Source of the DNA: Pseudoleptotrichia goodfellowii
Lineage (GTDB): Bacteria > Fusobacteriota > Fusobacteriia > Fusobacteriales > Leptotrichiaceae
Direction: 5' to 3'
NCBI RefSeq assembly: GCF_007990505.1
Contig: NZ_AP019822.1
Coordinates: 1,550,001 to 1,614,000 of the forward strand
DNA length: 64,000 bases
Positions 1 through 64,000 of this stretch are shown here, piece after piece; the first letter of the stretch is position 1, and each line of letters begins with the position of its first letter. The notes below the pieces were generated by a model, which saw only the letters and a program-made list of their open reading frames with translations, did not search any database and was not told the DNA's origin. Made by a program: the position numbers and the translations under genes.

Positions 1-40
1 GCCTTGTATTTCTTTTGTCCTTCAACACGAAGTTTTTCAT

Positions 41-1096
41 TTATACTATTCGCATATATCTTGCAGTTCCTGTTTCTGTTATAAGTCCTTTGACTTTCAG
101 GCTCATCAGCAATGATAAAATCCTGTTTACAGGTATTTCATTTCCGATTTTTTTCATAAGCTCTTCAAGTCCTGTTTCTTCTTCAAGATAATCGAACACC
201 TTTTTTTCTTCTTCATTTAATTTTGTTTTTTTACTTTTTTCTTTATTTATATCCCATAAAAATTCTTTTGCAATATCTTCGGCACATGTTACAAGTTTAG
301 CTTTATTTTCTTTTATAAGATTATTGCACCCTTCAAAAGAAGGATAATTTATAAATCCCGGTATTGCAAATATTTCTCTATCCACAGAAAATCCCAATTC
401 TGCAGTTATAAGAGAACCTCCCGATTTAAAGCTTTCTGCTATTATAATACCGTCTGAAAGTCCTGCTATTATCCTGTTTCTTCTCGGAAAATTCCATTTC
501 AGAGGTGCCGTTCCTAAAGGGTACTCACTGATTATCATTCCTGTATCGCTTATTTTCTCCCATAACATCTTATTTTCATAAGGATAAACTACATCAAGAC
601 CTGTTCCGACAACGGCTACAGTATTACCATTTTTTTCAGAAAATGCCGTTAATGCTATTGTATCTATCCCTTCGGCAAGTCCGCTTATAAGATTTATATT
701 ATAAGAAAATAATTCTCTCACTATTTTTTCACATGAACTTTTACCGTATTTTGTAGCTCTTCTTGTGCCTACTACGGCTATATTTTTTCTTTCGTTGCTA
801 TTTAGATTTGCATTTCCCTTAACATACAAAAACAGAGGATAATCAACGATTTCCTTCAGTTTTTTCGGATATTCCTTATCATTTGCGTTAATTATCCTTA
901 TTCCTTTTTTGCTGTATAATTCATATTTCTCACTTAAATCAATATTTTCAGCCTTTTCCAGCATTCTTTTCAACTCACCGTTAAAAAGCCTGAAATTTTC
1001 TTCTAAGAACAGCTCTTCATAAGTCCTGTAATATTCCATAAGTTTTCTTATGTGACTGTCTTTCATTCCGATTTCTTTGAGCTTCAACCACCCCAT
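41..1096 (-). CDS. dprA: DNA processing protein DprA (Smf)
   Basis: DprA protects incoming single-stranded DNA and loads RecA during natural transformation; it acts in the cytoplasm. The 351-residue product has a SAM-like N-terminal region and a Rossmann-like core containing VVGTRRATKYG, SGLAEGIDTIA and FPRRNRIIAGLSDG, the family signatures, followed by a C-terminal winged-helix-like region. The start codon has a good RBS (GGGGGA, 8 nt upstream). Its stop (TAA) is immediately followed by an ATG near position 34, so a further gene may follow to the left. It lies 25 nt downstream of the TPR gene and may be cotranscribed with it. Length is normal for the family. Confidence 0.95.
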   Translation of the reverse strand: MGWLKLKEIGMKDSHIRKLMEYYRTYEELFLEENFRLFNGELKRMLEKAENIDLSEKYELYSKKGIRIINANDKEYPKKLKEIVDYPLFLYVKGNANLNSNERKNIAVVGTRRATKYGKSSCEKIVRELFSYNINLISGLAEGIDTIALTAFSEKNGNTVAVVGTGLDVVYPYENKMLWEKISDTGMIISEYPLGTAPLKWNFPRRNRIIAGLSDGIIIAESFKSGGSLITAELGFSVDREIFAIPGFINYPSFEGCNNLIKENKAKLVTCAEDIAKEFLWDINKEKSKKTKLNEEEKKVFDYLEEETGLEELMKKIGNEIPVNRILSLLMSLKVKGLITETGTARYMRIV

Positions 1097-1121
1097 AAAT
1101 TAATCCCCCAATTAATTTTTA

Positions 1122-1922
1122 TTATTTGTTATTTGCTATTACTTCGTTTAATATCGCAATTTCCCTCGTAACTTCTCTATCAGGATTTGATGATGCGTAA
1201 GATCTCAAATACTCAAGGGCTTTTCCGTAATCACCTTTTCCTTTATATGCTATTCCTATCCCCAGTCTTGCCTGTGCTTCTCCCGGCGACGAAGCCAATA
1301 TTCTGTTGTAATAATCTATAGACTGATCGTAATTACCCATCAGTCTTGAACTTATAGCAACTACATAAAGATTTCTTATATCTCCCGAAGTGTCTTTTTT
1401 TGCTAAATTAGCTGCTCTTTCAAATAATCCGTCTTTAAAATACAACTGACATAATTGATAAATAGTAGAGGCATTTCTCTTAGCAAGGGCTGCTTTTTCA
1501 TAGTTATTATATGTACCGAATTTTGAACCGTCCGACACATCGTCAGTCTGAGTAACAGGAACTGTTCCTGTATCAGCAGTTTGAGGCGTATTTGCAGCAT
1601 CTCCGTTTTGAGTAGCTTCTGTTATTATTTTGTCAATTTCAGACTGAGTAGCCTGTTGCTGCTGTTGTGCTTGCTGATTAGTCTGCTGCTGTTTTTGACC
1701 ATTTTTCTTTTGTGCTATTTCATTCAGTAAATTTTGTACCGATGCTTTTTCCTGAGGAGTTATATTAGGATCATTCAAAAGTTTTCTTGCACTTTGTTCA
1801 GCTCTGTCATATTTCCCTTGCTGAATAAGCGTATCTATTGTCTGAATTTTCCCTAATAAATCTCCCTTTACGATTATGGCAACAGTAAGTATAAGTGTTA
1901 TGAGTGATATTATTTTTTTCAT
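1122..1922 (-). CDS. Exported tetratricopeptide repeat protein
   Basis: A 266-residue protein with an N-terminal hydrophobic segment (MKKIISLITLILTVAIIV), a Gln-rich low-complexity linker at roughly residues 75-100, and C-terminal TPR motifs (the GEAQARLGIGIAYKGKGDYG region is typical). It probably acts as an envelope-associated protein-protein scaffold; partners are unknown. I chose the internal ATG because GGAGGG sits 6 nt upstream; a longer reading frame would start inside the 74-bp palindromic repeat just upstream. It lies between asnS and dprA on the same strand. Specific function is not recognisable. Confidence 0.85.
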   Translation of the reverse strand: MKKIISLITLILTVAIIVKGDLLGKIQTIDTLIQQGKYDRAEQSARKLLNDPNITPQEKASVQNLLNEIAQKKNGQKQQQTNQQAQQQQQATQSEIDKIITEATQNGDAANTPQTADTGTVPVTQTDDVSDGSKFGTYNNYEKAALAKRNASTIYQLCQLYFKDGLFERAANLAKKDTSGDIRNLYVVAISSRLMGNYDQSIDYYNRILASSPGEAQARLGIGIAYKGKGDYGKALEYLRSYASSNPDREVTREIAILNEVIANNK

Positions 1923-1937
1923 TTTTCCCTCCGTTTC

Positions 1938-2011
1938 ATGAGGGCTCATTGCCGCCCTCATACTCCCGCTACCCGCGTTCTACGTGACTACGTCAACTCC
2001 GAAAATACGGG
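1938..2011. repeat. Dispersed 74-bp palindromic repeat, copy 1
   Basis: Aligns without gaps to the reverse complement of 34257-34330 with about nine differences. It contains a perfect hairpin (ATGAGGGC / GCCCTCAT, 8-nt loop) and a second structure with an inner ACGT-GACT-ACGT stem closed by CCCG/CGGG. It is visibly more GC-rich than its surroundings and fills most of the asnS-TPR gap. It may serve as a terminator or be a REP/MITE-like element. Confidence 0.75.
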
Positions 2012-2083
2012 AATTTATTTAATAACCTTTATCATTATATTTTAAATCACTTCTCTTAGAATCTCATTAAAATATCTATATAA

Positions 2084-3472
2084 TTAAAATTCAAGATTTT
2101 TTGTTGTTCTAGGGAAAGGTATTACATCTCTTATGTTGGTCATTCCTGTTATGTACATAAGTATTCTGTCAAATCCCAAACCGAAACCTGAATGAGGTAC
2201 ACTTCCGTATTTTCTAAGATCCAGATACCACCAGTAATCCTGTTCATTGAGTCCCATTTGATTTATTTTATCCAAAAGAACATTGTAGTTATCTTCTCTT
2301 TGGCTTCCACCTACTATTTCTCCGATTCCTGGAGCCAACAAATCAACGGCTCTTACTGTTTTTCCGTCTTCGTTCAGTTTCATATAAAAGGCTTTTATAT
2401 CTTTAGGATAGTCTGTTACAAATACAGGTTTTTTGAAGTGTTTTTCAGCCAGATATCTTTCATGTTCTGTCTGCAAATCGATTCCCCATTCGACTTTATA
2501 TTCAAAGTCCTGTTTTGCATTTTTAAGTATTTCTATCGCTTCTGTATAAGTAATTCTTTCAAATCCTGAATTCATAAGTACGTCAAGTCTTTCAAACAAC
2601 TCTTTGTCTATAAATTTATTGAAAAATTCCATTTCCTCTTTTGCATGTTCCATAACATATTTTACAATGTATTTAATCATTTCTTCAATTATATCCATAT
2701 TTACATCCAAATCGGCAAATGCAATTTCAGGCTCCATCATCCAAAATTCTGCAGCATGTTTCGGTGTATTGGAATTTTCCGCTCTGAATGTAGGTCCGAA
2801 CGTATAAGTATTTTTAAATGCCGTACAGAAAGTTTCCACATTTAATTGTCCGCTTACTGTAAGATTGGACTCTTTCCCGAAGAAATCCTGCTTAAAGTCT
2901 ATATCTCCTTTTTCAGTTCTCGGCAGTTTTTCCAGATCCAGTGTTGTCAATCTGAACATTTCTCCTGCACCTTCAGCATCACTTCCTGTAATTATAGGTG
3001 TCTGAACATATACAAAGTTTTTTTCCTGAAAAAATTTATGTATAGCATAAGCAAGTATTGATCTTACTCTGAATACTGCAAAAAATGTATTTGTTCTCGG
3101 TCTTAAATGAGCTATTGTTCTTAAAAACTCGAATGTATGTCTTTTATTTTGCAAAGGATAATCGGAGTCGGATTTATCATAGACTTCGACTTTATCGGCT
3201 TTTATTTCATAATCCTGTCCTTTTCCTTCAGATTTTACAAGTGTCCCGTATACTTTTATTGATGAAGAAATTGTTAATTTTGATATTTCCTCAAAATTAG
3301 GCAAAGTATCGTCTATAACAATTTGTATTCCGTTAAAAAAAGTTCCGTCATTTAATTCTATAAATCCGAAGTTTTTCTGACTTCTTATTTTTTTTATCCA
3401 ACCGTTTAACTCTATTTCTTTATCCAGATATTTTTCAGTGTTTAATTGTAATTCCCTTAATTCTAACAACAT
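2084..3472 (-). CDS. asnS: Asparaginyl-tRNA synthetase
   Basis: Class IIb aminoacyl-tRNA synthetase charging tRNA-Asn. The 462 residues comprise an N-terminal OB-fold anticodon-binding domain ([24 protein letters not shown]) and a class II catalytic core with motif 2 ([21 protein letters not shown]) and motif 3 ([15 protein letters not shown]). Length and motifs match bacterial AsnRS rather than AspRS. The ATG has only a weak AAAGA upstream; the strong AAAGGAG lies 22 nt further away, separated by a perfect 8-bp hairpin (see the separate entry). Presence of AsnRS implies direct Asn-tRNA synthesis. Confidence 0.97.
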
Positions 3473-3478
3473 TTTTCT

Positions 3479-3508
3479 TTATGCGAAATACATCGCATAA
3501 CTCCTTTC
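3479..3508 (-). promoter_or_regulatory. RBS split from start codon by a hairpin (asnS)
   Basis: On the minus strand the Shine-Dalgarno GAAAGGAG (3501-3508) is followed directly by the perfect inverted repeat TTATGCGA-TGTATT-TCGCATAA (3479-3500) and then AGAAAA and the asnS ATG. If the hairpin forms, the SD-AUG spacing becomes 6-7 nt. The hairpin also contains a tiny reading frame MYFA. That it controls translation is inference. Confidence 0.6.
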
Positions 3509-3526
3509 TCTAATTTCTTTCAGTCA

Positions 3527-3555
3527 ATTATAGCATATTATCGGACTAATTTTAA
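3527..3555 (-). promoter_or_regulatory. Putative asnS promoter (extended -10)
   Basis: On the minus strand: TGCTATAAT (an extended -10, hexamer at 3527-3532) with a weak TTAAAA 17 nt upstream (3550-3555). Confidence 0.55.
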
Positions 3556-3589
3556 GAAAAATCGTTATTTATTGTAAAAATTATATTAT

Positions 3590-3944
3590 TTATTTTTCTT
3601 CTATAAGCTGACTACTGTGTATATAGCCTTTTTTCCACGTCTCATTTTCATAATAATCTTCTATTTTCCAATCTCCTGTTTTCCCGTCAATTCGTATAAT
3701 TTCTCCATTTTCGGCTTTTCTTAATACGGGAGCATTTGTTGAAGGTCCTTTTCTTACATTTGCATATCCGTCTTTTGAACTGACTTTATAATATGAAGTT
3801 TCAGTTTTCTTCCCAGTAAGCTCTAAGCATACCTCTAATTGATATGCTGTTTTTGAAATTTTTTTTGTTACTTTTCCCCAAAGAATTATAGTTCGTCATC
3901 ATACATAATAAAATCAACATCAACATATAAAAGATCTTTTTCAT
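3590..3944 (-). pseudogene. Exported SH3-domain protein, frameshifted
   Basis: Read on the minus strand, GGGGAGTGAG precedes an ATG at 3944 that opens a signal peptide (MKKIFYMLMLILLCMMTNYNS). About 20 codons in, the frame shifts by one base near a TTTGGGGAAAA stretch; the next frame continues as a bacterial SH3 domain (KDGYANVRKGPSTNAPVLRKAENGEIIRI...WKKGYIHSSQL) ending at TAA 3590. The total of 355 bases is one more than a multiple of three. Without the extra base the product would be about 117 residues. Promoter and RBS are intact, so this is a recent lesion, a phase-variable tract, or a sequencing error. Confidence 0.75.
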
Positions 3945-3976
3945 AAATTACTCACTCCCCGAAATTTTATTAATGT

Positions 3977-4005
3977 ATTTTAACATTATTTTTTATTTAT
4001 TTCAA
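3977..4005 (-). promoter_or_regulatory. Promoter of the frameshifted SH3 gene
   Basis: TTGAAA (4000-4005), 17-nt spacer, TAAAAT (3977-3982) on the minus strand, upstream of the SH3 reading frame. Confidence 0.6.
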
Positions 4006-4029
4006 TTTTTTATTTTATAAACAAAAAAA

Positions 4030-4058
4030 GCAATCTCTTCATCTAATAAAGATCTTGC
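4030..4058 (-). terminator. Terminator after rpmA
   Basis: On the minus strand, GCAAGATCTT pairs with AAGAGATTGC apart from a tandem G-A internal loop, followed by a run of T residues. It lies directly after the rpmA stop. Confidence 0.7.
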
Positions 4059-4084
4059 CTTTTTCGTTTATTTCGATCTATTTA

Positions 4085-4378
4085 CTAAGCTTCTTTTCTT
4101 TCAGCGTAAATACTTACTCTTTTTTTACCTTTTCCAAAATTTTCAAATTTTACATATCCGTCAGTTAAAGCGAATAATGTATAATCTTTTCCTAATCCCA
4201 TATTTGTTCCTGCATGGAATTTAGTTCCTCTTTGTCTTACTATTATATTTCCGGCTTTTACAGCTTCACCGTCGTATTTTTTTACTCCCAAATATTTAGG
4301 ATTGGAATCTCTTCCGTTTCTTGTAGATCCTTGTCCTTTTTTCGAGGCAAATAACTGTAAGTTTAATTTTAATATCAT
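4085..4378 (-). CDS. rpmA: 50S ribosomal protein L27 with cleavable N-terminal extension
   Basis: L27 sits next to the peptidyl-transferase centre. The 97-residue product carries the N-terminal extension [11 protein letters not shown] before [14 protein letters not shown], matching the L27 processing motif (LNLQFFA, cut before the small residue) known from Firmicutes and Fusobacteria; the cognate protease Prp is encoded immediately upstream. The RBS GGGAGG is well placed. It is the last gene of rplU-prp-rpmA, 2 nt after the prp stop, and a terminator follows. Confidence 0.97.
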
Positions 4379-4380
4379 TT

Positions 4381-4716
4381 TTATACCTCCCTGATTTTTA
4401 AATTTACATATTTTCCATATTGACGTGCAATTTCTTTCAAATAAGAAAACATTGATTGAGTCAATATATCTGCTCTTTCGTATTCTTCATCAGTCAATCC
4501 CGATTTTTCCAAATCACAGACAATATATCCTTCTTTTTCGGTATACTTCAGTTTTTTCAACTTCAATATTTCGATCAATCCGTTTAATGTCATTTGAGAT
4601 ACTGATGAAACTGCAGAACAGATTATATCCTGTCCGTATTCTTTAAAGTTTGCATGTCCGCTAATTTCAAAATATATAATTCTTTCATTTCTTTTTTCAA
4701 TTTCTATTTTTATCAT
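4381..4716 (-). CDS. prp: Ribosomal-processing cysteine protease Prp
   Basis: A 111-residue YsxB/DUF464-family protease that removes the L27 N-terminal extension. The predicted catalytic dyad is visible: His21 in [16 protein letters not shown] and Cys33 in the same motif, a spacing of 12 as in the characterised enzyme. It lies between rplU and rpmA, the conserved position for this family. The role is established for Staphylococcus aureus Prp; here it is inferred from motif, position and the matching substrate sequence. Confidence 0.95.
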
Positions 4717-4743
4717 TGAAATCTCAACTTTCCTATCAAATCA

Positions 4744-5052
4744 TTAAGCATTTATAGATTTAACTTCGATAGTTGTATATTGTTGTCTATGACCTTTTTT
4801 TCTGTAGTAAGTTTTTTTGTTATATTTAAAGTTGATTTTTTTCTCACCTTTTCCGTGTTCTTTAACTGTAGCTACAACAGAAGCCGAATTTACTAACGGA
4901 GTTCCTACTGTTACGTTATCTCCTTCTCCTACAAGTAATACTTCTTTAATTTCTACATCTGAATTTACTTCAGCGGCTAATTTTTCAACTTTCAATACAG
5001 ATCCTACTTCAACTTTATACTGTTTTCCACCTGTTTTAATTACTGCAAACAT
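4744..5052 (-). CDS. rplU: 50S ribosomal protein L21
   Basis: A 102-residue L21 starting [17 protein letters not shown], a typical N-terminus, and ending with the [18 protein letters not shown] region. I chose the internal ATG because TTGGAGGTG lies about 7 nt upstream; the longer frame would translate the leader. First gene of rplU-prp-rpmA, behind a consensus promoter and a short structured leader. Confidence 0.97.
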
Positions 5053-5087
5053 CTGCACACCTCCAAATATCAAAATCGCTAAATCAT

Positions 5088-5102
5088 GGGTATTAGCCAC
5101 CC
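5088..5102 (-). promoter_or_regulatory. Hairpin in the rplU leader
   Basis: GGGTGGCTAATACCC in the leader, a short hairpin (GGGT/ACCC) about 35 nt before the L21 start. L21 leaders are known regulatory elements in low-GC bacteria; whether this belongs to that class cannot be decided by eye. Confidence 0.4.
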
Positions 5103-5122
5103 AATTTATGCGTTATTGAGAT

Positions 5123-5151
5123 AATATACCATATTTTCTGTCGTTTGTCAA
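5123..5151 (-). promoter_or_regulatory. rplU operon promoter
   Basis: TTGACA (5146-5151), exactly 17 nt, then TATATT (5123-5128) on the minus strand, ahead of the rplU leader. Near-perfect sigma-70-type promoter. Confidence 0.85.
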
Positions 5152-5202
5152 ATCAAATTTCTTTTTAAAATTGACAAATCAGTGTCATCTATTTTCAAAT
5201 TC

Positions 5203-5946
5203 TTATATTTTCTTAACAATTTCCACATACTTTATATTCATATTGTGCTTACTTAAAAACATCTGTTCAAACTCGGTTTTTATATTTTCTACTGCTTTTT
5301 CCGTATTATGCAGATCATCAGTATGATAAACGATCTCATATCCGTCAAGCTTATCGACCAATTCAATTACATCTTCATAATATTTCTGATGATCGGTTTT
5401 AAAATATAATTTTCCGTCTTTTTTTAGAATAACATTCAGCTTCTCAAACAGTTCTTTACTTATGACTCTTTTATGTTCTTCACCTTCCCAAGGGTCAGGA
5501 AAATTAATATAAATTCCACTTATTTCATTTTCTCCTATAAAATCAAGGATTGTTTCTCCTCTTTTTCTTATAAACAGAATATTTTTAATATTTCTTTTTT
5601 TTGACTTTCTCGCTCCGAGTACAAGCCTTTTAAATCTGAGTTCCAATGCAATATAATTTCTATCTTTATATTTCTCGGCATTTCCCACGGCAAAATTCCC
5701 GCTTCCGCAGCCTATTTCCAAAAATATATCATTATTATTCCCGAAAAAGTCTGCCCATTTGCCTTTATAACTGTCGACTTTTTCATTATCATACATAAGA
5801 TGTTCAGGATATTCAACCATTTCGTAAATATATTTGTTATAATTTTTTTTCGGTTTCTCAAAAAAATATTCCCATACTTCTTTTGCCTGCTTTTCATTCT
5901 CAATTTTTTCAGTTTTCAATTTTACTTTCCTTTCTCTAATCACCAT
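5203..5946 (-). CDS. trmB: tRNA (guanine-N7-)-methyltransferase
   Basis: TrmB methylates G46 in the tRNA variable loop using SAM. The SAM-binding motif EIGCGSGNFAVGNAEKY and the family signature INFPDPWEGEEHKR are visible, in a 247-residue frame with about 60 extra N-terminal residues relative to many homologues. The frame starts at an ATG that overlaps the waaA end by 11 bases without a clear RBS; a TTG at 5917-5919 preceded by AGAAAGGAAAG is a plausible true start. Cotranscribed with waaA. Confidence 0.93.
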   Translation of the reverse strand: MVIRERKVKLKTEKIENEKQAKEVWEYFFEKPKKNYNKYIYEMVEYPEHLMYDNEKVDSYKGKWADFFGNNNDIFLEIGCGSGNFAVGNAEKYKDRNYIALELRFKRLVLGARKSKKRNIKNILFIRKRGETILDFIGENEISGIYINFPDPWEGEEHKRVISKELFEKLNVILKKDGKLYFKTDHQKYYEDVIELVDKLDGYEIVYHTDDLHNTEKAVENIKTEFEQMFLSKHNMNIKYVEIVKKI

Positions 5947-7153
5947 ACAGTTCTTTTAAAATTTTATCTATTTCATCATTTTTTTTAAAAAAGTCCGATG
6001 TGTTTATTATTTCAGATTTTTTCAGGTATTCTGTTATTTCATTCTTATTTTTGACAATTTTTATAAACTTCATTTTTTTCGCTTCTTTTACTATTTCCTC
6101 TATATTTTGATAATATTCCCCGATTATAGGCATTTTACCGTAATAAAGAGGTTCCAGTATCGAATGCCCTCCTATATTTACAAGAGTCCCCCCTACAAAT
6201 ACAAAGTCGGCTAATTGATAAAAATCTCTTAACATTCCCATTTTATCGACTAATATAATATCATTTTTTTTATTTTCAGACAATAGAGAAAAGTTTTCCT
6301 CTCCGAAAGTTTGTTTTATTTCATCAGCAATTTCACTGATTTTGTCCAAATGCCTCGGCACAATTATCAGCTGATACACGCTATTTATGTTTATTTCCTT
6401 AAACACTTCAATCCATATTTTTTCTTCACCCGGACGAGTACTCCCGCAAACGATTATTTTTCTTCCGTTTATAGTATAATTATCTAAAAGCTCCTTTTTC
6501 TCTTTTTCAGACAAAATTTCATATTTTATGGAGTATTTTAAATTTTTAAATACATATATTTTTTCTTTTTTTACTCCCAAATCTAAATATCTCTCTTTGT
6601 CTTCCTCGCTTTGAATCATTATTTTTTTTACTTTATTCAGTGTTTTTTTTATTAGAGGCTTTATTTTTCTGTATGTTTTCATATTTTTTTCGGTCAGTCT
6701 GCCGTTTATAATATAAAGTTCCGAGTATTTTTCTGCTGTCTGATATAAATTAGGCCAAATTTCCGTTTCTATTATAACCGTCTTTTTTACGGAAAAATTT
6801 TTATATACTTTTCTCAACATAAAATAATCATCCAAAGGAAAAAATATTATTTTAATATTTTTATTATTTCCGTATGCTTTCGTTACAGCTTCTTTTCCTG
6901 TATCGGTCATAACAGATATTATTATTTTTTCTTTTCTTTCGAGCAGTTTTTCAATAAGCTCTTTGGATAAATTAAACTCACCTACAGACGACATATGTAT
7001 AAATACCGCTTTTTCTTCTTTTTTTAGAAAATCCCGATTTTTCAAGTCCTGAAACAGTCTTTTCTTAAAAAATTCTCTCGTCTTCTTATTAAATAAAGAA
7101 ATTATAAAAATCGGAATGTATAAAATAAACCTTAATATATTATAAATTATCAT
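5936..7153 (-). CDS. waaA: 3-deoxy-D-manno-octulosonic acid (Kdo) transferase
   Basis: WaaA/KdtA adds Kdo from CMP-Kdo to the lipid A precursor at the inner membrane. The 405-residue GT-B protein has an N-terminal membrane anchor (ILRFILYIPIFIISLF), the acceptor-side motif HMSSVGEF with the family's catalytic Glu, ETEIWPN, and the nucleotide-binding GGTLVNIGGHSILEP near residue 325. It shows that the host makes a lipopolysaccharide-type outer membrane. The only strong Shine-Dalgarno lies behind an imperfect hairpin (separate entry). It overlaps trmB. Confidence 0.94.
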   Translation of the reverse strand: MIIYNILRFILYIPIFIISLFNKKTREFFKKRLFQDLKNRDFLKKEEKAVFIHMSSVGEFNLSKELIEKLLERKEKIIISVMTDTGKEAVTKAYGNNKNIKIIFFPLDDYFMLRKVYKNFSVKKTVIIETEIWPNLYQTAEKYSELYIINGRLTEKNMKTYRKIKPLIKKTLNKVKKIMIQSEEDKERYLDLGVKKEKIYVFKNLKYSIKYEILSEKEKKELLDNYTINGRKIIVCGSTRPGEEKIWIEVFKEININSVYQLIIVPRHLDKISEIADEIKQTFGEENFSLLSENKKNDIILVDKMGMLRDFYQLADFVFVGGTLVNIGGHSILEPLYYGKMPIIGEYYQNIEEIVKEAKKMKFIKIVKNKNEITEYLKKSEIINTSDFFKKNDEIDKILKELYGD

Positions 7154-7162
7154 TTCTATAAC

Positions 7163-7197
7163 AATATAAAAGCATTTCGCTTAATATATTTCTCCTT
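7163..7197 (-). promoter_or_regulatory. RBS split from start codon by a hairpin (waaA)
   Basis: On the minus strand AAGGAG (7192-7197) is followed by an inverted repeat: AATATA + AAGC pair with GCTT + TATATT around a GAAAT loop, with a small asymmetric internal loop (7163-7190). Only 9 nt then separate it from the ATG. Looping it out gives an SD spacing of about 10 nt. Confidence 0.45.
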
Positions 7198-7214
7198 TTT
7201 TCAGTATTTCTGTT

Positions 7215-8426
7215 TTATCCCCATTTCATTAATTTTTTTGAACAGATTATTGATATTCCCGAAAATAACATAATAAATGCCGAAATCAAGACAGTATATC
7301 TTGATGTAAAAAGTCCTCCCAATATACCGCCGACTAAGGCTCCTACAGGAACTAATCCTCTTCCGCACACTCTGAATATTGAAGTTGTACTTCCCAACCT
7401 TTCTATCGGTGTAATACTTTGATGCAGAGTAACGACATTTATATTATAAACAGGAATTGCAGTACTTATCAATATCTGTCCTATTATCAGACCCGTTATA
7501 CTGTTAAATATAAAATAACAGACATATCCTCCGAAGTACAAACTTATGGAAAATAAGATCAGCTTTGCCGGTTTTATTTTTTTAGATAATATCGGAGTTA
7601 AAAAACTTCCTATAAAAAATCCGGTATTTCCTATTCCCATTATTAATCCTAATTTACTTTTATCAAGCCCTAATTCTTTTAAAATATAAAAAGACTGAAC
7701 CGATGTAAAAATTCCGATACAAAAAACAAGAACTATGTAACAAATTATAATAGGACGCAAAAGTTCATTACTAAAAACAAAAATATAACTTTTTCTTATT
7801 TCTTCAATACAGCTTTCCTCTGAATCTGAATCTGTTTTGATTATTTTTTCTTCTTTATCTTTTATAAATAACTGCCCTATTAAAGAGATCACATGGGATA
7901 TTCCGTATCCTACAGTCATTAACGGAAGAGCTATATATTTTGTTAATATACCCAACAGAGAAGGGAATATTACCTGTACAAATGAATTAACTATTTCCAG
8001 TACAACATTTGCAGACTTCAAATCTTTTTTTCCCACCAAAACAGGAATATATGCTCCGTATGTTAGAGTATAAAAAACTCTGACAGTATTTGATAATAAT
8101 ATTGCAAGATAGAATAATATTATATTTTTTACATTAAGCATTATCAGTAATATTAATAAGAATATCAATACCATCGAAATAATATTACAAATTAATAAAA
8201 TTTTCTTTTTTCTGTGTCTATCTACAAAAATTCCCGCATGATTTGCCAAAAATAAATTCGGTATAAATGTTACAAATGTAATTAATGAAGTTTGCATTAC
8301 GTTAGTATTATACAGGTAAATCGCTATTAAAGGAAATAAAAATATCGAAAATTGTGTTGCAGCTCCGTCAAAAAGAGCAGACACACATAAAAAAGCAAAA
8401 TTTTTATTAATCCATATTTTTTTCAT
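7215..8426 (-). CDS. MFS transporter
   Basis: A 403-residue, highly hydrophobic protein with about 12 membrane segments. The first loop has NHAGIFVDRHRKKKILL, the major facilitator loop 2-3 signature, and the central loop (KDKEEKIIKTDSDSEES) is charged. It resembles the enterobactin-exporter/macrolide-efflux type of small-molecule exporters (MFS_3). The substrate cannot be told. It lies upstream of waaA on the same strand with a 61-nt gap that contains the waaA SD. Confidence 0.85.
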   Translation of the reverse strand: MKKIWINKNFAFLCVSALFDGAATQFSIFLFPLIAIYLYNTNVMQTSLITFVTFIPNLFLANHAGIFVDRHRKKKILLICNIISMVLIFLLILLIMLNVKNIILFYLAILLSNTVRVFYTLTYGAYIPVLVGKKDLKSANVVLEIVNSFVQVIFPSLLGILTKYIALPLMTVGYGISHVISLIGQLFIKDKEEKIIKTDSDSEESCIEEIRKSYIFVFSNELLRPIIICYIVLVFCIGIFTSVQSFYILKELGLDKSKLGLIMGIGNTGFFIGSFLTPILSKKIKPAKLILFSISLYFGGYVCYFIFNSITGLIIGQILISTAIPVYNINVVTLHQSITPIERLGSTTSIFRVCGRGLVPVGALVGGILGGLFTSRYTVLISAFIMLFSGISIICSKKLMKWG

Positions 8427-8473
8427 ACCCCATCTCCCAATGTTAATTATTTTTCTTCTTAATAAAGTTAAAA

Positions 8474-8516
8474 AGGACTGTCATACAGATAAATAAATCT
8501 ACATCAAAACAGTCCT
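8474..8516 (-). terminator. Terminator after the HU gene
   Basis: AGGACTGT pairs with ACAGTCCT, with a secondary AGAT/ATCT stem inside the loop and T-rich sequence after it on the minus strand. It resembles the hairpins at 40182-40229 and 60025-60065. Confidence 0.75.
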
Positions 8517-8539
8517 GTTTATTTTTGATTTCTCTTTTC

Positions 8540-8815
8540 TTATTTAGCTACTTTATCAGCTAATTTTTTACCGACTTTAAATTTAACTACTTTTTTAGCA
8601 GCTATTTTAATTTCTTTTCCTGTTTGAGGGTTTCTTCCTGTTCTTGCAGCTCTTTTTTGTACTCCGAATGTTCCCCATCCAACGAATTGAACAGTTTCTC
8701 CTTTAGCTAATGATTTTTCAACAGTTCCTAAAAACTCATTTACTAATTCTTCTGCTCTTTTTTTAGTTTCTCCTGTAGCTTTTGCATAAGCCTCAACAAA
8801 TTCTTTTTTTGACAT
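8540..8815 (-). CDS. hup: DNA-binding protein HU
   Basis: A 91-residue nucleoid protein: MSKKEFVEAYAKATGETKKRAEELV, then the signature GWGTFGVQKRAARTGRNPQTG of the DNA-binding arm and a KVVKFKVGKKLADKV end. It bends DNA and compacts the nucleoid as a homodimer. Monocistronic, with its own promoter and terminator. Confidence 0.96.
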   Translation of the reverse strand: MSKKEFVEAYAKATGETKKRAEELVNEFLGTVEKSLAKGETVQFVGWGTFGVQKRAARTGRNPQTGKEIKIAAKKVVKFKVGKKLADKVAK

Positions 8816-8855
8816 AATATTAACCTCCGTTATTTATATATTTTAATTTAAGCAT

Positions 8856-8883
8856 ATTATACACTATTTTAGCCATTTGTCCA
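8856..8883 (-). promoter_or_regulatory. HU gene promoter
   Basis: TGGACA (8878-8883), 16-nt spacer, TATAAT (8856-8861) on the minus strand. Confidence 0.75.
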
Positions 8884-8933
8884 GCTTTTTTTTGTCTTAG
8901 ATAGCTGTTTGAAGATGTTTTGTGGCTATAAAT

Positions 8934-8948
8934 AAGGCTTTCAGCCTT
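8934..8948 (-). terminator. Small hairpin after cmk
   Basis: AAGGCT-GAA-AGCCTT followed by ATTTAT on the minus strand, just after the cmk stop; weak but well placed. Confidence 0.4.
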
Positions 8949-8981
8949 TTATGCAAAATCTAAGTTTGATTATTTATATAG

Positions 8982-9638
8982 CTAACAGATGTTACTTTTT
9001 GTTTTATATATACTTAAAATCATATTTTTTACTTCTTCTATAGTTTTTCCTGTGGTATCCACTTCGATTCCATCTTCAGCTTTTTTCAGCGGAGAAATTT
9101 CCCGAACAGTATCAAGCCTGTCCCTGTTTACTATACTTTCATAAATTTCCTGAAAAGATGCTTTCCCGCCCTTTCCGATTACTTCCTTATATCTTCTTTC
9201 GGCTCTTTCCTTAGGATCCGCCACCAAAAATATCTTTATATCGGCATTGGGAAAGACAACAGTTCCTATATCTCGACCGTCAAGAATAACGTCTTTTGAA
9301 GAAGAAAACTTTCTTTGCAGATTTATCATTTCCTCTCTTACTTCTTTAATCGCAGAAACTTCCGATACATTTTCGGAAACTTCCGATTTTCTTATTTCTT
9401 CACTTACATCTTTTCCATCCAGAAAAAATCTGTCATTTTCAATATTAATATCAAGATTTTCAAGTAACTCGTTAATTTTACCCTTATCTTCAAAAGAAAC
9501 TTTTTCTTTCAATAATTTCAGAGTAAACAGACGATACATCGCACCTGTATCGAGATGTATCATTCCCAGTTCTTTTGCAACCAATTTTGAAATAGTGCTT
9601 TTTCCGCTTCCTGCCGGTCCGTCAACAGCGATTATCAT
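8982..9638 (-). CDS. cmk: Cytidylate kinase
   Basis: Phosphorylates CMP/dCMP to the diphosphates. The 218 residues start with the P-loop MIIAVDGPAGSGKST and contain LDTGAMYR and DGRDIGTVVFPNADIKIFL, both diagnostic of Cmk. The start codon lies 4 bases inside the prmA stop region and has GGAG 7 nt upstream, so it is translationally coupled to prmA. Confidence 0.96.
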   Translation of the reverse strand: MIIAVDGPAGSGKSTISKLVAKELGMIHLDTGAMYRLFTLKLLKEKVSFEDKGKINELLENLDINIENDRFFLDGKDVSEEIRKSEVSENVSEVSAIKEVREEMINLQRKFSSSKDVILDGRDIGTVVFPNADIKIFLVADPKERAERRYKEVIGKGGKASFQEIYESIVNRDRLDTVREISPLKKAEDGIEVDTTGKTIEEVKNMILSIYKTKSNIC

Positions 9639-10567
9639 AATAATTCTCCTTTATATCTGAATACCAGAGATACCCAATTATTTTTTTCATTTCTGTCAAT
9701 TTGCTCCAATTTATATAATTTCGTTTTTTCAAGAAACATTTCTTCTTTTTCTTTTAAAATTCCCGAAAATATTATGACAGAATCTTTCAGCAACACTTTT
9801 TCAATATCTTCAAGTAATTCTGTCAAAACATCCACAAGAATATTTGACACAACAATGTCATATTTCTCATTTATATTATTTACAAGATTTCCTATTATAA
9901 CTTCAAAGTTTTCATGAATATTGTTTTTTGCAAAATTTTCTTTTACAACTTCTTCTACTTTTTCATCAATATCTATTCCGGTAACTTTATTTATCTCGAG
10001 TTTTTTTCCTATGAGCATTAAAATTCCGGAACCGCATCCTATGTCCAGAAGTTTATCTTTATTTTCCGAATATTTTTCCAGAAATTCTACACATAAACTT
10101 GTCGTCTCGTGAGTTCCTGTACCGAAAGCCATTCCGGGATCTATTTCTATTACTTTTTCATTCCCTGCAGGCTCATACTCATCCCAACTCGGTTTTATGA
10201 CTATATTTTCTGTTATTTTTGCAGTATGAAAATATTTTTTCCATTCATCTTTCCAGTCATCGTCAGAACATTCCGAAGTATAAATTTCATATCCGAAGTC
10301 CTCGTTTTCTTCCGAATATTCTTCAAGAGCATGTTTTATTATTTTCAGCTTTGATTTTGCAAATCTGTTATTTATAACGTAACCGATAATGCTCCATATA
10401 TCATTTTTACTTTTAAAGTTTTCGTTATAATCTAAAGAATTATCGGAAAAATAGTCGACAGCTTCTATCTGTTTTATTCCGATTTCTTCAAAAATATTTA
10501 TTATTTTTGCTTTTGATATTTCCGAATTATCGGAAAAATACTCCACTTTAACTTTTATCCATTCCAT
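9635..10567 (-). CDS. prmA: Ribosomal protein L11 methyltransferase
   Basis: PrmA trimethylates ribosomal protein L11. The 310-residue protein has an N-terminal L11-binding domain and a SAM domain with DPGMAFGTGTHETTSLC, LLDIGCGSGILMLIG and VVSNILVDVL. I chose the ATG at 10567 because the SD GAGG lies in the last codons of ymdB, 7 nt upstream; the start 15 nt further out lacks one. Part of ymdB-prmA-cmk. Confidence 0.95.
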   Translation of the reverse strand: MEWIKVKVEYFSDNSEISKAKIINIFEEIGIKQIEAVDYFSDNSLDYNENFKSKNDIWSIIGYVINNRFAKSKLKIIKHALEEYSEENEDFGYEIYTSECSDDDWKDEWKKYFHTAKITENIVIKPSWDEYEPAGNEKVIEIDPGMAFGTGTHETTSLCVEFLEKYSENKDKLLDIGCGSGILMLIGKKLEINKVTGIDIDEKVEEVVKENFAKNNIHENFEVIIGNLVNNINEKYDIVVSNILVDVLTELLEDIEKVLLKDSVIIFSGILKEKEEMFLEKTKLYKLEQIDRNEKNNWVSLVFRYKGELL

Positions 10568-10568
10568 T

Positions 10569-11348
10569 TTAAACCTCGTCATAGTGCATATTAATTCTTC
10601 TTATAGATAGGGCTTTCCCGTTATTCTCATTAATATCCACTTCAATTCCGTTTATTTTTATATTATCTTCGCAAACAGAATATTTTGAAGGCATTCCGTC
10701 CTTAAATTTTTGCAGGCTTTCTCTTTTATTCATTCCCAGTACACCGTCATGTCCTCCTGTCATTCCTACATCAGTTATATAGGCAGTTCCTCCCGGTAAA
10801 ACTCTTTCATCAGCTGTCTGAACATGAGTGTGTGTTCCGTAAACCAGAGATGCTTTCCCATTTAAGTTCCATCCCATTGCCAACTTCTCCGATGTAGCTT
10901 CTCCGTGAAAATCCAAAATAATAATATCTGCTGTTTTGGAAATTTCAGGTATTATTTCGTCTATTGCCAAAAAAGGACAGGCAATAGGCGGCATAAATAC
11001 TTTTGCCTGTGCGTTAATAACTGCGACTTTTTTCCCTTTTTTTTCTATTATTGTGTATCCTCTTCCCGGTGCTTCTTTTACAAAGTTTATAGGTCTTATC
11101 ATTCTTTTTTCTTCATTTATGTAACTGTAAATCTCTTTTCTGTCCCAACTATGATTTCCCAGTGTTATTACATCGGCTCCATGAGCAAAAATCTGATCGG
11201 CTATTTTTCCTGTTATTCCGAATCCTCCTGCAGAATTTTCTCCGTTTACTATTATAAAATCATAATTCTGCTTTCTTTTCTTTAAATATTTAAACAAAAT
11301 ATTTCTCCCCGGCTCGCCGACTATATCTCCTATTATTAAAAATTTCAT
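10569..11348 (-). CDS. ymdB: YmdB-family metallophosphoesterase
   Basis: A 259-residue protein of the YmdB/TIGR00282 family (calcineurin-like fold; 2',3'-cyclic phosphodiesterase activity in Bacillus subtilis, where it affects biofilm and sporulation decisions). Metal-ligand motifs are visible: GDIVGEPG, NGENSAGG, LGNHSWDRKEI, DFHGEATSEK, GTHTHVQTAD. It follows rny, as in Firmicutes, but a hairpin terminator separates the two. It overlaps the prmA RBS. Confidence 0.94.
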   Translation of the reverse strand: MKFLIIGDIVGEPGRNILFKYLKKRKQNYDFIIVNGENSAGGFGITGKIADQIFAHGADVITLGNHSWDRKEIYSYINEEKRMIRPINFVKEAPGRGYTIIEKKGKKVAVINAQAKVFMPPIACPFLAIDEIIPEISKTADIIILDFHGEATSEKLAMGWNLNGKASLVYGTHTHVQTADERVLPGGTAYITDVGMTGGHDGVLGMNKRESLQKFKDGMPSKYSVCEDNIKINGIEVDINENNGKALSIRRINMHYDEV

Positions 11349-11384
11349 TTTCTCCTCTTTCTTTCAACACTTTATGATATAAAG

Positions 11385-11429
11385 AAAAGTATCAAAAATA
11401 ATATTTTAATACTATTCTTTGATACTTTT
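11385..11429 (-). terminator. Terminator between rny and ymdB
   Basis: AAAAGTATCAAA pairs with TTTGATACTTTT around a 21-nt loop; T-rich on the minus-strand side. It suggests that ymdB expression depends on readthrough or on its own promoter. Confidence 0.7.
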
Positions 11430-11435
11430 AAAATT

Positions 11436-13010
11436 TTATTTTGCATACTCTACAGCCCTTGTTTCTCTTATGACTGTTACTTTTATTTGTCCCGGATATT
11501 GCATTTTTTCCTCGATTTCTTTTGCTACTTCTCTTGATAAAATAACTGCTTTATCGTCATTTATTCTGTCAGGATGAACAATAAGTCTTAACTCTCTTCC
11601 TGCCTGAATTGCATAGGAACTTTCGATTCCTTCGTGACTGTTTGCAATTTCTTCGAGCTGTTCCAATCTTTTCAAATAATTGGATAAAGTTTCTCTTCTT
11701 GCTCCCGGTCTTGATGCCGATATGGAATCGGCTGCTTGAACAAGTACCGCTTCTATACTTAACTGTTCCACTTCATCATGGTGAGCTTCTACAGCATTTA
11801 TAACTAATTCATTTTCTTTGGAGAATTTTCTTAAGAACTCTCCTCCGTTTATTGCATGCGAACCTTCCTGTTCATGGGAAAAAGCTTTCCCTATATCATG
11901 GAGTAATCCTGCTCTTTTGGCTATATCAACATTCGCTCCTATTTCCGCTGCCAATGCTGCTGCAATATGTGCCACTTCTATTGAGTGCTGCAATATATTC
12001 TGTCCGAAAGATGTTCTGAATTTAAGTCTTCCGAATACTCTTAAAACTTCTCTCGGAAGTGTCGGTATTCCTACTTCAAGTATCGCCTGTTCAGCCGCAT
12101 CCAGTACACTTTCTTCGACTTCTTCCTGTGCTTTCTGAACTACTTCTTCTATTTTTGTAGGATGTATTCTTCCGTCGGATATTAATTTTTCAAGGGCAAT
12201 TCTCGCTACTTCTCTTCTTACTCCGTCAAAAGATGAAAGAACTACTGCTTCAGGTGTATCGTCTATTATAAGATCCACTCCTGTTGCCGATTCTATTGCT
12301 CTTATATTTCTTCCTTCACGTCCGATTATTCTACCTTTCATTTCTTCACTCGGAAGCTGAATAACCGATATTGTCGAATCCACTACATAATCTGCAGATG
12401 CTTTTCCTATTGCAGTAGATATAATTCTTTTGGAAATCTTATCTTTTTCTCTATCAAGGTTATATTCAAAATCTCTTATCAAGACTGCTTTATCATGATC
12501 CAACTCATTTTCAAGCCTTGTAAGAATTATTTTAGAAGCATCCTCTCTTGTCAATTCGGAAATTCTTTCCAGTTCTTTTTCTTCTTTTTGAATTAATTCG
12601 TTTAATTCTATTTCTTTTCTTGAAATTTTTTCACGTTGTCTTTCAATTTTGCTTTCTCTCTCTTCAAGTCTTTCCATTTTAGTTTCAAGAGTTTCTTCTT
12701 TTTTTGCAAGTCTTTCTTCTTTGGAAACTATTTCAGACTTCATTTTTTTTATTTCTTCATCTGCTATCTTTTTCTCATTCAGCAGTGTTTCTTTTACTTT
12801 CAGTGTTTCTTCTTTTTTAAATGATTCTATTTCTCTTTCAACTTCTTTTTTAGATGATTCCAGTCTTCTTTTTGCATCAACTATTCTCAATTCCAATTCA
12901 CTGAGTTCCCCGTATTTCTTTTTAAAAACGGAACTTCCAAAAAAATAGGCTATAAAAAAAGCTAAAAAAGAAAAAATAACAATCAATAATATAACTATTG
13001 ATATATGCAT
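11436..13010 (-). CDS. rny: Ribonuclease Y
   Basis: Membrane-anchored endoribonuclease that initiates mRNA decay. The 524 residues show a transmembrane segment (ISIVILLIVIFSFLAFFIAYFFG), a long Glu/Lys-rich coiled coil (about residues 35-200), a KH domain (GRIIGREGRNIRAIESATGVDLIIDDTPEAV) and an HD domain (HSIEVAHIAAALAAEIG...AGLLHDIGKA). Length and order are those of the family. The RBS GGAAAGGAG is well placed. Confidence 0.97.
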   Translation of the reverse strand: MHISIVILLIVIFSFLAFFIAYFFGSSVFKKKYGELSELELRIVDAKRRLESSKKEVEREIESFKKEETLKVKETLLNEKKIADEEIKKMKSEIVSKEERLAKKEETLETKMERLEERESKIERQREKISRKEIELNELIQKEEKELERISELTREDASKIILTRLENELDHDKAVLIRDFEYNLDREKDKISKRIISTAIGKASADYVVDSTISVIQLPSEEMKGRIIGREGRNIRAIESATGVDLIIDDTPEAVVLSSFDGVRREVARIALEKLISDGRIHPTKIEEVVQKAQEEVEESVLDAAEQAILEVGIPTLPREVLRVFGRLKFRTSFGQNILQHSIEVAHIAAALAAEIGANVDIAKRAGLLHDIGKAFSHEQEGSHAINGGEFLRKFSKENELVINAVEAHHDEVEQLSIEAVLVQAADSISASRPGARRETLSNYLKRLEQLEEIANSHEGIESSYAIQAGRELRLIVHPDRINDDKAVILSREVAKEIEEKMQYPGQIKVTVIRETRAVEYAK

Positions 13011-13022
13011 ATTTCTCCTTTC

Positions 13023-13412
13023 CTATTTTTTCTCCGCTACATCTGAAATTTTCCATTGTCCATTTTCATTTGTCATTTTCCAATTTACTATATAATAATT
13101 ACTTTCCGACCCATAGTTTATTATCATCAAGCCGGATGCTTTATTTTTTGAAACAGCTTTTACCTCTGAAAATATAAATGTCAATTTCGAAAGATCGTAC
13201 TTTTTAATATTATCTAAGATAATATTATTCTTAAATGTAGGTAAAAAAAATTCTTTTAATTTTTCGTATTTATTAAAATTTGCAGCTTCTTTTAATTCTA
13301 CAATTGTATCTGTAACTTCTTTATTGACTTTATCAGACTCAACAAGAGTTAAATTAACAGTAGTGCAATTTATAAAAATCAACAAAATTGGCAGAAACAA
13401 ATATTTTTTCAT
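13023..13412 (-). CDS. Small putative lipoprotein
   Basis: A 129-residue protein with a lipoprotein-like signal (MKKYLFLPILLIFINC; Asn before Cys is unusual for a lipobox). The mature part resembles DUF4878-like small folds: a helix around KEAANFNKYEKLKEFFLPTF and a C-terminal beta region ending NENGQWKISDVAEKK. It sits 12 nt upstream of rny. Function unknown. Confidence 0.7.
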   Translation of the reverse strand: MKKYLFLPILLIFINCTTVNLTLVESDKVNKEVTDTIVELKEAANFNKYEKLKEFFLPTFKNNIILDNIKKYDLSKLTFIFSEVKAVSKNKASGLMIINYGSESNYYIVNWKMTNENGQWKISDVAEKK

Positions 13413-13512
13413 TTTCCCTCCAAAAATTTCGCTATTCTAATTTTACCATACTTTTTTTTCTTATTCAAGAGTATATAAAAATTAAATTATTCTTTTTTAA
13501 AAAATTTTATTT

Positions 13513-14364
13513 TCAACTTCTCCATCTCTTATGTTGCCACATATATTGCCCGGGATTTTCTTTTACTATCTCTTCAAATTTATAAAATATTTTTTGCATA
13601 TTGAATTTTACTGTTTCTTTAAGATTCTCTTTCTTTTCAATTTCTATAATTTCTTTATTTATGATTTTGATTTTTCCGTTTTCAAAAACAGAATAAGCAA
13701 GTACTAAAGGTACTTTATATTTTAGTCCGAGTAAAACGGGACCCGATACAGCTGTTGTTTCTCTGCCGAAATATTTTACAGGTATATCTTCTGCATAATG
13801 ATCCGATGCCAGAGCTATTATTGTTTTATTTCTGAGTGCGTCATTCAAAGTCTCCGAATCTCTCAAAGCTATCGAATGAAGTCCTCCTTCTTCCCGCCAT
13901 TTAGCCATCAAATCATTCAGCTTTTTGTTTTTCTGCTTTCTGAATACAGCATAAAATTTTCTTATATTTCTCATAATGCTGCCGGCTTCAAATCCGCCCG
14001 AATGAAGTGATACGATTATAACCGCTTTATCATTTTCACAGGCTTTCAGCATAAGTTCTTCATTTTCAAGCACTGTATTCCCACCGGAAGTTACTTCTTT
14101 CAGATAAATTGAAGTCATTATCATTTTCCCCATGGTTTTATATGATTCTTTTGCTATATTTATTATCTCTTCTTTGCTTTTTTCAGGAAATGCATGTTTT
14201 ATATTATCTATTGTCAATTCTCTTCTTTTTTTTATAAGATAATAAGCTGCCATTCCCACACTTTCAAAAAACTTGTATCTGAATTTCAACGGAAAAACCG
14301 ATAAAACTTTCCTGAAAACAATGGCATTCCAGCCTGCAACAATTTCTCCTGGCTTATATTTCAT
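13513..14364 (-). CDS. Lipid A biosynthesis acyltransferase (LpxL/HtrB family)
   Basis: Transfers a secondary acyl chain to Kdo-lipid A at the inner membrane. The 283 residues contain the acyltransferase motif SLHSGGFEAG (His-X4-Glu), ALASDHYAEDIPVKYFGRETTAVSGP, and the C-terminal PGQYMWQHKRWRS typical of the family (usually YLWxHRRW). With waaA it supports a lipid A outer membrane. Whether it is LpxL or LpxM in specificity cannot be told. Confidence 0.9.
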   Translation of the reverse strand: MKYKPGEIVAGWNAIVFRKVLSVFPLKFRYKFFESVGMAAYYLIKKRRELTIDNIKHAFPEKSKEEIINIAKESYKTMGKMIMTSIYLKEVTSGGNTVLENEELMLKACENDKAVIIVSLHSGGFEAGSIMRNIRKFYAVFRKQKNKKLNDLMAKWREEGGLHSIALRDSETLNDALRNKTIIALASDHYAEDIPVKYFGRETTAVSGPVLLGLKYKVPLVLAYSVFENGKIKIINKEIIEIEKKENLKETVKFNMQKIFYKFEEIVKENPGQYMWQHKRWRS

Positions 14365-14408
14365 ATATTTATTCTCCCTTGACTATTCCTAACATTTCTT
14401 TAGTTAAA

Positions 14409-14433
14409 AGAGAGCATATCGTCTACGCTCTCT
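14409..14433 (-). terminator. Terminator after rpsO
   Basis: AGAGAGC pairs with GCTCTCT around an 11-nt loop, followed by TTTT on the minus strand, 20 nt after the rpsO stop. Confidence 0.8.
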
Positions 14434-14453
14434 TCTTTTTGAAAATATATTTA

Positions 14454-14717
14454 TTATTTTCTTATTCCCAATTTTTCGATTAATTCTCTGTAATTATCCA
14501 CGTTTCTGTTTTTAACGTAGTTTAATAGTCTTCTTCTTTTACCGACCATTTTCAATAATCCTACTCTTGAGTGAACATCTTTAGGATGTGTTCTCAAATG
14601 TTCAGTTAAGTGATTTATTCTTTCAGTAAGTAAAGCTACCTGTACATCTGCAGAACCTGTGTCCTGTGCATTTTTACCATATTGTGTAATAATTTCCTGT
14701 TTTGATCTCATTGCCAT
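14454..14717 (-). CDS. rpsO: 30S ribosomal protein S15
   Basis: An 87-residue S15 ([41 protein letters not shown]...[20 protein letters not shown]), an early-binding 30S protein. The RBS is AGGAGGAAA. Monocistronic, with a promoter, a hairpin leader and a terminator. Confidence 0.98.
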
Positions 14718-14751
14718 TTTATTTCCTCCTAATTTTTATTATTTAATCCAA

Positions 14752-14774
14752 GAACATAACGGCAACTTATGTTC
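14752..14774 (-). promoter_or_regulatory. Hairpin in the rpsO leader
   Basis: GAACATAA-N7-TTATGTTC, a perfect 8-bp stem in the leader between promoter and RBS. S15 autoregulates through varied leader structures in many bacteria; this is a candidate by position only. Confidence 0.5.
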
Positions 14775-14793
14775 ATAGAAAAAATTCACAATT

Positions 14794-14822
14794 ATCTTAT
14801 CATATTTATAACCTTTTGTAAA
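14794..14822 (-). promoter_or_regulatory. rpsO promoter
   Basis: TTTACA (14817-14822), 17-nt spacer, TAAGAT (14794-14799) on the minus strand. Confidence 0.7.
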
Positions 14823-14831
14823 GTGCTAAAA

Positions 14832-15320
14832 TTATTTGCCGAATTCCTCTACAAGTAAATCATAGGTAAGTTCCCCTTTATGTTCCTTAATGATTTTATT
14901 TCCGTCCATTATCAAATTAAAAGGAAATGCCTGAACTTTAAATCCTGTTAATATTTCACTGCCGGAATCATAGTATATAGGAAATGTGTATTCATTATTT
15001 TTAACATATTCTTTTACTTTATCCAAGCTTGAATTTGCTTCTGAATATACAACTATAACATTTACTTTATCCTTATATTCATCGTAAAACTTTTGAATAT
15101 CAGGTGCTTCGGCTCTACAATGAGGACACCATTCAGCAGCAACTACAAACAAAGTTTTTTTACCGTTGTTTATAATTTTTGAACTTTCATATTTATTCCC
15201 GTTCAAATCTTCCAAACTGAAATTAGAAATTTTTCCGTCAGACTCAGCTTTAACATCAGATTTTTTACCGCATCCTATTGCAAATAAGACTATTACTAAT
15301 AAAAATATTATTTTTTTCAT
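14832..15320 (-). CDS. TlpA-like thioredoxin lipoprotein
   Basis: A 162-residue lipoprotein (lipobox FAIGC, Cys17) with a TlpA/ResA-type thioredoxin fold. The redox motif is WCPHC (Cys65, Cys68), and the late cis-proline region is VQAFPFNLIMDG. It probably reduces or exchanges disulfides outside the inner membrane. It lies downstream of the TPR lipoprotein gene, possibly the end of the thyA-to-tlpA run. Its redox partner is not in the window. Confidence 0.9.
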   Translation of the reverse strand: MKKIIFLLVIVLFAIGCGKKSDVKAESDGKISNFSLEDLNGNKYESSKIINNGKKTLFVVAAEWCPHCRAEAPDIQKFYDEYKDKVNVIVVYSEANSSLDKVKEYVKNNEYTFPIYYDSGSEILTGFKVQAFPFNLIMDGNKIIKEHKGELTYDLLVEEFGK

Positions 15321-15395
15321 TGTTTTCTCCTCTTACTGTATTTATACCTTTATATTTTACTATACAAATCTTTTATTTCTTTTTGAATATTACTT

Positions 15396-16796
15396 TTATA
15401 TACTTATAAAAGCTTCATATTCAGGTTCAAGATGATAACCGTAATCTTTTGCTATTTTAAAATATTGTTTTGCTTTATCTTTATTTTTATTATTATAATA
15501 ATAAACACCCAAATTATGAAAAGCCGTATCATTTAATCTTGCTGCAGCTTTCAGGTTCAATATTCTGACATTTTTATCTTTTTCAGGATAATAAAGACTC
15601 AAATCCACCATTGAGTAGTCGTCTCCGCTTTCTGCCAGTCTTTCCAATATTTTTTTTGCACTTTTATTGTTTCTTTCGGTTTTTTTCTGTGAACTTTTTT
15701 TATCTTTTTCAGGTTTTTCTTTGTCGGTTTTTTCTATAAGATTCGCCAATCTGTATCCTGAAGATATTGAACCTGCAGAATAAGCTTTATTATATATTTC
15801 TTTGGCTTTCTTTACTTCTTTTTTCTCTTCGTAAAGTTTCCCCAGATAAGTCATCATATCCACATCATTCTTATGGATCGCCTTCAAATAATTTTCTTCT
15901 GCTTTAGTATAATTTTTCATATTTTCATATATATACCCTTTATATCCTGTAATCAGTGAATCATCGGAATTTGTGTCTTCCAAGACTCTGATAGCAAGTT
16001 CATAGTTTTTGCTTGAGTTTACAAGCTTATATGCCAACTCGAATGAAGCCAGATAATATCTGTTTTTGGCAAAAAGCTGATTATATATTTCCACAGCTTC
16101 CTGATCTTTATCTTCTGTTTCGAGTTTTTTTGCTTTGGAATAAAGTGCAGGCGGATATTCTTCGGCTATAAATTCCTTTAATATATCATAAGCCGCATTA
16201 TAGTTGGAAAATTTTTCCAGAATAAGTGTTCCCAATTCTTTTTTTTCATTGGGATTTATTGTACCTCCCTGAAGTTTTTTATTAAGTTCTTCTATTCTTT
16301 TGTATATCCCTGTCAAATTTTTATTATAATCATAAGAATACACAGAATAAATTTCTCCCCGTTCTTTACCTTTTTTAAAGTATTCCTGTGCTTTTGTGAA
16401 CTCAAGCTTATCCTGAAAAATATTCCCTAACATATAGTAAGCCTTGTAATTCCCCTGATTTGCAGCACTTTCCAGTAAATTAATCACTTCTTTTTCGGAA
16501 TCACTTTTCCCTTTCAGTATAAGAGCTTTGTAAAATTCCGCATTTCCGTTACTTTTATTCAAGAACTTGTTAAAAAAGTCTTCCCCTGAATTTTGCCAAT
16601 ATAAATAAGCCAATCCGAAAGCATCGGAATTTTCTTCTTTTGCTGACTGCTCCAAATACTTTCTTACATACCCCTCTTCTTTTTTCTCCAATATCCCCAA
16701 TAATCCTTTTTCGAGAGAATCATATCCTTTTTCTGTTTTTCCGCAGGACACAAGAATTAAAAGGAATAATATAAAACCTGCTATTGATTTTCTCAT
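15396..16796 (-). CDS. TPR/Sel1-like repeat lipoprotein
   Basis: A 466-residue protein with a lipoprotein signal (lipobox LVSC at about residue 18) and many TPR/Sel1-type repeats throughout (AYYMLGNIFQDKLEFTKAQEYFKKG, MTYLGKLYEEKKEVKKAKEIYNKAYSAG, AFHNLGVYYYNNKNKDKAKQYFKIAKDYG). A Lys-rich linker (about residues 350-375) divides them. Likely an envelope scaffold; partners unknown. It is 36 nt downstream of metG. Confidence 0.85.
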   Translation of the reverse strand: MRKSIAGFILFLLILVSCGKTEKGYDSLEKGLLGILEKKEEGYVRKYLEQSAKEENSDAFGLAYLYWQNSGEDFFNKFLNKSNGNAEFYKALILKGKSDSEKEVINLLESAANQGNYKAYYMLGNIFQDKLEFTKAQEYFKKGKERGEIYSVYSYDYNKNLTGIYKRIEELNKKLQGGTINPNEKKELGTLILEKFSNYNAAYDILKEFIAEEYPPALYSKAKKLETEDKDQEAVEIYNQLFAKNRYYLASFELAYKLVNSSKNYELAIRVLEDTNSDDSLITGYKGYIYENMKNYTKAEENYLKAIHKNDVDMMTYLGKLYEEKKEVKKAKEIYNKAYSAGSISSGYRLANLIEKTDKEKPEKDKKSSQKKTERNNKSAKKILERLAESGDDYSMVDLSLYYPEKDKNVRILNLKAAARLNDTAFHNLGVYYYNNKNKDKAKQYFKIAKDYGYHLEPEYEAFISI

Positions 16797-16832
16797 AGTT
16801 TTTCGTCATCATCCTTCATAGTTAAAAATATT

Positions 16833-18734
16833 TTATTTTACAATAGATCCCGTTTTTACTTCTTTACTTATTTCAATTAAACGGATTTTTTTCTTTTCTG
16901 TTGTTGTCAGTAACATTCCCTGGGACAATTCCCCTTTTAAAGTTACAGGCTCCAAATTCAATACTGCCGTTACTTTTTTACCTATAAGTTCTTTTTCGTC
17001 AGGATACCATTTGGCAATTCCCGAAACAATCTGCCTTTTTTCAGTTCCCGTATCTACAATAAATTTCAGAAGTTTATCAGCATCTTTTATCTTTTCAGCT
17101 TTTATTATTTCTACAACTTTAATCTCGACTTTATTGAAGTCATTTATTGTTATAGGATTTTCTATGTGCAGATTTTCATTATAATCTTTTTTATTTTCAG
17201 GCTCAATTTCAATTCTCGGAAATAGAGGTACCGCTTCACCTAATTTATTTCCTGCAGGATAGCTTCCCCATTTTCTTATATCTTCAAGTTTTAAAGTATT
17301 GAAGTCAATATTCAAACCTAACTGTCTTACTATTTTTTCAGCTGTATCAGGCATAAAAGGATAAATCAGCATTGAAATTTTATAAAGAGAATCTACAAGA
17401 TTATACATTACTGTAGAAAGCCTGTCTTTTTTACTTTCGTCTTTTGCCAGATTCCAAGGCTCACATTCGTCAATGTATTTATTCATTCTTCCTATGAATT
17501 TCCAAATGTCTTTCAATGCTTCTGAAAACTGAAATTCATTCATGTGAATATCCAGATCTTCCACTGTCTTTTCCCATAAATCCTTTATTTCGATGTCATA
17601 TTTATCTTCAATCTTATTCAAAACAACTTCAGAATTAAAGTATTTTTTCTGCATTCCAATCGTTCTGTTTAAGAGATTTCCCAAATCATTGGCTAAATCC
17701 GAGTTTATTCTCTGAATCATAGCCTTTTTTGAGTAATCGGCATCCTGTCCGAAAGTCGCTTCTCTCATCAAATAATATCTGAAAGCATCCAATCCATATT
17801 TTTTTACTTCTTCTTCAGGATTTACAACATTTCCCAAAGATTTGGACATTTTTTCTCCTTCTACAGTCCACCAACCGTGAGCTGCTACCGTATCCGGCAA
17901 TTTTATTCCTGCAGACATAAGCATAGCAGGCCATATGATAGCATGAAACCTTAGTATATCTTTCCCTATAACATGTGTTACTTTGCCGTTCGACCATATT
18001 TCTCCGAATTCTTTTTCGTCTTTTTTAAATCCTGCCCCTGTAAGATAAACAGTAAGTGCGTCAAACCACACATAAATAACATGTCCTTTTTCAAGCTCAA
18101 GAGGTATTCCCCAGTCAAAAGTAGTTCTCGATATGGATAAATCCTGTAATCCCTGTTTTATAAAAGCCACTACTTCATTTTTTTTACTTTCAGGCTTTAT
18201 AAAATCGGGATTTTCTTCTATATGTTTTAAAAGAGCATCTTCATATTTAGACAATCTGAAAAAATAAGAAACTTCTTTTACGTCTATTACTTCTTTCCCC
18301 ATATATTTACCGTCTACAAGCTGATTTTCGGGAACAAAAGTTTCTTCGGAAACACTGTATTTTCCTACATATTCTCCCCTGTATATATCGCCTTTTTCAT
18401 TTACTCTTTTTACTATTTCTCTGACACTTTCTATATGTCTTTCCTGAGTCGTTCTCAAATAGTCTGTATTGGATATATTAAGTTTTTCCCATAATGTAGT
18501 AAAATTCAATGACATTTTATCTACCCATTGTTGAGGGGTATAGCCGTTTTTTTCGGCTGCTTCCTGTATTTTCTGACCATGTTCGTCTACTCCTGTCATA
18601 AATGACACATCGTATCCTTTAATCCTCTTATATCTCGAAACTACATCACAGATAATTGTTGTATAAGCAGTTCCCACATGAGGGGCTGCGTTAGGATAGT
18701 ATATCGGCGATGTTATATAAAATGAATTGGACAT
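16833..18734 (-). CDS. metG: Methionyl-tRNA synthetase
   Basis: Class I synthetase charging tRNA-Met. The 633 residues show the HIGH-type motif PHVGTAYT, the KMSKS loop GEKMSKSLGNV, an anticodon-binding domain (about residues 350-510), and a C-terminal EMAP-II/Trbp111-like tRNA-binding and dimerisation domain (NDFNKVEIKVVEIIKAEKI...QIVSGIAKWY). The zinc-knuckle Cys residues of the E. coli form are absent from the insert, as in the short-insert class. The RBS AGGAGGAAG is strong. No T-box is present in the short upstream gap. Confidence 0.97.
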   Translation of the reverse strand: MSNSFYITSPIYYPNAAPHVGTAYTTIICDVVSRYKRIKGYDVSFMTGVDEHGQKIQEAAEKNGYTPQQWVDKMSLNFTTLWEKLNISNTDYLRTTQERHIESVREIVKRVNEKGDIYRGEYVGKYSVSEETFVPENQLVDGKYMGKEVIDVKEVSYFFRLSKYEDALLKHIEENPDFIKPESKKNEVVAFIKQGLQDLSISRTTFDWGIPLELEKGHVIYVWFDALTVYLTGAGFKKDEKEFGEIWSNGKVTHVIGKDILRFHAIIWPAMLMSAGIKLPDTVAAHGWWTVEGEKMSKSLGNVVNPEEEVKKYGLDAFRYYLMREATFGQDADYSKKAMIQRINSDLANDLGNLLNRTIGMQKKYFNSEVVLNKIEDKYDIEIKDLWEKTVEDLDIHMNEFQFSEALKDIWKFIGRMNKYIDECEPWNLAKDESKKDRLSTVMYNLVDSLYKISMLIYPFMPDTAEKIVRQLGLNIDFNTLKLEDIRKWGSYPAGNKLGEAVPLFPRIEIEPENKKDYNENLHIENPITINDFNKVEIKVVEIIKAEKIKDADKLLKFIVDTGTEKRQIVSGIAKWYPDEKELIGKKVTAVLNLEPVTLKGELSQGMLLTTTEKKKIRLIEISKEVKTGSIVK

Positions 18735-18763
18735 TTTTTCTTCCTCCTACTGTTTTACGATGA

Positions 18764-19408
18764 TTATTTTTTTAAAATATATTTATTTCTGTATATTTCA
18801 TAAGCTCTTCTTCCTGCTTTATGAATATTTTCTTTGACAATTTCTGTTGCTTCTTCTATAGAAATATCTTTTGATATATAAAAAGGTTCTCCGACATAGT
18901 GAACATTCCTTGAAAAAGGTTTCGGTATTTCAAGTCTGTCCCAGACATTCCTGAAAATCCATCTTTTATTGCAGAAAGAACTGACAGGAATTATAGGCAG
19001 TCCTGTCTTTTGTGCAATATAAATTGCTCCTGCTTTAGGCTCAAATATAGGACCTTTCGGTCCGTCTATGGCGATTCCCAGGGAATATCCTTTCTTAACA
19101 AATTTTATCGATTCTTTTAAACTTTTTATATTATCTTTATTTGAAGAGCCTCTGATAATTTCATTTCCTTCCCTTCTGAGTAATTCCGAAAGAATTTCTC
19201 CGTCTTTGGAAGAACTTACCATAGAAGCCTTCTTTTTTATCGTTCTTGTAGCATTACACACAGTAAATATTTTTCTATGCCAAAAAACCATTATTTTCTG
19301 TACTTCTATATCGACATTATCGGCATAGTGATATTCCTTTTTCGTCATAAAGCTCAATATCCTGTATATTATGTGAAGAACGATTCCTGTAAACTTATAC
19401 TTATTCAT
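18764..19408 (-). CDS. Lysophospholipid acyltransferase-like protein (DUF374)
   Basis: A 214-residue protein of the DUF374/LPLAT family. FWHRKIFTV provides the catalytic His region, and AIDGPKGPIFEPKAGAIYIAQKTGLPIIPVS is the family's second block. Members are thought to acylate Kdo-lipid A or phospholipids at the inner membrane; the exact acceptor is unknown. It lies between tetR and metG in a tightly spaced run. Confidence 0.85.
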   Translation of the reverse strand: MNKYKFTGIVLHIIYRILSFMTKKEYHYADNVDIEVQKIMVFWHRKIFTVCNATRTIKKKASMVSSSKDGEILSELLRREGNEIIRGSSNKDNIKSLKESIKFVKKGYSLGIAIDGPKGPIFEPKAGAIYIAQKTGLPIIPVSSFCNKRWIFRNVWDRLEIPKPFSRNVHYVGEPFYISKDISIEEATEIVKENIHKAGRRAYEIYRNKYILKK

Positions 19409-19444
19409 ACTTTCTCCAAATTTCAGATTTTAAAATCCGAAAGA

Positions 19445-20017
19445 TTATTCTAATCCGTGAAGTTGTTTAAAATGCTCGGCTATATCCAGTATTCTTCTTT
19501 CTATCGCTTCATTTGTCTGATCCAAAATAGCATTTGTGCAAACCAGAGTTGCATATCCGTAAAGGAAATACCACAGTCTTAAAACTGACAATTTAGCTTC
19601 TTCTTCAGGTAATTGAGGAAAACTTTTAAGAAGTTCCTCTTTTGTTAAAAGTTTTTCGATTGTTTCATCAAATAATGTTTTAAATCCTTTTGAACCGTCC
19701 AAAAAGATGGCTCTGTACAATTCTTTTTCTTCTCTTGCAAATACAACAAATCCTATTGCTGTATTGAGTATCTTTCTGTCTTCTTCCCATTTATCCGAAT
19801 AGTGTCCGTTTAAATACTCATCCAGTTTTTCTTCTGCAAGTTTTATAATTTCCTCTTTAAGTTCATCTATTGTAGAAAAATTTGCGTAAATCGGTGCGGT
19901 AGATCCTTTAAATTTACTTGCTATTTTTCTTGCACTTATATTTTTTATTCCCTCATTTTTCATTATTTCGTAAGTAGCTTTAACTATATCTTTTTTTGTA
20001 AATTTTATTTTCGGCAT
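19445..20017 (-). CDS. TetR/AcrR-family transcriptional regulator
   Basis: A 190-residue regulator with an N-terminal TetR helix-turn-helix (FTKKDIVKATYEIMKNEGIKNISARKIASKFKGSTAPIYANFSTIDELKEE) and an alpha-helical ligand-binding domain with no recognisable specificity. The neighbours (folA upstream, an acyltransferase downstream) suggest an envelope-lipid or antifolate-related trigger, which is speculation. A short palindrome, GGATTTTAAAATC, lies in the 36-nt gap to the next gene. Confidence 0.88.
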   Translation of the reverse strand: MPKIKFTKKDIVKATYEIMKNEGIKNISARKIASKFKGSTAPIYANFSTIDELKEEIIKLAEEKLDEYLNGHYSDKWEEDRKILNTAIGFVVFAREEKELYRAIFLDGSKGFKTLFDETIEKLLTKEELLKSFPQLPEEEAKLSVLRLWYFLYGYATLVCTNAILDQTNEAIERRILDIAEHFKQLHGLE

Positions 20018-20041
20018 AATTGTTCTCTCCTAATAATTTTT

Positions 20042-20518
20042 TTATAATCTTTCATATACACTAAAATTCCAATTTTCAAATTGTTTTTCTTCTCTCATTC
20101 CCCATTCTCTGTAGTCTATCTTTGGAAAATACGCATCAGCCTCCTTATCTGAAAATTTTATGTAACTGATATATAGTTTCTTAACATATTTTAAAGCCGT
20201 TATGTATACATCTTCTCCGCCTATTATAAAAACTTCTTCATCAACATTATAAAAATTCTTTATTACATCATCGAAATTATCGTATACTTCTATCTCATAT
20301 TTTCGGGCTTCTTCCTGCCCGAAAGTACGGGACAGAACTATATTTCTTCTGTCAGGAAGAGCTTTTCCTATACTTTCAAAAGTTTTTCTGCCCATTATTA
20401 CTGTTTTTCCTGTTGTTATTTTCTTAAAGTTTTTTAAATCTTCGGGGATGTGCCATAACAGCTTATTTTTTTTCCCTATTTCTCTATTTTCCCCCATTGC
20501 TACTATTATACTAAACAT
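20042..20518 (-). CDS. folA: Dihydrofolate reductase
   Basis: Reduces dihydrofolate to tetrahydrofolate with NADPH. The 158 residues begin MFSIIVAMGENREIGKKNKLLWHIPEDLKNFKKIT, with the Trp-loop and substrate region, followed by GKTVIMGRKTFESIG and EVFIIGGEDVY, the NADPH-binding motifs. It sits 26 nt downstream of thyA, whose reaction produces its substrate. Confidence 0.97.
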   Translation of the reverse strand: MFSIIVAMGENREIGKKNKLLWHIPEDLKNFKKITTGKTVIMGRKTFESIGKALPDRRNIVLSRTFGQEEARKYEIEVYDNFDDVIKNFYNVDEEVFIIGGEDVYITALKYVKKLYISYIKFSDKEADAYFPKIDYREWGMREEKQFENWNFSVYERL

Positions 20519-20544
20519 ATTAATCCCTATTTCTTCGATATATT

Positions 20545-21414
20545 TTATACTGCAACTTCAAATTTTATTACAGGATGACTTTCGTAATCTTCGAGTTTAA
20601 TATCCTCAAAAGTAAGTTCGTCAAAAGGCTTATCCGCAATAGTAATTTTCGGAAGTTTTAAAGGTTCTCTTGTCAGTTGCTCTTTCAAACCTTCAATGTG
20701 ATTTTCATAAATATGAGCATCTATTATTGTATGTGAAAACTCTCCCAGCTCATATCCGCATTCTTTAGCTATCATCATTGTCAGCAAAGAATAACACGCT
20801 AGATTGAACGGTATCCCCAAGGCAATATCTCCGCTTCTTTGGGTCAGATGACAGTTAAGCCTGTTTCCCAAAACATTGAACGCAAAAGTATAATGGCAAG
20901 GTGGTAATTTACTTATTGAAGCATTTCCCGGATTCCACGCAAGAACTATAAGCCTTCTTCCGTTTTTATGGTTGGGATTTGTTTTTATTTCTTTTAATGT
21001 GTCTATTATATACTGTATCTGATCGAAAACAAGCTGCCCGTTTTTTTCTCTTTTGGTCCATTTATTATTTTCATCGGCAAAAACTTCCCCATCCAAAGAA
21101 ATTTCGGGGACAGGATATCTTCTCCAGAATCTTCCGTATGCTGTTTCAAGTCTGCCTTCTTCATCAGCCCAGGCATCCCATATTTTCGTTTTTGTCCGTA
21201 AATTTTTAATGTGTTCTTCTCCTGTTAAATACCAGAAAAGTTCATGTAACATAGAATTAAAATACATTTTTTTTGTAGTAAGTAAAGGAAATCCTTTACT
21301 TAAATCCACTTTATAGGTATAAGCAAAAGTAGAAATCGTATCCACTCCTGTTCTGTTTTCTTTTCTCACGCCGTTATCCAGTACGTGTTTTACCAGTTCC
21401 AAATATTCCTTCAT
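20545..21414 (-). CDS. thyA: Thymidylate synthase
   Basis: Converts dUMP to dTMP with methylene-THF. The 289 residues contain the active-site LPPCHYTFAF (nucleophilic Cys), CHLTQRSGDIALGIPFNLACYSLL and DAHIYENH, all diagnostic of ThyA. There is no Shine-Dalgarno directly before the ATG; a strong AAGGAGG lies about 85 nt upstream behind a structured stretch (separate entry). It heads the run thyA-folA-tetR-LPLAT-metG-TPR-tlpA. Confidence 0.97.
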   Translation of the reverse strand: MKEYLELVKHVLDNGVRKENRTGVDTISTFAYTYKVDLSKGFPLLTTKKMYFNSMLHELFWYLTGEEHIKNLRTKTKIWDAWADEEGRLETAYGRFWRRYPVPEISLDGEVFADENNKWTKREKNGQLVFDQIQYIIDTLKEIKTNPNHKNGRRLIVLAWNPGNASISKLPPCHYTFAFNVLGNRLNCHLTQRSGDIALGIPFNLACYSLLTMMIAKECGYELGEFSHTIIDAHIYENHIEGLKEQLTREPLKLPKITIADKPFDELTFEDIKLEDYESHPVIKFEVAV

Positions 21415-21424
21415 TTATTAATAA

Positions 21425-21503
21425 GATTTATAAAGGCTTATCGCCATTCCCGTAATTCAATCAGCTTTACTGTAAAAATACGGCAAATAAATCATTCCTC
21501 CTT
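21425..21503 (-). promoter_or_regulatory. Structured thyA leader with a distant SD
   Basis: On the minus strand AAGGAGG (21497-21503) is followed by GATTTAT (21487-21493), whose reverse complement ATAAATC (21425-21431) ends 10 nt before the thyA ATG. Inside, TTGCC pairs with GGCGA (one wobble). Closing the outer stem would bring SD and AUG to about 13 nt apart. A regulatory role is inferred. Confidence 0.45.
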
Positions 21504-21556
21504 CACTATAAATAATACTTAAAATTCAACAATGTTATTTTAACTTTTTTAAATTC

Positions 21557-22027
21557 CTATATTTTTTCATATTCAAAGTCATTCTGTCTTAACGCTTCAT
21601 ACAGTATAATCGCAGCGGAATTTGACAAATTCAAAGAACGTCCCAAAGGCAGCATAGGTATTGTTATATTGTTTTCTTTATACCTGTTCAGTATTTCTTC
21701 AGGAATCCCTCTCGATTCGGGACCGAACATTACATAGTCGTTTTTCCCGTAATTGACATCTGAATATCTTCTTTTTGTTTTAGTTGTTGCAAAATATAAA
21801 TTTACATTTTTATTTTCTACATTTTCTTTAAAAAAATGTTCAAAATCTTCCCAAACGTAAAGTTGAACATCTTTCCAATAATCCAGTCCCGACCTTTTGA
21901 CAGCTTTTTCATCCAATGAAAAACCTAAAGGTTTTATCAAATGGAGTTTCGTTTTTGTCAGGACACATGTTCTTCCTATATTCCCTGTATTATAAGGAAT
22001 TTCAGGATTTAACAGAACAATATTCAT
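21557..22027 (-). CDS. trmL: tRNA (cytidine/uridine-2'-O-)-methyltransferase TrmL
   Basis: SPOUT-family methyltransferase acting on wobble position 34 of tRNA-Leu. The 156 residues show the knot motifs NPEIPYNTGNIGRTC, MFGPESRGIPEE and IPMLPLGRSLNLSNSAAIILYEALRQ. It is 25 nt downstream of ruvC. Confidence 0.95.
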   Translation of the reverse strand: MNIVLLNPEIPYNTGNIGRTCVLTKTKLHLIKPLGFSLDEKAVKRSGLDYWKDVQLYVWEDFEHFFKENVENKNVNLYFATTKTKRRYSDVNYGKNDYVMFGPESRGIPEEILNRYKENNITIPMLPLGRSLNLSNSAAIILYEALRQNDFEYEKI

Positions 22028-22052
22028 AAATCACCTTTCAAAATCAGATTAT

Positions 22053-22622
22053 TTAACCCATAAGTTTTTTATAATCGGATAATTTTATTTTATTTGAATT
22101 GAGTTTTTCCAGTTTTTTGGTAATGTTGTCCCCTCTTGAAAAACCTCCGAATCCATTTTTTGAATTAATATGTGTTATTGCAATTGCCAAAGCATCTGCA
22201 GCATCATCGGGTTTCGGTATTTCTTCCAAACCGAGTATAATTTTTACCATTTCCTGTATTTGTTTTTTTTCGGCTCTACCGTAACTGGCTATACCCATTT
22301 TAACCTGTAACGGAGTGTAACTGTAAATATTCATATTATTTTTTTGACCGACCAGAGTTATAACACCTCTTGCCTGACCTACTTTTACTATTGTTTTCTG
22401 ATTTTTAAAAAAATACAGTTCTTCTATTGCCATATCTGAAGGTTTCCATAATTTTATTATATTATCCAGTCCGTCATAGATTTCCTCAAGTCGGACAGGC
22501 ATATCTTCATCTTTATCGGTGTAAATACATCCGTAATCCAAAACTTTGTATTTTCCTTTTTCAAAATCTATAACCGAATAGCCTACTATTGCTGTTCCCG
22601 GATCGATACCTAAAATTCTCAT
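22053..22622 (-). CDS. ruvC: Holliday junction resolvase RuvC
   Basis: Resolves Holliday junctions with RuvAB. The 189 residues have the acidic active-site motifs MRILGIDPGTAIVGYSVID, AIEELYFFKNQKT and DDAADALAIAITH. ruvA and ruvB are not in the window. A promoter overlapped by a Fur-like box precedes it, which is unusual for this gene. Confidence 0.97.
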   Translation of the reverse strand: MRILGIDPGTAIVGYSVIDFEKGKYKVLDYGCIYTDKDEDMPVRLEEIYDGLDNIIKLWKPSDMAIEELYFFKNQKTIVKVGQARGVITLVGQKNNMNIYSYTPLQVKMGIASYGRAEKKQIQEMVKIILGLEEIPKPDDAADALAIAITHINSKNGFGGFSRGDNITKKLEKLNSNKIKLSDYKKLMG

Positions 22623-22638
22623 TTTTCTCCTAATTTTT

Positions 22639-22680
22639 TAAAATGATTATCATTATAACATACAAACATCCTTTTTTCAA
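22639..22680 (-). promoter_or_regulatory. ruvC promoter overlapped by a Fur-like box
   Basis: On the minus strand TTGAAA (22675-22680), 17 nt, TATAAT (22652-22657). A 19-mer at 22639-22657 matches the Escherichia coli Fur box consensus at 16 of 19 positions, including the core AATGATAATCATT. Binding would block the -10. Sequence match only; a PerR/Zur-type regulator is also possible. Confidence 0.6.
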
Positions 22681-22772
22681 TTACGAAACTGTTTTTAAAA
22701 CATTCATCAATCCAATATTTTATTAATGATACAGATATATTATTTTTATGTTTTTTAAAATAAATGCTTTAA

Positions 22773-23738
22773 TTATAAAAAATATTTATCTCTTTTTATA
22801 TAAATCATATCCGTTCCTTTTTTTATAATTTTTACTATTCCTTTAAACTCTTTATCTTTAGAAGTTTTGTTATGCAAATAAAGTTTATATTTTTTATTTT
22901 CATTTATTTTTTCTATATCTTTAAATTTATTTTTTTTAAACAATACTGTCATTCCGTTTTTCAATTTTTTATATTTCTCATAATTAGTAATTACTTTTTC
23001 ATAATCAAAAATATATTCAACTTCTTTCAAATTTATTTTATCTTTAATTTTAGAAATATTAAAATATTCATTTATTTTTCCTATATCCACTGCATCTTCC
23101 AAACTGAATTTATCTATTTTTGTTCTTACGAGTTTAGTCATCGTCGCATAAAATCCCGTTTTATCTCCTATATCTTTAACAAGAGTTCTTATATATGTGC
23201 CGCTGCTTACATCAGCATAAAAAGAGATTTTTTTCGGATTTTCACTGTTTATTTTGATTTCTCTGATTGAGTTTATTTTTACTTTTCTTGCTTTTCTTTC
23301 GGTTTCTATGCCTTTTCTTGCAAGTTCGTATAATTTTTGTCCGTTTACTTTTATAGCCGAATACATCGGCGGAATCTGCTCTATATCTCCTACAAACCCG
23401 AAAATTATTTCAGAAATTTTTTCTTTTGAAATTTCAATTTCTCCTTCATATTTCAAAGTTACAGCTCCTTCTGTATCATAACTGTCGGTTTCATAGCCTA
23501 ACTCAAGTTCTACATAATATTCTTTATCTTTTTTCATTAAATCGTCGGAAAATTTTGTGGCTCCGTTTACCATTACAATCAAAAGCCCTTCAGCCATGGG
23601 ATCGAGAGTTCCCGCATGACCTATTTTTTCTGCATAGATCGCTCTTTTCAACTCATTTATGGCTTTAAAGGAACTTATCCCTTTTCTTTTATTCAACAAA
23701 ATCATTCCGTCTTCGATAAATTTATTCTTTTCCGTCAT
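22773..23738 (-). CDS. truB: tRNA pseudouridine(55) synthase TruB
   Basis: Makes pseudouridine 55 in the tRNA T-loop. The 321 residues contain GMILLNKRKGISSFKAINELK and the catalytic-Asp motif KIGHAGTLDPMAEGLLIV, then YSAIKVNGQKLYELARKG. It is slightly longer than the minimal family length, with a Lys-rich C-terminal extension that probably includes a PUA-like part. It is 25 nt downstream of cls. Confidence 0.96.
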   Translation of the reverse strand: MTEKNKFIEDGMILLNKRKGISSFKAINELKRAIYAEKIGHAGTLDPMAEGLLIVMVNGATKFSDDLMKKDKEYYVELELGYETDSYDTEGAVTLKYEGEIEISKEKISEIIFGFVGDIEQIPPMYSAIKVNGQKLYELARKGIETERKARKVKINSIREIKINSENPKKISFYADVSSGTYIRTLVKDIGDKTGFYATMTKLVRTKIDKFSLEDAVDIGKINEYFNISKIKDKINLKEVEYIFDYEKVITNYEKYKKLKNGMTVLFKKNKFKDIEKINENKKYKLYLHNKTSKDKEFKGIVKIIKKGTDMIYIKRDKYFL

Positions 23739-23763
23739 AATCCCTCATTTTCTTCAATAATTT

Positions 23764-25287
23764 CTACATTATAGGCGACACAACTCTAAATAAAGAATTT
23801 CTTATTTTTCTCCAGAATACGATTTTTTTAAGATTTTCTTCTTTAATCTGTTCACATTGTTCCAAATCTTTATAAAACTGATTTCTTATATTTTGACTGA
23901 TTTCCTCATTGTAAAAAACTGAATTTACTTCGTAGTTTATTTCAAAACTTCTCATATCAAAGTTACATGTTCCCATTGTGGAAATTTTGCCGTCCGTTAC
24001 AATGTCCTTGCAGTGAAGAAATCCCGCTTTATATCTGTATATCTCCACTCCTGCAGCTAACAGCTCTCCGAAATACGTTTCTGCAATCCAGTAAGGGATT
24101 TTCTTATCAGGAACTCCCGTTATCATAATTTTTATTTTAACGCCCGAAAGAGAAGCTATCTGCAACTGTGATATAAGGGACGTATCAGGTATAAAATAAG
24201 GGCTTTGAATAAGAACCTCTTCTTTTGCAACGGCTATCATTTTTGAGTACATATATTTCAACGATGCCCACACAGTGTCTGGACCGCTTGAAGAAACTTG
24301 CATTAAATAAGCATCAGGATGACTGACTTTATTTCCTTTTATTATTTTATCGATTTTTTCTCTTTCAAAATCTTCTTTACCTCCGCTGTTCAGCCAGTCT
24401 GTGGCAAATATGGCCAAATAGTGAATTACAAGCTCTCCTGTTATTCTCATATTTGTATCACGCCAAGTTTCAAACCTTTTCCCCCCGGTTATATACTCTT
24501 CTCCGAGATTCATTCCTCCCGTATGAAGGATTTTATTATCAATTATCGTCATCTTTCTGTGATTTCTGTAATTGAGTTTGGAAATTTTATACTTTATATC
24601 CAGAAAATATCTGAATTCCACACCTACTTCAGCGAGTTCTTTTCTGTACTTTTTGGAAATAGTTCCCATTGAGCCCATTCCGTCAAACAGAAGTTTTATT
24701 TTCAAGCCTTCTTTTGCTTTTTTTATAAGAAGATTCTTTATTTTTTCTCCCAGTTCATCCGAACGCCATATAAAGTACTCCATATATATTACTTCTTTTG
24801 CTTCTTCCAAATCTTTAATAATCGAATCAAATGCTTCTTTTCCGTCATAAAAAAGTTCGTATGAGCCGTTATTTGTCAAATACGTTCTTTCAGATTCATA
24901 CAGAAGTTTTACAATCTCTTTTTCTTCCTCATTTATATTAGCGTTCCCCATTGATTTTTCAAGATTTTTTACTCGCAACTCTTTGGATTCAAAAAGCTGT
25001 GTCGGATCATATTTCATAAACTCCCCTGAAAAACTGTTCAAAAGGGTAGTTCTTCTTTTTCCTTTTTTATCAACTGTTATCCGACTTTTTCTCCAGTTTA
25101 CCCCTAAAACAACGTACAGAACAAAGCCGAATATAGGAAATACTGTTATTGTAAATATCCATGCTACCATACTTTCAGGCGTTTTTTCCGATACAAGTAT
25201 AGCGATTACAAAGCCTATATACAATGCTAAATGAATATGCTCTATGGATATAATCCATATTAATAAATTCCCCAAATGATTAAACAT
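23764..25287 (-). CDS. cls: Cardiolipin synthase
   Basis: Phospholipase-D-type synthase that makes cardiolipin at the membrane. The 507 residues start with two membrane segments (LGNLLIWIISIEHIHLALYIGFVIAILVSE and MVAWIFTITVFPIFGFVLYVVLG), then two HKD motifs (NHRKMTIIDNKILHTGGMNLG and HCKDIVTDGKISTMGTCNFD). I chose the ATG at 25287 because AGGGAGG lies 6 nt upstream; the frame extends 6 codons further without an RBS. Confidence 0.93.
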   Translation of the reverse strand: MFNHLGNLLIWIISIEHIHLALYIGFVIAILVSEKTPESMVAWIFTITVFPIFGFVLYVVLGVNWRKSRITVDKKGKRRTTLLNSFSGEFMKYDPTQLFESKELRVKNLEKSMGNANINEEEKEIVKLLYESERTYLTNNGSYELFYDGKEAFDSIIKDLEEAKEVIYMEYFIWRSDELGEKIKNLLIKKAKEGLKIKLLFDGMGSMGTISKKYRKELAEVGVEFRYFLDIKYKISKLNYRNHRKMTIIDNKILHTGGMNLGEEYITGGKRFETWRDTNMRITGELVIHYLAIFATDWLNSGGKEDFEREKIDKIIKGNKVSHPDAYLMQVSSSGPDTVWASLKYMYSKMIAVAKEEVLIQSPYFIPDTSLISQLQIASLSGVKIKIMITGVPDKKIPYWIAETYFGELLAAGVEIYRYKAGFLHCKDIVTDGKISTMGTCNFDMRSFEINYEVNSVFYNEEISQNIRNQFYKDLEQCEQIKEENLKKIVFWRKIRNSLFRVVSPIM

Positions 25288-25363
25288 AAAGACCTCCCTT
25301 TTCATTTATAAATTTCACCTGTTATTATATATTATCATTTTTAGAAAGTATTTTCAAATAAAA

Positions 25364-25400
25364 ACCGCTTAAAAGCATTTGTTTCAATCTTTCAAACGGC
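25364..25400 (-). terminator. Terminator after ridA
   Basis: GCCGTTTGAAAG pairs with CTTTTAAGCGGT over 12 bp including three G-U wobbles, followed by TTTTTATTT on the minus strand. Confidence 0.8.
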
Positions 25401-25427
25401 TCAAAAATCCTTATTTGCGAGTTAATT

Positions 25428-25790
25428 TTATTTCAGATAAGCTATAGCTTCTATTTCTACAAGAGCTCCTTTAGGTAATTTAGCTACTTCAAAAGCCGAT
25501 CTTGTAGGATAAGGTTCTTCAAAATATCCTGCGTAAATATTATTTACTGCTACAAAGTCCGATATTTTATCAAGAAAAACCGTTGTTTTCACTACATTTT
25601 TCATTGAATATCCGTTATTTTCCAATATAGCCTTCATATTTTCCAATGCCTGTTTTGCCTGACCTTCAACTGTATCCGAATCTATATTCTGAGTTTCGGG
25701 ATTTATTCCCAACTGCCCGGATATATATAGAAAATCTCCTGCAATTCTGAATGCGGAATAAGGTCCTACCGCTTCGGGTATCTTTTTCAT
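25428..25790 (-). CDS. ridA: RidA-family reactive intermediate deaminase
   Basis: Hydrolyses reactive enamine/imine intermediates released by PLP enzymes. The 120 residues show AVGPYSAFRIAGDFLYISGQLGINP, the conserved Arg in PTRSAFEVAKLPKGALVEIEAIAYL, and normal length. The RBS AGGAGG is strong. Monocistronic, with its own terminator. Confidence 0.95.
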   Translation of the reverse strand: MKKIPEAVGPYSAFRIAGDFLYISGQLGINPETQNIDSDTVEGQAKQALENMKAILENNGYSMKNVVKTTVFLDKISDFVAVNNIYAGYFEEPYPTRSAFEVAKLPKGALVEIEAIAYLK

Positions 25791-25952
25791 GTGATTACCT
25801 CCTGAAATATATAATATTTTTTATCTTAATATATTTTATCATATTTTCAATATATAACAACAGTTTTTTTATTTAATCTTTTTTAAATTTCTTAAAACCG
25901 ATAATTAAAATGAATTAAAAGCCAAAACTAAGCTCTAAATAATGAAGATATA

Positions 25953-25980
25953 TTGACATTTTTATATAATGAGTTATAAT
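25953..25980 (+). promoter_or_regulatory. hpf promoter
   Basis: TTGACA (25953-25958), 16-nt spacer, TATAAT (25975-25980), about 32 nt before the hpf start. Confidence 0.8.
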
Positions 25981-26011
25981 ATTAATGAGAATTATGAGAG
26001 GATGTGGTTCT

Positions 26012-26332
26012 ATGAAAATCATTATTAGCGGAAAACAATTGAAAATTACGGATGCAATCAAAAGTTATACTGAAGAAAAGATTAATAAACTTTCAAAGTA
26101 TACAGATGCTATAACTGAAGTCGATATTGTCCTTGCAGTTGAAAAAAAGAAAACCGAGGGGGATGTCCATAAAGCTGACGGCTTGGTTTATGCAAGCGGT
26201 ACAAAAATAAAAGTTGAAGCCAGAAACGATGATTTATATGCAGCCATTGACGAATTATCAGAAAGATTGGAAAGACAAGTAAGAAAATATAAAGAAAAAC
26301 AAAAAGACCATAATAAAAAAGGTAGCCATTAA
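26012..26332 (+). CDS. hpf: Ribosome hibernation/stationary-phase factor (short HPF/RaiA type)
   Basis: A 106-residue ribosome-associated inhibitor: MKIIISGKQLKITDAIKSYTEEKINKLSKYTDAITEVDIVL, KVEARNDDLYAAIDELSERLERQVRKYKEK. It is the short form without the C-terminal dimerisation domain of long HPF. I chose the internal ATG after AGAGGA rather than the frame start 27 nt upstream. It is the only plus-strand gene in the first 38 kb, with its own promoter and a shared terminator. Confidence 0.9.
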   Translation: MKIIISGKQLKITDAIKSYTEEKINKLSKYTDAITEVDIVLAVEKKKTEGDVHKADGLVYASGTKIKVEARNDDLYAAIDELSERLERQVRKYKEKQKDHNKKGSH

Positions 26333-26394
26333 TAATAAATTTTCTAATATAAAAGTTACTTTAACTTTAATCGTATGATTTGCTAATATTTCCT

Positions 26395-26434
26395 AAAAAG
26401 TGCAGAACGGTATCTATACTGAACTGCACTTTTT
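26395..26434. terminator. Bidirectional terminator between hpf and the 26.5-kb gene
   Basis: AAAAAGTGCAG pairs with CTGCACTTTTT around an 18-nt loop; A and T tracts on the two sides allow it to work in both directions between convergent genes. Confidence 0.85.
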
Positions 26435-26511
26435 ATATATCCCAAAGGTTATTTCTTTCATTTTTAATCCATGCTGTGTATTTTTCTGAATATTGGAAAT
26501 TTTGTTTGTAC

Positions 26512-26976
26512 TTATTTTATTACAGATTCACAATCAACGGTATTATTAGGCAGAGGAAACATCATACTGAAAATATATTCTTCCTCAACAATTACACATT
26601 TTTTTCTATAGAATACCAAAAATACTTTCTTTTTTAATAAATTTCCTTTTTCAAATATCTTATATCCTTGGGTTCGATATTCATATTCTTCTAACAGTGA
26701 AATGATATTTCCGTTTCCTAAATTTTCTTCATTTCCTAATATTTTCTTTCTGCTTTCTTCATTTTCGAGTGCAGATTTATAATTTTTAAATAAATCTTTT
26801 AACATCATATTTCTTTTTATATGATTTTTCCACTCTTTTTCATTAAATTTTTTATCGGATATTTTTATATTTTCTATGCTAAACTTTTTTATGTTCAAAT
26901 GATCTGCTATCATAAAGCACAGTAAAATCATTAATAATACTGAAACTATTTTTATAATAATTTTTATCCTTTGCAT
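26512..26976 (-). CDS. Hypothetical single-pass membrane protein
   Basis: A 154-residue protein with one N-terminal membrane segment (IIIKIVSVLLMILLCFMIADHL) and a Lys/Glu-rich soluble part, probably outside the membrane. No family recognised. It overlaps rnmV by 13 bases and ends the long operon that starts at the Deg-like gene. Confidence 0.7.
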   Translation of the reverse strand: MQRIKIIIKIVSVLLMILLCFMIADHLNIKKFSIENIKISDKKFNEKEWKNHIKRNMMLKDLFKNYKSALENEESRKKILGNEENLGNGNIISLLEEYEYRTQGYKIFEKGNLLKKKVFLVFYRKKCVIVEEEYIFSMMFPLPNNTVDCESVIK

Positions 26977-27548
26977 AATTGGTATTCTACCTCTATTTCC
27001 CTTATCGCCTCATCAAAATTTTCTTTGGAAATATCAAATGAATTTAAAGCATTTAACAACTGTTTTGAATTATAGTATCCTATTTTCAGGGTATCTCCTA
27101 AAAGTGCTCTTTTTTCTTTGGCTCCTTCTCCCGAGCATAACCCGTTTTCAATAAGATCTTTTACAGTAAAAATATATTTTTCATCTGATCTATTTTTATG
27201 AGTTACTATATGCAATAATGCTTCTTTTATTGATTCGTCGGAAGCATTTTCCACACCGATATTATCTTTTTTCGTGGCATTTTTTCTGCTTATAAAAGCA
27301 TGTTTTATATCGGGTATCCTTTTTTCTACAACACTTCTTATTTTTTTCCCTGCAAAATCAGGATCGGTCAACAATATCAAATCATTATTTTTTGCCAATT
27401 CCGAAAGTTTACCGAGAGATTTTTTCGTAAGTCCCGAAAATCCGTTTAAAGCCACAACATGAGCATCTACAACTCTTTTTACAGCAGTTATATCATCTCT
27501 TCCTTCTACCACAATAATTTCATTTATTTTTATCTTTTTATTTTCCAT
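26964..27548 (-). CDS. rnmV: Ribonuclease M5
   Basis: Toprim nuclease that matures the 5S rRNA precursor in low-GC bacteria. Toprim motifs are visible near the N-terminus: EIIVVEGRDDITAV (Glu) and LILLTDPDFAGKKIR (Asp-X-Asp), then HAFISRKNATKK. I chose the ATG at 27548; the frame extends to a TTG at 27563 directly after the pepD stop. It is 194 residues, a normal length. Confidence 0.92.
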   Translation of the reverse strand: MENKKIKINEIIVVEGRDDITAVKRVVDAHVVALNGFSGLTKKSLGKLSELAKNNDLILLTDPDFAGKKIRSVVEKRIPDIKHAFISRKNATKKDNIGVENASDESIKEALLHIVTHKNRSDEKYIFTVKDLIENGLCSGEGAKEKRALLGDTLKIGYYNSKQLLNALNSFDISKENFDEAIREIEVEYQLCKG

Positions 27549-27563
27549 TAAAACCGCTTTCAA

Positions 27564-29054
27564 TTATTTAATATTATAATCTTCAAGTATTTTTAACAAG
27601 AGTTTCCACGTATCGCCTACAGATTTTATATCCATTCTTTCCTCAGGTGTGTGGGCTCCATATATATTGGGTCCTATAGAAACTACATCAAGATTTTCCA
27701 TTTTATTCGTGAAAATTCCGCATTCAAGTCCTGCGTGAATAGCTTTTATTTCAGCATCTTTTCCTGTGAGTTTTTTAAAGGATTTTACTATCAAATCTCT
27801 AATTTCTGAATGTTCTTTGTATTCCCAAGGTAAATGAGCCGAATCGACTTTTATATTTGCTCCGTGTTTTCTTGCTAAATCTGTAATTTCAGAAATAAGA
27901 TTTTGTAAAGAAGCACTTACCGAACTTCTGGATAAAGCCTTGAAAGTCATCTGAATATTTCCGCCTACCGATGCAGTTTTTGCAACCCCTAAATTAATGG
28001 AAGTTTCCACAAGTCCTTCGACCTGTTTGCTCATCGCCTGTATCCCATTAGGAAATTCATGCAAATAAGATATAATGTTTGCAGTGTCCGATTGAGAAAT
28101 TTCTGCAGGCTTTTTCCCTAATTTTTCTATTGAAATTTCACTCACTTCAATAATCGGCGATTTATCCACCGCTTTAAAGTCTTTCAGTATATTTCCGAAA
28201 GCAAGTTTAGCAGCTTTTTCAAACTCTTTTACAGTATCTCCATCCAGTTTTACATTCAAATGTACCATAGCTTCTCTCGGGATAGCATTTACTTTTTCTC
28301 CGCCGTCTATATGAATCAATCTCATAGAATAACGTTTACTCAGATGATAAAGCACTTCTCCCATTATTTTATTGGAATTTCCGAAATTTTTATGTATTTC
28401 CGCTCCTGAATGTCCTCCTGAAAGTCCTTTGATTTCTATAGAAATCAATGTCGAATCTTCAGTTTTTATCTTTTTCGGAGACAATATAAATTGTGTAGTA
28501 GTTCTTCCTCCTCCGGCACTGCTTACGTAAATTTCTCCATATTCTTCAGTGTCAAGATTAATTAGGGTTTTCCCGTCAAAAACAGAATAGTCGAGATTTT
28601 CAGCTCCGGACATTCCTTCTTCTTCATCGGTAGTTATGAGTATTTCCAAAGCGGGATGTTTTATATCGTCACTGTCGAGTATCGCAAGAGCATAAGCCAC
28701 TGCAATTCCGTTATCTGCTCCGAGTGTTGTCCCGTTTGCTTTTAAAAATCCCTCTCTTTCAACGAGCTCTATTCCCTGTGTTTCAAAATTGAATTTAGTA
28801 TCTTTATTTTTCTCCCAAACCATATCCATATGTCCTTGAAGAATTAACGGAGAAAAATCTTCGTATCCTTCAGAAGCTTTCTTTTTAATAACTACATTAT
28901 AATTTTGATCCTGCATTACCTGAAGTCCTCTGCCTTTAGCAAATTTTACAAGCCAGTCACTGATTTCCTTTTCCTTTTTTGAACCTCTCGGTATTTTTGA
29001 AATTTCTCTAAAATAATGAAAAACCTTTTCAGGATATAATTTTTCAACATCCAT
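27564..29054 (-). CDS. pepD: Aminoacyl-histidine dipeptidase (PepD, M20C)
   Basis: Zinc dipeptidase of clan MH. The 496 residues contain LILQGHMDMVWEKN (first metal His/Asp), GTTLGADNGIAVAYALAI (bridging Asp), ITTDEEEGMSGA (catalytic Glu pair), the lid domain, and AIHAGLECGIF/GPNIYGAHTPEERM at the C-terminus. It cleaves Xaa-His and other dipeptides in the cytoplasm. Cotranscribed with dinB and the 49-residue ORF. Confidence 0.95.
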   Translation of the reverse strand: MDVEKLYPEKVFHYFREISKIPRGSKKEKEISDWLVKFAKGRGLQVMQDQNYNVVIKKKASEGYEDFSPLILQGHMDMVWEKNKDTKFNFETQGIELVEREGFLKANGTTLGADNGIAVAYALAILDSDDIKHPALEILITTDEEEGMSGAENLDYSVFDGKTLINLDTEEYGEIYVSSAGGGRTTTQFILSPKKIKTEDSTLISIEIKGLSGGHSGAEIHKNFGNSNKIMGEVLYHLSKRYSMRLIHIDGGEKVNAIPREAMVHLNVKLDGDTVKEFEKAAKLAFGNILKDFKAVDKSPIIEVSEISIEKLGKKPAEISQSDTANIISYLHEFPNGIQAMSKQVEGLVETSINLGVAKTASVGGNIQMTFKALSRSSVSASLQNLISEITDLARKHGANIKVDSAHLPWEYKEHSEIRDLIVKSFKKLTGKDAEIKAIHAGLECGIFTNKMENLDVVSIGPNIYGAHTPEERMDIKSVGDTWKLLLKILEDYNIK

Positions 29055-29096
29055 ATTATTTGCACCTGCCTTTTTAAATTTTATTGTATTTTATTT

Positions 29097-29246
29097 TTAA
29101 ATAATTGAATCAAAAAGTTCTTCCAGTAAAACCATTTCTTTCTGAGTCAGATCATGACCGGATTTCAGTTTTTTCAAAAGAGGATTGTCCTCAGCAAGAC
29201 TGCTTCTTTCAAGAACTTTTATTACAAGTCTTTTATAAAACTCCAT
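29097..29246 (-). CDS. 49-residue uncharacterised protein
   Basis: A short frame between dinB and pepD on the same strand: it starts MEFYKRLVIKVLERSSLAED and ends LTQKEMVLLEELFDSII. It has GGAGCGGG 4 nt before the ATG, no membrane segment and an amphipathic-helix character. Spacing (26 nt after dinB, 42 nt before pepD) fits an operon gene. No family recognised. Confidence 0.65.
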   Translation of the reverse strand: MEFYKRLVIKVLERSSLAEDNPLLKKLKSGHDLTQKEMVLLEELFDSII

Positions 29247-29272
29247 ATTTCCCGCTCCTTTTTTATATTTTA

Positions 29273-30334
29273 TTATTTACTGTTTTGCAAATCATTAAAA
29301 GACAACTGAATAACATTACTTTTTGTAATTGAACTCAGATGTATTCCTATCAGTCTTACTTCGTCTTTTTTCTTTAAATGTTTAAAACTTTCCATTGCCG
29401 CTTCAAATATGCTTTTATACTCGTCTGTTGCGATTTTCAGCGTTTTAGCTTTAGTATAAGTTATAAAATTCGAGTATCTTATCTTTAATGTTACTGTTTT
29501 TGCAAATTCTTTATTTTCTTTCAGCCTTTTGCTCAATTTTTTTGACTGTACTTTCAGTTCATCAGATAATTCAAGTATGTCGTTCATGGACTGTCCGAAA
29601 GTAACTTCGTGTCCGTAAGACTGCCTTTTTCTGTTAGTGTCTATTTCCGAATACTGCATTCCTCTGATTACATTATACAGATATTCTCCCCTGTTTATAC
29701 CGAATTTTGCTGTAAGTTCTCTTTTTTCTATCTTGTAAAGCTCCGAAACTACGGATATATTAAACAGACTTAATAATTCCCTTGTCTTTTTCCCTATTCC
29801 CGGAATAATCGATAAATTTTTATCCCGTATATACTCGACAAACTGCTCTTTACTCTCAAAAATAAAGTAATTATCGGGTTTATTAATATCGCTTGCAATT
29901 TTTGCACTGATTTTGCTGAATCCTATTCCCACAGAACATGTTAATCCGGTATTTTTGAAAATATATTCTTTAAATCTGATAATAAACTTTTCAATATTAT
30001 TATTCTTTATAAATTCCGTTATATCTATATAACCTTCATCTATTGAAGTAAATTCATATTTATCGGTAAATTTTTTTATTAAATTCTGAATTTCCTTTCC
30101 TACAGCAGAATAATAATTTTTTCTCACAGGAATAAGTTTCAAGTAAGGACAAAGCTTTTTTGCAGTAACTGTAGGCATTGCCGATTTTACTCCGAATTTT
30201 CTTGCCTCGTAACTCGCCGTAGTTACTACTCCGTGTCCCACAGCAATGGGAATCCCTTTTAATCGGGGATTATCTCTCTGCTCAATCGAAGCAAAAAAGG
30301 CATCCATATCATAATGCAGATAAATCTTTTCCAT
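29273..30334 (-). CDS. dinB: DNA polymerase IV
   Basis: Y-family translesion polymerase. The 353 residues have HYDMDAFFASIEQRDNP (catalytic Asp), VVTTASYEARKFGVKSAMP, and TSIDEGYIDIT, where the usual Ala after SIDE is Gly, then a helix-hairpin-helix (IPGIGKKTRELL) and a little-finger domain. No beta-clamp motif is obvious beyond the QLSFNDL end. It is 15 nt downstream of lolD. Confidence 0.95.
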   Translation of the reverse strand: MEKIYLHYDMDAFFASIEQRDNPRLKGIPIAVGHGVVTTASYEARKFGVKSAMPTVTAKKLCPYLKLIPVRKNYYSAVGKEIQNLIKKFTDKYEFTSIDEGYIDITEFIKNNNIEKFIIRFKEYIFKNTGLTCSVGIGFSKISAKIASDINKPDNYFIFESKEQFVEYIRDKNLSIIPGIGKKTRELLSLFNISVVSELYKIEKRELTAKFGINRGEYLYNVIRGMQYSEIDTNRKRQSYGHEVTFGQSMNDILELSDELKVQSKKLSKRLKENKEFAKTVTLKIRYSNFITYTKAKTLKIATDEYKSIFEAAMESFKHLKKKDEVRLIGIHLSSITKSNVIQLSFNDLQNSK

Positions 30335-30349
30335 TTTCGCTTACTCCTC

Positions 30350-31033
30350 TTAAACAGAGGTAAATTTACCTTTTTCGATTTTATACTTGTATGTTGCCAA
30401 ATTTGCAAGTTCGGCACTGTGAGTTACGATAATTATTGACTGATCTTTCTCTTTATTTATTTTTTTAAAAAGAGAATTTATAACATCACTTGTCTCACTG
30501 TCAAGATTTCCTGTAGGTTCGTCCGCTAAAATGATTTCAGGATTGTTAATCATTGATCTTGCTATGGCAACTCTCTGTTTTTCTCCTCCGGACAGTTCTA
30601 GCGGCTTATGAGTTATTCTGTCCTTCAAACCTACAAGCTCCAATAATTCTTCGGCTTTTTCTCTTATTTCCTTCTTATCTCTTTTTTTATTAATAAGTGC
30701 CGATATCATAACATTTTCAAGGGCTGTAAATTCATTAAGCAAATAGTGAAACTGAAACACAAATCCGATTTTTTCATTTCTTATAGTATTTTTTATTTTC
30801 TCATTTTTATAATCCACACTGTTTCCGTCTATTTTAAGTTCTCCGTTTGTAGGCACATCAAGAAGTCCCAGTATATTCAAAAGAGTAGTTTTTCCGCTTC
30901 CGGATTTTCCCTGTATAGAAGCAAAATCTCCTTTACCGAAAGAGAGATTTACATCTTTCAATATATGAATTTCTTCAACTTTAGTCTTGTATATTTTATT
31001 TACATTTTTAAGTTCTATTATTTTATTATTCAT
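30350..31033 (-). CDS. lolD: Lipoprotein-releasing ABC transporter ATPase (LolD-like)
   Basis: A 227-residue ABC ATPase of the LolD/MacB clade. Walker A is GKSGSGKTTLLN, the Q-loop is in VFQFHYLLNEFTALENV, the signature is LSGGEKQRVAIARS, Walker B is IILADEPTGNLD and the switch His is VTHS. It powers lipoprotein extraction from the inner membrane with the neighbouring permease, which it overlaps by 8 bases. Confidence 0.92.
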   Translation of the reverse strand: MNNKIIELKNVNKIYKTKVEEIHILKDVNLSFGKGDFASIQGKSGSGKTTLLNILGLLDVPTNGELKIDGNSVDYKNEKIKNTIRNEKIGFVFQFHYLLNEFTALENVMISALINKKRDKKEIREKAEELLELVGLKDRITHKPLELSGGEKQRVAIARSMINNPEIILADEPTGNLDSETSDVINSLFKKINKEKDQSIIIVTHSAELANLATYKYKIEKGKFTSV

Positions 31034-32189
31034 GTTTTAACGCCTCCACAGGATTCATTCGTGATGCTCTTACTGCAGGATAAATTGTGGAAATAAATAC
31101 TACAATAAAAGTAATAATATATACTGCAGAAAGTTCAGCTACAGATATATATAAAGGCAATTCGTCAAGGTAATAATAGGAATCTTTCATATATATTTTA
31201 AATAGTTTTTGGAGTGAGATCAATATAAAAGGCGATAAAATGCTTGCCAAAACCATTCCCGATACTCCGATTATAAGACCCTCTATTGTAAAAATCTTTC
31301 TTATATTCTTGTTTGTATATCCGATAGACTTCAATATTCCTATATCTTTTATCTTTTCTCTTACTATCATATTTAATATTACAGACACTGCAAAACATGC
31401 TATCATTAAAAGTAAACTTAAAATAGCTATCAGAACGAATTTTTCAAATCGTACTGCACTAAGCAGACCTTCATTTACTACTTTCCAGCTCTGTACTTTA
31501 TAATCGCTTTCAGGAAATTTTGACATAACTGTGCCGACTGTATTTTCAACTTTTTGAGGATTTTCTACAAGTATTCCTACTTCTGTTGCAGCTTCTCCTC
31601 TTTCAAACATTATCTGCATCGTTTTAAGAGGTACTATTACCAGATTTGAATCATAAGGCAATCCTCCCGTCTTAAAAATACCTCTGACAATAAGTTTTAT
31701 TTCTTTATTTTCTGCAGAAACAAGACTAAGTTCCTCACCTACTTTTATCCCCATTTCTTCAGCCAATACTTTTCCTACCAATACGGAATTACCTTCAGAA
31801 ATATCATTTTTTCCGTCTATTATTTTTAATTTCAAATCATTTTTTACATTTTCGGCACTGATTCCGTCAGCCAAAACTCCCTTTGCAAGTTCGTTATATT
31901 TTATAATTGACTGACTTCTTATCTCAGGAATAACGGCTTTTACATCTTTCATTCCTTTAGTCTTTTCAAGTATATCCTGATAACTTTCAAAATACGAATC
32001 TTTGGCATTTTTTATTAAAATGTGAGGACTTAATGTCAGCAAAGAATTTACCATATTTTTATTAAGACCATTTGATACAGTAAGAGACACTACAAATACC
32101 GTTACTGCGATAGCCACTCCCAACACGGAAAATATACTTTGAAATTTTCTTTCGAGTATGTGTCTTACAGCTATAAATAACTCTACCAT
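31026..32189 (-). CDS. lolE: Lipoprotein-releasing permease (LolC/LolE-like)
   Basis: A 387-residue FtsX/MacB-type permease: one N-terminal membrane segment (FQSIFSVLGVAIAVTVFVVSLTVSNG), a large periplasmic domain, and three C-terminal segments (LIAILSLLLMIACFAVSVILNMIV onward) with the FtsX motif DIGILKSIGYTNKNIRKIF. Only one such gene is present, so it probably acts as a homodimer (LolF-type) with LolD. Confidence 0.9.
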   Translation of the reverse strand: MVELFIAVRHILERKFQSIFSVLGVAIAVTVFVVSLTVSNGLNKNMVNSLLTLSPHILIKNAKDSYFESYQDILEKTKGMKDVKAVIPEIRSQSIIKYNELAKGVLADGISAENVKNDLKLKIIDGKNDISEGNSVLVGKVLAEEMGIKVGEELSLVSAENKEIKLIVRGIFKTGGLPYDSNLVIVPLKTMQIMFERGEAATEVGILVENPQKVENTVGTVMSKFPESDYKVQSWKVVNEGLLSAVRFEKFVLIAILSLLLMIACFAVSVILNMIVREKIKDIGILKSIGYTNKNIRKIFTIEGLIIGVSGMVLASILSPFILISLQKLFKIYMKDSYYYLDELPLYISVAELSAVYIITFIVVFISTIYPAVRASRMNPVEALKHE

Positions 32190-32197
32190 TTTTCCCC

Positions 32198-33628
32198 CTA
32201 TTTAACATCATCGGACATATCCGATGTTATATTATAATTTCTCATCAATTCTGCTTTTTCCGCCTGAACCTGTTTCACATCAAGCACTATTTCTTCTCCA
32301 CGATCTGTTTCAAATACTATAAACTCACTATTTACAGCTTGTACTTTTTTCACAAAATTTTTAAAGTCTTTATATTTTTGTCCGTTCACTTTTGTTATAA
32401 TCAGATTTCCCATATCGGAATATCCCAGATTCACATCAAAAGGCAACACTCTTACCAACACTGCAAGTTCCGAATAATCTTTGAAAGATTCTTCTTTTTC
32501 ATAAACAGAGTTCAATGCTCCCTGTGTTACTCCCATATAGTTATTTGTCAAAGGCTCGAATAACAGTCCTCCGTAAACTAAATATGAAGGAGCAGTTTCA
32601 AGAGTTACATTTTTAACTACGCTGTACTTGACATTTTTACTGTTCAGTTTTACCTGTCCGTTCTGTTTCTTTTTATCTCTTACTATTTCATATGACAGAC
32701 TGTCTCCGTATTTTTTTTGCTGATTTACATACCCGAAGTCGGTTTTTTCATTTTTTCTGAATTCTACCGTTCCGTCATATTCTATAGGACTGTTATCCAA
32801 TTTCAGCAATACATCATTAGGTTTTAATACTCCTTCAAAAGGAGAATTTTTAAATATTTTTTTTATTAATACTCCCTGAGAATTATTTTCCAGTCCTAAC
32901 ATTTTTCTGTGAGAAGGACTTTCAAGTTTGGACCATTCTACTCCTAATACAGGTGCTCCGTCGTAATTTCCATCCTTTACATCATCCAGAAAATGCTCAA
33001 GTATTGTTACCGGAATGAAGTATCCTATGTTGTCGGCAGATGATAATCCCGCAAATGCCACTCCTGCTACTTTATTTTTACTTATAACAGGACCTCCGCT
33101 GTTTCCGCTGTTTATTGCAGCATCTGTCTGTCCTATAAGAAATCTTTTATTTGTCAATGTGTAAGCGTTGTGCTCCATTCTTGAAACTATTCCCTGAGTT
33201 GTGCTTAATTTATCTCCTCCCAAAGGGTAGCCGTATACAGTTACATTATCCTGTATTTGAGGTAATGTCCCTAATTTCAAAGAAGATGTTCTGTTGAAAA
33301 ATGTTTTGTCTTCCACTTCCACAAAAGCCAAATCATAATCTTCAGATATAAATTTTACTGTAGCCTTGTATTTTTTTGAATCTCCTTCTTTTCTAACTTG
33401 CAGAAATTTTGCATTAAGCACCGCATGGGCATTAGTTATAATTTTGTTTCCTTCTACAATAAATCCTGTTGCCGTAGAATTAAAACTTTGTCCGTATTGC
33501 CAAGGAGCCTCATAATTAAACAGCTGATGAGAGGCATATACTTTAACTAAAGCCTTTTTTATCGCAGCATCATTCGCAAATATTGCCATTCCTAATAATA
33601 AATATAATGTTAATAATAGTTTTTTCAT
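32198..33628 (-). CDS. Exported Deg/HtrA-like serine protease
   Basis: A 476-residue exported protein (signal MKKLLLTLYLLLGMAIFA). The trypsin-like triad is visible: His68 in IITNAHAV, Asp99 in SEDYDLAFVEV and Ser177 in NSGNSGGPV. A PDZ domain follows (GVLIKKIFKNSPFEGVLKPNDVLLKLD), then a second, plant Deg9-like C-terminal region. It likely degrades or holds misfolded envelope proteins; a role in lipoprotein sorting is suggested by lolED 8 nt downstream. The RBS is separated from the ATG by a perfect hairpin (separate entry). Confidence 0.9.
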   Translation of the reverse strand: MKKLLLTLYLLLGMAIFANDAAIKKALVKVYASHQLFNYEAPWQYGQSFNSTATGFIVEGNKIITNAHAVLNAKFLQVRKEGDSKKYKATVKFISEDYDLAFVEVEDKTFFNRTSSLKLGTLPQIQDNVTVYGYPLGGDKLSTTQGIVSRMEHNAYTLTNKRFLIGQTDAAINSGNSGGPVISKNKVAGVAFAGLSSADNIGYFIPVTILEHFLDDVKDGNYDGAPVLGVEWSKLESPSHRKMLGLENNSQGVLIKKIFKNSPFEGVLKPNDVLLKLDNSPIEYDGTVEFRKNEKTDFGYVNQQKKYGDSLSYEIVRDKKKQNGQVKLNSKNVKYSVVKNVTLETAPSYLVYGGLLFEPLTNNYMGVTQGALNSVYEKEESFKDYSELAVLVRVLPFDVNLGYSDMGNLIITKVNGQKYKDFKNFVKKVQAVNSEFIVFETDRGEEIVLDVKQVQAEKAELMRNYNITSDMSDDVK

Positions 33629-33634
33629 TTTTCC

Positions 33635-33673
33635 GGTAATAATTATTTTACTGTAATTATTACCTTCCTCCTT
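33635..33673 (-). promoter_or_regulatory. RBS split from start codon by a hairpin (Deg-like gene)
   Basis: On the minus strand AAGGAGG (33667-33673) is followed by AA and a perfect 10-bp inverted repeat GGTAATAATT / AATTATTACC (33635-33664, 10-nt loop), then GGAAAA and the ATG. Looping it out leaves a spacing of about 8 nt. Confidence 0.6.
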
Positions 33674-33726
33674 ATGTAATTATTTGTGTTTTAACGGTTA
33701 CACATAACCTTTTTAATTCACTTTTC

Positions 33727-34233
33727 TCAATAAGCTATCTCCAATTTATCCCCTATATAATTCTGTATGAGTTTCAAAAATAACATATCATTTCCTATAT
33801 TCAGCCTTAATTTTACCCGTTTTTTATCTTTTGTTACAATATCAAGAAATCTGTCATATTTAAAAGCACTTATTCTGTCTATCTTTACTGTAGCTGACTC
33901 TATTTCTTGCATATCTATACTGACTTTTCCGGCAATAATAACATTCTTTTTTATGACAATTTTATATCCGAAAAGCAGCCACGCTGCAAATATCGAGTAA
34001 CCAATCAGTGCGATACTCATGATCATTCTGAATACAGAAAATTTTTCTATTCCTGCCAGCTCCTTATAAAGTGAGTATATTGCTATAAACGAAATCATTA
34101 TAAAAAAAATAGATGATGAAGTTGCATATTTCTTATTTACCCTGAAAACATATGTATCTTTTTCATCTTCTATTTTGTATTCTTCCAGTCTTTTTTTTAA
34201 ATTTTCCAATTTATATATATCCAAACAGCTCAT
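33727..34233 (-). CDS. Hypothetical two-pass membrane protein
   Basis: A 168-residue protein: a charged N-terminal helix (LENLKKRLEEYKIEDEKD), two membrane segments (SSSIFFIMISFIAIYSLY and MIMSIALIGYSIFAAWLLFGY), and a C-terminal beta-rich part (KVSIDMQEIESATVKIDRISAFKYDRFLDIV) that looks like a small bacterial PH-like domain. Function unknown. It follows the second copy of the 74-bp repeat. Confidence 0.7.
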   Translation of the reverse strand: MSCLDIYKLENLKKRLEEYKIEDEKDTYVFRVNKKYATSSSIFFIMISFIAIYSLYKELAGIEKFSVFRMIMSIALIGYSIFAAWLLFGYKIVIKKNVIIAGKVSIDMQEIESATVKIDRISAFKYDRFLDIVTKDKKRVKLRLNIGNDMLFLKLIQNYIGDKLEIAY

Positions 34234-34256
34234 TTCCTTTCTTTATATATTTTCTC

Positions 34257-34330
34257 CCCGCATTTTCGGAGTCGACGCAGTCGCGTAAAAGCGGGGTAGC
34301 GAGAGTATGAGGGCGACAATGAGCCCTCAT
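34257..34330. repeat. Dispersed 74-bp palindromic repeat, copy 2
   Basis: Inverted relative to copy 1 at 1938-2011. Here the outer stem CCCCGC/GCGGGG is complete and the inner stem is ACGC-GACT-GCGT, preserving pairing where copy 1 has ACGT/ACGT. Its edge touches the stop codon of the upstream FtsB-like gene. Confidence 0.75.
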
Positions 34331-34605
34331 TATTCCACAATTTTATATGTTACTTCGCCCTCTTTTTTCAAATTCAGTTTATCACGGGCAACTCTTTCTA
34401 TTTTTTCTTCTTCACTGAAATTTTTTATATTACTTTCAAGTTTTTTCTTTTTTTCAGCATATTCTTCAACTTCTTTTTCAGTATTTTTTATTTCTTTACT
34501 CACTTCTTTTTTTACTAAATAAGTTTCAAAAGTCTGATAACCGATACCGAATAAAGCAAGAATGAAAAATATATTGAAAAGAAAGAAAATTTTTCCTCTT
34601 CCCAT
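34330..34605 (-). CDS. FtsB/DivIC-like septum formation protein
   Basis: A 91-residue bitopic protein with one N-terminal membrane segment (FFLFNIFFILALFGIGYQTF), a coiled coil (KKEVSKEIKNTEKEVEEYAEKKKKLESNIKNF) and the C-terminal EEKIERVARDKLNLKKEGEVTY motif of the FtsB/DivIC family. It stabilises the FtsQLB-type divisome complex. FtsB and DivIC cannot be distinguished by eye. Confidence 0.88.
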   Translation of the reverse strand: MGRGKIFFLFNIFFILALFGIGYQTFETYLVKKEVSKEIKNTEKEVEEYAEKKKKLESNIKNFSEEEKIERVARDKLNLKKEGEVTYKIVE

Positions 34606-34624
34606 TTTCTCTTCTCCTAAATTC

Positions 34625-35089
34625 TTATAAATTTATCTTTTCATTTCTGATTTTTTCTATTTCTCTTATAAAACTGTCCAAACTGTCGAACTGCTTATAA
34701 ACCGAAGCAAATCTTACATAAGCTATTTCATCCAAATCAAGTAAATATGAAATTATTATATTTCCCAAATCACTTGATTTTATTTCTCCCGAATATTCAG
34801 TCAAAATAACTCTTTCAATTTTATCAACAACTTCTTCGATTTTTTCAGGATCTACATTTCTTTTTTCTACTGCTCTTGTAATTCCGTTAGACACTTTTTT
34901 TCTTGAATAAGGCTGTTTTTCTCCGTTCTTCTTTATTACGTACAGTGCCAAATCTACAACTTTTTCATGAGTTGTAAATCTTTTTCCGCAATTTTCACAT
35001 ATTCTACGCCTTTTAATAGAGTTTCCGTCTGAGTATGCTCTACTGTCTATTACTCTTGTATTTTCATTGCCGCAAAATGGACATTTCAT
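34625..35089 (-). CDS. nrdR: Transcriptional repressor NrdR
   Basis: A 154-residue repressor of ribonucleotide reductase genes. It has an N-terminal zinc ribbon (MKCPFCGNENTRVIDSRAY...RRRICENCGKRFTTHE) and an ATP-cone (LYVIKKNGEKQPYSRKKVSNGITRAVEKRN) that senses ATP/dATP. No nrd genes or clear NrdR boxes were seen in the window. Confidence 0.97.
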   Translation of the reverse strand: MKCPFCGNENTRVIDSRAYSDGNSIKRRRICENCGKRFTTHEKVVDLALYVIKKNGEKQPYSRKKVSNGITRAVEKRNVDPEKIEEVVDKIERVILTEYSGEIKSSDLGNIIISYLLDLDEIAYVRFASVYKQFDSLDSFIREIEKIRNEKINL

Positions 35090-35114
35090 ATTTTCCCCTT
35101 AATTTGACTTATTT

Positions 35115-35582
35115 TTAGTTTTCCTCTTTTCTTATTATTTCCACTATTTCTTCCTGCGTTTTGGCTTTCATAAGACTTTCTCTGAATTTATCTTCTTTTA
35201 CAAGTCTTGATATTCTTGCTAAAATTCTCAAATATTCCTGTGCCTGATCTTTAGGGCATAAAAACATAAAAAATATATTTACATTTTCGTCATCTATAGC
35301 TTCGTATTCTATACCGTTTCTCGAAATACCTATTGTTACTGTAAGCTCGTCAACTGCATCAGTTTTCGCATGGGGTACTGCAACGTTTTTCCCGATTCCT
35401 GTAGAACCCATATTTTCCCTCGCATACAAGTCTTCCAAAGCCAATTCTTCATTTCTAACCTGTCCGCTTTTCTTAATATTTTCAAAAAGTTCTTTAATAA
35501 CGGCATTTTTATTTTTGGATTTTAAATCCAACTCCACAGTTTCCGCTTTAATATACTCTGCAACTTTCTTCCCTGACAACAT
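35115..35582 (-). CDS. PTS EIIA (fructose/nitrogen-type) domain protein
   Basis: A 155-residue PTS_EIIA type 2 domain protein: the phosphorylatable His lies in GIGKNVAVPHAKTDAV, with YEAIDDENVNIFFMFLCPKDQAQEYLRILARISRLV after it. No EIIB or EIIC is nearby, so it may be regulatory, like PtsN, or serve a distant permease. It is 6 nt downstream of recO. Confidence 0.85.
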   Translation of the reverse strand: MLSGKKVAEYIKAETVELDLKSKNKNAVIKELFENIKKSGQVRNEELALEDLYARENMGSTGIGKNVAVPHAKTDAVDELTVTIGISRNGIEYEAIDDENVNIFFMFLCPKDQAQEYLRILARISRLVKEDKFRESLMKAKTQEEIVEIIRKEEN

Positions 35583-35587
35583 TTTTG

Positions 35588-36262
35588 TTACTCCTCCGTT
35601 AAAATTTTTTTCATTTCCATTTTCACTTGTAAACTTTCGTTAATGTACTTTTCAAAGGCTACTGCTATTTTTTTCAAATAATCGGAATATTTTTCAAATT
35701 TTTTCTGAATATTTTCTTCATTTGAGCTTTTTTTACTTATAAGGGAAACCTCTTTATATTTCAGCAATAACTCAAAATCAAGTATTTTCTCAAGTTCATC
35801 AGCATGATAAATTCCCTGTTCCAACATTATTCTTCTTAAAAAAGCCAAAATAAGATAATACTTGTAGCCTTTCAATATTTTCTCTCGTGTGTTAATAAAT
35901 TCAAGTATCTCAATCAATCTGTCAAAAAAAATTCTGTCCTCGTAATTTATATCATAAATTTTATTTACACTATCTAAAATATACAACGAAATTTCCAATT
36001 TTTCAATATTTTTTGTAATATTTTCAAATTTTTTTATTAATTCCGATTCATTTACAGTGTAAAAGCCGTTTTTCTTATGAATCGTCATATCTGCCATACT
36101 CAAAGGATTCAAAGTTATCGGATTTCTGCTTTTGGATTTTCTTATCCCGTAGGCTGTAACGTTTATTTTCCCGTATTCTCTTGTAAAAATCGTTGCTGTT
36201 AAATCCGATTCGTTTATTTTTTTATTTTTTAATACAAGACACTTTGTTTTTAAAATATTCAT
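35588..36262 (-). CDS. recO: DNA repair protein RecO
   Basis: A 224-residue recombination mediator that loads RecA with RecR. It has the N-terminal OB fold (KTKCLVLKNKKINESDLTATIFTREYGKINVTAYGIRKSKSRN) and a helical C-terminal domain. The zinc-finger cysteines of some RecO proteins are absent. It sits 13 nt after the LolA-like gene. Confidence 0.9.
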   Translation of the reverse strand: MNILKTKCLVLKNKKINESDLTATIFTREYGKINVTAYGIRKSKSRNPITLNPLSMADMTIHKKNGFYTVNESELIKKFENITKNIEKLEISLYILDSVNKIYDINYEDRIFFDRLIEILEFINTREKILKGYKYYLILAFLRRIMLEQGIYHADELEKILDFELLLKYKEVSLISKKSSNEENIQKKFEKYSDYLKKIAVAFEKYINESLQVKMEMKKILTEE

Positions 36263-36274
36263 CTTTTTCTTTCA

Positions 36275-36808
36275 TTATTTAAAGTTTGACAATCTGTAAA
36301 TAATTTGAGAATTACCGTCAGTTACCCATATTTTTGTAGGGTAAGTATACTCTCCGGCTTTTACATAATCACTGAAATTGGCTCTGTATCCTTTACTCGA
36401 TATTGAAGTAAGCCATGAATTTTCAAAAGTAAAGGTATCTCCGTTTTTTGTCTGAGTCTTTTTCGATGTAAGTTTATTAAGTTTATTAAACACACTGAGT
36501 ATATTGGACTCGTCTTTTTGAAGATTTTGAGTAACCGTCTGATTTAAAGAAGGATAATATATAGTTTTAGTATTTCCCGAGAAAGTATAAATTTCACCTT
36601 TATTTACAGAAGGATACGTTATCTGAATTTTCAATGTCCCTCCACTGTATGTCATAATGTATCTTTTTGTTTTTGTCGATTTATTCATTTTCAGTTCTTC
36701 TGTAACATTTACTGTAAATCTTCCTTTCTCCCAAAAATCTTTAGAGAAAGAAAAAGCTGCTATCATCATAAAAAATAATATTATCTTTCCTGTTATTTTA
36801 TTTTTCAT
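36275..36808 (-). CDS. LolA-like outer-membrane lipoprotein carrier
   Basis: A 177-residue exported protein (signal MKNKITGKIILFFMMIAAFSFS) with LolA-like beta architecture: RYIMTYSGGTLKIQITYPSVNKGEIYTFSGNTKTIYYPSLNQTVTQ. Its place downstream of mreC and the presence of lolED elsewhere in the window support a carrier role. The family match is by pattern only and sequence similarity to classical LolA is weak. Confidence 0.65.
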   Translation of the reverse strand: MKNKITGKIILFFMMIAAFSFSKDFWEKGRFTVNVTEELKMNKSTKTKRYIMTYSGGTLKIQITYPSVNKGEIYTFSGNTKTIYYPSLNQTVTQNLQKDESNILSVFNKLNKLTSKKTQTKNGDTFTFENSWLTSISSKGYRANFSDYVKAGEYTYPTKIWVTDGNSQIIYRLSNFK

Positions 36809-36914
36809 TTTTTCACCTCGTAATTTAAGTTTATTATTTTTCTGTATATTCTCCGATACAGTAAAAACAGCATAATTATTGCCGATTTTATAAGCTATTT
36901 TAATTCAAGTTTCT

Positions 36915-37844
36915 TTAGTTTGTCTGTGTTGTACCTTTATTTTTTTTGAATTCCTGTTCTATTTCCTCATCAATCTGGTCCTGAATTTCTTTATTAACCT
37001 GATCATTCGTACTCCATTTATAAACCAGAACACTTTGAATATCATACACTTTATAGGAAGGTCTGAACTTTACTTCTTTAGTCTGCTTAAACGAATTCAA
37101 ATCTTTAATATAAAAGGAACCTATGGAAAGCCCTTTCGGGAATATATCACTCGTTCCCGAAGTTTCAATATTGAATAATGACTTATCTGTTACATTTTCG
37201 TTGTAATTGAATATGGAAAATGTACCGTTTCCGTTTCCTCTCAATATTTGTAAATCGGTACCGTTTATGACTACACTTATTCTCGAATTTTTGCTCGTAA
37301 GAAGGGTCACTTCCGAATAATTGTTTCCTACTTTGGAGATTTTCCCTATGAGATAGCCGTTATACATTACAGGCAAATTAAGAGCAACTCCCTGACTTTT
37401 TCCTTTGTCGATAAATATTCTTTCGGAAAAATTGAGATCTTCGACTAACGCCACATCAGCCGCAATATATTCTGCAGGATTTTTACTTCTCATATTGAGT
37501 AACTCTCTTAATTTTTCATTTTCAGACTTAATATTCGCCATTTCCATATTTTGAACTTTATTTTTCTGTAATTCAAAATCTCTTTCTTTATTATTATCGA
37601 CATAAGAATCTATATAATTAAGATCGTGTATTCTTGACTTGAATTTCAATGTCTGTTTGTAAATAATACTTTTAACTTTAACCATTTTAAAGTTTACCGT
37701 CTGAGCCATTCCGTCAAGAAATCCGAATACACCCGCAACTTTATCTTTAAATATAAATAACGCTATACACATAATTACTATAATGATTATATTTCTTCCT
37801 GTTTTTCTTTTATTGTCCGAATTTTTTCCTTTTTTTGCTGCCAT
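36915..37844 (-). CDS. mreC: Rod shape-determining protein MreC
   Basis: A 309-residue bitopic protein: basic N-terminus, one membrane segment (RNIIIIVIMCIALFIFKDKVAGVFGF), a coiled coil (about residues 75-115, NKVQNMEMANIKSENEKLRELLNM), and beta-barrel repeats including ERIFIDKGKSQGVALNLPVMYNGYLIGKISKVGNNYSEVTLLTS. It organises the elongasome in rod-shaped cells; mreB and mreD are not in the window. Confidence 0.93.
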   Translation of the reverse strand: MAAKKGKNSDNKRKTGRNIIIIVIMCIALFIFKDKVAGVFGFLDGMAQTVNFKMVKVKSIIYKQTLKFKSRIHDLNYIDSYVDNNKERDFELQKNKVQNMEMANIKSENEKLRELLNMRSKNPAEYIAADVALVEDLNFSERIFIDKGKSQGVALNLPVMYNGYLIGKISKVGNNYSEVTLLTSKNSRISVVINGTDLQILRGNGNGTFSIFNYNENVTDKSLFNIETSGTSDIFPKGLSIGSFYIKDLNSFKQTKEVKFRPSYKVYDIQSVLVYKWSTNDQVNKEIQDQIDEEIEQEFKKNKGTTQTN

Positions 37845-37946
37845 CTATGAGCTCCTTTTCATAATGGTTTTTGTTATGCAATTATACTATATTTTTACTA
37901 CTTTGTAAACGTTTGAAAATATTAAATATTTTTTATTCGTCAACTG

Positions 37947-37974
37947 TTGCTTTTTGAATTTTTCCAGTTATAAT
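37947..37974 (+). promoter_or_regulatory. Putative promoter of the EF-G-like gene
   Basis: TTGCTT (37947-37952), 16-nt spacer, TATAAT (37969-37974), on the plus strand. The leader to the start codon is about 150 nt long; I see no clear terminator or riboswitch in it. Confidence 0.55.
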
Positions 37975-38132
37975 ATTATAGTAAGAAATTAAATTATTTA
38001 ATATATTATTTTAAGGGGTTATTTCAAATAAAAATCCACTTCGGGCTTTAATATTCGACTTATAACGTATATTGAAATTTTCCGAAAATAAATATTTTTT
38101 CCTTTGTGAAATATCCCCGGGAGGAGAGATTT

Positions 38133-40127
38133 ATGAGAATCTATGAAAGTGATAGTATCAGGAATGTAGCTATTTTAGGACATAGCGGTGCAGGAAAAAG
38201 TAATATGACAGAAGCATTGGAATTTACCGCAGGACTTACAACAAGAATATCCAATCCCAATGATAATGTAAAAATAAGCAGTTCAACGACTTTACATGCC
38301 ATTGAATATCAGTCATTAAAATTCAATTTCCTTGATATCCCCGGCTATACGGATTTTTTCGGAGAATTAGAATCAGGTCTTGCCGCAGCTGACGGTGCAA
38401 TTATAATAGTAGACGGAACTACCGATTTATCAGTAGGAACTGAAACTTCTCTTGAACTGACAGACAGCAGAAATATTCCAAGATTTATTTTCGTAAATAA
38501 AATTGACAGTGAAAAAGCCGATTATGAAAAAATTCTTTCCCAACTAAGAGAAAAATACGGAAAAGGAATAGCTCCTTTCCATGTACCTTGGGGAAAAGCC
38601 GAATCTTTTAAAGGTCATATAAATGTAGTAGATATGTATGCCAGAGAATATGACGGAAAAGAATGTCATAATGCTTCTGTTCCCGATGATATGAATGAAA
38701 GAATACAGCCTGTCAGAGAAATGCTTCTCGAAGCGGTTGCCGAAACAAGTGAAGAATTAATGGATAAATATTTTAACGGAGAAGAATTTACTACTGCGGA
38801 AATTCACAAAGGATTGAGAGAAGGAGTTCTTAACGGAAATGTTATTCCCGTTATATGCGGCTCGACATTTAAAAATATAGGACTTCACACTGCTTTCGAT
38901 ATGGTAAGAGATTATTTGCCTGCACCCCGTGATAATAAAAAAGTAAAATCAGAAAAAAAAGAGTTTGTATGCCAAGTATTTAAAACTGTCATAGATTCTT
39001 TCCTCGGAAGAGTTTCATATGCCAAAGTTCTTTCAGGAGAATTAAAGCCTGAAAGCGAAATATATAATATAAATAAAAGAACTAAAGAAAGAGTCGGAAA
39101 AATCTCAACTATGGTTATGGATAAATTAACAGATGTTCCTAAAGCCGTTTACGGAGACATTATAATATTTACAAAACTTTCAGGCACTCAAACATCGGAT
39201 ACGCTATCAAACAATGAAAAAGAGCCTTCAGTGCCTAATATTTCATTCCCTAAAGCACAAATGCTCGTAGCTATCGAGCCTCTCAACAAAGCAGATGATG
39301 AAAAAATATCTACAGGACTTCAAAAACTTATTGAAGAAGATGCTTCGTTCATGTGGGACAGAAATATGGAAACAGGACAGACTGTACTCGGTGTTCAGGG
39401 GGATTTACATACAAGTGTACTAATGGAAAAACTGAAAAATAAATTCGGAGTGGAAGTTAAAACTGAAGAACTGAAAGTTCCTTACAGAGAAACAATAAAA
39501 GGACAGTCCGACGTTCAGGGAAAATATAAAAAACAATCAGGAGGACACGGACAATACGGAGACGTTAAAATCAAATTTATGCCTTCAGAAGAACATTTTG
39601 TATTTGAAGAAACAGTTGTAGGAGGAAGTGTTCCGAAATCTTACATTCCTGCTGTGGAAAAAGGACTTAAAGAATCTATCGCTCACGGCGTATTGGCAGG
39701 ATATCCCGTTACGAATATAAAGGCTGTACTGTATGACGGTTCGTATCACGATGTAGATTCTTCGGAAATGTCTTTCAAAATTGCCGCAAATCTTGCTTTC
39801 AAAAAAGGTATGCTTGAAGCAAAACCTGTGCTGCTCGAACCTATTATGGAGCTTTCCATTATCGTGCCCGAAGAATATATCGGAGATATTATGGGAGATA
39901 TTAATAAAAAACGTGGTAGAGTTTCAGGAATGGAATCTCACAAAGGAACAAAGCAGAAAATAACTGCCGAAGCTCCTATGGCTGAAACTTTTAAATATGC
40001 CAACGATTTGAAAGCCATGACGCAGGGAAGAGGATACTTTGAAATGAAACTTTTAAGATATGAAGAAGTACCTTACGATTTAGCTAAAAAAATAATTGAC
40101 GAAACTAATGCTGAAAAAGAAAATTAG
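38133..40127 (+). CDS. EF-G-like translational GTPase
   Basis: A 664-residue protein with the EF-G domain order: G domain, domain II, and C-terminal domains III-V. The P-loop is GHSGAGKS where canonical EF-G has GHIDAGKT, switch II is DIPGYTDF with Tyr replacing the catalytic His of DTPGHVDF, and the G4 motif is NKID. Thermus EF-G-2-type paralogues share the Tyr, so this is the FusA2-like subfamily and not the housekeeping EF-G. Its role may be ribosome rescue, stress or recycling and is not established. The ATG at 38133 follows GGAGGAGAG. Confidence 0.92.
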   Translation: MRIYESDSIRNVAILGHSGAGKSNMTEALEFTAGLTTRISNPNDNVKISSSTTLHAIEYQSLKFNFLDIPGYTDFFGELESGLAAADGAIIIVDGTTDLSVGTETSLELTDSRNIPRFIFVNKIDSEKADYEKILSQLREKYGKGIAPFHVPWGKAESFKGHINVVDMYAREYDGKECHNASVPDDMNERIQPVREMLLEAVAETSEELMDKYFNGEEFTTAEIHKGLREGVLNGNVIPVICGSTFKNIGLHTAFDMVRDYLPAPRDNKKVKSEKKEFVCQVFKTVIDSFLGRVSYAKVLSGELKPESEIYNINKRTKERVGKISTMVMDKLTDVPKAVYGDIIIFTKLSGTQTSDTLSNNEKEPSVPNISFPKAQMLVAIEPLNKADDEKISTGLQKLIEEDASFMWDRNMETGQTVLGVQGDLHTSVLMEKLKNKFGVEVKTEELKVPYRETIKGQSDVQGKYKKQSGGHGQYGDVKIKFMPSEEHFVFEETVVGGSVPKSYIPAVEKGLKESIAHGVLAGYPVTNIKAVLYDGSYHDVDSSEMSFKIAANLAFKKGMLEAKPVLLEPIMELSIIVPEEYIGDIMGDINKKRGRVSGMESHKGTKQKITAEAPMAETFKYANDLKAMTQGRGYFEMKLLRYEEVPYDLAKKIIDETNAEKEN

Positions 40128-40181
40128 AGGGAATTTCAATATTTAATTATAAAATCTCGGGAATTTATCCTCTCATAAATA

Positions 40182-40229
40182 AAAAGAGGCTGTTTAAATA
40201 GAATATTTTCTACTTTCACAGCTTCTTTT
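40182..40229 (+). terminator. Terminator after the EF-G-like gene
   Basis: AAAAGAGGCTGT pairs with ACAGCTTCTTTT (one G-U) around a loop that holds an AAATAG/CTA-type inner pairing, then T-rich sequence. Confidence 0.75.
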
Positions 40230-40277
40230 AAATTTTATTTTTAACATATTTTTATTTATGTGATTATATTCCCATTA

Positions 40278-40305
40278 TTGACTTTACCTATTTTCAGGAT
40301 ATAAT
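40278..40305 (+). promoter_or_regulatory. Promoter of the ABC importer-lacZ operon
   Basis: TTGACT (40278-40283), 16-nt spacer, TATAAT (40300-40305), 42 nt before the binding-protein gene. No obvious operator or catabolite box beside it. Confidence 0.8.
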
Positions 40306-40346
40306 TAAAGTACAGGAAATAAAATAAATTATAGGAGGAATCAGAA

Positions 40347-41618
40347 ATGAAAAGGAATTTTTTATTGTTAATTTTAGGATTGATTTTACTTATTTCATGT
40401 GGCGGAGAGAAAAAAGAAGCCGCTGCAAACGGAAAAGACGAAAAAGTTACTCTTAAAATAGGATCATGGAATGATGCGGGAGATGCTTTGAAAAAAGTTG
40501 CTGCAGCATTTGAGAAAACACATCCTAATGTAAAAATTGAAATAGTCGAATCAGACTCCGACTATACAAAACTTACACCGGCACTTGTATCAAATCAGGG
40601 AGCTCCTGACATTTTTCAGGCACAGGCAAGAGATTTTCAAAGTTTTTTAGTAAAATTTCCGAAACAGTTTTATGATTTAACCGAAAAAATGCAAAAAGAC
40701 GGTTTAGTTGATAAATTTCTTCCTGCTTCTATCGAAAATGTAAAAGAAAACGGAAAAATTTATGCTATGCCTTGGGATATAGGACCTGCAGCAGTTTACT
40801 ATCGTAAAGATATGTTTGAAAAAGCAAATGTTGATCCGAAAGCAATAGAAACTTGGGATGACTTTATAGAAGCAGGTAAAAAAGTTCAAGCTGCAAATCC
40901 GGGCGTTACTATGACAGGTTATTCTGAAGACAACGATTTTTTTCATATGCTTTTCAATCAATTAGGCGGAACTTTTGTAAAAGATAATAAAATTGCTATA
41001 AATTCTCCCGAAGCCGTAAAAGCTTTAGAGCTTTTGAAAAAAATGCAGGATGCAAATATCCTCATAAATATAAAAGACTGGAACGGACGTATTATCGCTT
41101 TAAATAATAATAAAATTGCTACTATTATTTTTCCTGTATGGTATTCGGGAACTATGGTAAATGCTGTAGCTGACCAGAAAGGTAAATGGGGAATTGTAGA
41201 ACTTCCGGCATTTGAAAAAGGCGGAAACAGACAGGCCAACTTAGGCGGTTCTGTACTTATAATATCCGAACAGTCAAAAAATAAAGAAATTGCTTATGAA
41301 TTTTTGAAATTTGCTTTGGCAACCAATGAAGGTGAAGATATTATGATGGAATTCGGTTTATTCCCTGCTTATACTCCTTATTATTCGGCTCCGAGTTTCA
41401 AAGTTAATAATGAATACTTCGGAATGGATATAAACAGTTTCTTTGCAAAACTTACAAATACTATCCCTGAAACAAATTACGGAGCTATAATGCTTGACGC
41501 TCAAGCTCCTTTGACTGGTCTGACTACTTCCGTATTGGGAGGAAAAAACATTAACACAGCTTTAAAAGAAACTTCAGCCGCTATTTCTCAAAGCACTCAA
41601 CTGGAAGAAGCGAAATAA
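40347..41618 (+). CDS. ABC transporter sugar-binding lipoprotein
   Basis: A 423-residue extracellular solute-binding protein (family 1, MalE-like). It has a lipoprotein signal (lipobox LISC, Cys18), then KVTLKIGSWNDAGDALKKVAAAFEKTHPNVKIEIVESDSDYTKL and WDIGPAAVYYRKDMFEKANVDPKAIETWDDF, both typical of carbohydrate binders. Downstream lacZ suggests lactose or another beta-galactoside as ligand. It heads a four-gene operon. Confidence 0.92.
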   Translation: MKRNFLLLILGLILLISCGGEKKEAAANGKDEKVTLKIGSWNDAGDALKKVAAAFEKTHPNVKIEIVESDSDYTKLTPALVSNQGAPDIFQAQARDFQSFLVKFPKQFYDLTEKMQKDGLVDKFLPASIENVKENGKIYAMPWDIGPAAVYYRKDMFEKANVDPKAIETWDDFIEAGKKVQAANPGVTMTGYSEDNDFFHMLFNQLGGTFVKDNKIAINSPEAVKALELLKKMQDANILINIKDWNGRIIALNNNKIATIIFPVWYSGTMVNAVADQKGKWGIVELPAFEKGGNRQANLGGSVLIISEQSKNKEIAYEFLKFALATNEGEDIMMEFGLFPAYTPYYSAPSFKVNNEYFGMDINSFFAKLTNTIPETNYGAIMLDAQAPLTGLTTSVLGGKNINTALKETSAAISQSTQLEEAK

Positions 41619-41643
41619 TGGTAAAATCTGAAAAGGAGAAAAA

Positions 41644-42522
41644 ATGAAAATAAAAAACGTACTTCATTCAAAATCATTGACACCTTATTTATTTTTAGCA
41701 CCGTTTTTCATAATTTTTTCTATATTTATGCTTTATCCTATTTTAAACTCTCTGTTTTTATCCTTTACTTCTGCACAGGGTAATACTTATAATTTTATAG
41801 GATTGAATAATTTTAAACGTGTACTGGCGGATAAAATTTTTTGGAAATCTATAATGAATGTATTTCTTATATTGGCAGTACAAGTCCCTATGATGTTGTT
41901 TTTAGGGACTGTTCTTGCAAATATTCTCAACAGTAATTTTCTCAAATTTAAAGGTCTTTTCAGACTGTTTATTTTTCTTCCGGTACTTGTAGATCTGGTC
42001 ACTTATTCTATAGTATTTTCCATATTATTTAATGAGAACTTCGGATTAATAAACTATGCTCTTAATACAATACTCCATTTGAGTCCTATTCCATGGTTTT
42101 CCAGTCCTTTTTGGGCGAGAATCCTTATAATAATAGCTCTTACATGGCGTTGGACAGGCTACAACACTGTTATTTTACTGGCAGGACTTCAGTCTATTGA
42201 CAATTCTCTTTACGAATCTGCCGATATAGACGGTGCAAATGCCGTTACAAAACTGTTGCATATAACTTTACCGTTACTTACTCCGATACTTTTATTTTGC
42301 GGAATAATATCCACAATAGGGACTATACAGTTATTTACCGAACCTCAGTTACTGACAGTAGGAGGACCTGATAACGCTACTCTTACACCTATTATGTATA
42401 TTTACCAGTACGGTTTCCAAAGTTTTAAATTCGGATATGCTTCGGCAGTTTCATATGTTATAACTACTATTGTGTTTATTATAAGTCTTATACAAATAAA
42501 ATTAACGAATGGAGGAAAATAG
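41644..42522 (+). CDS. Sugar ABC transporter permease (MalF/LacF-like)
   Basis: A 292-residue inner-membrane permease with about six membrane segments and the EAA loop YESADIDGANAVTKLLHITLPLLTPI. It pairs with the next permease to form the channel. No ATPase gene is in the operon, so a shared MsmK/UgpC-type ATPase elsewhere is expected. Confidence 0.93.
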   Translation: MKIKNVLHSKSLTPYLFLAPFFIIFSIFMLYPILNSLFLSFTSAQGNTYNFIGLNNFKRVLADKIFWKSIMNVFLILAVQVPMMLFLGTVLANILNSNFLKFKGLFRLFIFLPVLVDLVTYSIVFSILFNENFGLINYALNTILHLSPIPWFSSPFWARILIIIALTWRWTGYNTVILLAGLQSIDNSLYESADIDGANAVTKLLHITLPLLTPILLFCGIISTIGTIQLFTEPQLLTVGGPDNATLTPIMYIYQYGFQSFKFGYASAVSYVITTIVFIISLIQIKLTNGGK

Positions 42523-42525
42523 CAT

Positions 42526-43356
42526 ATGAGAAAAGATAAAAAACTTAAGATTACACTTATGTACATTGTATTGGGAATAATTTGTCTATTTTCAGTTTAT
42601 CCTTTTATATGGCTGATAATAAGTTCTACTTTGTCAGATACGGATATTTTTAAACTTCCTCCGAAACTTTTCTTCGGAAACAATTTTTTTAAAAATTTTG
42701 AGAATCTGAATATTAATCAGCCTATTTGGAAAGCATTTAAAAACAGTATGTTTATATCGGTTACTTATACAATACTGACATTATATCTTTCTTCTTTGGC
42801 AGGATATACTTTTGCTAAATTCGATTTTAAATTTAAAAATATTCTTTTGGGAATAGTCCTTATGACAATGATGCTTCCCGTTCAGGTTACGCTTATTCCT
42901 TTATTTAAGATTTCCATAGCTTTAGGTTGGCAGAACAAAGCTGCTGCGATTGTTATTCCCGCTTTGGCAAATGCTTTCGGAGTATTTTTCATGAAGCAGA
43001 ATATGGCAAGCATTCCTACCGAGCTTTTGGAATCGGCAAGAATAGACGGAGCAAGTGAATTTTCAATTTTTCATAAAATTATATTGCCTACTTCGTTACC
43101 TCCTTTAGCCGCCTTGGGAATATTGAGCTTTATACAGCAATGGGGAAACTTTCTATGGCCTCTTATAATTTTGCAGGATAAAGAAAGTACCACTCTTCCT
43201 GTTTTATTATCAATGATGGTACAAAGAGGACAGGTAGTTCATTACGGAGAGGTGCTTGTAGGTACTATGTTCAGTATTTTACCTGTTTTGGTTATTTTCT
43301 TACTGCTACAGAAATATTTTATTGCCGGAATATACAGCGGCTCAGTGAAAGGATAG
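42526..43356 (+). CDS. Sugar ABC transporter permease (MalG/LacG-like)
   Basis: A 276-residue second permease subunit; the EAA loop is LLESARIDGASEFSIFHKIILPTSLPPLAALGILSF. It starts 4 nt after the first permease with GGAGGAAAA upstream, and ends 4 nt before lacZ. Confidence 0.93.
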   Translation: MRKDKKLKITLMYIVLGIICLFSVYPFIWLIISSTLSDTDIFKLPPKLFFGNNFFKNFENLNINQPIWKAFKNSMFISVTYTILTLYLSSLAGYTFAKFDFKFKNILLGIVLMTMMLPVQVTLIPLFKISIALGWQNKAAAIVIPALANAFGVFFMKQNMASIPTELLESARIDGASEFSIFHKIILPTSLPPLAALGILSFIQQWGNFLWPLIILQDKESTTLPVLLSMMVQRGQVVHYGEVLVGTMFSILPVLVIFLLLQKYFIAGIYSGSVKG

Positions 43357-46497
<3,141 letters not shown>

Positions 46498-46505
46498 AAT
46501 ATAAA

Positions 46506-46547
46506 AACTCCCGTCATCAAATCCGTTAAGATTATGTGACGGGAGTT
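46506..46547. terminator. Terminator after lacZ
   Basis: AACTCCCGTCA pairs perfectly with TGACGGGAGTT around a 20-nt loop; it also ends the convergent yefM-yoeB transcript. Confidence 0.85.
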
Positions 46548-46564
46548 ATTTAATAATATAATTT

Positions 46565-46819
46565 TTAATAATGATTTGCACAAGCTATTATTATAATTTC
46601 CTCTTCGGTAATTCTGTATATAAATCTATGCTTATCGGTTATTCTTCTGCTCCAAAATCCGCTAAATTCATGTTTTAAAGGCTCCGGCTTCCCTATCCCC
46701 TCGTTTCCGTTTCTTTCTATATCTTTTATCAGCTCATTTATTTTCTTAACAACCTTTTTATCTTCAGACTGCCATTTTACATATTCTTCCCATGCTTTAT
46801 TATTCCAACTTATTTTCAT
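46565..46819 (-). CDS. yoeB: YoeB/Txe-family toxin
   Basis: An 84-residue RelE-fold, ribosome-dependent mRNA endonuclease. It starts MKISWNNKAWEEYVKWQSEDKK and ends KHRFIYRITEEEIIIIACANHY, with the family's Arg and terminal His-Tyr. I chose this ATG because GAGGTGGAG lies just upstream; it follows the yefM stop by one base. Confidence 0.93.
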   Translation of the reverse strand: MKISWNNKAWEEYVKWQSEDKKVVKKINELIKDIERNGNEGIGKPEPLKHEFSGFWSRRITDKHRFIYRITEEEIIIIACANHY

Positions 46820-46820
46820 G

Positions 46821-47078
46821 CTACTCCACCTCAATTATATCGTGTTCTTCCACTAACCCCGCTTCCACTTCCGCTTTTCTTTTAAGTAATTCGTTATAAT
46901 ATTTCTTATTCGACATAATATAAAGATTTTCCATAAGATTATTATACTCGTCTTCACTCATTAAAACGACATTTTTATTTTCTTTTCTTGTTATAATGAT
47001 TGTTTCAAAGTCGTCAGTCGCTTTGTCGCAATAATCTTTAAAGTTATTTCTTGCACTTGAATAATTTACAGCTATCAT
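46821..47078 (-). CDS. yefM: YefM/Axe-family antitoxin
   Basis: An 85-residue Phd/YefM antitoxin: MIAVNYSSARNNFKDYCDKATDDFETIIITRKENKNVVLMSEDEYNNLMEN is the DNA-binding, dimerising part; the acidic C-terminal tail (KAEVEAGLVEEHDIIEVE) would wrap around YoeB. A consensus promoter with an embedded TGTACA operator core lies upstream. Confidence 0.93.
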   Translation of the reverse strand: MIAVNYSSARNNFKDYCDKATDDFETIIITRKENKNVVLMSEDEYNNLMENLYIMSNKKYYNELLKRKAEVEAGLVEEHDIIEVE

Positions 47079-47104
47079 AAAATCACTCTCCTTTTCGACA
47101 ATTT

Positions 47105-47133
47105 ATTGTACAACAAATACTGATTTTTGTCAA
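47105..47133 (-). promoter_or_regulatory. yefM-yoeB promoter with TGTACA operator
   Basis: TTGACA (47128-47133), 17-nt spacer, TACAAT (47105-47110) on the minus strand. TGTACA (47107-47112) overlaps the -10; this is the core bound by YefM in Escherichia coli. Confidence 0.8.
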
Positions 47134-47220
47134 TAGTGATTCGATTTTTTACTTTGTCATGTGTGAACAATTTTTAAAAATCATAAAATTCTTACCCTTG
47201 CTCCACTGATTATTTCAACT

Positions 47221-47901
47221 TTATTCTTCCACATGAATAACCTTTATCTCAAATTCTGATTCAGGTATACATTCTTTCAAATCATCTTTTATTCTTTCCA
47301 GTGCTGCGATTCTCATATCTACAGATGTATTTGCATTTCCCTGAATGACAAAAAGAACATTTTTAGTGTTTTCATCAAGTTTATAAAGCTCCGAATCACG
47401 AACATCAAGCCACGCCATGATCCCTATACTGTCTCGATATACAAAATCCGTTTCGGCAACATGTTTCGGGTTTGACGATATAGGATAAAAAGTATCTTCT
47501 TTCCCGCAAATTGTAAATGTTATCGGAAAGTCTATTTTGTTAAAATCATGAGCACCTATTGCAAGTAAAGAATTTAACGATTCGGCATTATAAATATCAA
47601 CGATGCTGTTTACATGAGGGACGTTTCCTCTACGTTTAATATTATTAATAAGTGCGGATATAGTGGGAGGATTCTTTTTCACACTTCTTGAAACTTTTAC
47701 AATAATATCTTTGTATCCTTCAACCACCGGATTTTTCTCTATTTCACTCAAATCAGCATTTAGAGTCCATTGCTCTTTTTCATGGAACTTCTGCTTAAAT
47801 TTTTCAGTTAATTCAGCATCGGGATTGAGCTTTTTCGCAATTCCGATAACGACATCAGTAATGCCGAGTTCTTTCATACTCTTATCAACATGAATTTTCA
47901 T
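47221..47901 (-). CDS. Stand-alone B3/B4 tRNA-binding domain protein
   Basis: A 226-residue protein resembling the B3/4 domain of the phenylalanyl-tRNA synthetase beta chain: NNIKRRGNVPHVNSIVDIYNAESLNSLLAIGAHDFNKID and IMAWLDVRDSELYKLDENTKNVLFVIQGN. Free-standing members may edit mischarged tRNA or mixed substrates; none is well characterised. It has its own promoter (47973-48001). Cytoplasmic, no signal. Confidence 0.85.
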   Translation of the reverse strand: MKIHVDKSMKELGITDVVIGIAKKLNPDAELTEKFKQKFHEKEQWTLNADLSEIEKNPVVEGYKDIIVKVSRSVKKNPPTISALINNIKRRGNVPHVNSIVDIYNAESLNSLLAIGAHDFNKIDFPITFTICGKEDTFYPISSNPKHVAETDFVYRDSIGIMAWLDVRDSELYKLDENTKNVLFVIQGNANTSVDMRIAALERIKDDLKECIPESEFEIKVIHVEE

Positions 47902-47972
47902 AATCTATCACTCCCTTTAAATTTTTTGAATAATTCAGAAACTTTATAAAACGCCTTTTATTCCTTTAATTC

Positions 47973-48001
47973 ATCCTACAACAGTTTGAAAATTATGTCA
48001 A
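47973..48001 (-). promoter_or_regulatory. Promoter of the B3/B4 gene
   Basis: TTGACA (47996-48001), 17-nt spacer, TAGGAT (47973-47978) on the minus strand. Confidence 0.65.
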
Positions 48002-48021
48002 CAACATTTTTTTGCAATAAA

Positions 48022-48058
48022 AAACCGTCCGAAAAGCCTGTTTCCAATCAGATGGTTT
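48022..48058 (-). terminator. Terminator after the 48-kb exported-protein gene
   Basis: AAACCATC pairs with GACGGTTT (one wobble) around a 21-nt loop, followed by TTTATT on the minus strand. Confidence 0.7.
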
Positions 48059-48063
48059 AATTT

Positions 48064-48576
48064 TTATTCTGCATTCATTCTTTCAATTTTATTCTTAACT
48101 GCTTCTGCTCGTGCTGTTTGCACAATAATAAAAGTATGATCCAGCACTCTTTCAATCTCTATTGTCTTTTTATCATTATAAAACAAAATTCTTCCTTTTT
48201 TCTCAATTTTTGTCATTTTACTTTTGGAAAGTTTACTTTGGTTATTTTTATACATTTTTATAATCTTCTCATGCTCTTCGTCACTCGTCTGCGAGTCAAA
48301 AATAACTGAAACCAATCTCCCGTTCACAAAATTAAAGCTATTAAACTGTCTTTCAACTCCCATAGGGTCTTTCACATCTGAAAAATAATAAACTGCATAA
48401 TCTCCTTCATCGTGAGAATTACTTAAAGGCTGTTTATTAATAACCTTCCCAAATTCCTGTTTTGTCATCCCGAATTTTATCGTATCTGTAATTTTTTCTC
48501 CGTAACTTTTTTCATATTCATCTCCGAAAATAAATAACGAAAATATCAACATTAAAGATAGTATTAATTTTTTCAT
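48064..48576 (-). CDS. Exported hypothetical protein
   Basis: A 170-residue protein with a signal peptide (MKKLILSLMLIFSLFIFGDE). The mature part (IKFGMTKQEFGKVINKQPLS) has a BamE/SmpA-like opening, a single small beta domain found in envelope assembly proteins, but the match is weak and no lipobox is present. It ends a cluster of five or six small exported proteins. A terminator follows. Confidence 0.7.
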   Translation of the reverse strand: MKKLILSLMLIFSLFIFGDEYEKSYGEKITDTIKFGMTKQEFGKVINKQPLSNSHDEGDYAVYYFSDVKDPMGVERQFNSFNFVNGRLVSVIFDSQTSDEEHEKIIKMYKNNQSKLSKSKMTKIEKKGRILFYNDKKTIEIERVLDHTFIIVQTARAEAVKNKIERMNAE

Positions 48577-48609
48577 TTTTCCTCCGCTTCCTGTTATTTT
48601 AATTTCATG

Positions 48610-49053
48610 TTAATTTCCCATTACTCTGTCCAATTTTTTTATTATATTTCCGTCTTTATCTGTGATTACCACTGTTTTCAGTTTTTCATCAAATCCGAAA
48701 TATAATCTTTTATATTTCTTTCCTTTGGAATCCACATAATTATTTATATAATAAATTCCTTTTTTTCCTGAAGGATGTATTACATAACTTCCGTAAAGAT
48801 TTACTTTATCGGTTTCTACAATTTCTCCTCCTGTATTTTCCTTATTTTCATATACCTGATATAATTTCCATATATGTTTATCATTATCATAAATCAAAAA
48901 CTTATATGTTTCGTTTTCATCCATCCATAATGAAGAATATCTGTCCGTTTCCGCATCCCATAATTTCTTCCACGTTGTATTATTTGTAGTAATTTTTGCT
49001 GCGAAAGTTATCATTCCTAATACTAACATTCCTGTTAAGATTAATTTTCTCAT
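48610..49053 (-). CDS. Exported hypothetical protein, paralogue A
   Basis: A 147-residue exported protein (signal MRKLILTGMLVLGMITFAAK). It is clearly homologous to the gene at 49780-50256: both have KITT-N-TW, the block SYVIHPSGKKGIYYINNYVDSKGKKYKRLYFGFDEKLK and the ending VVITDKDGN. Function unknown. Confidence 0.75.
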   Translation of the reverse strand: MRKLILTGMLVLGMITFAAKITTNNTTWKKLWDAETDRYSSLWMDENETYKFLIYDNDKHIWKLYQVYENKENTGGEIVETDKVNLYGSYVIHPSGKKGIYYINNYVDSKGKKYKRLYFGFDEKLKTVVITDKDGNIIKKLDRVMGN

Positions 49054-49080
49054 TTCTCTTATCTCCTCTATTTCTATATT

Positions 49081-49674
49081 TTATTTCAAATTAACATTTC
49101 CTGCACCGTCTACAAGCCATTTCCCGTTTTGTTTTACTACTTTTACAGGGATTTCTACATTAAGATCTTCACTTTTTCCATCTACTATAACTTTCGGATC
49201 TGTTGAAAGTACGTTAGTATTTGTAAGAACCGCAATTCCTGTTTTTTCATTATAGGAAATTACTTTAAAAACAGGTTTTTCCCCTACATTCATAATAGCT
49301 GCAGAAAATATAGGATCATATTCCGTACCGCTGTAATTTTCCAAATATTTCTGAGCCTGTTTAAGTTTTGCCAACTCTTTACTGTCCTGAGTTTCAAGTA
49401 TTTTACTGCTTATTTCAATATATTGAGCATATTTTTTGTACTCTTCTCTGAATTTTTTTGTTGTTCCTGCTTTTTCCATCCATTTATCAGAGGAATAATC
49501 TTGGCTTTTAAGATACCCGTTAATAAATTTTTCTGCCTGTGCTACAGCCGCTTTTTTTTCCGATTCCGAACTCGCAACTTTTACACTTTTTTTAGTCGTT
49601 GCCGCACTTGCATTTACGTTTATTACTCCTACCGAGATTACTGCTAATACTCCCATTAATAATACTTTTTTCAT
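49081..49674 (-). CDS. Exported hypothetical protein
   Basis: A 197-residue exported protein (signal MKKVLLMGVLAVISVGVINVNASA). After a Lys/Ser/Glu-rich linker it forms a compact domain that ends IPVKVVKQNGKWLVDGAGNVNLK, similar in layout to DUF4878-type lumazine-binding-like small exported proteins (a similar QNGKWKW ending occurs in the 50349 gene). Its promoter carries the shared direct repeat. Confidence 0.7.
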   Translation of the reverse strand: MKKVLLMGVLAVISVGVINVNASAATTKKSVKVASSESEKKAAVAQAEKFINGYLKSQDYSSDKWMEKAGTTKKFREEYKKYAQYIEISSKILETQDSKELAKLKQAQKYLENYSGTEYDPIFSAAIMNVGEKPVFKVISYNEKTGIAVLTNTNVLSTDPKVIVDGKSEDLNVEIPVKVVKQNGKWLVDGAGNVNLK

Positions 49675-49734
49675 TTTAATTCCTTACCTTTCTTTTTTAT
49701 TTTATTTTTTAAATTTCGGTTTGTTTGTGAATCT

Positions 49735-49778
49735 ATTTTATCACACTAAGCTTAAAGTAAACTGAAAATTTTTAATTT
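49735..49778 (-). promoter_or_regulatory. Shared direct-repeat promoter, copy A
   Basis: On the minus strand TTTCAG (49762-49767), N5, TTTAAG (49751-49756), N10, TAAAAT (49735-49740), preceded by AAATTAAAAATTTTCAG. Upstream of the 49081-49674 gene. Confidence 0.65.
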
Positions 49779-49779
49779 T

Positions 49780-50256
49780 TTATCCTGCTATATATAATTC
49801 CAATTTTTCTGATATATTTCCGTCTTTATCCGTAATTACTACTTTTTTCAATTTTTCATCAAATCCGAAATACAATCTTTTATATTTTTTCCCTTTTAAA
49901 TCTATAAAATTATTCACATAGTAAATTCCTTTTTTCCCTGACGGATGTATAATGTATGAACCTGTATATCCCATTACAGTGCCGTCATCCGACTGATCCT
50001 CACTTACATCATCTCCTCCTGCACTTCTTCTGTCACTGTAAAACTGATTTAAAACCCATATATGATTGTTATTTTCATCAACTGTAAACAAAAATCTTAC
50101 CTTTTCTATTTCTTCTTTACTCATCCACGTTCCTGAATATTCTCCGTTCATATCGGGTGCCTGAAGTTTAGCCCATGTCATATTTCCGGTCGTAATTTTT
50201 TCTCCGAAAACTAATGCTCCTAACATCACCATTCCTACTAACAATAATTTTCTCAT
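49780..50256 (-). CDS. Exported hypothetical protein, paralogue B
   Basis: A 158-residue exported protein (signal MRKLLLVGMVMLGALVFGEK), paralogous to 48610-49053, sharing the SYIIHPSGKKGIYYVNNFIDLKGKKYKRLYFGFDEKLK block. It has an extra acidic insert (GGDDVSEDQSDDGTVM). Its promoter carries copy B of the direct repeat. Confidence 0.75.
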   Translation of the reverse strand: MRKLLLVGMVMLGALVFGEKITTGNMTWAKLQAPDMNGEYSGTWMSKEEIEKVRFLFTVDENNNHIWVLNQFYSDRRSAGGDDVSEDQSDDGTVMGYTGSYIIHPSGKKGIYYVNNFIDLKGKKYKRLYFGFDEKLKKVVITDKDGNISEKLELYIAG

Positions 50257-50298
50257 TTTTATCTCCTCTTTTTCTTTGCTTGATTTATTTACTAACTT

Positions 50299-50343
50299 AT
50301 TTTATCATTTGAAACTGAAAATAAACTGAAAATTTTTAATTTT
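50299..50343 (-). promoter_or_regulatory. Shared direct-repeat promoter, copy B
   Basis: TTTCAG (50326-50331), N5, TTTCAG (50315-50320), N10, TAAAAT (50299-50304) on the minus strand, upstream of paralogue B. Both half-sites are identical here. Confidence 0.7.
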
Positions 50344-50348
50344 ATTTT

Positions 50349-51281
50349 TTAATCAAATGCCGAAACGTTCCATTTCCATTTTCCGTTTTGTTTTCTTATT
50401 TCTCTTGCATAACTCGTATCACTGTAATAATTATCTTCATTTTCATAATCTTTTTTTGTCAATTTGGAAAAATATTCTTTGAAAACTTCTTCTGTTACTT
50501 TTGAATACTCATTTATTGTTTTTCTCATATCCTCTTTTGTTTTCATATTCATTTTTGCTTCTTCTACCGTTTTTCCCGTTTTCTTTTTAAATCTTTCGGC
50601 TATTTCATTTTTCACTTTTTCTTCTTCTTTTTCATTTTTCAGATACATTCCGGTCGAAAGTTTTCTCGCCTCTATTGTTACATAAGCTTTATCTTTTGTT
50701 TCATAATTTACTCTTACTATTTTTCTTTTTGCCGTATCAAATTCCGCCATTGCTCTTCCCAGATCAAATCCTACAGTAATTATAAAGTCAGGAGTACTTA
50801 AATCATTTAAAAAATATTCTTCCTGAATATCAATGTTTCCTTTTAAAAATTTCTCTTTTGAAATACTTGTCAAATATGCAATTTCTATTTCTTTATTATT
50901 TTTTTTAAGCTCTGCATCTGTCATTATAACAGGAGAAATTTCTAATTCTTTGAACTTTTTAATATTTTCCTGATACAATTTCGGATTTGTATTTTTTATT
51001 TTTTCATTTTCATTTTTTATATAATTTACAAATAAATCTATACTTTGATCATCGTAAAAATCCGTTATATCCGAATAATATTTATAAAACATTTCAAAGC
51101 CTTCATCATATTTTTTATTTCCGATTAGATTTTTTATCTTCGATAACTTTTCTTTATCTGAACGATTTTCTTCCGATTTTTGATTTATTTCAGCATTTCT
51201 GATTGTTGTTATATCTGACATTGAAATAACGCTCAACATTGAAAATAAGAACAGTATTTTCTTCAATATTCCTTTTTTCAT
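50349..51281 (-). CDS. Exported hypothetical protein
   Basis: A 310-residue protein with a signal (MKKGILKKILFLFSMLSVISMS) and a helical, Lys/Glu-rich mature part ending YAREIRKQNGKWKWNVSAFD. The last part resembles that of the 49081 gene product. No enzyme motif visible. GGAGGTGA lies before its start; 15 nt after the PepSY-like gene. Confidence 0.7.
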   Translation of the reverse strand: MKKGILKKILFLFSMLSVISMSDITTIRNAEINQKSEENRSDKEKLSKIKNLIGNKKYDEGFEMFYKYYSDITDFYDDQSIDLFVNYIKNENEKIKNTNPKLYQENIKKFKELEISPVIMTDAELKKNNKEIEIAYLTSISKEKFLKGNIDIQEEYFLNDLSTPDFIITVGFDLGRAMAEFDTAKRKIVRVNYETKDKAYVTIEARKLSTGMYLKNEKEEEKVKNEIAERFKKKTGKTVEEAKMNMKTKEDMRKTINEYSKVTEEVFKEYFSKLTKKDYENEDNYYSDTSYAREIRKQNGKWKWNVSAFD

Positions 51282-51296
51282 AATTCACCTCCGTTG

Positions 51297-51659
51297 TTAT
51301 AATCCGAATACGCTTATTTTAAAGCCTTCATTCTGTTTTTTTGTTCTTTCCTGTTGTTTATGCTCCATTATATTTCCTGTATTTGCATCTACACGATAAA
51401 TATATTTTTTTGCAGCTGTAAAAAATTCTATGTCGTAAAAATATTTCCTGTTTTCTTTGTACAACATTAATTTAGTTATTCTGGCTGCACTTTTATTAAT
51501 TTTCGAATGTGAAAATACAATCTCTTTTGCTTTTTGAGTAGAAATAGATACATTAATATTAGAAATTTTTACTCCCGTTTCTTCTTCGGAAAAACTGAGG
51601 ATACCACTTCCAATCGTTAAAATTCCGATAAATACAATCCGAAATATTTTCTCTCTCAT
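51297..51659 (-). CDS. Small exported PepSY-like protein
   Basis: A 120-residue protein with a signal (MREKIFRIVFIGILTIGSGILSFS) and a PepSY-like unit: INVSISTQKAKEIVFSHSKINKSAARITKLMLYKENRKYFYDIEFFTAAKKYIYRVDANTGNIM. PepSY domains often inhibit peptidases; the metallopeptidase genes pepO lie next to it, though on the other side of a terminator. First gene of the cluster. Confidence 0.8.
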   Translation of the reverse strand: MREKIFRIVFIGILTIGSGILSFSEEETGVKISNINVSISTQKAKEIVFSHSKINKSAARITKLMLYKENRKYFYDIEFFTAAKKYIYRVDANTGNIMEHKQQERTKKQNEGFKISVFGL

Positions 51660-51689
51660 TTTTCTCCTTTCTCTCCTCTTTCCTGAATT

Positions 51690-51733
51690 ATCATATCATT
51701 TAAAACTTAAAATAAACTGAAAATTTTTAATTT
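51690..51733 (-). promoter_or_regulatory. Shared direct-repeat promoter, copy C
   Basis: TTTCAG (51717-51722), N5, TTTAAG (51706-51711), N10, TATGAT (51690-51695) on the minus strand, upstream of the PepSY-like gene; the same AAATTAAAAATTTTCAG precedes it. Confidence 0.65.
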
Positions 51734-51797
51734 TTTTATATTCAAAAAATTCGGTATTTTTTTTGAATTTTGTCGACAGCTTCTTCTTTACAAAAAA

Positions 51798-51844
51798 ATT
51801 CCCGATTTCATGATTAATGTTGTTAAACCTTGAATATCGGGAAT
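51798..51844 (-). terminator. Terminator after the second pepO gene
   Basis: ATTCCCGAT pairs perfectly with ATCGGGAAT around a 29-nt loop, followed by TTTTTT on the minus strand. Confidence 0.8.
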
Positions 51845-51878
51845 ATATACTGTTACAACAATTTTATTTATAAAAATT

Positions 51879-53903
51879 TTACCATATTTTTATTCTGTCC
51901 TTAGGTTCTTTATAAAGTTTGTCGCCTTTCTTTGTTTTAAAAATCTCATGGAAACTGTCCATATTTTCCAACACTCCGTTTACACGATAATAAGCCGGTG
52001 CGTGCGGGTCGGATTTTATCATATTTTTCAATCTTTCTTCAGTTTCTTTCTCTCTCCATGATCTCGCATAACTTATAAAGAAGAGCTCTTCCTGTGTGTA
52101 ACCTTCAAATTTAACATTTTTTTCGGGATGATCTTTCAAATATAGCTTCAAAGCATCATAAGCTATATTTGTTCCTCCCAAGTCGGCTATATTTTCAGTC
52201 AATGTAAATACTCCGTTCAAATGAACTCCCTTTGCAACAGTGTATTTTGAAAACTGATCGACTAATCTTTTCGTTTCTGTATCAAATTTCTTTCTGTCCT
52301 GTTCAGTCCACCATTCTTTAGCATTACCGTCGCCGTCAAAGGATGCTCCTGCCACATCAAATCCGTGTGTAGATTCATGTCCTATAACCGCTCCTATTCC
52401 TCCGAAGTTGATTCCCGGTTGGGAAGTATAGCTGTAAAAAGGTAACTGTAATATTCCTGCAGGAAACACTATTTCATTTTCGGTAGGTGAATAATAAGCA
52501 TTTACTTCATGGGCATTCATTCCCCATTCGTCTTTGTCTACAGGCTTTCCGACCTTTTTCAAATCATTATTATAATTCCATTTTTTTATTTCGGAAATTT
52601 TATCATATAAAGAAGTATTTTCACTTATCTTAAGAGTTTCAAAGTTTCTCCATTTATTCGGATAACCTATTTTAGAGTTTATTTTACCCAATTTTTCAAG
52701 GGTCGCTTTTTTAGTCTGACTGCTCATCCACGTAAGCTTCTCTATTCTGTTTCTAAATGCCTCTTTTATGTATTTAACCATTTCTTCAGTACTTTTTTTA
52801 GCTTCTTCGGAAAAGTTTTTTTCAACATAAACTTTTCCCACAATTTCTCCAAGCTCACTGTCTACAAAATCCAATGCCCTTTTTTCAAGATTATCTCTTT
52901 CTTTTTGACCGCTTAAATATTTTCCGTAAAATTCAAATCTTCTGTTTGAAGTTTTTTCATCGAGCAGTTCTGCAGAATCCGATATTAAGTGAAATTTCAA
53001 ATAATCCTTAATCACTTCAAGATTGGAATTATTTATAAACTTATCCAGATTTTCATAGTATTTAATTTCCGGTGTGTTGACATCGCCTGTATTCACTCCG
53101 ACCTGCTTTAAAAAATCGGAAATATTTATATTTTTTATTTTCTTAGCCAATTCACTGACTTTTACAGGATTGTTATATTTAGTTATATCATCCAGTTCTT
53201 CATCAGTGAGCAGTATTTTTCCTATTTTTTTTTCAAATTCGACTATCTTTTTTGCTTTTTCTTCAGTATCTTTTTCGCCTAAATAGCTTAACATATCGCT
53301 TACATATTCAGTGTATTCGTCCAACACTTCTTTATCTTCTTCTGTATCGCCTTTAAAATACGATCTTGATAATCCTAATTTTGGTGTATCCAAAAATATT
53401 CCGTAATTTCGTGCTTCATTCAAATCCGTACTTACTGACCAGTCATAAAGCAGTCTTGTTCCGTCTTTACTTTTTTTTATGGCATACTTTTGAAAATCAT
53501 TCAGATTTTTAATTGAATTTATTGTGTCCAAATCATTTTTTAAAGGCTTCAGTCCTGCTTTATTTCTTTCTGCTACATTGTAATAGGAATTATACAAAGT
53601 CAGTATTTTCTTCTCATCGGAATTTTCCGAAAGTTTTTTGTTTTTTATTTCGGATATTAGATCCTTTAGAAATCCCTGATTTTTCTCAATTAATTCATCA
53701 GTAACTCCCCAGCCTGATCTCGTGGAAGGTATTTTTGTCTGTTTATCCCAATTTCCATTCACAAATTTGAAAAAATTATCCTGAGGTCTTTCAGTTTTGC
53801 TCAAATCATTAATTAAGGACTTATCACTATATTTTTCCTGAACAGCACTTTTACCGAATGTTACTGCAGTTGCCAAAAGCAACAAAATCAAAGCTTTTTT
53901 CAT
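51879..53903 (-). CDS. pepO: M13-family metallopeptidase (PepO/neprilysin-like), downstream copy
   Basis: A 674-residue zinc endopeptidase with a signal peptide (MKKALILLLLATAVTFG), so periplasmic or outer-membrane facing. Zinc motif HESTH at about residue 509, the third ligand in ENIADLGG, substrate-binding NAYYSPTENEIVFPAGILQ and the C-terminal DPHAPAYYRVNG. It is a close paralogue of the gene 23 nt upstream. Cleaves oligopeptides; natural substrates unknown. Confidence 0.93.
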   Translation of the reverse strand: MKKALILLLLATAVTFGKSAVQEKYSDKSLINDLSKTERPQDNFFKFVNGNWDKQTKIPSTRSGWGVTDELIEKNQGFLKDLISEIKNKKLSENSDEKKILTLYNSYYNVAERNKAGLKPLKNDLDTINSIKNLNDFQKYAIKKSKDGTRLLYDWSVSTDLNEARNYGIFLDTPKLGLSRSYFKGDTEEDKEVLDEYTEYVSDMLSYLGEKDTEEKAKKIVEFEKKIGKILLTDEELDDITKYNNPVKVSELAKKIKNINISDFLKQVGVNTGDVNTPEIKYYENLDKFINNSNLEVIKDYLKFHLISDSAELLDEKTSNRRFEFYGKYLSGQKERDNLEKRALDFVDSELGEIVGKVYVEKNFSEEAKKSTEEMVKYIKEAFRNRIEKLTWMSSQTKKATLEKLGKINSKIGYPNKWRNFETLKISENTSLYDKISEIKKWNYNNDLKKVGKPVDKDEWGMNAHEVNAYYSPTENEIVFPAGILQLPFYSYTSQPGINFGGIGAVIGHESTHGFDVAGASFDGDGNAKEWWTEQDRKKFDTETKRLVDQFSKYTVAKGVHLNGVFTLTENIADLGGTNIAYDALKLYLKDHPEKNVKFEGYTQEELFFISYARSWREKETEERLKNMIKSDPHAPAYYRVNGVLENMDSFHEIFKTKKGDKLYKEPKDRIKIW

Positions 53904-53926
53904 AGTATTACTCCTTCCGTTTTATA

Positions 53927-56014
53927 TTACCATATTTTTATTCTGTCTTTAGGTTCTTTATAGAGTTTTTCTCCTTTTTTTGTTTTAAATGTATTGTGGA
54001 AAGCGTCAATATTTATTAAAAGTCCGTTCACACGGAAATAATTCGGTGAATGAGGATCCGATTTTACAAGATTTTTCAAATATTCTTCAGTCGCCTTTTG
54101 ACGCCATATTCTTGCAAAGTTCATAAAAAATAGTTCGTCCTGTGTGTATCCGTCTACTTTAACATTTTTTTCGGGATGATCTTTCAAATATAACTGTAAA
54201 GCGTCATAAGCTATATTTACTCCTCCTAAATCCGCTATATTTTCAGTTAATGTAAATTTACCGTTTACATAGACATTAGGTGCAACAGCATATTCGGAAA
54301 ACTGATTTGCCAGTTTTTCTGTTACACTGTCAAATTTCTTTTTATCTTCTTTTGTCCACCAGTCTTTCACATTGCCGTCCCCGTCAAAAGAAGCTCCCGA
54401 TACATCAAATCCGTGGGTAATCTCATGCCCTATAACAGCTCCGATTCCTCCGAAATTACTTCCCGTTCCGGATTTTTTATAATCGTAAAAAGGAAACTGC
54501 AATATTCCCGCAGGAAATACTATTTCATTTCCCGAAGGAGAATAATAAGCATTTACAGTATTTGCACTCATAAACCATTCAGTTTTGTCCACAGGTTTTC
54601 CGACTTTTTTCAGTTCTTCTTTATATTCCCATTTACTAATATCTTCCATTTGTTTATATAAAGAATCTTTTTCATTTAAAACTATTTCATCAAAATTACG
54701 CCATTTATCGGGATAACCTATTTTAACCGTAACTTTTGCCAACTTTTCAAGGGCTTTTTTCTTAGTAGCCTCGCTCATCCATGTCAGATTTTCCATTCTG
54801 TTACGGAAAGCCTTGAAAATATAATCTACCATTTCCTTGGCATTTTGCTTGGCTTCAGGCGGGAAGTTTTTCTCCACATAGACTTTTCCTATCATTTCTC
54901 CCAATGTTCCGTCTATAAAGTATAATGCTCTTTTTTCGAGTTTTTCTCTTTCTTTCTGACCGTTCATATATTTTCCGTAAAATTCAAATCTTCTTTGAGC
55001 AAGTTTATCGCTTAAAAGCCCTGAAGCCGATGAAATCAAATGAAACTTCAAATAATCCTTTATTACTTCGATATTCGAGTCGTTTAAAAATTTATCCAGA
55101 TTTTCATAGTATTTTATCTGGGAAATAATAACTTTATCGGTATTTACTCCCGACTCTTTCAAATAGTTTTTCAAGTTCACATTTTTTACTATTTTCGACA
55201 ATTCGTCAACTTTTCTCGGATTGTTTTTTTTGCTTATATCGTTTTCTTCTTCATTTGTGAGCAGAACTTTTGCTATCCGTTTTTCAAATTCCACTATTTT
55301 TCGGGCCTTTTCCTCAGTATTTTTCTCTCCCAAATTGGACAGCATATCACTCACATATTTAGTATATTCTTTTAAAATCTCTTTATTTTCCTCAGTTTCT
55401 TTCTGGTAATAATCTCTTGATAATCCCAATCCTGCAGATCCCAAATAAACGGCATTATCTTTAGATGAATTAAGATCTGTTCCTACTCCCCACTCGTATA
55501 AAGTTCCTCCTCCTTCTTTTGTAACTTCTATTGTATATTTTTCAAAATCTTTAATATTTTTTACAGCATTTATTCTTTCCAAATCATTTTTCAAAGGAGC
55601 TATACCCTCTTTGTTTCTTCTGTTCATATTAATATAAGAATTATAGAGAGTTATTATCTTTTTTTCATCGGAATTTTCAGCCAATTTTTTATTTTTCAGC
55701 TCGGAAACCAGATTTTTTAAAAAATCCTGATTCTTTTCCGCCAATTCTGTAAATGATCCCCAGGCAGGCTTTGTAGAAGGAATTTTTGTTCTTTTTTCCC
55801 AATTCTCATTTACAAATTTATAAAAATCCTCCTGCGGCTTTATATTTTTACTTAAATCTTTTGTCAATTCTGCATCTCCTTCGGGAACTGCAGAATTTTT
55901 ATTTTGAATTTCCGAAACATTTGATTTGATATTTTTAATATTTTTCTGCTTTTCAACACCGTAATTTACTCCTAAACACAGTAAAAACAATGAAACTGCC
56001 GATAATTTTTTCAT
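53927..56014 (-). CDS. pepO: M13-family metallopeptidase (PepO/neprilysin-like), upstream copy
   Basis: A 695-residue paralogue: signal (MKKLSAVSLFLLCLGVNYG), a longer polar linker (about residues 20-50), HEITH at about residue 530, ENIADLGG, NAYYSPSGNEIVFPAGILQ, and DPHSPNYFRVNG. It leads a two-gene operon behind a near-consensus promoter. The high similarity and identical gene order indicate tandem duplication. Confidence 0.93.
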   Translation of the reverse strand: MKKLSAVSLFLLCLGVNYGVEKQKNIKNIKSNVSEIQNKNSAVPEGDAELTKDLSKNIKPQEDFYKFVNENWEKRTKIPSTKPAWGSFTELAEKNQDFLKNLVSELKNKKLAENSDEKKIITLYNSYINMNRRNKEGIAPLKNDLERINAVKNIKDFEKYTIEVTKEGGGTLYEWGVGTDLNSSKDNAVYLGSAGLGLSRDYYQKETEENKEILKEYTKYVSDMLSNLGEKNTEEKARKIVEFEKRIAKVLLTNEEENDISKKNNPRKVDELSKIVKNVNLKNYLKESGVNTDKVIISQIKYYENLDKFLNDSNIEVIKDYLKFHLISSASGLLSDKLAQRRFEFYGKYMNGQKEREKLEKRALYFIDGTLGEMIGKVYVEKNFPPEAKQNAKEMVDYIFKAFRNRMENLTWMSEATKKKALEKLAKVTVKIGYPDKWRNFDEIVLNEKDSLYKQMEDISKWEYKEELKKVGKPVDKTEWFMSANTVNAYYSPSGNEIVFPAGILQFPFYDYKKSGTGSNFGGIGAVIGHEITHGFDVSGASFDGDGNVKDWWTKEDKKKFDSVTEKLANQFSEYAVAPNVYVNGKFTLTENIADLGGVNIAYDALQLYLKDHPEKNVKVDGYTQDELFFMNFARIWRQKATEEYLKNLVKSDPHSPNYFRVNGLLINIDAFHNTFKTKKGEKLYKEPKDRIKIW

Positions 56015-56046
56015 AATTACAGTCCTTCCTTTCAGTTATTTCCTGT

Positions 56047-56074
56047 ATTATACGCCTTTTTGCGAATTTGTCAA
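56047..56074 (-). promoter_or_regulatory. pepO operon promoter
   Basis: TTGACA (56069-56074), 16-nt spacer, TATAAT (56047-56052) on the minus strand, divergent from mvaS. Confidence 0.85.
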
Positions 56075-56090
56075 ATAATTTAAAATTGAT

Positions 56091-56119
56091 TTGATATTTT
56101 GCCTCTTTTGTAGTAAAAT
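56091..56119 (+). promoter_or_regulatory. mvaS-mvaA promoter
   Basis: TTGATA (56091-56096), 17-nt spacer, TAAAAT (56114-56119), plus strand. Confidence 0.65.
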
Positions 56120-56197
56120 AATGTAAAATAAATCACTTAACTTGTAAATAAATACTATTTAATAAATTTTTTTAATTGAGGAAGGCGGAATAGATAA

Positions 56198-57367
56198 ATG
56201 AATATCGGTATAGATAAATTCGGTTTGGCAATCCCTGAATATTTTTTGGATATTGAGGACTTGGCTGTTGCCAGAAACGAAAATGCCAATAAATTTTCCA
56301 AAGGACTTCTGCAGCTTGAAATGAGTGTTGCACCGGTTACTCAAGATATTGTAACTTTGGGAGCAACTGCGGCTCATGAATTTTTGACCGAAGAAGATAA
56401 AAAGAAAATAGATATGATTATTATAGGTACGGAAACAGGCGTGGATCAAAGTAAATCCGCCTCTGTTTTTATTCATAACCTCTTGGGAATACAGCCTTTT
56501 GCCCGTTCTGTAGAAATAAAAGAAGCATGTTACGGAGCAACTGCAGGACTTGATTTTGCTAAAAATCATATTTTGAGAAATCCCGATTCATATGTTTTAC
56601 TCATTGCTTCAGATATTGCAAAATACGGTATCGGCACTTCGGGTGAGTCCACTCAGGGAGCGGGAAGTTGTGCCATGCTTATTAAAAAAGACCCGAATAT
56701 ACTCATTTTAAATGATGACAATGTTTGTCAAACTCGAGATATTATGGATTTCTGGCGACCGAATTATTCGCCTTATCCTTATGTTGACGGACATTTTTCC
56801 ACAAAACAGTATTTGGAATGTCTTGAAACTACGTGGGAAGAATATCGTAAAAGAAATAATAAGGATTTGAAAGATTTTGAGGCTTTCTGTTTTCATCTTC
56901 CGTTTCCCAAACTCGGACTTAAAGGCTTACAGTCCATACTGCCTAAGGATGTTGATAAAGATCTGAAAGAAAAGTTACTTGAAAATCTCCATACTTCCAT
57001 TATTTACAGTCGAAGAATCGGAAATATTTACACAGGCTCCCTTTATCTCGGACTGCTTTCACTCCTTGAAAACAGTAACAATCTCAAAGCAGGAGACAAT
57101 GTTGCTCTGTTCAGTTACGGGAGCGGTGCCGTATGTGAGATATTCAGCGGAACTTTAGCCGAAAACTTTAAAAATCATTTACGTAACGACAGAAACGAAG
57201 ATTTTGAAAAAAGGGAAAGATTATCTGTAGAACAATATGAAAAAATGTTCTTTGAAGAAATTTCTCCCGATGAAAACGGCAATGTTGAATTTAAAAATGA
57301 TGACAGCCTGTTTTCTCTTGAGAAAATAGAAGAACACAAAAGAATTTATAAATATAATCCAAAATAA
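56198..57367 (+). CDS. mvaS: Hydroxymethylglutaryl-CoA synthase
   Basis: Condenses acetyl-CoA with acetoacetyl-CoA in the mevalonate pathway to isoprenoids. The 389 residues carry the catalytic Glu79 (GTETGVDQSKS), Cys111 (EIKEACYGATAG) and His233 (FCFHLPFPKLG), the same positions as in the Enterococcus faecalis enzyme. The RBS GAGGAAGGCGG is strong. It precedes mvaA by 13 nt. Confidence 0.97.
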   Translation: MNIGIDKFGLAIPEYFLDIEDLAVARNENANKFSKGLLQLEMSVAPVTQDIVTLGATAAHEFLTEEDKKKIDMIIIGTETGVDQSKSASVFIHNLLGIQPFARSVEIKEACYGATAGLDFAKNHILRNPDSYVLLIASDIAKYGIGTSGESTQGAGSCAMLIKKDPNILILNDDNVCQTRDIMDFWRPNYSPYPYVDGHFSTKQYLECLETTWEEYRKRNNKDLKDFEAFCFHLPFPKLGLKGLQSILPKDVDKDLKEKLLENLHTSIIYSRRIGNIYTGSLYLGLLSLLENSNNLKAGDNVALFSYGSGAVCEIFSGTLAENFKNHLRNDRNEDFEKRERLSVEQYEKMFFEEISPDENGNVEFKNDDSLFSLEKIEEHKRIYKYNPK

Positions 57368-57380
57368 AGGAAACTGTTTT

Positions 57381-58811
57381 ATGAAAAATAACAAAAATAT
57401 TTGGCTCGGTTTTCATAACAAAGATAGAAACGATCGTATAAACATACTTAAAGAGAACGATTTTTTAAATGAAGAATATTCGGAAATACTTAAAAGCAAT
57501 GTTACTTTGCCTTGTGAAATTGCAGGGCAAATGTCTGAAAATAATCTCGGTACTTTTGCATTGCCTTTCGGTATTGCTCCGAATTTTCTTATTAACGGAA
57601 AAGAATTTGCCGTTCCTATGGTCACTGAAGAGCCGTCGGTTGTTGCAGCGTGCAGCTATGCAGCAAAAATCATTTCAAGATCGGGAGGATTTACTGCCGA
57701 GGTTATTAACAGAAAAATGACTGGACAGGTTGTTTTATATGATGTTAATGATATAAATACAGCTATTGAAAATATTGAAAAAAATAAAGATTTAATACTG
57801 AAAATCGCTAATGAAGCTCATCCGTCTATTGTTGCCCGTGGCGGCGGAGCGGAAGATGTCAGAGTTGAAATGTTTTCGGAGAAAAACAGCGAGAATATGA
57901 ACAATACAGATGCCAACTCCGATAATGTCGACGATTTTCTTACAGTTTATCTTATTGCCGATGTTAAAGAGGCTATGGGAGCGAATATTATAAACAATAT
58001 GCTTGAAGGGATAAAGCCTTTACTGGAAGACATTACAAAAGGTACTGCTCTGATGGGTATTTTGTCCAACTATGCTACAGAATCCCTTGTAACTGCAAGT
58101 TGTGAGATAGATATAAAGTATTTAAGTAACGATATTTCTTATGCTGCGAATGTTGCAAAGAAAACCGGACTTGCAGGCAAATATGCAAAAATCGACATGT
58201 ACCGTGCATCTACACATAATAAAGGTATATTTAACGGAATAGATGCCGTCCTAATCGCTACTGGTAATGATTGGCGTGCTATAGAAGCAGGAGGACATGC
58301 TTATGCAGTAAAAAACGGCAGATATGAAGGGCTTACTGACTGGACTTTCAATCCCGAAACTAATAAAATCAAGGGAAAACTCACACTGCCTATGCCTATC
58401 GCAAGTGTGGGCGGCTCTATCGGGCTTAATCCCACAGTAAAAGCCGCTTTTAATATCTTGGGAAATCCTGATGCGAAAACTCTGTCACAAATTATTGTTT
58501 CAGTGGGTCTTGCTCAAAATTTTGCCGCTTTAAAGGCCCTTGTTACTACGGGAATACAGAAAGGGCATATGAAACTACAGGCAAAATCATTGGCACTCCT
58601 TGCAGGTGCTGATCCCGAACAAATTGACACTGTTGTGGAAAAACTCCTCGAAGCAAGGCATATGAGCTTGGAAAAGGCAAAAGAAATTATCAAAGTATTG
58701 AAAGAGCCTTTTTACAGCGAAGCAAACATAAACAGACTGGAAAAATCTATTGAGAATGTTGAGTCAGGAAAATCAGCTTTAAAAGAGCATGAACTAATTG
58801 AAACAGAATAA
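57381..58811 (+). CDS. mvaA: Hydroxymethylglutaryl-CoA reductase (class II)
   Basis: Reduces HMG-CoA to mevalonate. The 476 residues contain the catalytic Glu motif VTEEPSVVAACSYAAK, the AMGANIINNMLE cofactor region, ATGNDWRAIEAGGHAYA and ASVGGSIGLNP. Class II bacterial length and motifs. The kinases and decarboxylase of the pathway are not in the window. Confidence 0.96.
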   Translation: MKNNKNIWLGFHNKDRNDRINILKENDFLNEEYSEILKSNVTLPCEIAGQMSENNLGTFALPFGIAPNFLINGKEFAVPMVTEEPSVVAACSYAAKIISRSGGFTAEVINRKMTGQVVLYDVNDINTAIENIEKNKDLILKIANEAHPSIVARGGGAEDVRVEMFSEKNSENMNNTDANSDNVDDFLTVYLIADVKEAMGANIINNMLEGIKPLLEDITKGTALMGILSNYATESLVTASCEIDIKYLSNDISYAANVAKKTGLAGKYAKIDMYRASTHNKGIFNGIDAVLIATGNDWRAIEAGGHAYAVKNGRYEGLTDWTFNPETNKIKGKLTLPMPIASVGGSIGLNPTVKAAFNILGNPDAKTLSQIIVSVGLAQNFAALKALVTTGIQKGHMKLQAKSLALLAGADPEQIDTVVEKLLEARHMSLEKAKEIIKVLKEPFYSEANINRLEKSIENVESGKSALKEHELIETE

Positions 58812-58838
58812 TATATTTTAGTGAGTTCACATTATCAG

Positions 58839-58868
58839 AGATAAATAAAACAATTATTTTATTTATCT
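58839..58868 (+). terminator. Terminator after mvaA
   Basis: AGATAAATAAAA pairs perfectly with TTTTATTTATCT around a 6-nt loop, then TTTTATTT. Confidence 0.85.
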
Positions 58869-58893
58869 TTTTATTTGCCCATACAAAAATCAT

Positions 58894-58943
58894 TTGACAA
58901 AATCACTAATTAGTGTTAAAAAAATTTTTGTTACTAATTAGTA
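58894..58943 (+). promoter_or_regulatory. marR promoter with two palindromic operators
   Basis: TTGACA (58894-58899), 17-nt spacer, TAAAAA (58917-58922). The perfect palindrome CACTAATTAGTG (58904-58915) fills the spacer, and a second, TACTAATTAGTA (58932-58943), lies downstream of the -10: typical MarR-type operators. Confidence 0.75.
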
Positions 58944-58963
58944 CTTTTTCTTCGGAGGAATTT

Positions 58964-59371
58964 ATGAATACGGAATGGGAAAAAAACTCGTCTATACACT
59001 TACAGATAATCTTACAGAGAGTAGTAGCAAAGTTGGTAAAGATTTTAGAGATAAAGGACTGACTGTTTCACAGTTCAGTGTACTGGATGTTCTTTATACT
59101 AAAGGAGAAATGCGTATTTGCGAGTTGATAAAGAAAGTTCTTTCAACTTCAGGAAATATGACTGTTGTTATAAAAAATATGGAACAGAGGGGTTGGCTTT
59201 ACAGAAATATTTCAGAAACTGATAAACGGGCATTTATAGTAGGTCTTACTGAAAAAGGAAAAAACTGTTTGAAAGTGTTTTACCCGAACATAGAGCTGAA
59301 ATTGAAAAAACATACAGTATTATTACCTCTGAAGAAAAAAAGTAGTTAATCGACATATTGAGAAAGTTTAA
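58964..59371 (+). pseudogene. MarR-family regulator with three frameshifts
   Basis: The family winged helix is obvious (GLTVSQFSVLDVLYTKGEMRICELIKKVLSTSGNMTVVIKNMEQRGWLYRNISETDKRAFIVGLTEKGK), but no single frame spans it. The SD CGGAGGAA directs an ATG at 58964 (MNTEWEKNSSIHL); a -1 shift leads to the core frame; a second near 59280 leads to PEHRAEIEKTYSIITSEEKK; a third, in an A-run near 59335, leads to VVNRHIEKV and TAA at 59371. Restored length would be about 136 residues. Three separate lesions suggest real decay, though indel errors in the assembly are possible. Confidence 0.8.
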
Positions 59372-59399
59372 AAATATAGAATAGAACGGAGGAAATAAG

Positions 59400-59960
59400 A
59401 TGTCTAAAAAAACAGTATTATTAGCAGTCGGCTCTTTCAGAAAAAACTCCTTTAATCAGGTAGTTTCCGACTATATTGCAGAAGTATTAAAAGAAGAAGG
59501 AGCAAATGTCGAATTTCTGGATTACAGAAATGTTCCTTTATTGGAACAGGATACAGAATTTCCTACTCCGAAAGAAGTAATCTCGGTAAAAGATCAAATG
59601 AGAAAAGCAGATGCTTTATGGGTTGTTTCTCCCGAATATAACGGATCTTATCCGGCAGTCGTAAAAAATTTACTTGATTGGTTATCCCGTCCGGAAAAAC
59701 TTCTTGATTACACGACACCTACTGTTATTGCAGGAAAACCTGCAACTATCAGCGGAATTGCAGGATCTACAGGAGCTAAATTTGTCAGAGAAAATCTTTC
59801 AACATTATTAGGTTATATCCGTATGAATCCTATGCCGGGAACAGGAGTGGGATTAAGCGTACCTACTGAAGCATGGCAAACAGGAGTTTTGACTCTTAGT
59901 GATGAACAGAAAAACGCTTTAAAAAAACAGGTCAAAGAATTTCTTGAATACATAAAATAA
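59400..59960 (+). CDS. NAD(P)H-dependent FMN reductase
   Basis: A 186-residue flavodoxin-like reductase: AVGSFRKNSFNQ (phosphate loop), WVVSPEYNGSYPAVVKNLLDWLSRP (family signature) and ISGIAGSTGAKFVRENLSTLL. It reduces flavins, azo compounds or quinones in the cytoplasm. MarR-type repressors often control such genes, and the decayed marR lies directly upstream with operators intact, so expression may be derepressed. Confidence 0.93.
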   Translation: MSKKTVLLAVGSFRKNSFNQVVSDYIAEVLKEEGANVEFLDYRNVPLLEQDTEFPTPKEVISVKDQMRKADALWVVSPEYNGSYPAVVKNLLDWLSRPEKLLDYTTPTVIAGKPATISGIAGSTGAKFVRENLSTLLGYIRMNPMPGTGVGLSVPTEAWQTGVLTLSDEQKNALKKQVKEFLEYIK

Positions 59961-60024
59961 ACTTTATTTATTTTATTTAAAACCTAAAAATTTTACCTAA
60001 CTGATAGTAACATTTTAAAAAATT

Positions 60025-60065
60025 AAGACTGTATTAAAATAGTGATTTTCTATTTTTACAGTCTT
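60025..60065 (+). terminator. Terminator after the FMN reductase
   Basis: AAGACTGTA pairs with TACAGTCTT, with an inner AAAATAG/CTATTTT stem, then TTTTC. It resembles the hairpins at 8474 and 40182. Confidence 0.85.
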
Positions 60066-60134
60066 TTTCATTTTAATGTACAATTTATTTTAAGATTTTT
60101 ATTTAATTTATTTTGACTCTTTACTGATTTAAAA

Positions 60135-60764
60135 TCAAATCTTTTTTTGATCTGCTTTTTCAATATTTATTTTATCGTCTTCGACCAGTACAGCTTCATT
60201 ATTGCTGATAGGCTGTAACTCCAAATCATCGGAATAAGTATCTATTATTTTCTGGGATATTTTTTGAAAAGGAAAATTTTTATAATGAGGTACTATGTAA
60301 AATTCTATTAATCCTAACGCATCAAAATTTTTTAAATTCGGTGCTTTCTCAGCATTATCCATTAATTTTACATATTCTATATTCTTTGACGTAATCATAG
60401 CTCCTGCCGATTCTCCTATATATAGCTTTCCGTTATTTATTTCTTCAATAATAACCTTATCCGCTCCTGTTCTTTTTAACTCGGATAAGAGAAAAAAAGT
60501 ATTTCCTCCTGTTACATAAATAAAATCATTTTCTTTTATTCTTTTACTTATCTCGGTTATTTCTAACGCAGATATTTCAAGTGTATCTACTGTCATTCCC
60601 AATTTTTCAAGTGCTTTTTTCCCTGCATTTACATAAAATTTTACCTTTTCGGGAATACTTGCAGTCGGTATGAAGGTTACCGTTTTTCCTTTAAGATTTT
60701 TTTCAAAATTCGGTAAAATAGCTGCTACATCTTTAAAAGACGATACTAAAAACATTTTTTTCAT
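60135..60764 (-). CDS. Peptidase E-like (S51) hydrolase
   Basis: A 209-residue class I glutamine-amidotransferase-like hydrolase of the S51 family: nucleophile Ser in YIGESAGAMITS, YVTGGNTFFLLSELKR upstream, and the catalytic His in FYIVPHYKNFPF. Related to peptidase E (Asp-X dipeptides) and cyanophycinase; substrate not determinable. Divergent from the WYL regulator gene. Confidence 0.85.
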   Translation of the reverse strand: MKKMFLVSSFKDVAAILPNFEKNLKGKTVTFIPTASIPEKVKFYVNAGKKALEKLGMTVDTLEISALEITEISKRIKENDFIYVTGGNTFFLLSELKRTGADKVIIEEINNGKLYIGESAGAMITSKNIEYVKLMDNAEKAPNLKNFDALGLIEFYIVPHYKNFPFQKISQKIIDTYSDDLELQPISNNEAVLVEDDKINIEKADQKKI

Positions 60765-60777
60765 ATTATTCTCTCCT

Positions 60778-60806
60778 TTGCTATTTTTTTATATCTGTAG
60801 TATAAT
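60778..60806 (+). promoter_or_regulatory. Promoter of the WYL regulator gene
   Basis: TTGCTA (60778-60783), 17-nt spacer, TATAAT (60801-60806). An opposing TTGACA (60816-60821, minus strand) for the peptidase E-like gene overlaps this region. Confidence 0.55.
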
Positions 60807-60856
60807 ACAAAAAAGTGTCAATTTATGAAACTATTTATTAAAAAAGGAGACAAACT

Positions 60857-61786
60857 ATGAATAAATCCGAAAGAATAAATGACATGATGATATTTTTGAA
60901 TGATAAAAATTCATTTAATTTAACAGATCTTATAAATAAATACAGCATATCAAAAAGTACGGCCCTCAGAGATATAGAGACTTTGGAAAGAATAGGTATG
61001 CCTTTATATTCCGTAAAAGGCAGAAACGGGTGTTACAAAATACTTAACAACAGGCTTCTTTCTCCTATTGTATTTAATATTGAGGAAGTATTTGCTTTGT
61101 ATTTTTCTATGCTCACATTAGGGGCATACGAAACTACTCCCTTTCATTTAAGTGTGGAAAAGCTGAAAAAGAAATTTGAAAATTGTTTGCCTTCAAAAAA
61201 AATCGAAATGCTTCATAAAGCAGAAAAAGTATTTAGTCTTGCTTCAATTCAGCATAATAATCAATGTCCGTTTTTAAAAGAAATTTTACAATATGCTTCG
61301 GAAGAAAAAGTTTCTGAAATAATATATAAAGAGTATAAATATTATGTTCAGTTTTTCAATATTTCTTCTGCCTACGGTCAATGGTACGGAACAGGATATA
61401 ATTTTGAAAAAAACAAAATACAGGTATTTCGTTGTGATAAGATCTCTGAAATCAAGGAAAGCAATAAATATCAGTCAAAATCTTTGTCGGAGTTTTTAAA
61501 ATCTTCTGATTTATTGTATAAAAATGAAAATGCCGTTGATTTTGAAATTGAAATAACCGAAAAAGGTGTCGATTTATTTTTCAAAGAACATTATCCCTCT
61601 ATGAAACTTCATTCGGAAAATAACAAACAATATATTCGAGGATTTTATAATCCCGATGAAACGGGTTTTATTTCAAATTATTTTATAAATTTTGGAGAAA
61701 ATATCCTGGCTATAAAACCTTTATCTCTGAAAAAATTAATTATCGATAAACTGAACTCTCGTTTAAAATACTGCTTAAAACTTTGA
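60857..61786 (+). CDS. YafY-type HTH/WYL-domain regulator
   Basis: A 309-residue regulator: an N-terminal HTH_11 winged helix (RINDMMIFLNDKNSFNLTDLINKYSISKSTALRDIETLERIGMPLYSVKGRNGCYKI) and a divergent WYL-like domain in which the usual motif appears as YGQWYGTGYNFEKNKIQVFRCDKI. It resembles DeoR/YafY sensors. Ligand and targets unknown; the divergent peptidase E-like gene is a candidate. The RBS AAAAAGGAGA is strong. Confidence 0.9.
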   Translation: MNKSERINDMMIFLNDKNSFNLTDLINKYSISKSTALRDIETLERIGMPLYSVKGRNGCYKILNNRLLSPIVFNIEEVFALYFSMLTLGAYETTPFHLSVEKLKKKFENCLPSKKIEMLHKAEKVFSLASIQHNNQCPFLKEILQYASEEKVSEIIYKEYKYYVQFFNISSAYGQWYGTGYNFEKNKIQVFRCDKISEIKESNKYQSKSLSEFLKSSDLLYKNENAVDFEIEITEKGVDLFFKEHYPSMKLHSENNKQYIRGFYNPDETGFISNYFINFGENILAIKPLSLKKLIIDKLNSRLKYCLKL

Positions 61787-61826
61787 TTTTATTGAATTTT
61801 TATTGTTTCTTTTATAAATAAAACTT

Positions 61827-61850
61827 AATGAGGGCTGTTATACCCTCATT
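61827..61850. terminator. Bidirectional terminator between the WYL gene and toxN
   Basis: AATGAGGG pairs with CCCTCATT around an 8-nt loop, between convergent genes. Confidence 0.8.
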
Positions 61851-61853
61851 TTA

Positions 61854-62342
61854 TTATATCTTGTCTATTTCTTCTATTAATTTATTTTTTATATCTGTTA
61901 TATGTTGTCTAAAAAAATTAGGATTTATACTTTCATAAAATAATATACGTCTTAATTTTCTTTCCAATTCTTCAATTAATTTTCTATTTTTTATAATATA
62001 ATGTTCACTATTATAGATTAAATATTTTTTTTCAATATATTTGTCAATAATCGGAATTACATCACTTATAAAAAATATTGATTCTACTGTCGTTTTTCCA
62101 ATATGATAAAAACAGGATCTTATATCTTTTTTATCACACTCCAAAAAATTTTTCAATCTTCTTTTTGCTTTTTCGTCTCTATGATTAAAATTCCCCATAG
62201 GAATTGCCCAATAAATATCTGAATTATCTATTTTAAAAAGGCATACTAAAGGTCTTTCTTTAGTATCATTCCATTCCCCTCCGACTTCTTTTATTTTTTG
62301 ATAAAACTCCTTTTTAGCAAAATACACCCCATAAATTTTCAT
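61854..62342 (-). CDS. Type III toxin, ToxN/AbiQ-like endoribonuclease
   Basis: A 162-residue protein starting MKIYGVYFAKKEFYQKIKEVGGEWNDTKERPLVCLF; the pattern of an N-terminal strand, RPLVCLFKIDNSDIYWAIPMGNF, a HRDEKAKRRLKNFL helix and SIFFISDVIPIIDKYI matches the ToxN/CptN/TenpN group of type III toxins, which cut RNA. Exact subfamily (CptIN-like suspected) is uncertain. I chose the ATG at 62342 because AGGGGGGA lies just upstream; a TTG extension would start inside the hairpin. The upstream promoter, repeat array and terminator complete the module. Host growth arrest or phage abortive infection is expected by family. Confidence 0.85.
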   Translation of the reverse strand: MKIYGVYFAKKEFYQKIKEVGGEWNDTKERPLVCLFKIDNSDIYWAIPMGNFNHRDEKAKRRLKNFLECDKKDIRSCFYHIGKTTVESIFFISDVIPIIDKYIEKKYLIYNSEHYIIKNRKLIEELERKLRRILFYESINPNFFRQHITDIKNKLIEEIDKI

Positions 62343-62358
62343 ATTCCCCCCTATCAAA

Positions 62359-62389
62359 TATGGCTTCAAGTACTAAACTCGAAGCCATA
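62359..62389 (-). terminator. Attenuator hairpin between antitoxin RNA and toxin
   Basis: TATGGCTTCGAG pairs with CTTGAAGCCATA around a 7-nt loop, 12 bp with one G-U that pairs only in the minus-strand RNA. It lies between the last repeat and the toxin RBS, the place of the type III terminator that limits toxin expression. The following U-run is short (TTTG). Confidence 0.7.
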
Positions 62390-62508
62390 ATTCAATGTTA
62401 TTTCCTACATTGAGAAAGGTATTTGTATCAATTCGGTGTTTTTCCCTACACCGAAAAAGGTATTTGTATCAATTCAATGTTATTTCCTACATTGAGAAAG
62501 GTATTTTC
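62384..62508 (-). ncRNA. Type III antitoxin RNA: about three 41-nt tandem repeats
   Basis: Read on the minus strand the units start at 62506, 62465 and 62424 with AAATACCTTT, period exactly 41 nt, and the third breaks off after about 36 nt. Each unit holds a hairpin (CAATGT/ACATTG in units 1 and 3, CGGTGT/ACACCG in unit 2) and an invariant AGG in the loop that could pair with the upstream CCT. Transcription would start near 62508. In this class the toxin itself cuts the precursor into single repeats that inactivate it. Confidence 0.82.
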
Positions 62509-62514
62509 TAATGT

Positions 62515-62543
62515 ATTTTACCCTTTTTTTAATTTAAAGTCAA
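62515..62543 (-). promoter_or_regulatory. Antitoxin RNA promoter
   Basis: TTGACT (62538-62543), exactly 17 nt, TAAAAT (62515-62520) on the minus strand; the predicted start falls about 2 nt before the first repeat. Confidence 0.85.
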
Positions 62544-62572
62544 ATAATTTTTCAAAAACCAATCTTTAGATT

Positions 62573-64000
62573 TTACATCATCCCAGGCATTCCCATTCCG
62601 CCCGGCATTCCTCCACCCATCGGTGTGTCTTCTTTTTCGTTCGCAACGGCAACTTCAGTTGTCAACAATACAGATGACACCGATATTGCATTTTGAATAG
62701 CAGATCTTGTTACTTTTGCAGGATCTATAATTCCCGCTTTAACCATATCCACATATTCTTCTTTTGCCGCATCAAATCCTATTCCTGCTTCGGAATTTTT
62801 AACTTTTTCCACAACTACTCCTGCATCAAGTCCGGCATTTATAACTATCTGTTTCATAGGTGAATATAAAGCTCTTTTAACGATTTCCACTCCTAAACCT
62901 TCTTCACCTTCCAATTTATAGTCTTCTATAGCTTTTGCTATTTGAACAAGTATTGTTCCTCCTCCGGGAACTATTCCTTCTTCAACAGCAGCTTTTGTAG
63001 CATTCAATGCATCTTCTATTCTCAATTTTCTTTCTTTCATTTCAGTTTCAGTAGCAGCCCCTACTTTTATAACTGCCACTCCACCTGATAATTTTGCAAG
63101 TCTTTCCTGTAATTTTTCTCTGTCATAGTCCGAAGTTGTAGTTTCAATAGTATTTTTTATTTGAGCTACTCTCGCCTGAATATCTTTAGACTGACCCATA
63201 CCGTCTACGATTACTGTATTGTCTTTTGTAACTCTTACTTTTTTAGCCTGTCCAAGGAAGTTTGTATCGGCATTTTCCAATTTAACTCCTTTTTCTTCAG
63301 AAATTACTTCTCCACCTGTTAATATTGCAATATCTTCAAGCATAGCTTTTCTTCTGTCTCCAAAAGCAGGTGCTTTTACTGCTGCAATATTCAATGTTCC
63401 TCTTAATTTGTTTACTACCAATGTTGCAAGTGCTTCTCCTTCAACATCTTCTGCAACTATTAACATAGGTCTTCCTGTTTCTACAGTTTTTTCCAATATC
63501 GGCAATAATTCTTTCATGCTCGATATTTTTTTATCCGTAATCAATATGAACGGATTGTCAAGTTCTACAACCATTCTTTCAGAGTCGGAAACCATGTAAG
63601 GCGACAAATACCCGTTGTCAAATTGCATTCCTTCTACAACTTCCAATGTAGTATCAAGAGATTTAGCTTCTTCAACTGTAATTACTCCTGATTCTCCTAC
63701 TTTTTCCATAGCCTGAGCTATTAATTTTCCTATTTCTTCATCTGAAGCCGATATTGCTCCTACTTGTGCTATTTCATCGTTTGATTCGATTTTTTTAGCT
63801 CTTTTTACCAATTCTTCTATTACTTTTTTAGAAGCTTTTTCCATTCCTTTTCTTATAAATACAGGATTTGCTCCTGAAGCAACCATTTTAAGTCCTTCTT
63901 TTATTAATGCCTGTGCCAATACTGTTGCTGTAGTTGTCCCGTCTCCTGCTACATCGTTGGATTTTGTCGCAACTTCTTTTACAATTTGAGCTCCAAGATT
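62573..64000 (-). CDS. groL: Chaperonin GroEL (partial, 5' end beyond the window)
   Basis: C-terminal 475 residues of the 60-kDa chaperonin; the frame is open through the window edge, with [31 protein letters not shown] near the edge, then [51 protein letters not shown] and the GGM tail [15 protein letters not shown]. It folds proteins in the GroES-capped double ring. groES would lie upstream, outside. The type III module follows it on the same strand. Confidence 0.98.

What the first reader, a model, noticed from the sequence alone, without database searches (positions are those of the whole stretch)
49735..51733. Three exported-protein promoters share a TTTCAG-N5-TTTMAG repeat at fixed distance from the -10
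At 49735-49778, 50299-50343 and 51690-51733 two hexamers 11 bp apart sit exactly 10 nt upstream of TAAAAT, TAAAAT and TATGAT, with the same AAATTAAAAATTTTCAG flank, and no good -35 hexamer. An 11-bp direct repeat replacing the -35 is how OmpR-family response regulators (for example CiaR, TTAAG-N5-TTAAG) bind. Inference: a small envelope-stress-type regulon controls this cluster.
Basis: partly seen in the sequence, partly recalled or inferred. Interest (0 to 1): 0.65.

Follow-up and report, generated by a model that had tools for sequence, protein, structure and literature searches.

The report
Two-component regulon with CiaR-like promoter boxes
Three promoters in this window carry an 11-bp-spaced DNA repeat that occurs at seven promoters in the genome, one of them in front of a response-regulator gene, so a two-component sensor system very probably switches on this cluster of exported proteins together with four other transcription units.

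Summary
TTTMAG-N5-TTTMAG-N10-TANNAT occurs 7 times in the 2.29-Mb genome (0.08 expected from an order-3 Markov simulation; 0 reversed controls). All seven have spacer TTTAY, an extended -10 (TGn), no good -35, and lie directly before a gene. Three are the window promoters. The others precede a SIMPL pair, a DUF4153 membrane protein, a DUF4189 protein, and an operon for an OmpR-family response regulator (here RR1), histidine kinase, PepSY protein and TPR protein. In relatives the same box precedes homologues of the same targets. In G021 homologues of most of the window cluster lie directly behind the RR1-kinase pair. Across 33 family genomes the box co-occurs with the RR1 clade (8 of 9 RR1 genomes versus 1 of 24 others), not with its close paralogues. 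In five more distant genomes of the order the homologous regulator gene has TTTAAT-N5-TTTAAT-N10 at its own promoter. Most likely RR1~P binds as a head-to-tail dimer in place of -35 contacts, as CiaR and PhoP do, and activates a small, self-reinforcing envelope regulon. The signal is not shown; PepSY neighbours suggest DbfQRS-like envelope sensing. New member of a known kind.

The parts
49735..49778 (-). Regulated promoter 1: A/T flank 49768-49778, box 49751-49767 (TTTCAGTTTACTTTAAG), 10-nt spacer ending TGA, -10 TAAAAT 49735-49740; drives the 197-aa gene and probably the two genes behind it
   Evidence: site ends 60 nt before the ATG of 49081-49674
50299..50343 (-). Regulated promoter 2: box 50315-50331 (TTTCAGTTTATTTTCAG), -10 TAAAAT 50299-50304; before the 158-aa gene
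   Evidence: the same box precedes homologues in G009, G013, G021, G030, G032
51690..51733 (-). Regulated promoter 3: box 51706-51722 (TTTCAGTTTATTTTAAG), -10 TATGAT 51690-51695; before the PepSY gene
   Evidence: box before PepSY genes in G001 and G002
51297..51659 (-). Exported PepSY-domain protein, 120 aa
   Evidence: Pfam PF03413 26.2 bits, cut-off 24; 49% identical to the PepSY protein behind the RR1-kinase pair in the same genome
50349..51281 (-). Exported protein, 310 aa, second gene of the promoter-3 unit
   Evidence: shares a 60-residue module (56% id) with the TPR protein of the RR1 operon; no Pfam hit
49780..50256 (-). Exported protein, 158 aa, predicted mainly beta; family found beside boxes in relatives
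   Evidence: fold matches not significant
49081..49674 (-). Exported protein, 197 aa; homologues behind boxes in G002, G009, G025
   Evidence: fold matches weak, some NTF2-like, none with E <= 0.001
48610..49053 (-). Exported protein, 147 aa, paralogue of the 158-aa protein (54% id), no box of its own; presumably read through from promoter 1
48064..48576 (-). Exported protein, 170 aa; homologues in the RR1 loci of G021 and G025 (48-54% id)

Best explanation
The repeats are operator boxes of one OmpR-family response regulator, RR1 (genome C1:424870-425553, about 1.17 Mb from the window), encoded with its histidine kinase, a PepSY protein and a TPR protein. When the kinase phosphorylates RR1, a head-to-tail dimer binds the two TTTMAG half-sites one helical turn apart, over the place of the -35 and exactly 10 nt upstream of an extended -10, and recruits sigma-70-type RNA polymerase to promoters that otherwise lack a usable -35. 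Targets are seven transcription units: RR1's own operon (positive autoregulation), the three window units, a SIMPL pair, a DUF4153 membrane protein and a DUF4189 protein. Shown here: box, geometry, regulon, autoregulatory position, conservation with the same targets, co-occurrence with the RR1 clade. Inferred: binding, activation, phosphorylation dependence, envelope perturbation as signal, and the secreted PepSY proteins acting back on the kinase as in DbfQRS.
For: (1) 7 genomic hits versus 0.08 expected, all directly upstream of and codirectional with a gene. (2) One hit is 38 nt before an OmpR-family regulator gene (Response_reg + Trans_reg_C) followed by a HAMP/HisKA kinase, PepSY and TPR genes. 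(3) Orthologous RR1 in G002 (83% id) has ATTCAG-N5-TTTAAG-N10-TAGAAT 99 nt upstream. (4) The same targets carry the box in relatives: SIMPL in G001/G002, DUF4153 in G009, 158-aa family in five genomes, 197-aa family in G002/G009, PepSY+TPR in G001/G002. (5) Homologues of the window's PepSY, 158-, 197- and 170-aa proteins lie directly downstream of the RR1-kinase pair in G021, with boxes between the genes. (6) Box and RR1 clade co-occur in 33 genomes: 8 of 9 against 1 of 24 (G001, an 82%-complete assembly); Fisher p 5.6e-6, 1.8e-5 without the discovery genome, 0.005 within genus g3 alone; a looser pattern gives 9 of 9. (7) In five more distant genomes of the order the homologous regulator promoters have TTTAAT-N5-TTTAAT-N10-TANNAT, and three have another such box directly behind the kinase. 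(8) RR1's putative recognition helix IVEVYIKFLRKKI resembles that of CiaR, VVEVYVSKVRKKL.
Against: No binding or expression data. Relatives are not independent, so the Fisher values overstate significance. The RR1 orthologues of G009 and G021 have no box in the 260 nt upstream, so autoregulation is not universal. RR2 in the same genome (69% id) has a similar helix, VIEVYIRYLRKKI, and cross-binding cannot be excluded. One further 1-mismatch site (893804-) lacks the extended -10 and is doubtful.
Confidence: 0.85

Rival explanations
1. The boxes are bound by a different regulator, such as the close paralogue RR2 (C1:16070-16747) or another winged-helix protein; RR1 merely belongs to its regulon.
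For: RR2 is 69% identical with a similar recognition helix and also has PepSY neighbours; a weak box-like site (2 mismatches) lies behind its kinase.
Against: Genomes that have RR2-type or c-type paralogues but not RR1 (G011, G012, G018, G024, G026, G027, G031) show no box at up to one mismatch; the looser pattern gives one hit in G012, without the extended -10. RR1 has the box in its own promoter in two species; the RR2/c loci examined show no such box before the regulator.
Confidence: 0.1
2. The similarity is inherited: promoters were copied together with duplicated exported-protein genes, and the repeat has no regulatory role.
For: The three window sites share 28 nt almost identically and the cluster contains paralogues (158 and 147 aa, 54% id).
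Against: The same box precedes unrelated genes (regulator, SIMPL, DUF4153, DUF4189) far apart in the genome, while the 147-aa paralogue has none; conserved positions are half-sites, spacer and -10, whereas the 10-nt gap drifts.
Confidence: 0.03
3. The motif is the recognition sequence of an alternative (ECF-type) sigma factor or a constitutive extended -10 promoter with an A/T-rich upstream element, not an activator site.
For: A/T-rich flanks and an invariant TG extended -10 are present.
Against: The two half-sites repeat at 11 bp (one DNA turn), the nearer one ends 10 nt from the -10, too close for a -35; the boxes track a response-regulator clade.
Confidence: 0.04
4. RR1 binds the boxes but represses, blocking polymerase at the -35 region (a variant of the best explanation, not exclusive with its binding claim).
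For: The position over the -35 would also permit repression.
Against: No usable -35 exists at any of the seven, and the strict 10-nt phasing is that of activators such as CiaR.
Confidence: 0.1

Closest known systems
CiaRH of streptococci (CiaR box NTTAAG-N5-TTTAAG; PMC3091779)
   Same: OmpR-family regulator, hexamer repeat with N5 spacer, 10 nt to the -10, third T, second A and last G invariant, small regulon, similar recognition helix
   Different: Fourth base usually C in the first half-site here (TTTCAG); spacer fixed as TTTAY and an extended -10 present; targets found here are exported or membrane proteins, no small RNAs were looked for; PepSY/TPR genes in the operon; different bacterial group
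PhoP of Salmonella (PhoP box (T/G)GTTTA-N5 repeat overlapping the -35; PMC3335776)
   Same: Hexanucleotide direct repeat with N5, head-to-tail dimer, box overlapping the -35
   Different: Different half-site; RR1 scores below the PhoP model cut-off (152.7 against 336)
DbfQRS of Vibrio cholerae (PMC12714742)
   Same: Small secreted PepSY protein encoded beside a regulator-kinase pair; operon appears positively autoregulated; that paper notes PepSY-kinase neighbourhoods in Fusobacteria
   Different: Here PepSY genes follow the kinase and a second one is a target at a distant locus; direct PepSY-kinase binding and membrane-damage sensing are untested
BasR/PmrA and DrrD (solved structures 8jo2/4s04, 1kgs)
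   Same: Among RR1's nearest solved relatives by sequence (1kgs E 1.3e-63; 8jo2 E 1.6e-42)
   Different: PmrA equivalog cut-off not reached (206.8 against 330); box resemblance to the PmrA box is from memory, not tested

Membership tests
OmpR/PhoB-family response regulator | Receiver domain plus C-terminal winged helix (Trans_reg_C) | tested here: met
   PF00072 109.5 bits and PF00486 93 bits, both over cut-off
OmpR-type direct-repeat operator | Two hexamers 11 bp apart, overlapping the -35, fixed distance to the -10 | tested here: met
   7 of 7 genomic sites
OmpR-type direct-repeat operator | Bound by the regulator | not testable with these tools
   Needs footprint or EMSA
CiaR box | NTTAAG-N5-TTTAAG with 10 nt to the -10; last G essential | tested here: inconclusive
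   Geometry and last G met; first half-site TTTCAG in 6 of 7 deviates
CiaRH | Orthology to streptococcal CiaR/CiaH | not tested
   No CiaR sequence was compared; only the published recognition helix
DbfQRS-like module | Secreted PepSY protein within four genes of a kinase or regulator | tested here: met
   PepSY PF03413 27.5 bits directly behind the kinase; also in G002, G009, G021, G025
DbfQRS-like module | PepSY protein binds the kinase sensor domain; system responds to outer-membrane damage | not testable with these tools
   Needs binding assay and reporter
PmrA (NF007928) / CopR subfamily (TIGR01387) | Score over curated cut-off | tested here: not met
   206.8 against 330; 252.4 against 279.2

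The most novel reading that the evidence does not exclude
An ancient envelope-sensing system of the whole order, in which the regulator's boxes have drifted between TTTAAT and TTTCAG/TTTAAG along with its binding domain, and in which secreted PepSY proteins, one encoded with the kinase and one at a second regulated locus, feed back on the kinase.
Probability: 0.4. Interest if true: 0.65.

Novelty: new member of a known kind. Interest (0 to 1): 0.52.

Why it matters
Regulation in this group of bacteria is little described: searches of the open literature found no regulon or binding site for such a system, and in Fusobacterium nucleatum the targets of ArlR, for example, were stated to be undescribed (PMC12153266). 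Here one sequence-level reading yields a regulator, its box, seven promoters and a testable feedback circuit, and gives first functional context to several families of exported proteins of unknown function.

Tried and rejected
A variable-spacing search showed that the bare repeat without TTTAY and -10 is common by chance. Fold searches for the 158-aa family (weak lipocalin-like matches, E 0.24 or worse) and the 197-aa family (weak NTF2/VirB8-like, best E 0.009) gave nothing significant. A close-relative scan of genome contigs returned only distant regulators, the best of them from Firmicutes, and gave no name for the host. 1-mismatch sites at 24058- and 1306803+ lie inside reading frames and were discarded.

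Full report
Observation. The 28-nt block AAATTAAAAATTTTCAGTTTAYTTTMAG occurs three times in the window and never in 100 shuffles. No -35 hexamer better than 4 of 6 exists at any spacing of 15-19 nt, and all sites have TG one base before the -10.

Genome-wide test. The window lies at 1550001-1614000 of a 2.29-Mb single-contig genome. The full pattern TTTMAG-N5-TTTMAG-N10-TANNAT has 7 hits and 0 reversed controls. An order-3 Markov simulation (276 Mb) expects 0.08. The N5 spacer was left free in the search, yet all seven read TTTAY; conversely all seven exact TTTMAG-TTTAY-TTTMAG 17-mers in the genome have TANNAT exactly 10 nt on. The bare repeat without these constraints is not rare (about 10 expected), so the motif is really box plus spacer plus extended -10. 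A sequence profile of the seven gives E from 8e-10 to 1.3e-3; the next hit is antisense in a GTPase-like frame.

What the seven promoters drive. (a) C1:424799+, 38 nt before RR1, an OmpR-family response regulator; then a HAMP-HisKA-HATPase kinase, an exported PepSY protein and an exported TPR protein. (b) C1:1022916+, two SIMPL-type exported proteins (the first by Pfam, the second by similarity of its start, read by eye). (c) C1:1384646-, a DUF4153 membrane protein. (d) C1:499302-, a DUF4189 exported protein. (e-g) the three window units: PepSY plus 310-aa protein; 158-aa protein; 197-aa protein with 147- and 170-aa genes behind it. Exported status is read from N-terminal hydrophobic signal-like sequences by eye, not by a predictor.

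The link between window cluster and regulator. The window PepSY protein is 49% identical to the one behind the RR1 kinase, and the 310-aa protein shares a module with the operon's TPR protein. In genome G021 homologues of the window's PepSY, 158-aa, 197-aa and 170-aa proteins follow the RR1-kinase pair directly, with two exact boxes between the genes. In our genome the cluster is thus, on the simplest reading, a detached satellite of that locus.

Conservation. In relatives the box precedes the same kinds of genes: SIMPL (G001, G002), DUF4153 (G009), 158-aa family (G009, G013, G021, G030, G032), 197-aa family (G002, G009), PepSY plus TPR (G001, G002), RR1 itself (G002). A tree of regulators defines an RR1 clade (support 0.98) in nine of 33 family genomes; boxes at up to one mismatch occur in eight of those nine and in one other, G001, an 82%-complete assembly that has a kinase fragment 69% identical to ours. 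The ninth, G025, has TTTAAG-TTAAA-TTTAAG-N10 in its RR1 locus. A looser pattern finds 34 sites in the RR1 genomes plus G001, 31 with the extended -10, and 4 sites elsewhere, none with it. Fisher p is 5.6e-6, or 1.8e-5 without our genome, 0.005 within genus g3; shared ancestry makes these optimistic.

A wider echo. Regulator homologues of 57-60% identity in five genomes of another family in the order have TTTAAT-N5-TTTAAT followed after 10 nt by a -10, 54-78 nt before their start codons; three of these genomes have another such box directly behind the kinase, before a small exported protein. TTTAAT is a low-complexity word, but the reversed control gave 3 hits against 15 over ten genomes.

Mechanism. 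Established knowledge: OmpR-family regulators dimerise on phosphorylation and bind direct repeats 11 bp apart head to tail; PhoP boxes can overlap the -35 (PMC3335776) and CiaR boxes stand 10 nt from the -10 (PMC3091779). The anatomy here is the same, so activation by a dimer replacing -35 contacts is the best reading. The site before RR1 predicts positive autoregulation. PepSY proteins next to kinases have a precedent: DbfQ binds the kinase DbfS, shifts it to phosphatase activity, and the system responds to outer-membrane damage (PMC12714742). I infer, without test, that the PepSY proteins here restrain the kinase and that the signal concerns the envelope.

Limits. No binding or expression data exist here. 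Cross-binding by paralogue RR2 remains possible.

Verdict.

Noticed in passing
window 46565-47078 (-): Two overlapping short genes that look like a YefM/Phd-type antitoxin (46821-47078) and a YoeB/RelE-type toxin (46565-46834), judged by eye only.
   Followed up: no
window 51879-56014 (-): Two tandem, similar genes that look like exported M13-family metallopeptidases lie upstream of the regulated cluster; the first was confirmed by Pfam; they have no box.
   Followed up: partly
L210 (genome C1:12000-19500) and L211 (C1:434000-441500): Two further regulator-kinase pairs (69% and 48% identical regulators) in the same genome also sit beside genes that look like PepSY proteins, so this genome seems to have at least three PepSY-linked two-component systems.
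   Followed up: partly
window 50349-51281 and L038:7372-8259: Residues 55-115 of the 310-aa window protein match the last 60 residues of the TPR protein of the RR1 operon (56% identity), a module in different positions of otherwise different proteins.
   Followed up: no
L193-L207: In another family of the order TTTAAT-N5-TTTAAT-N10 boxes precede the homologous regulator gene and a small exported protein (YDYVEDxLELKY), in three genomes next to the kinase.
   Followed up: partly
L054-L066: The regulator's closest hits in the named genome collection are 55-62% identical proteins of Firmicutes such as Lachnospiraceae and Erysipelotrichaceae, which may point to old gene transfer; relatives of the window's own genome may be left out of that collection search.
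   Followed up: no
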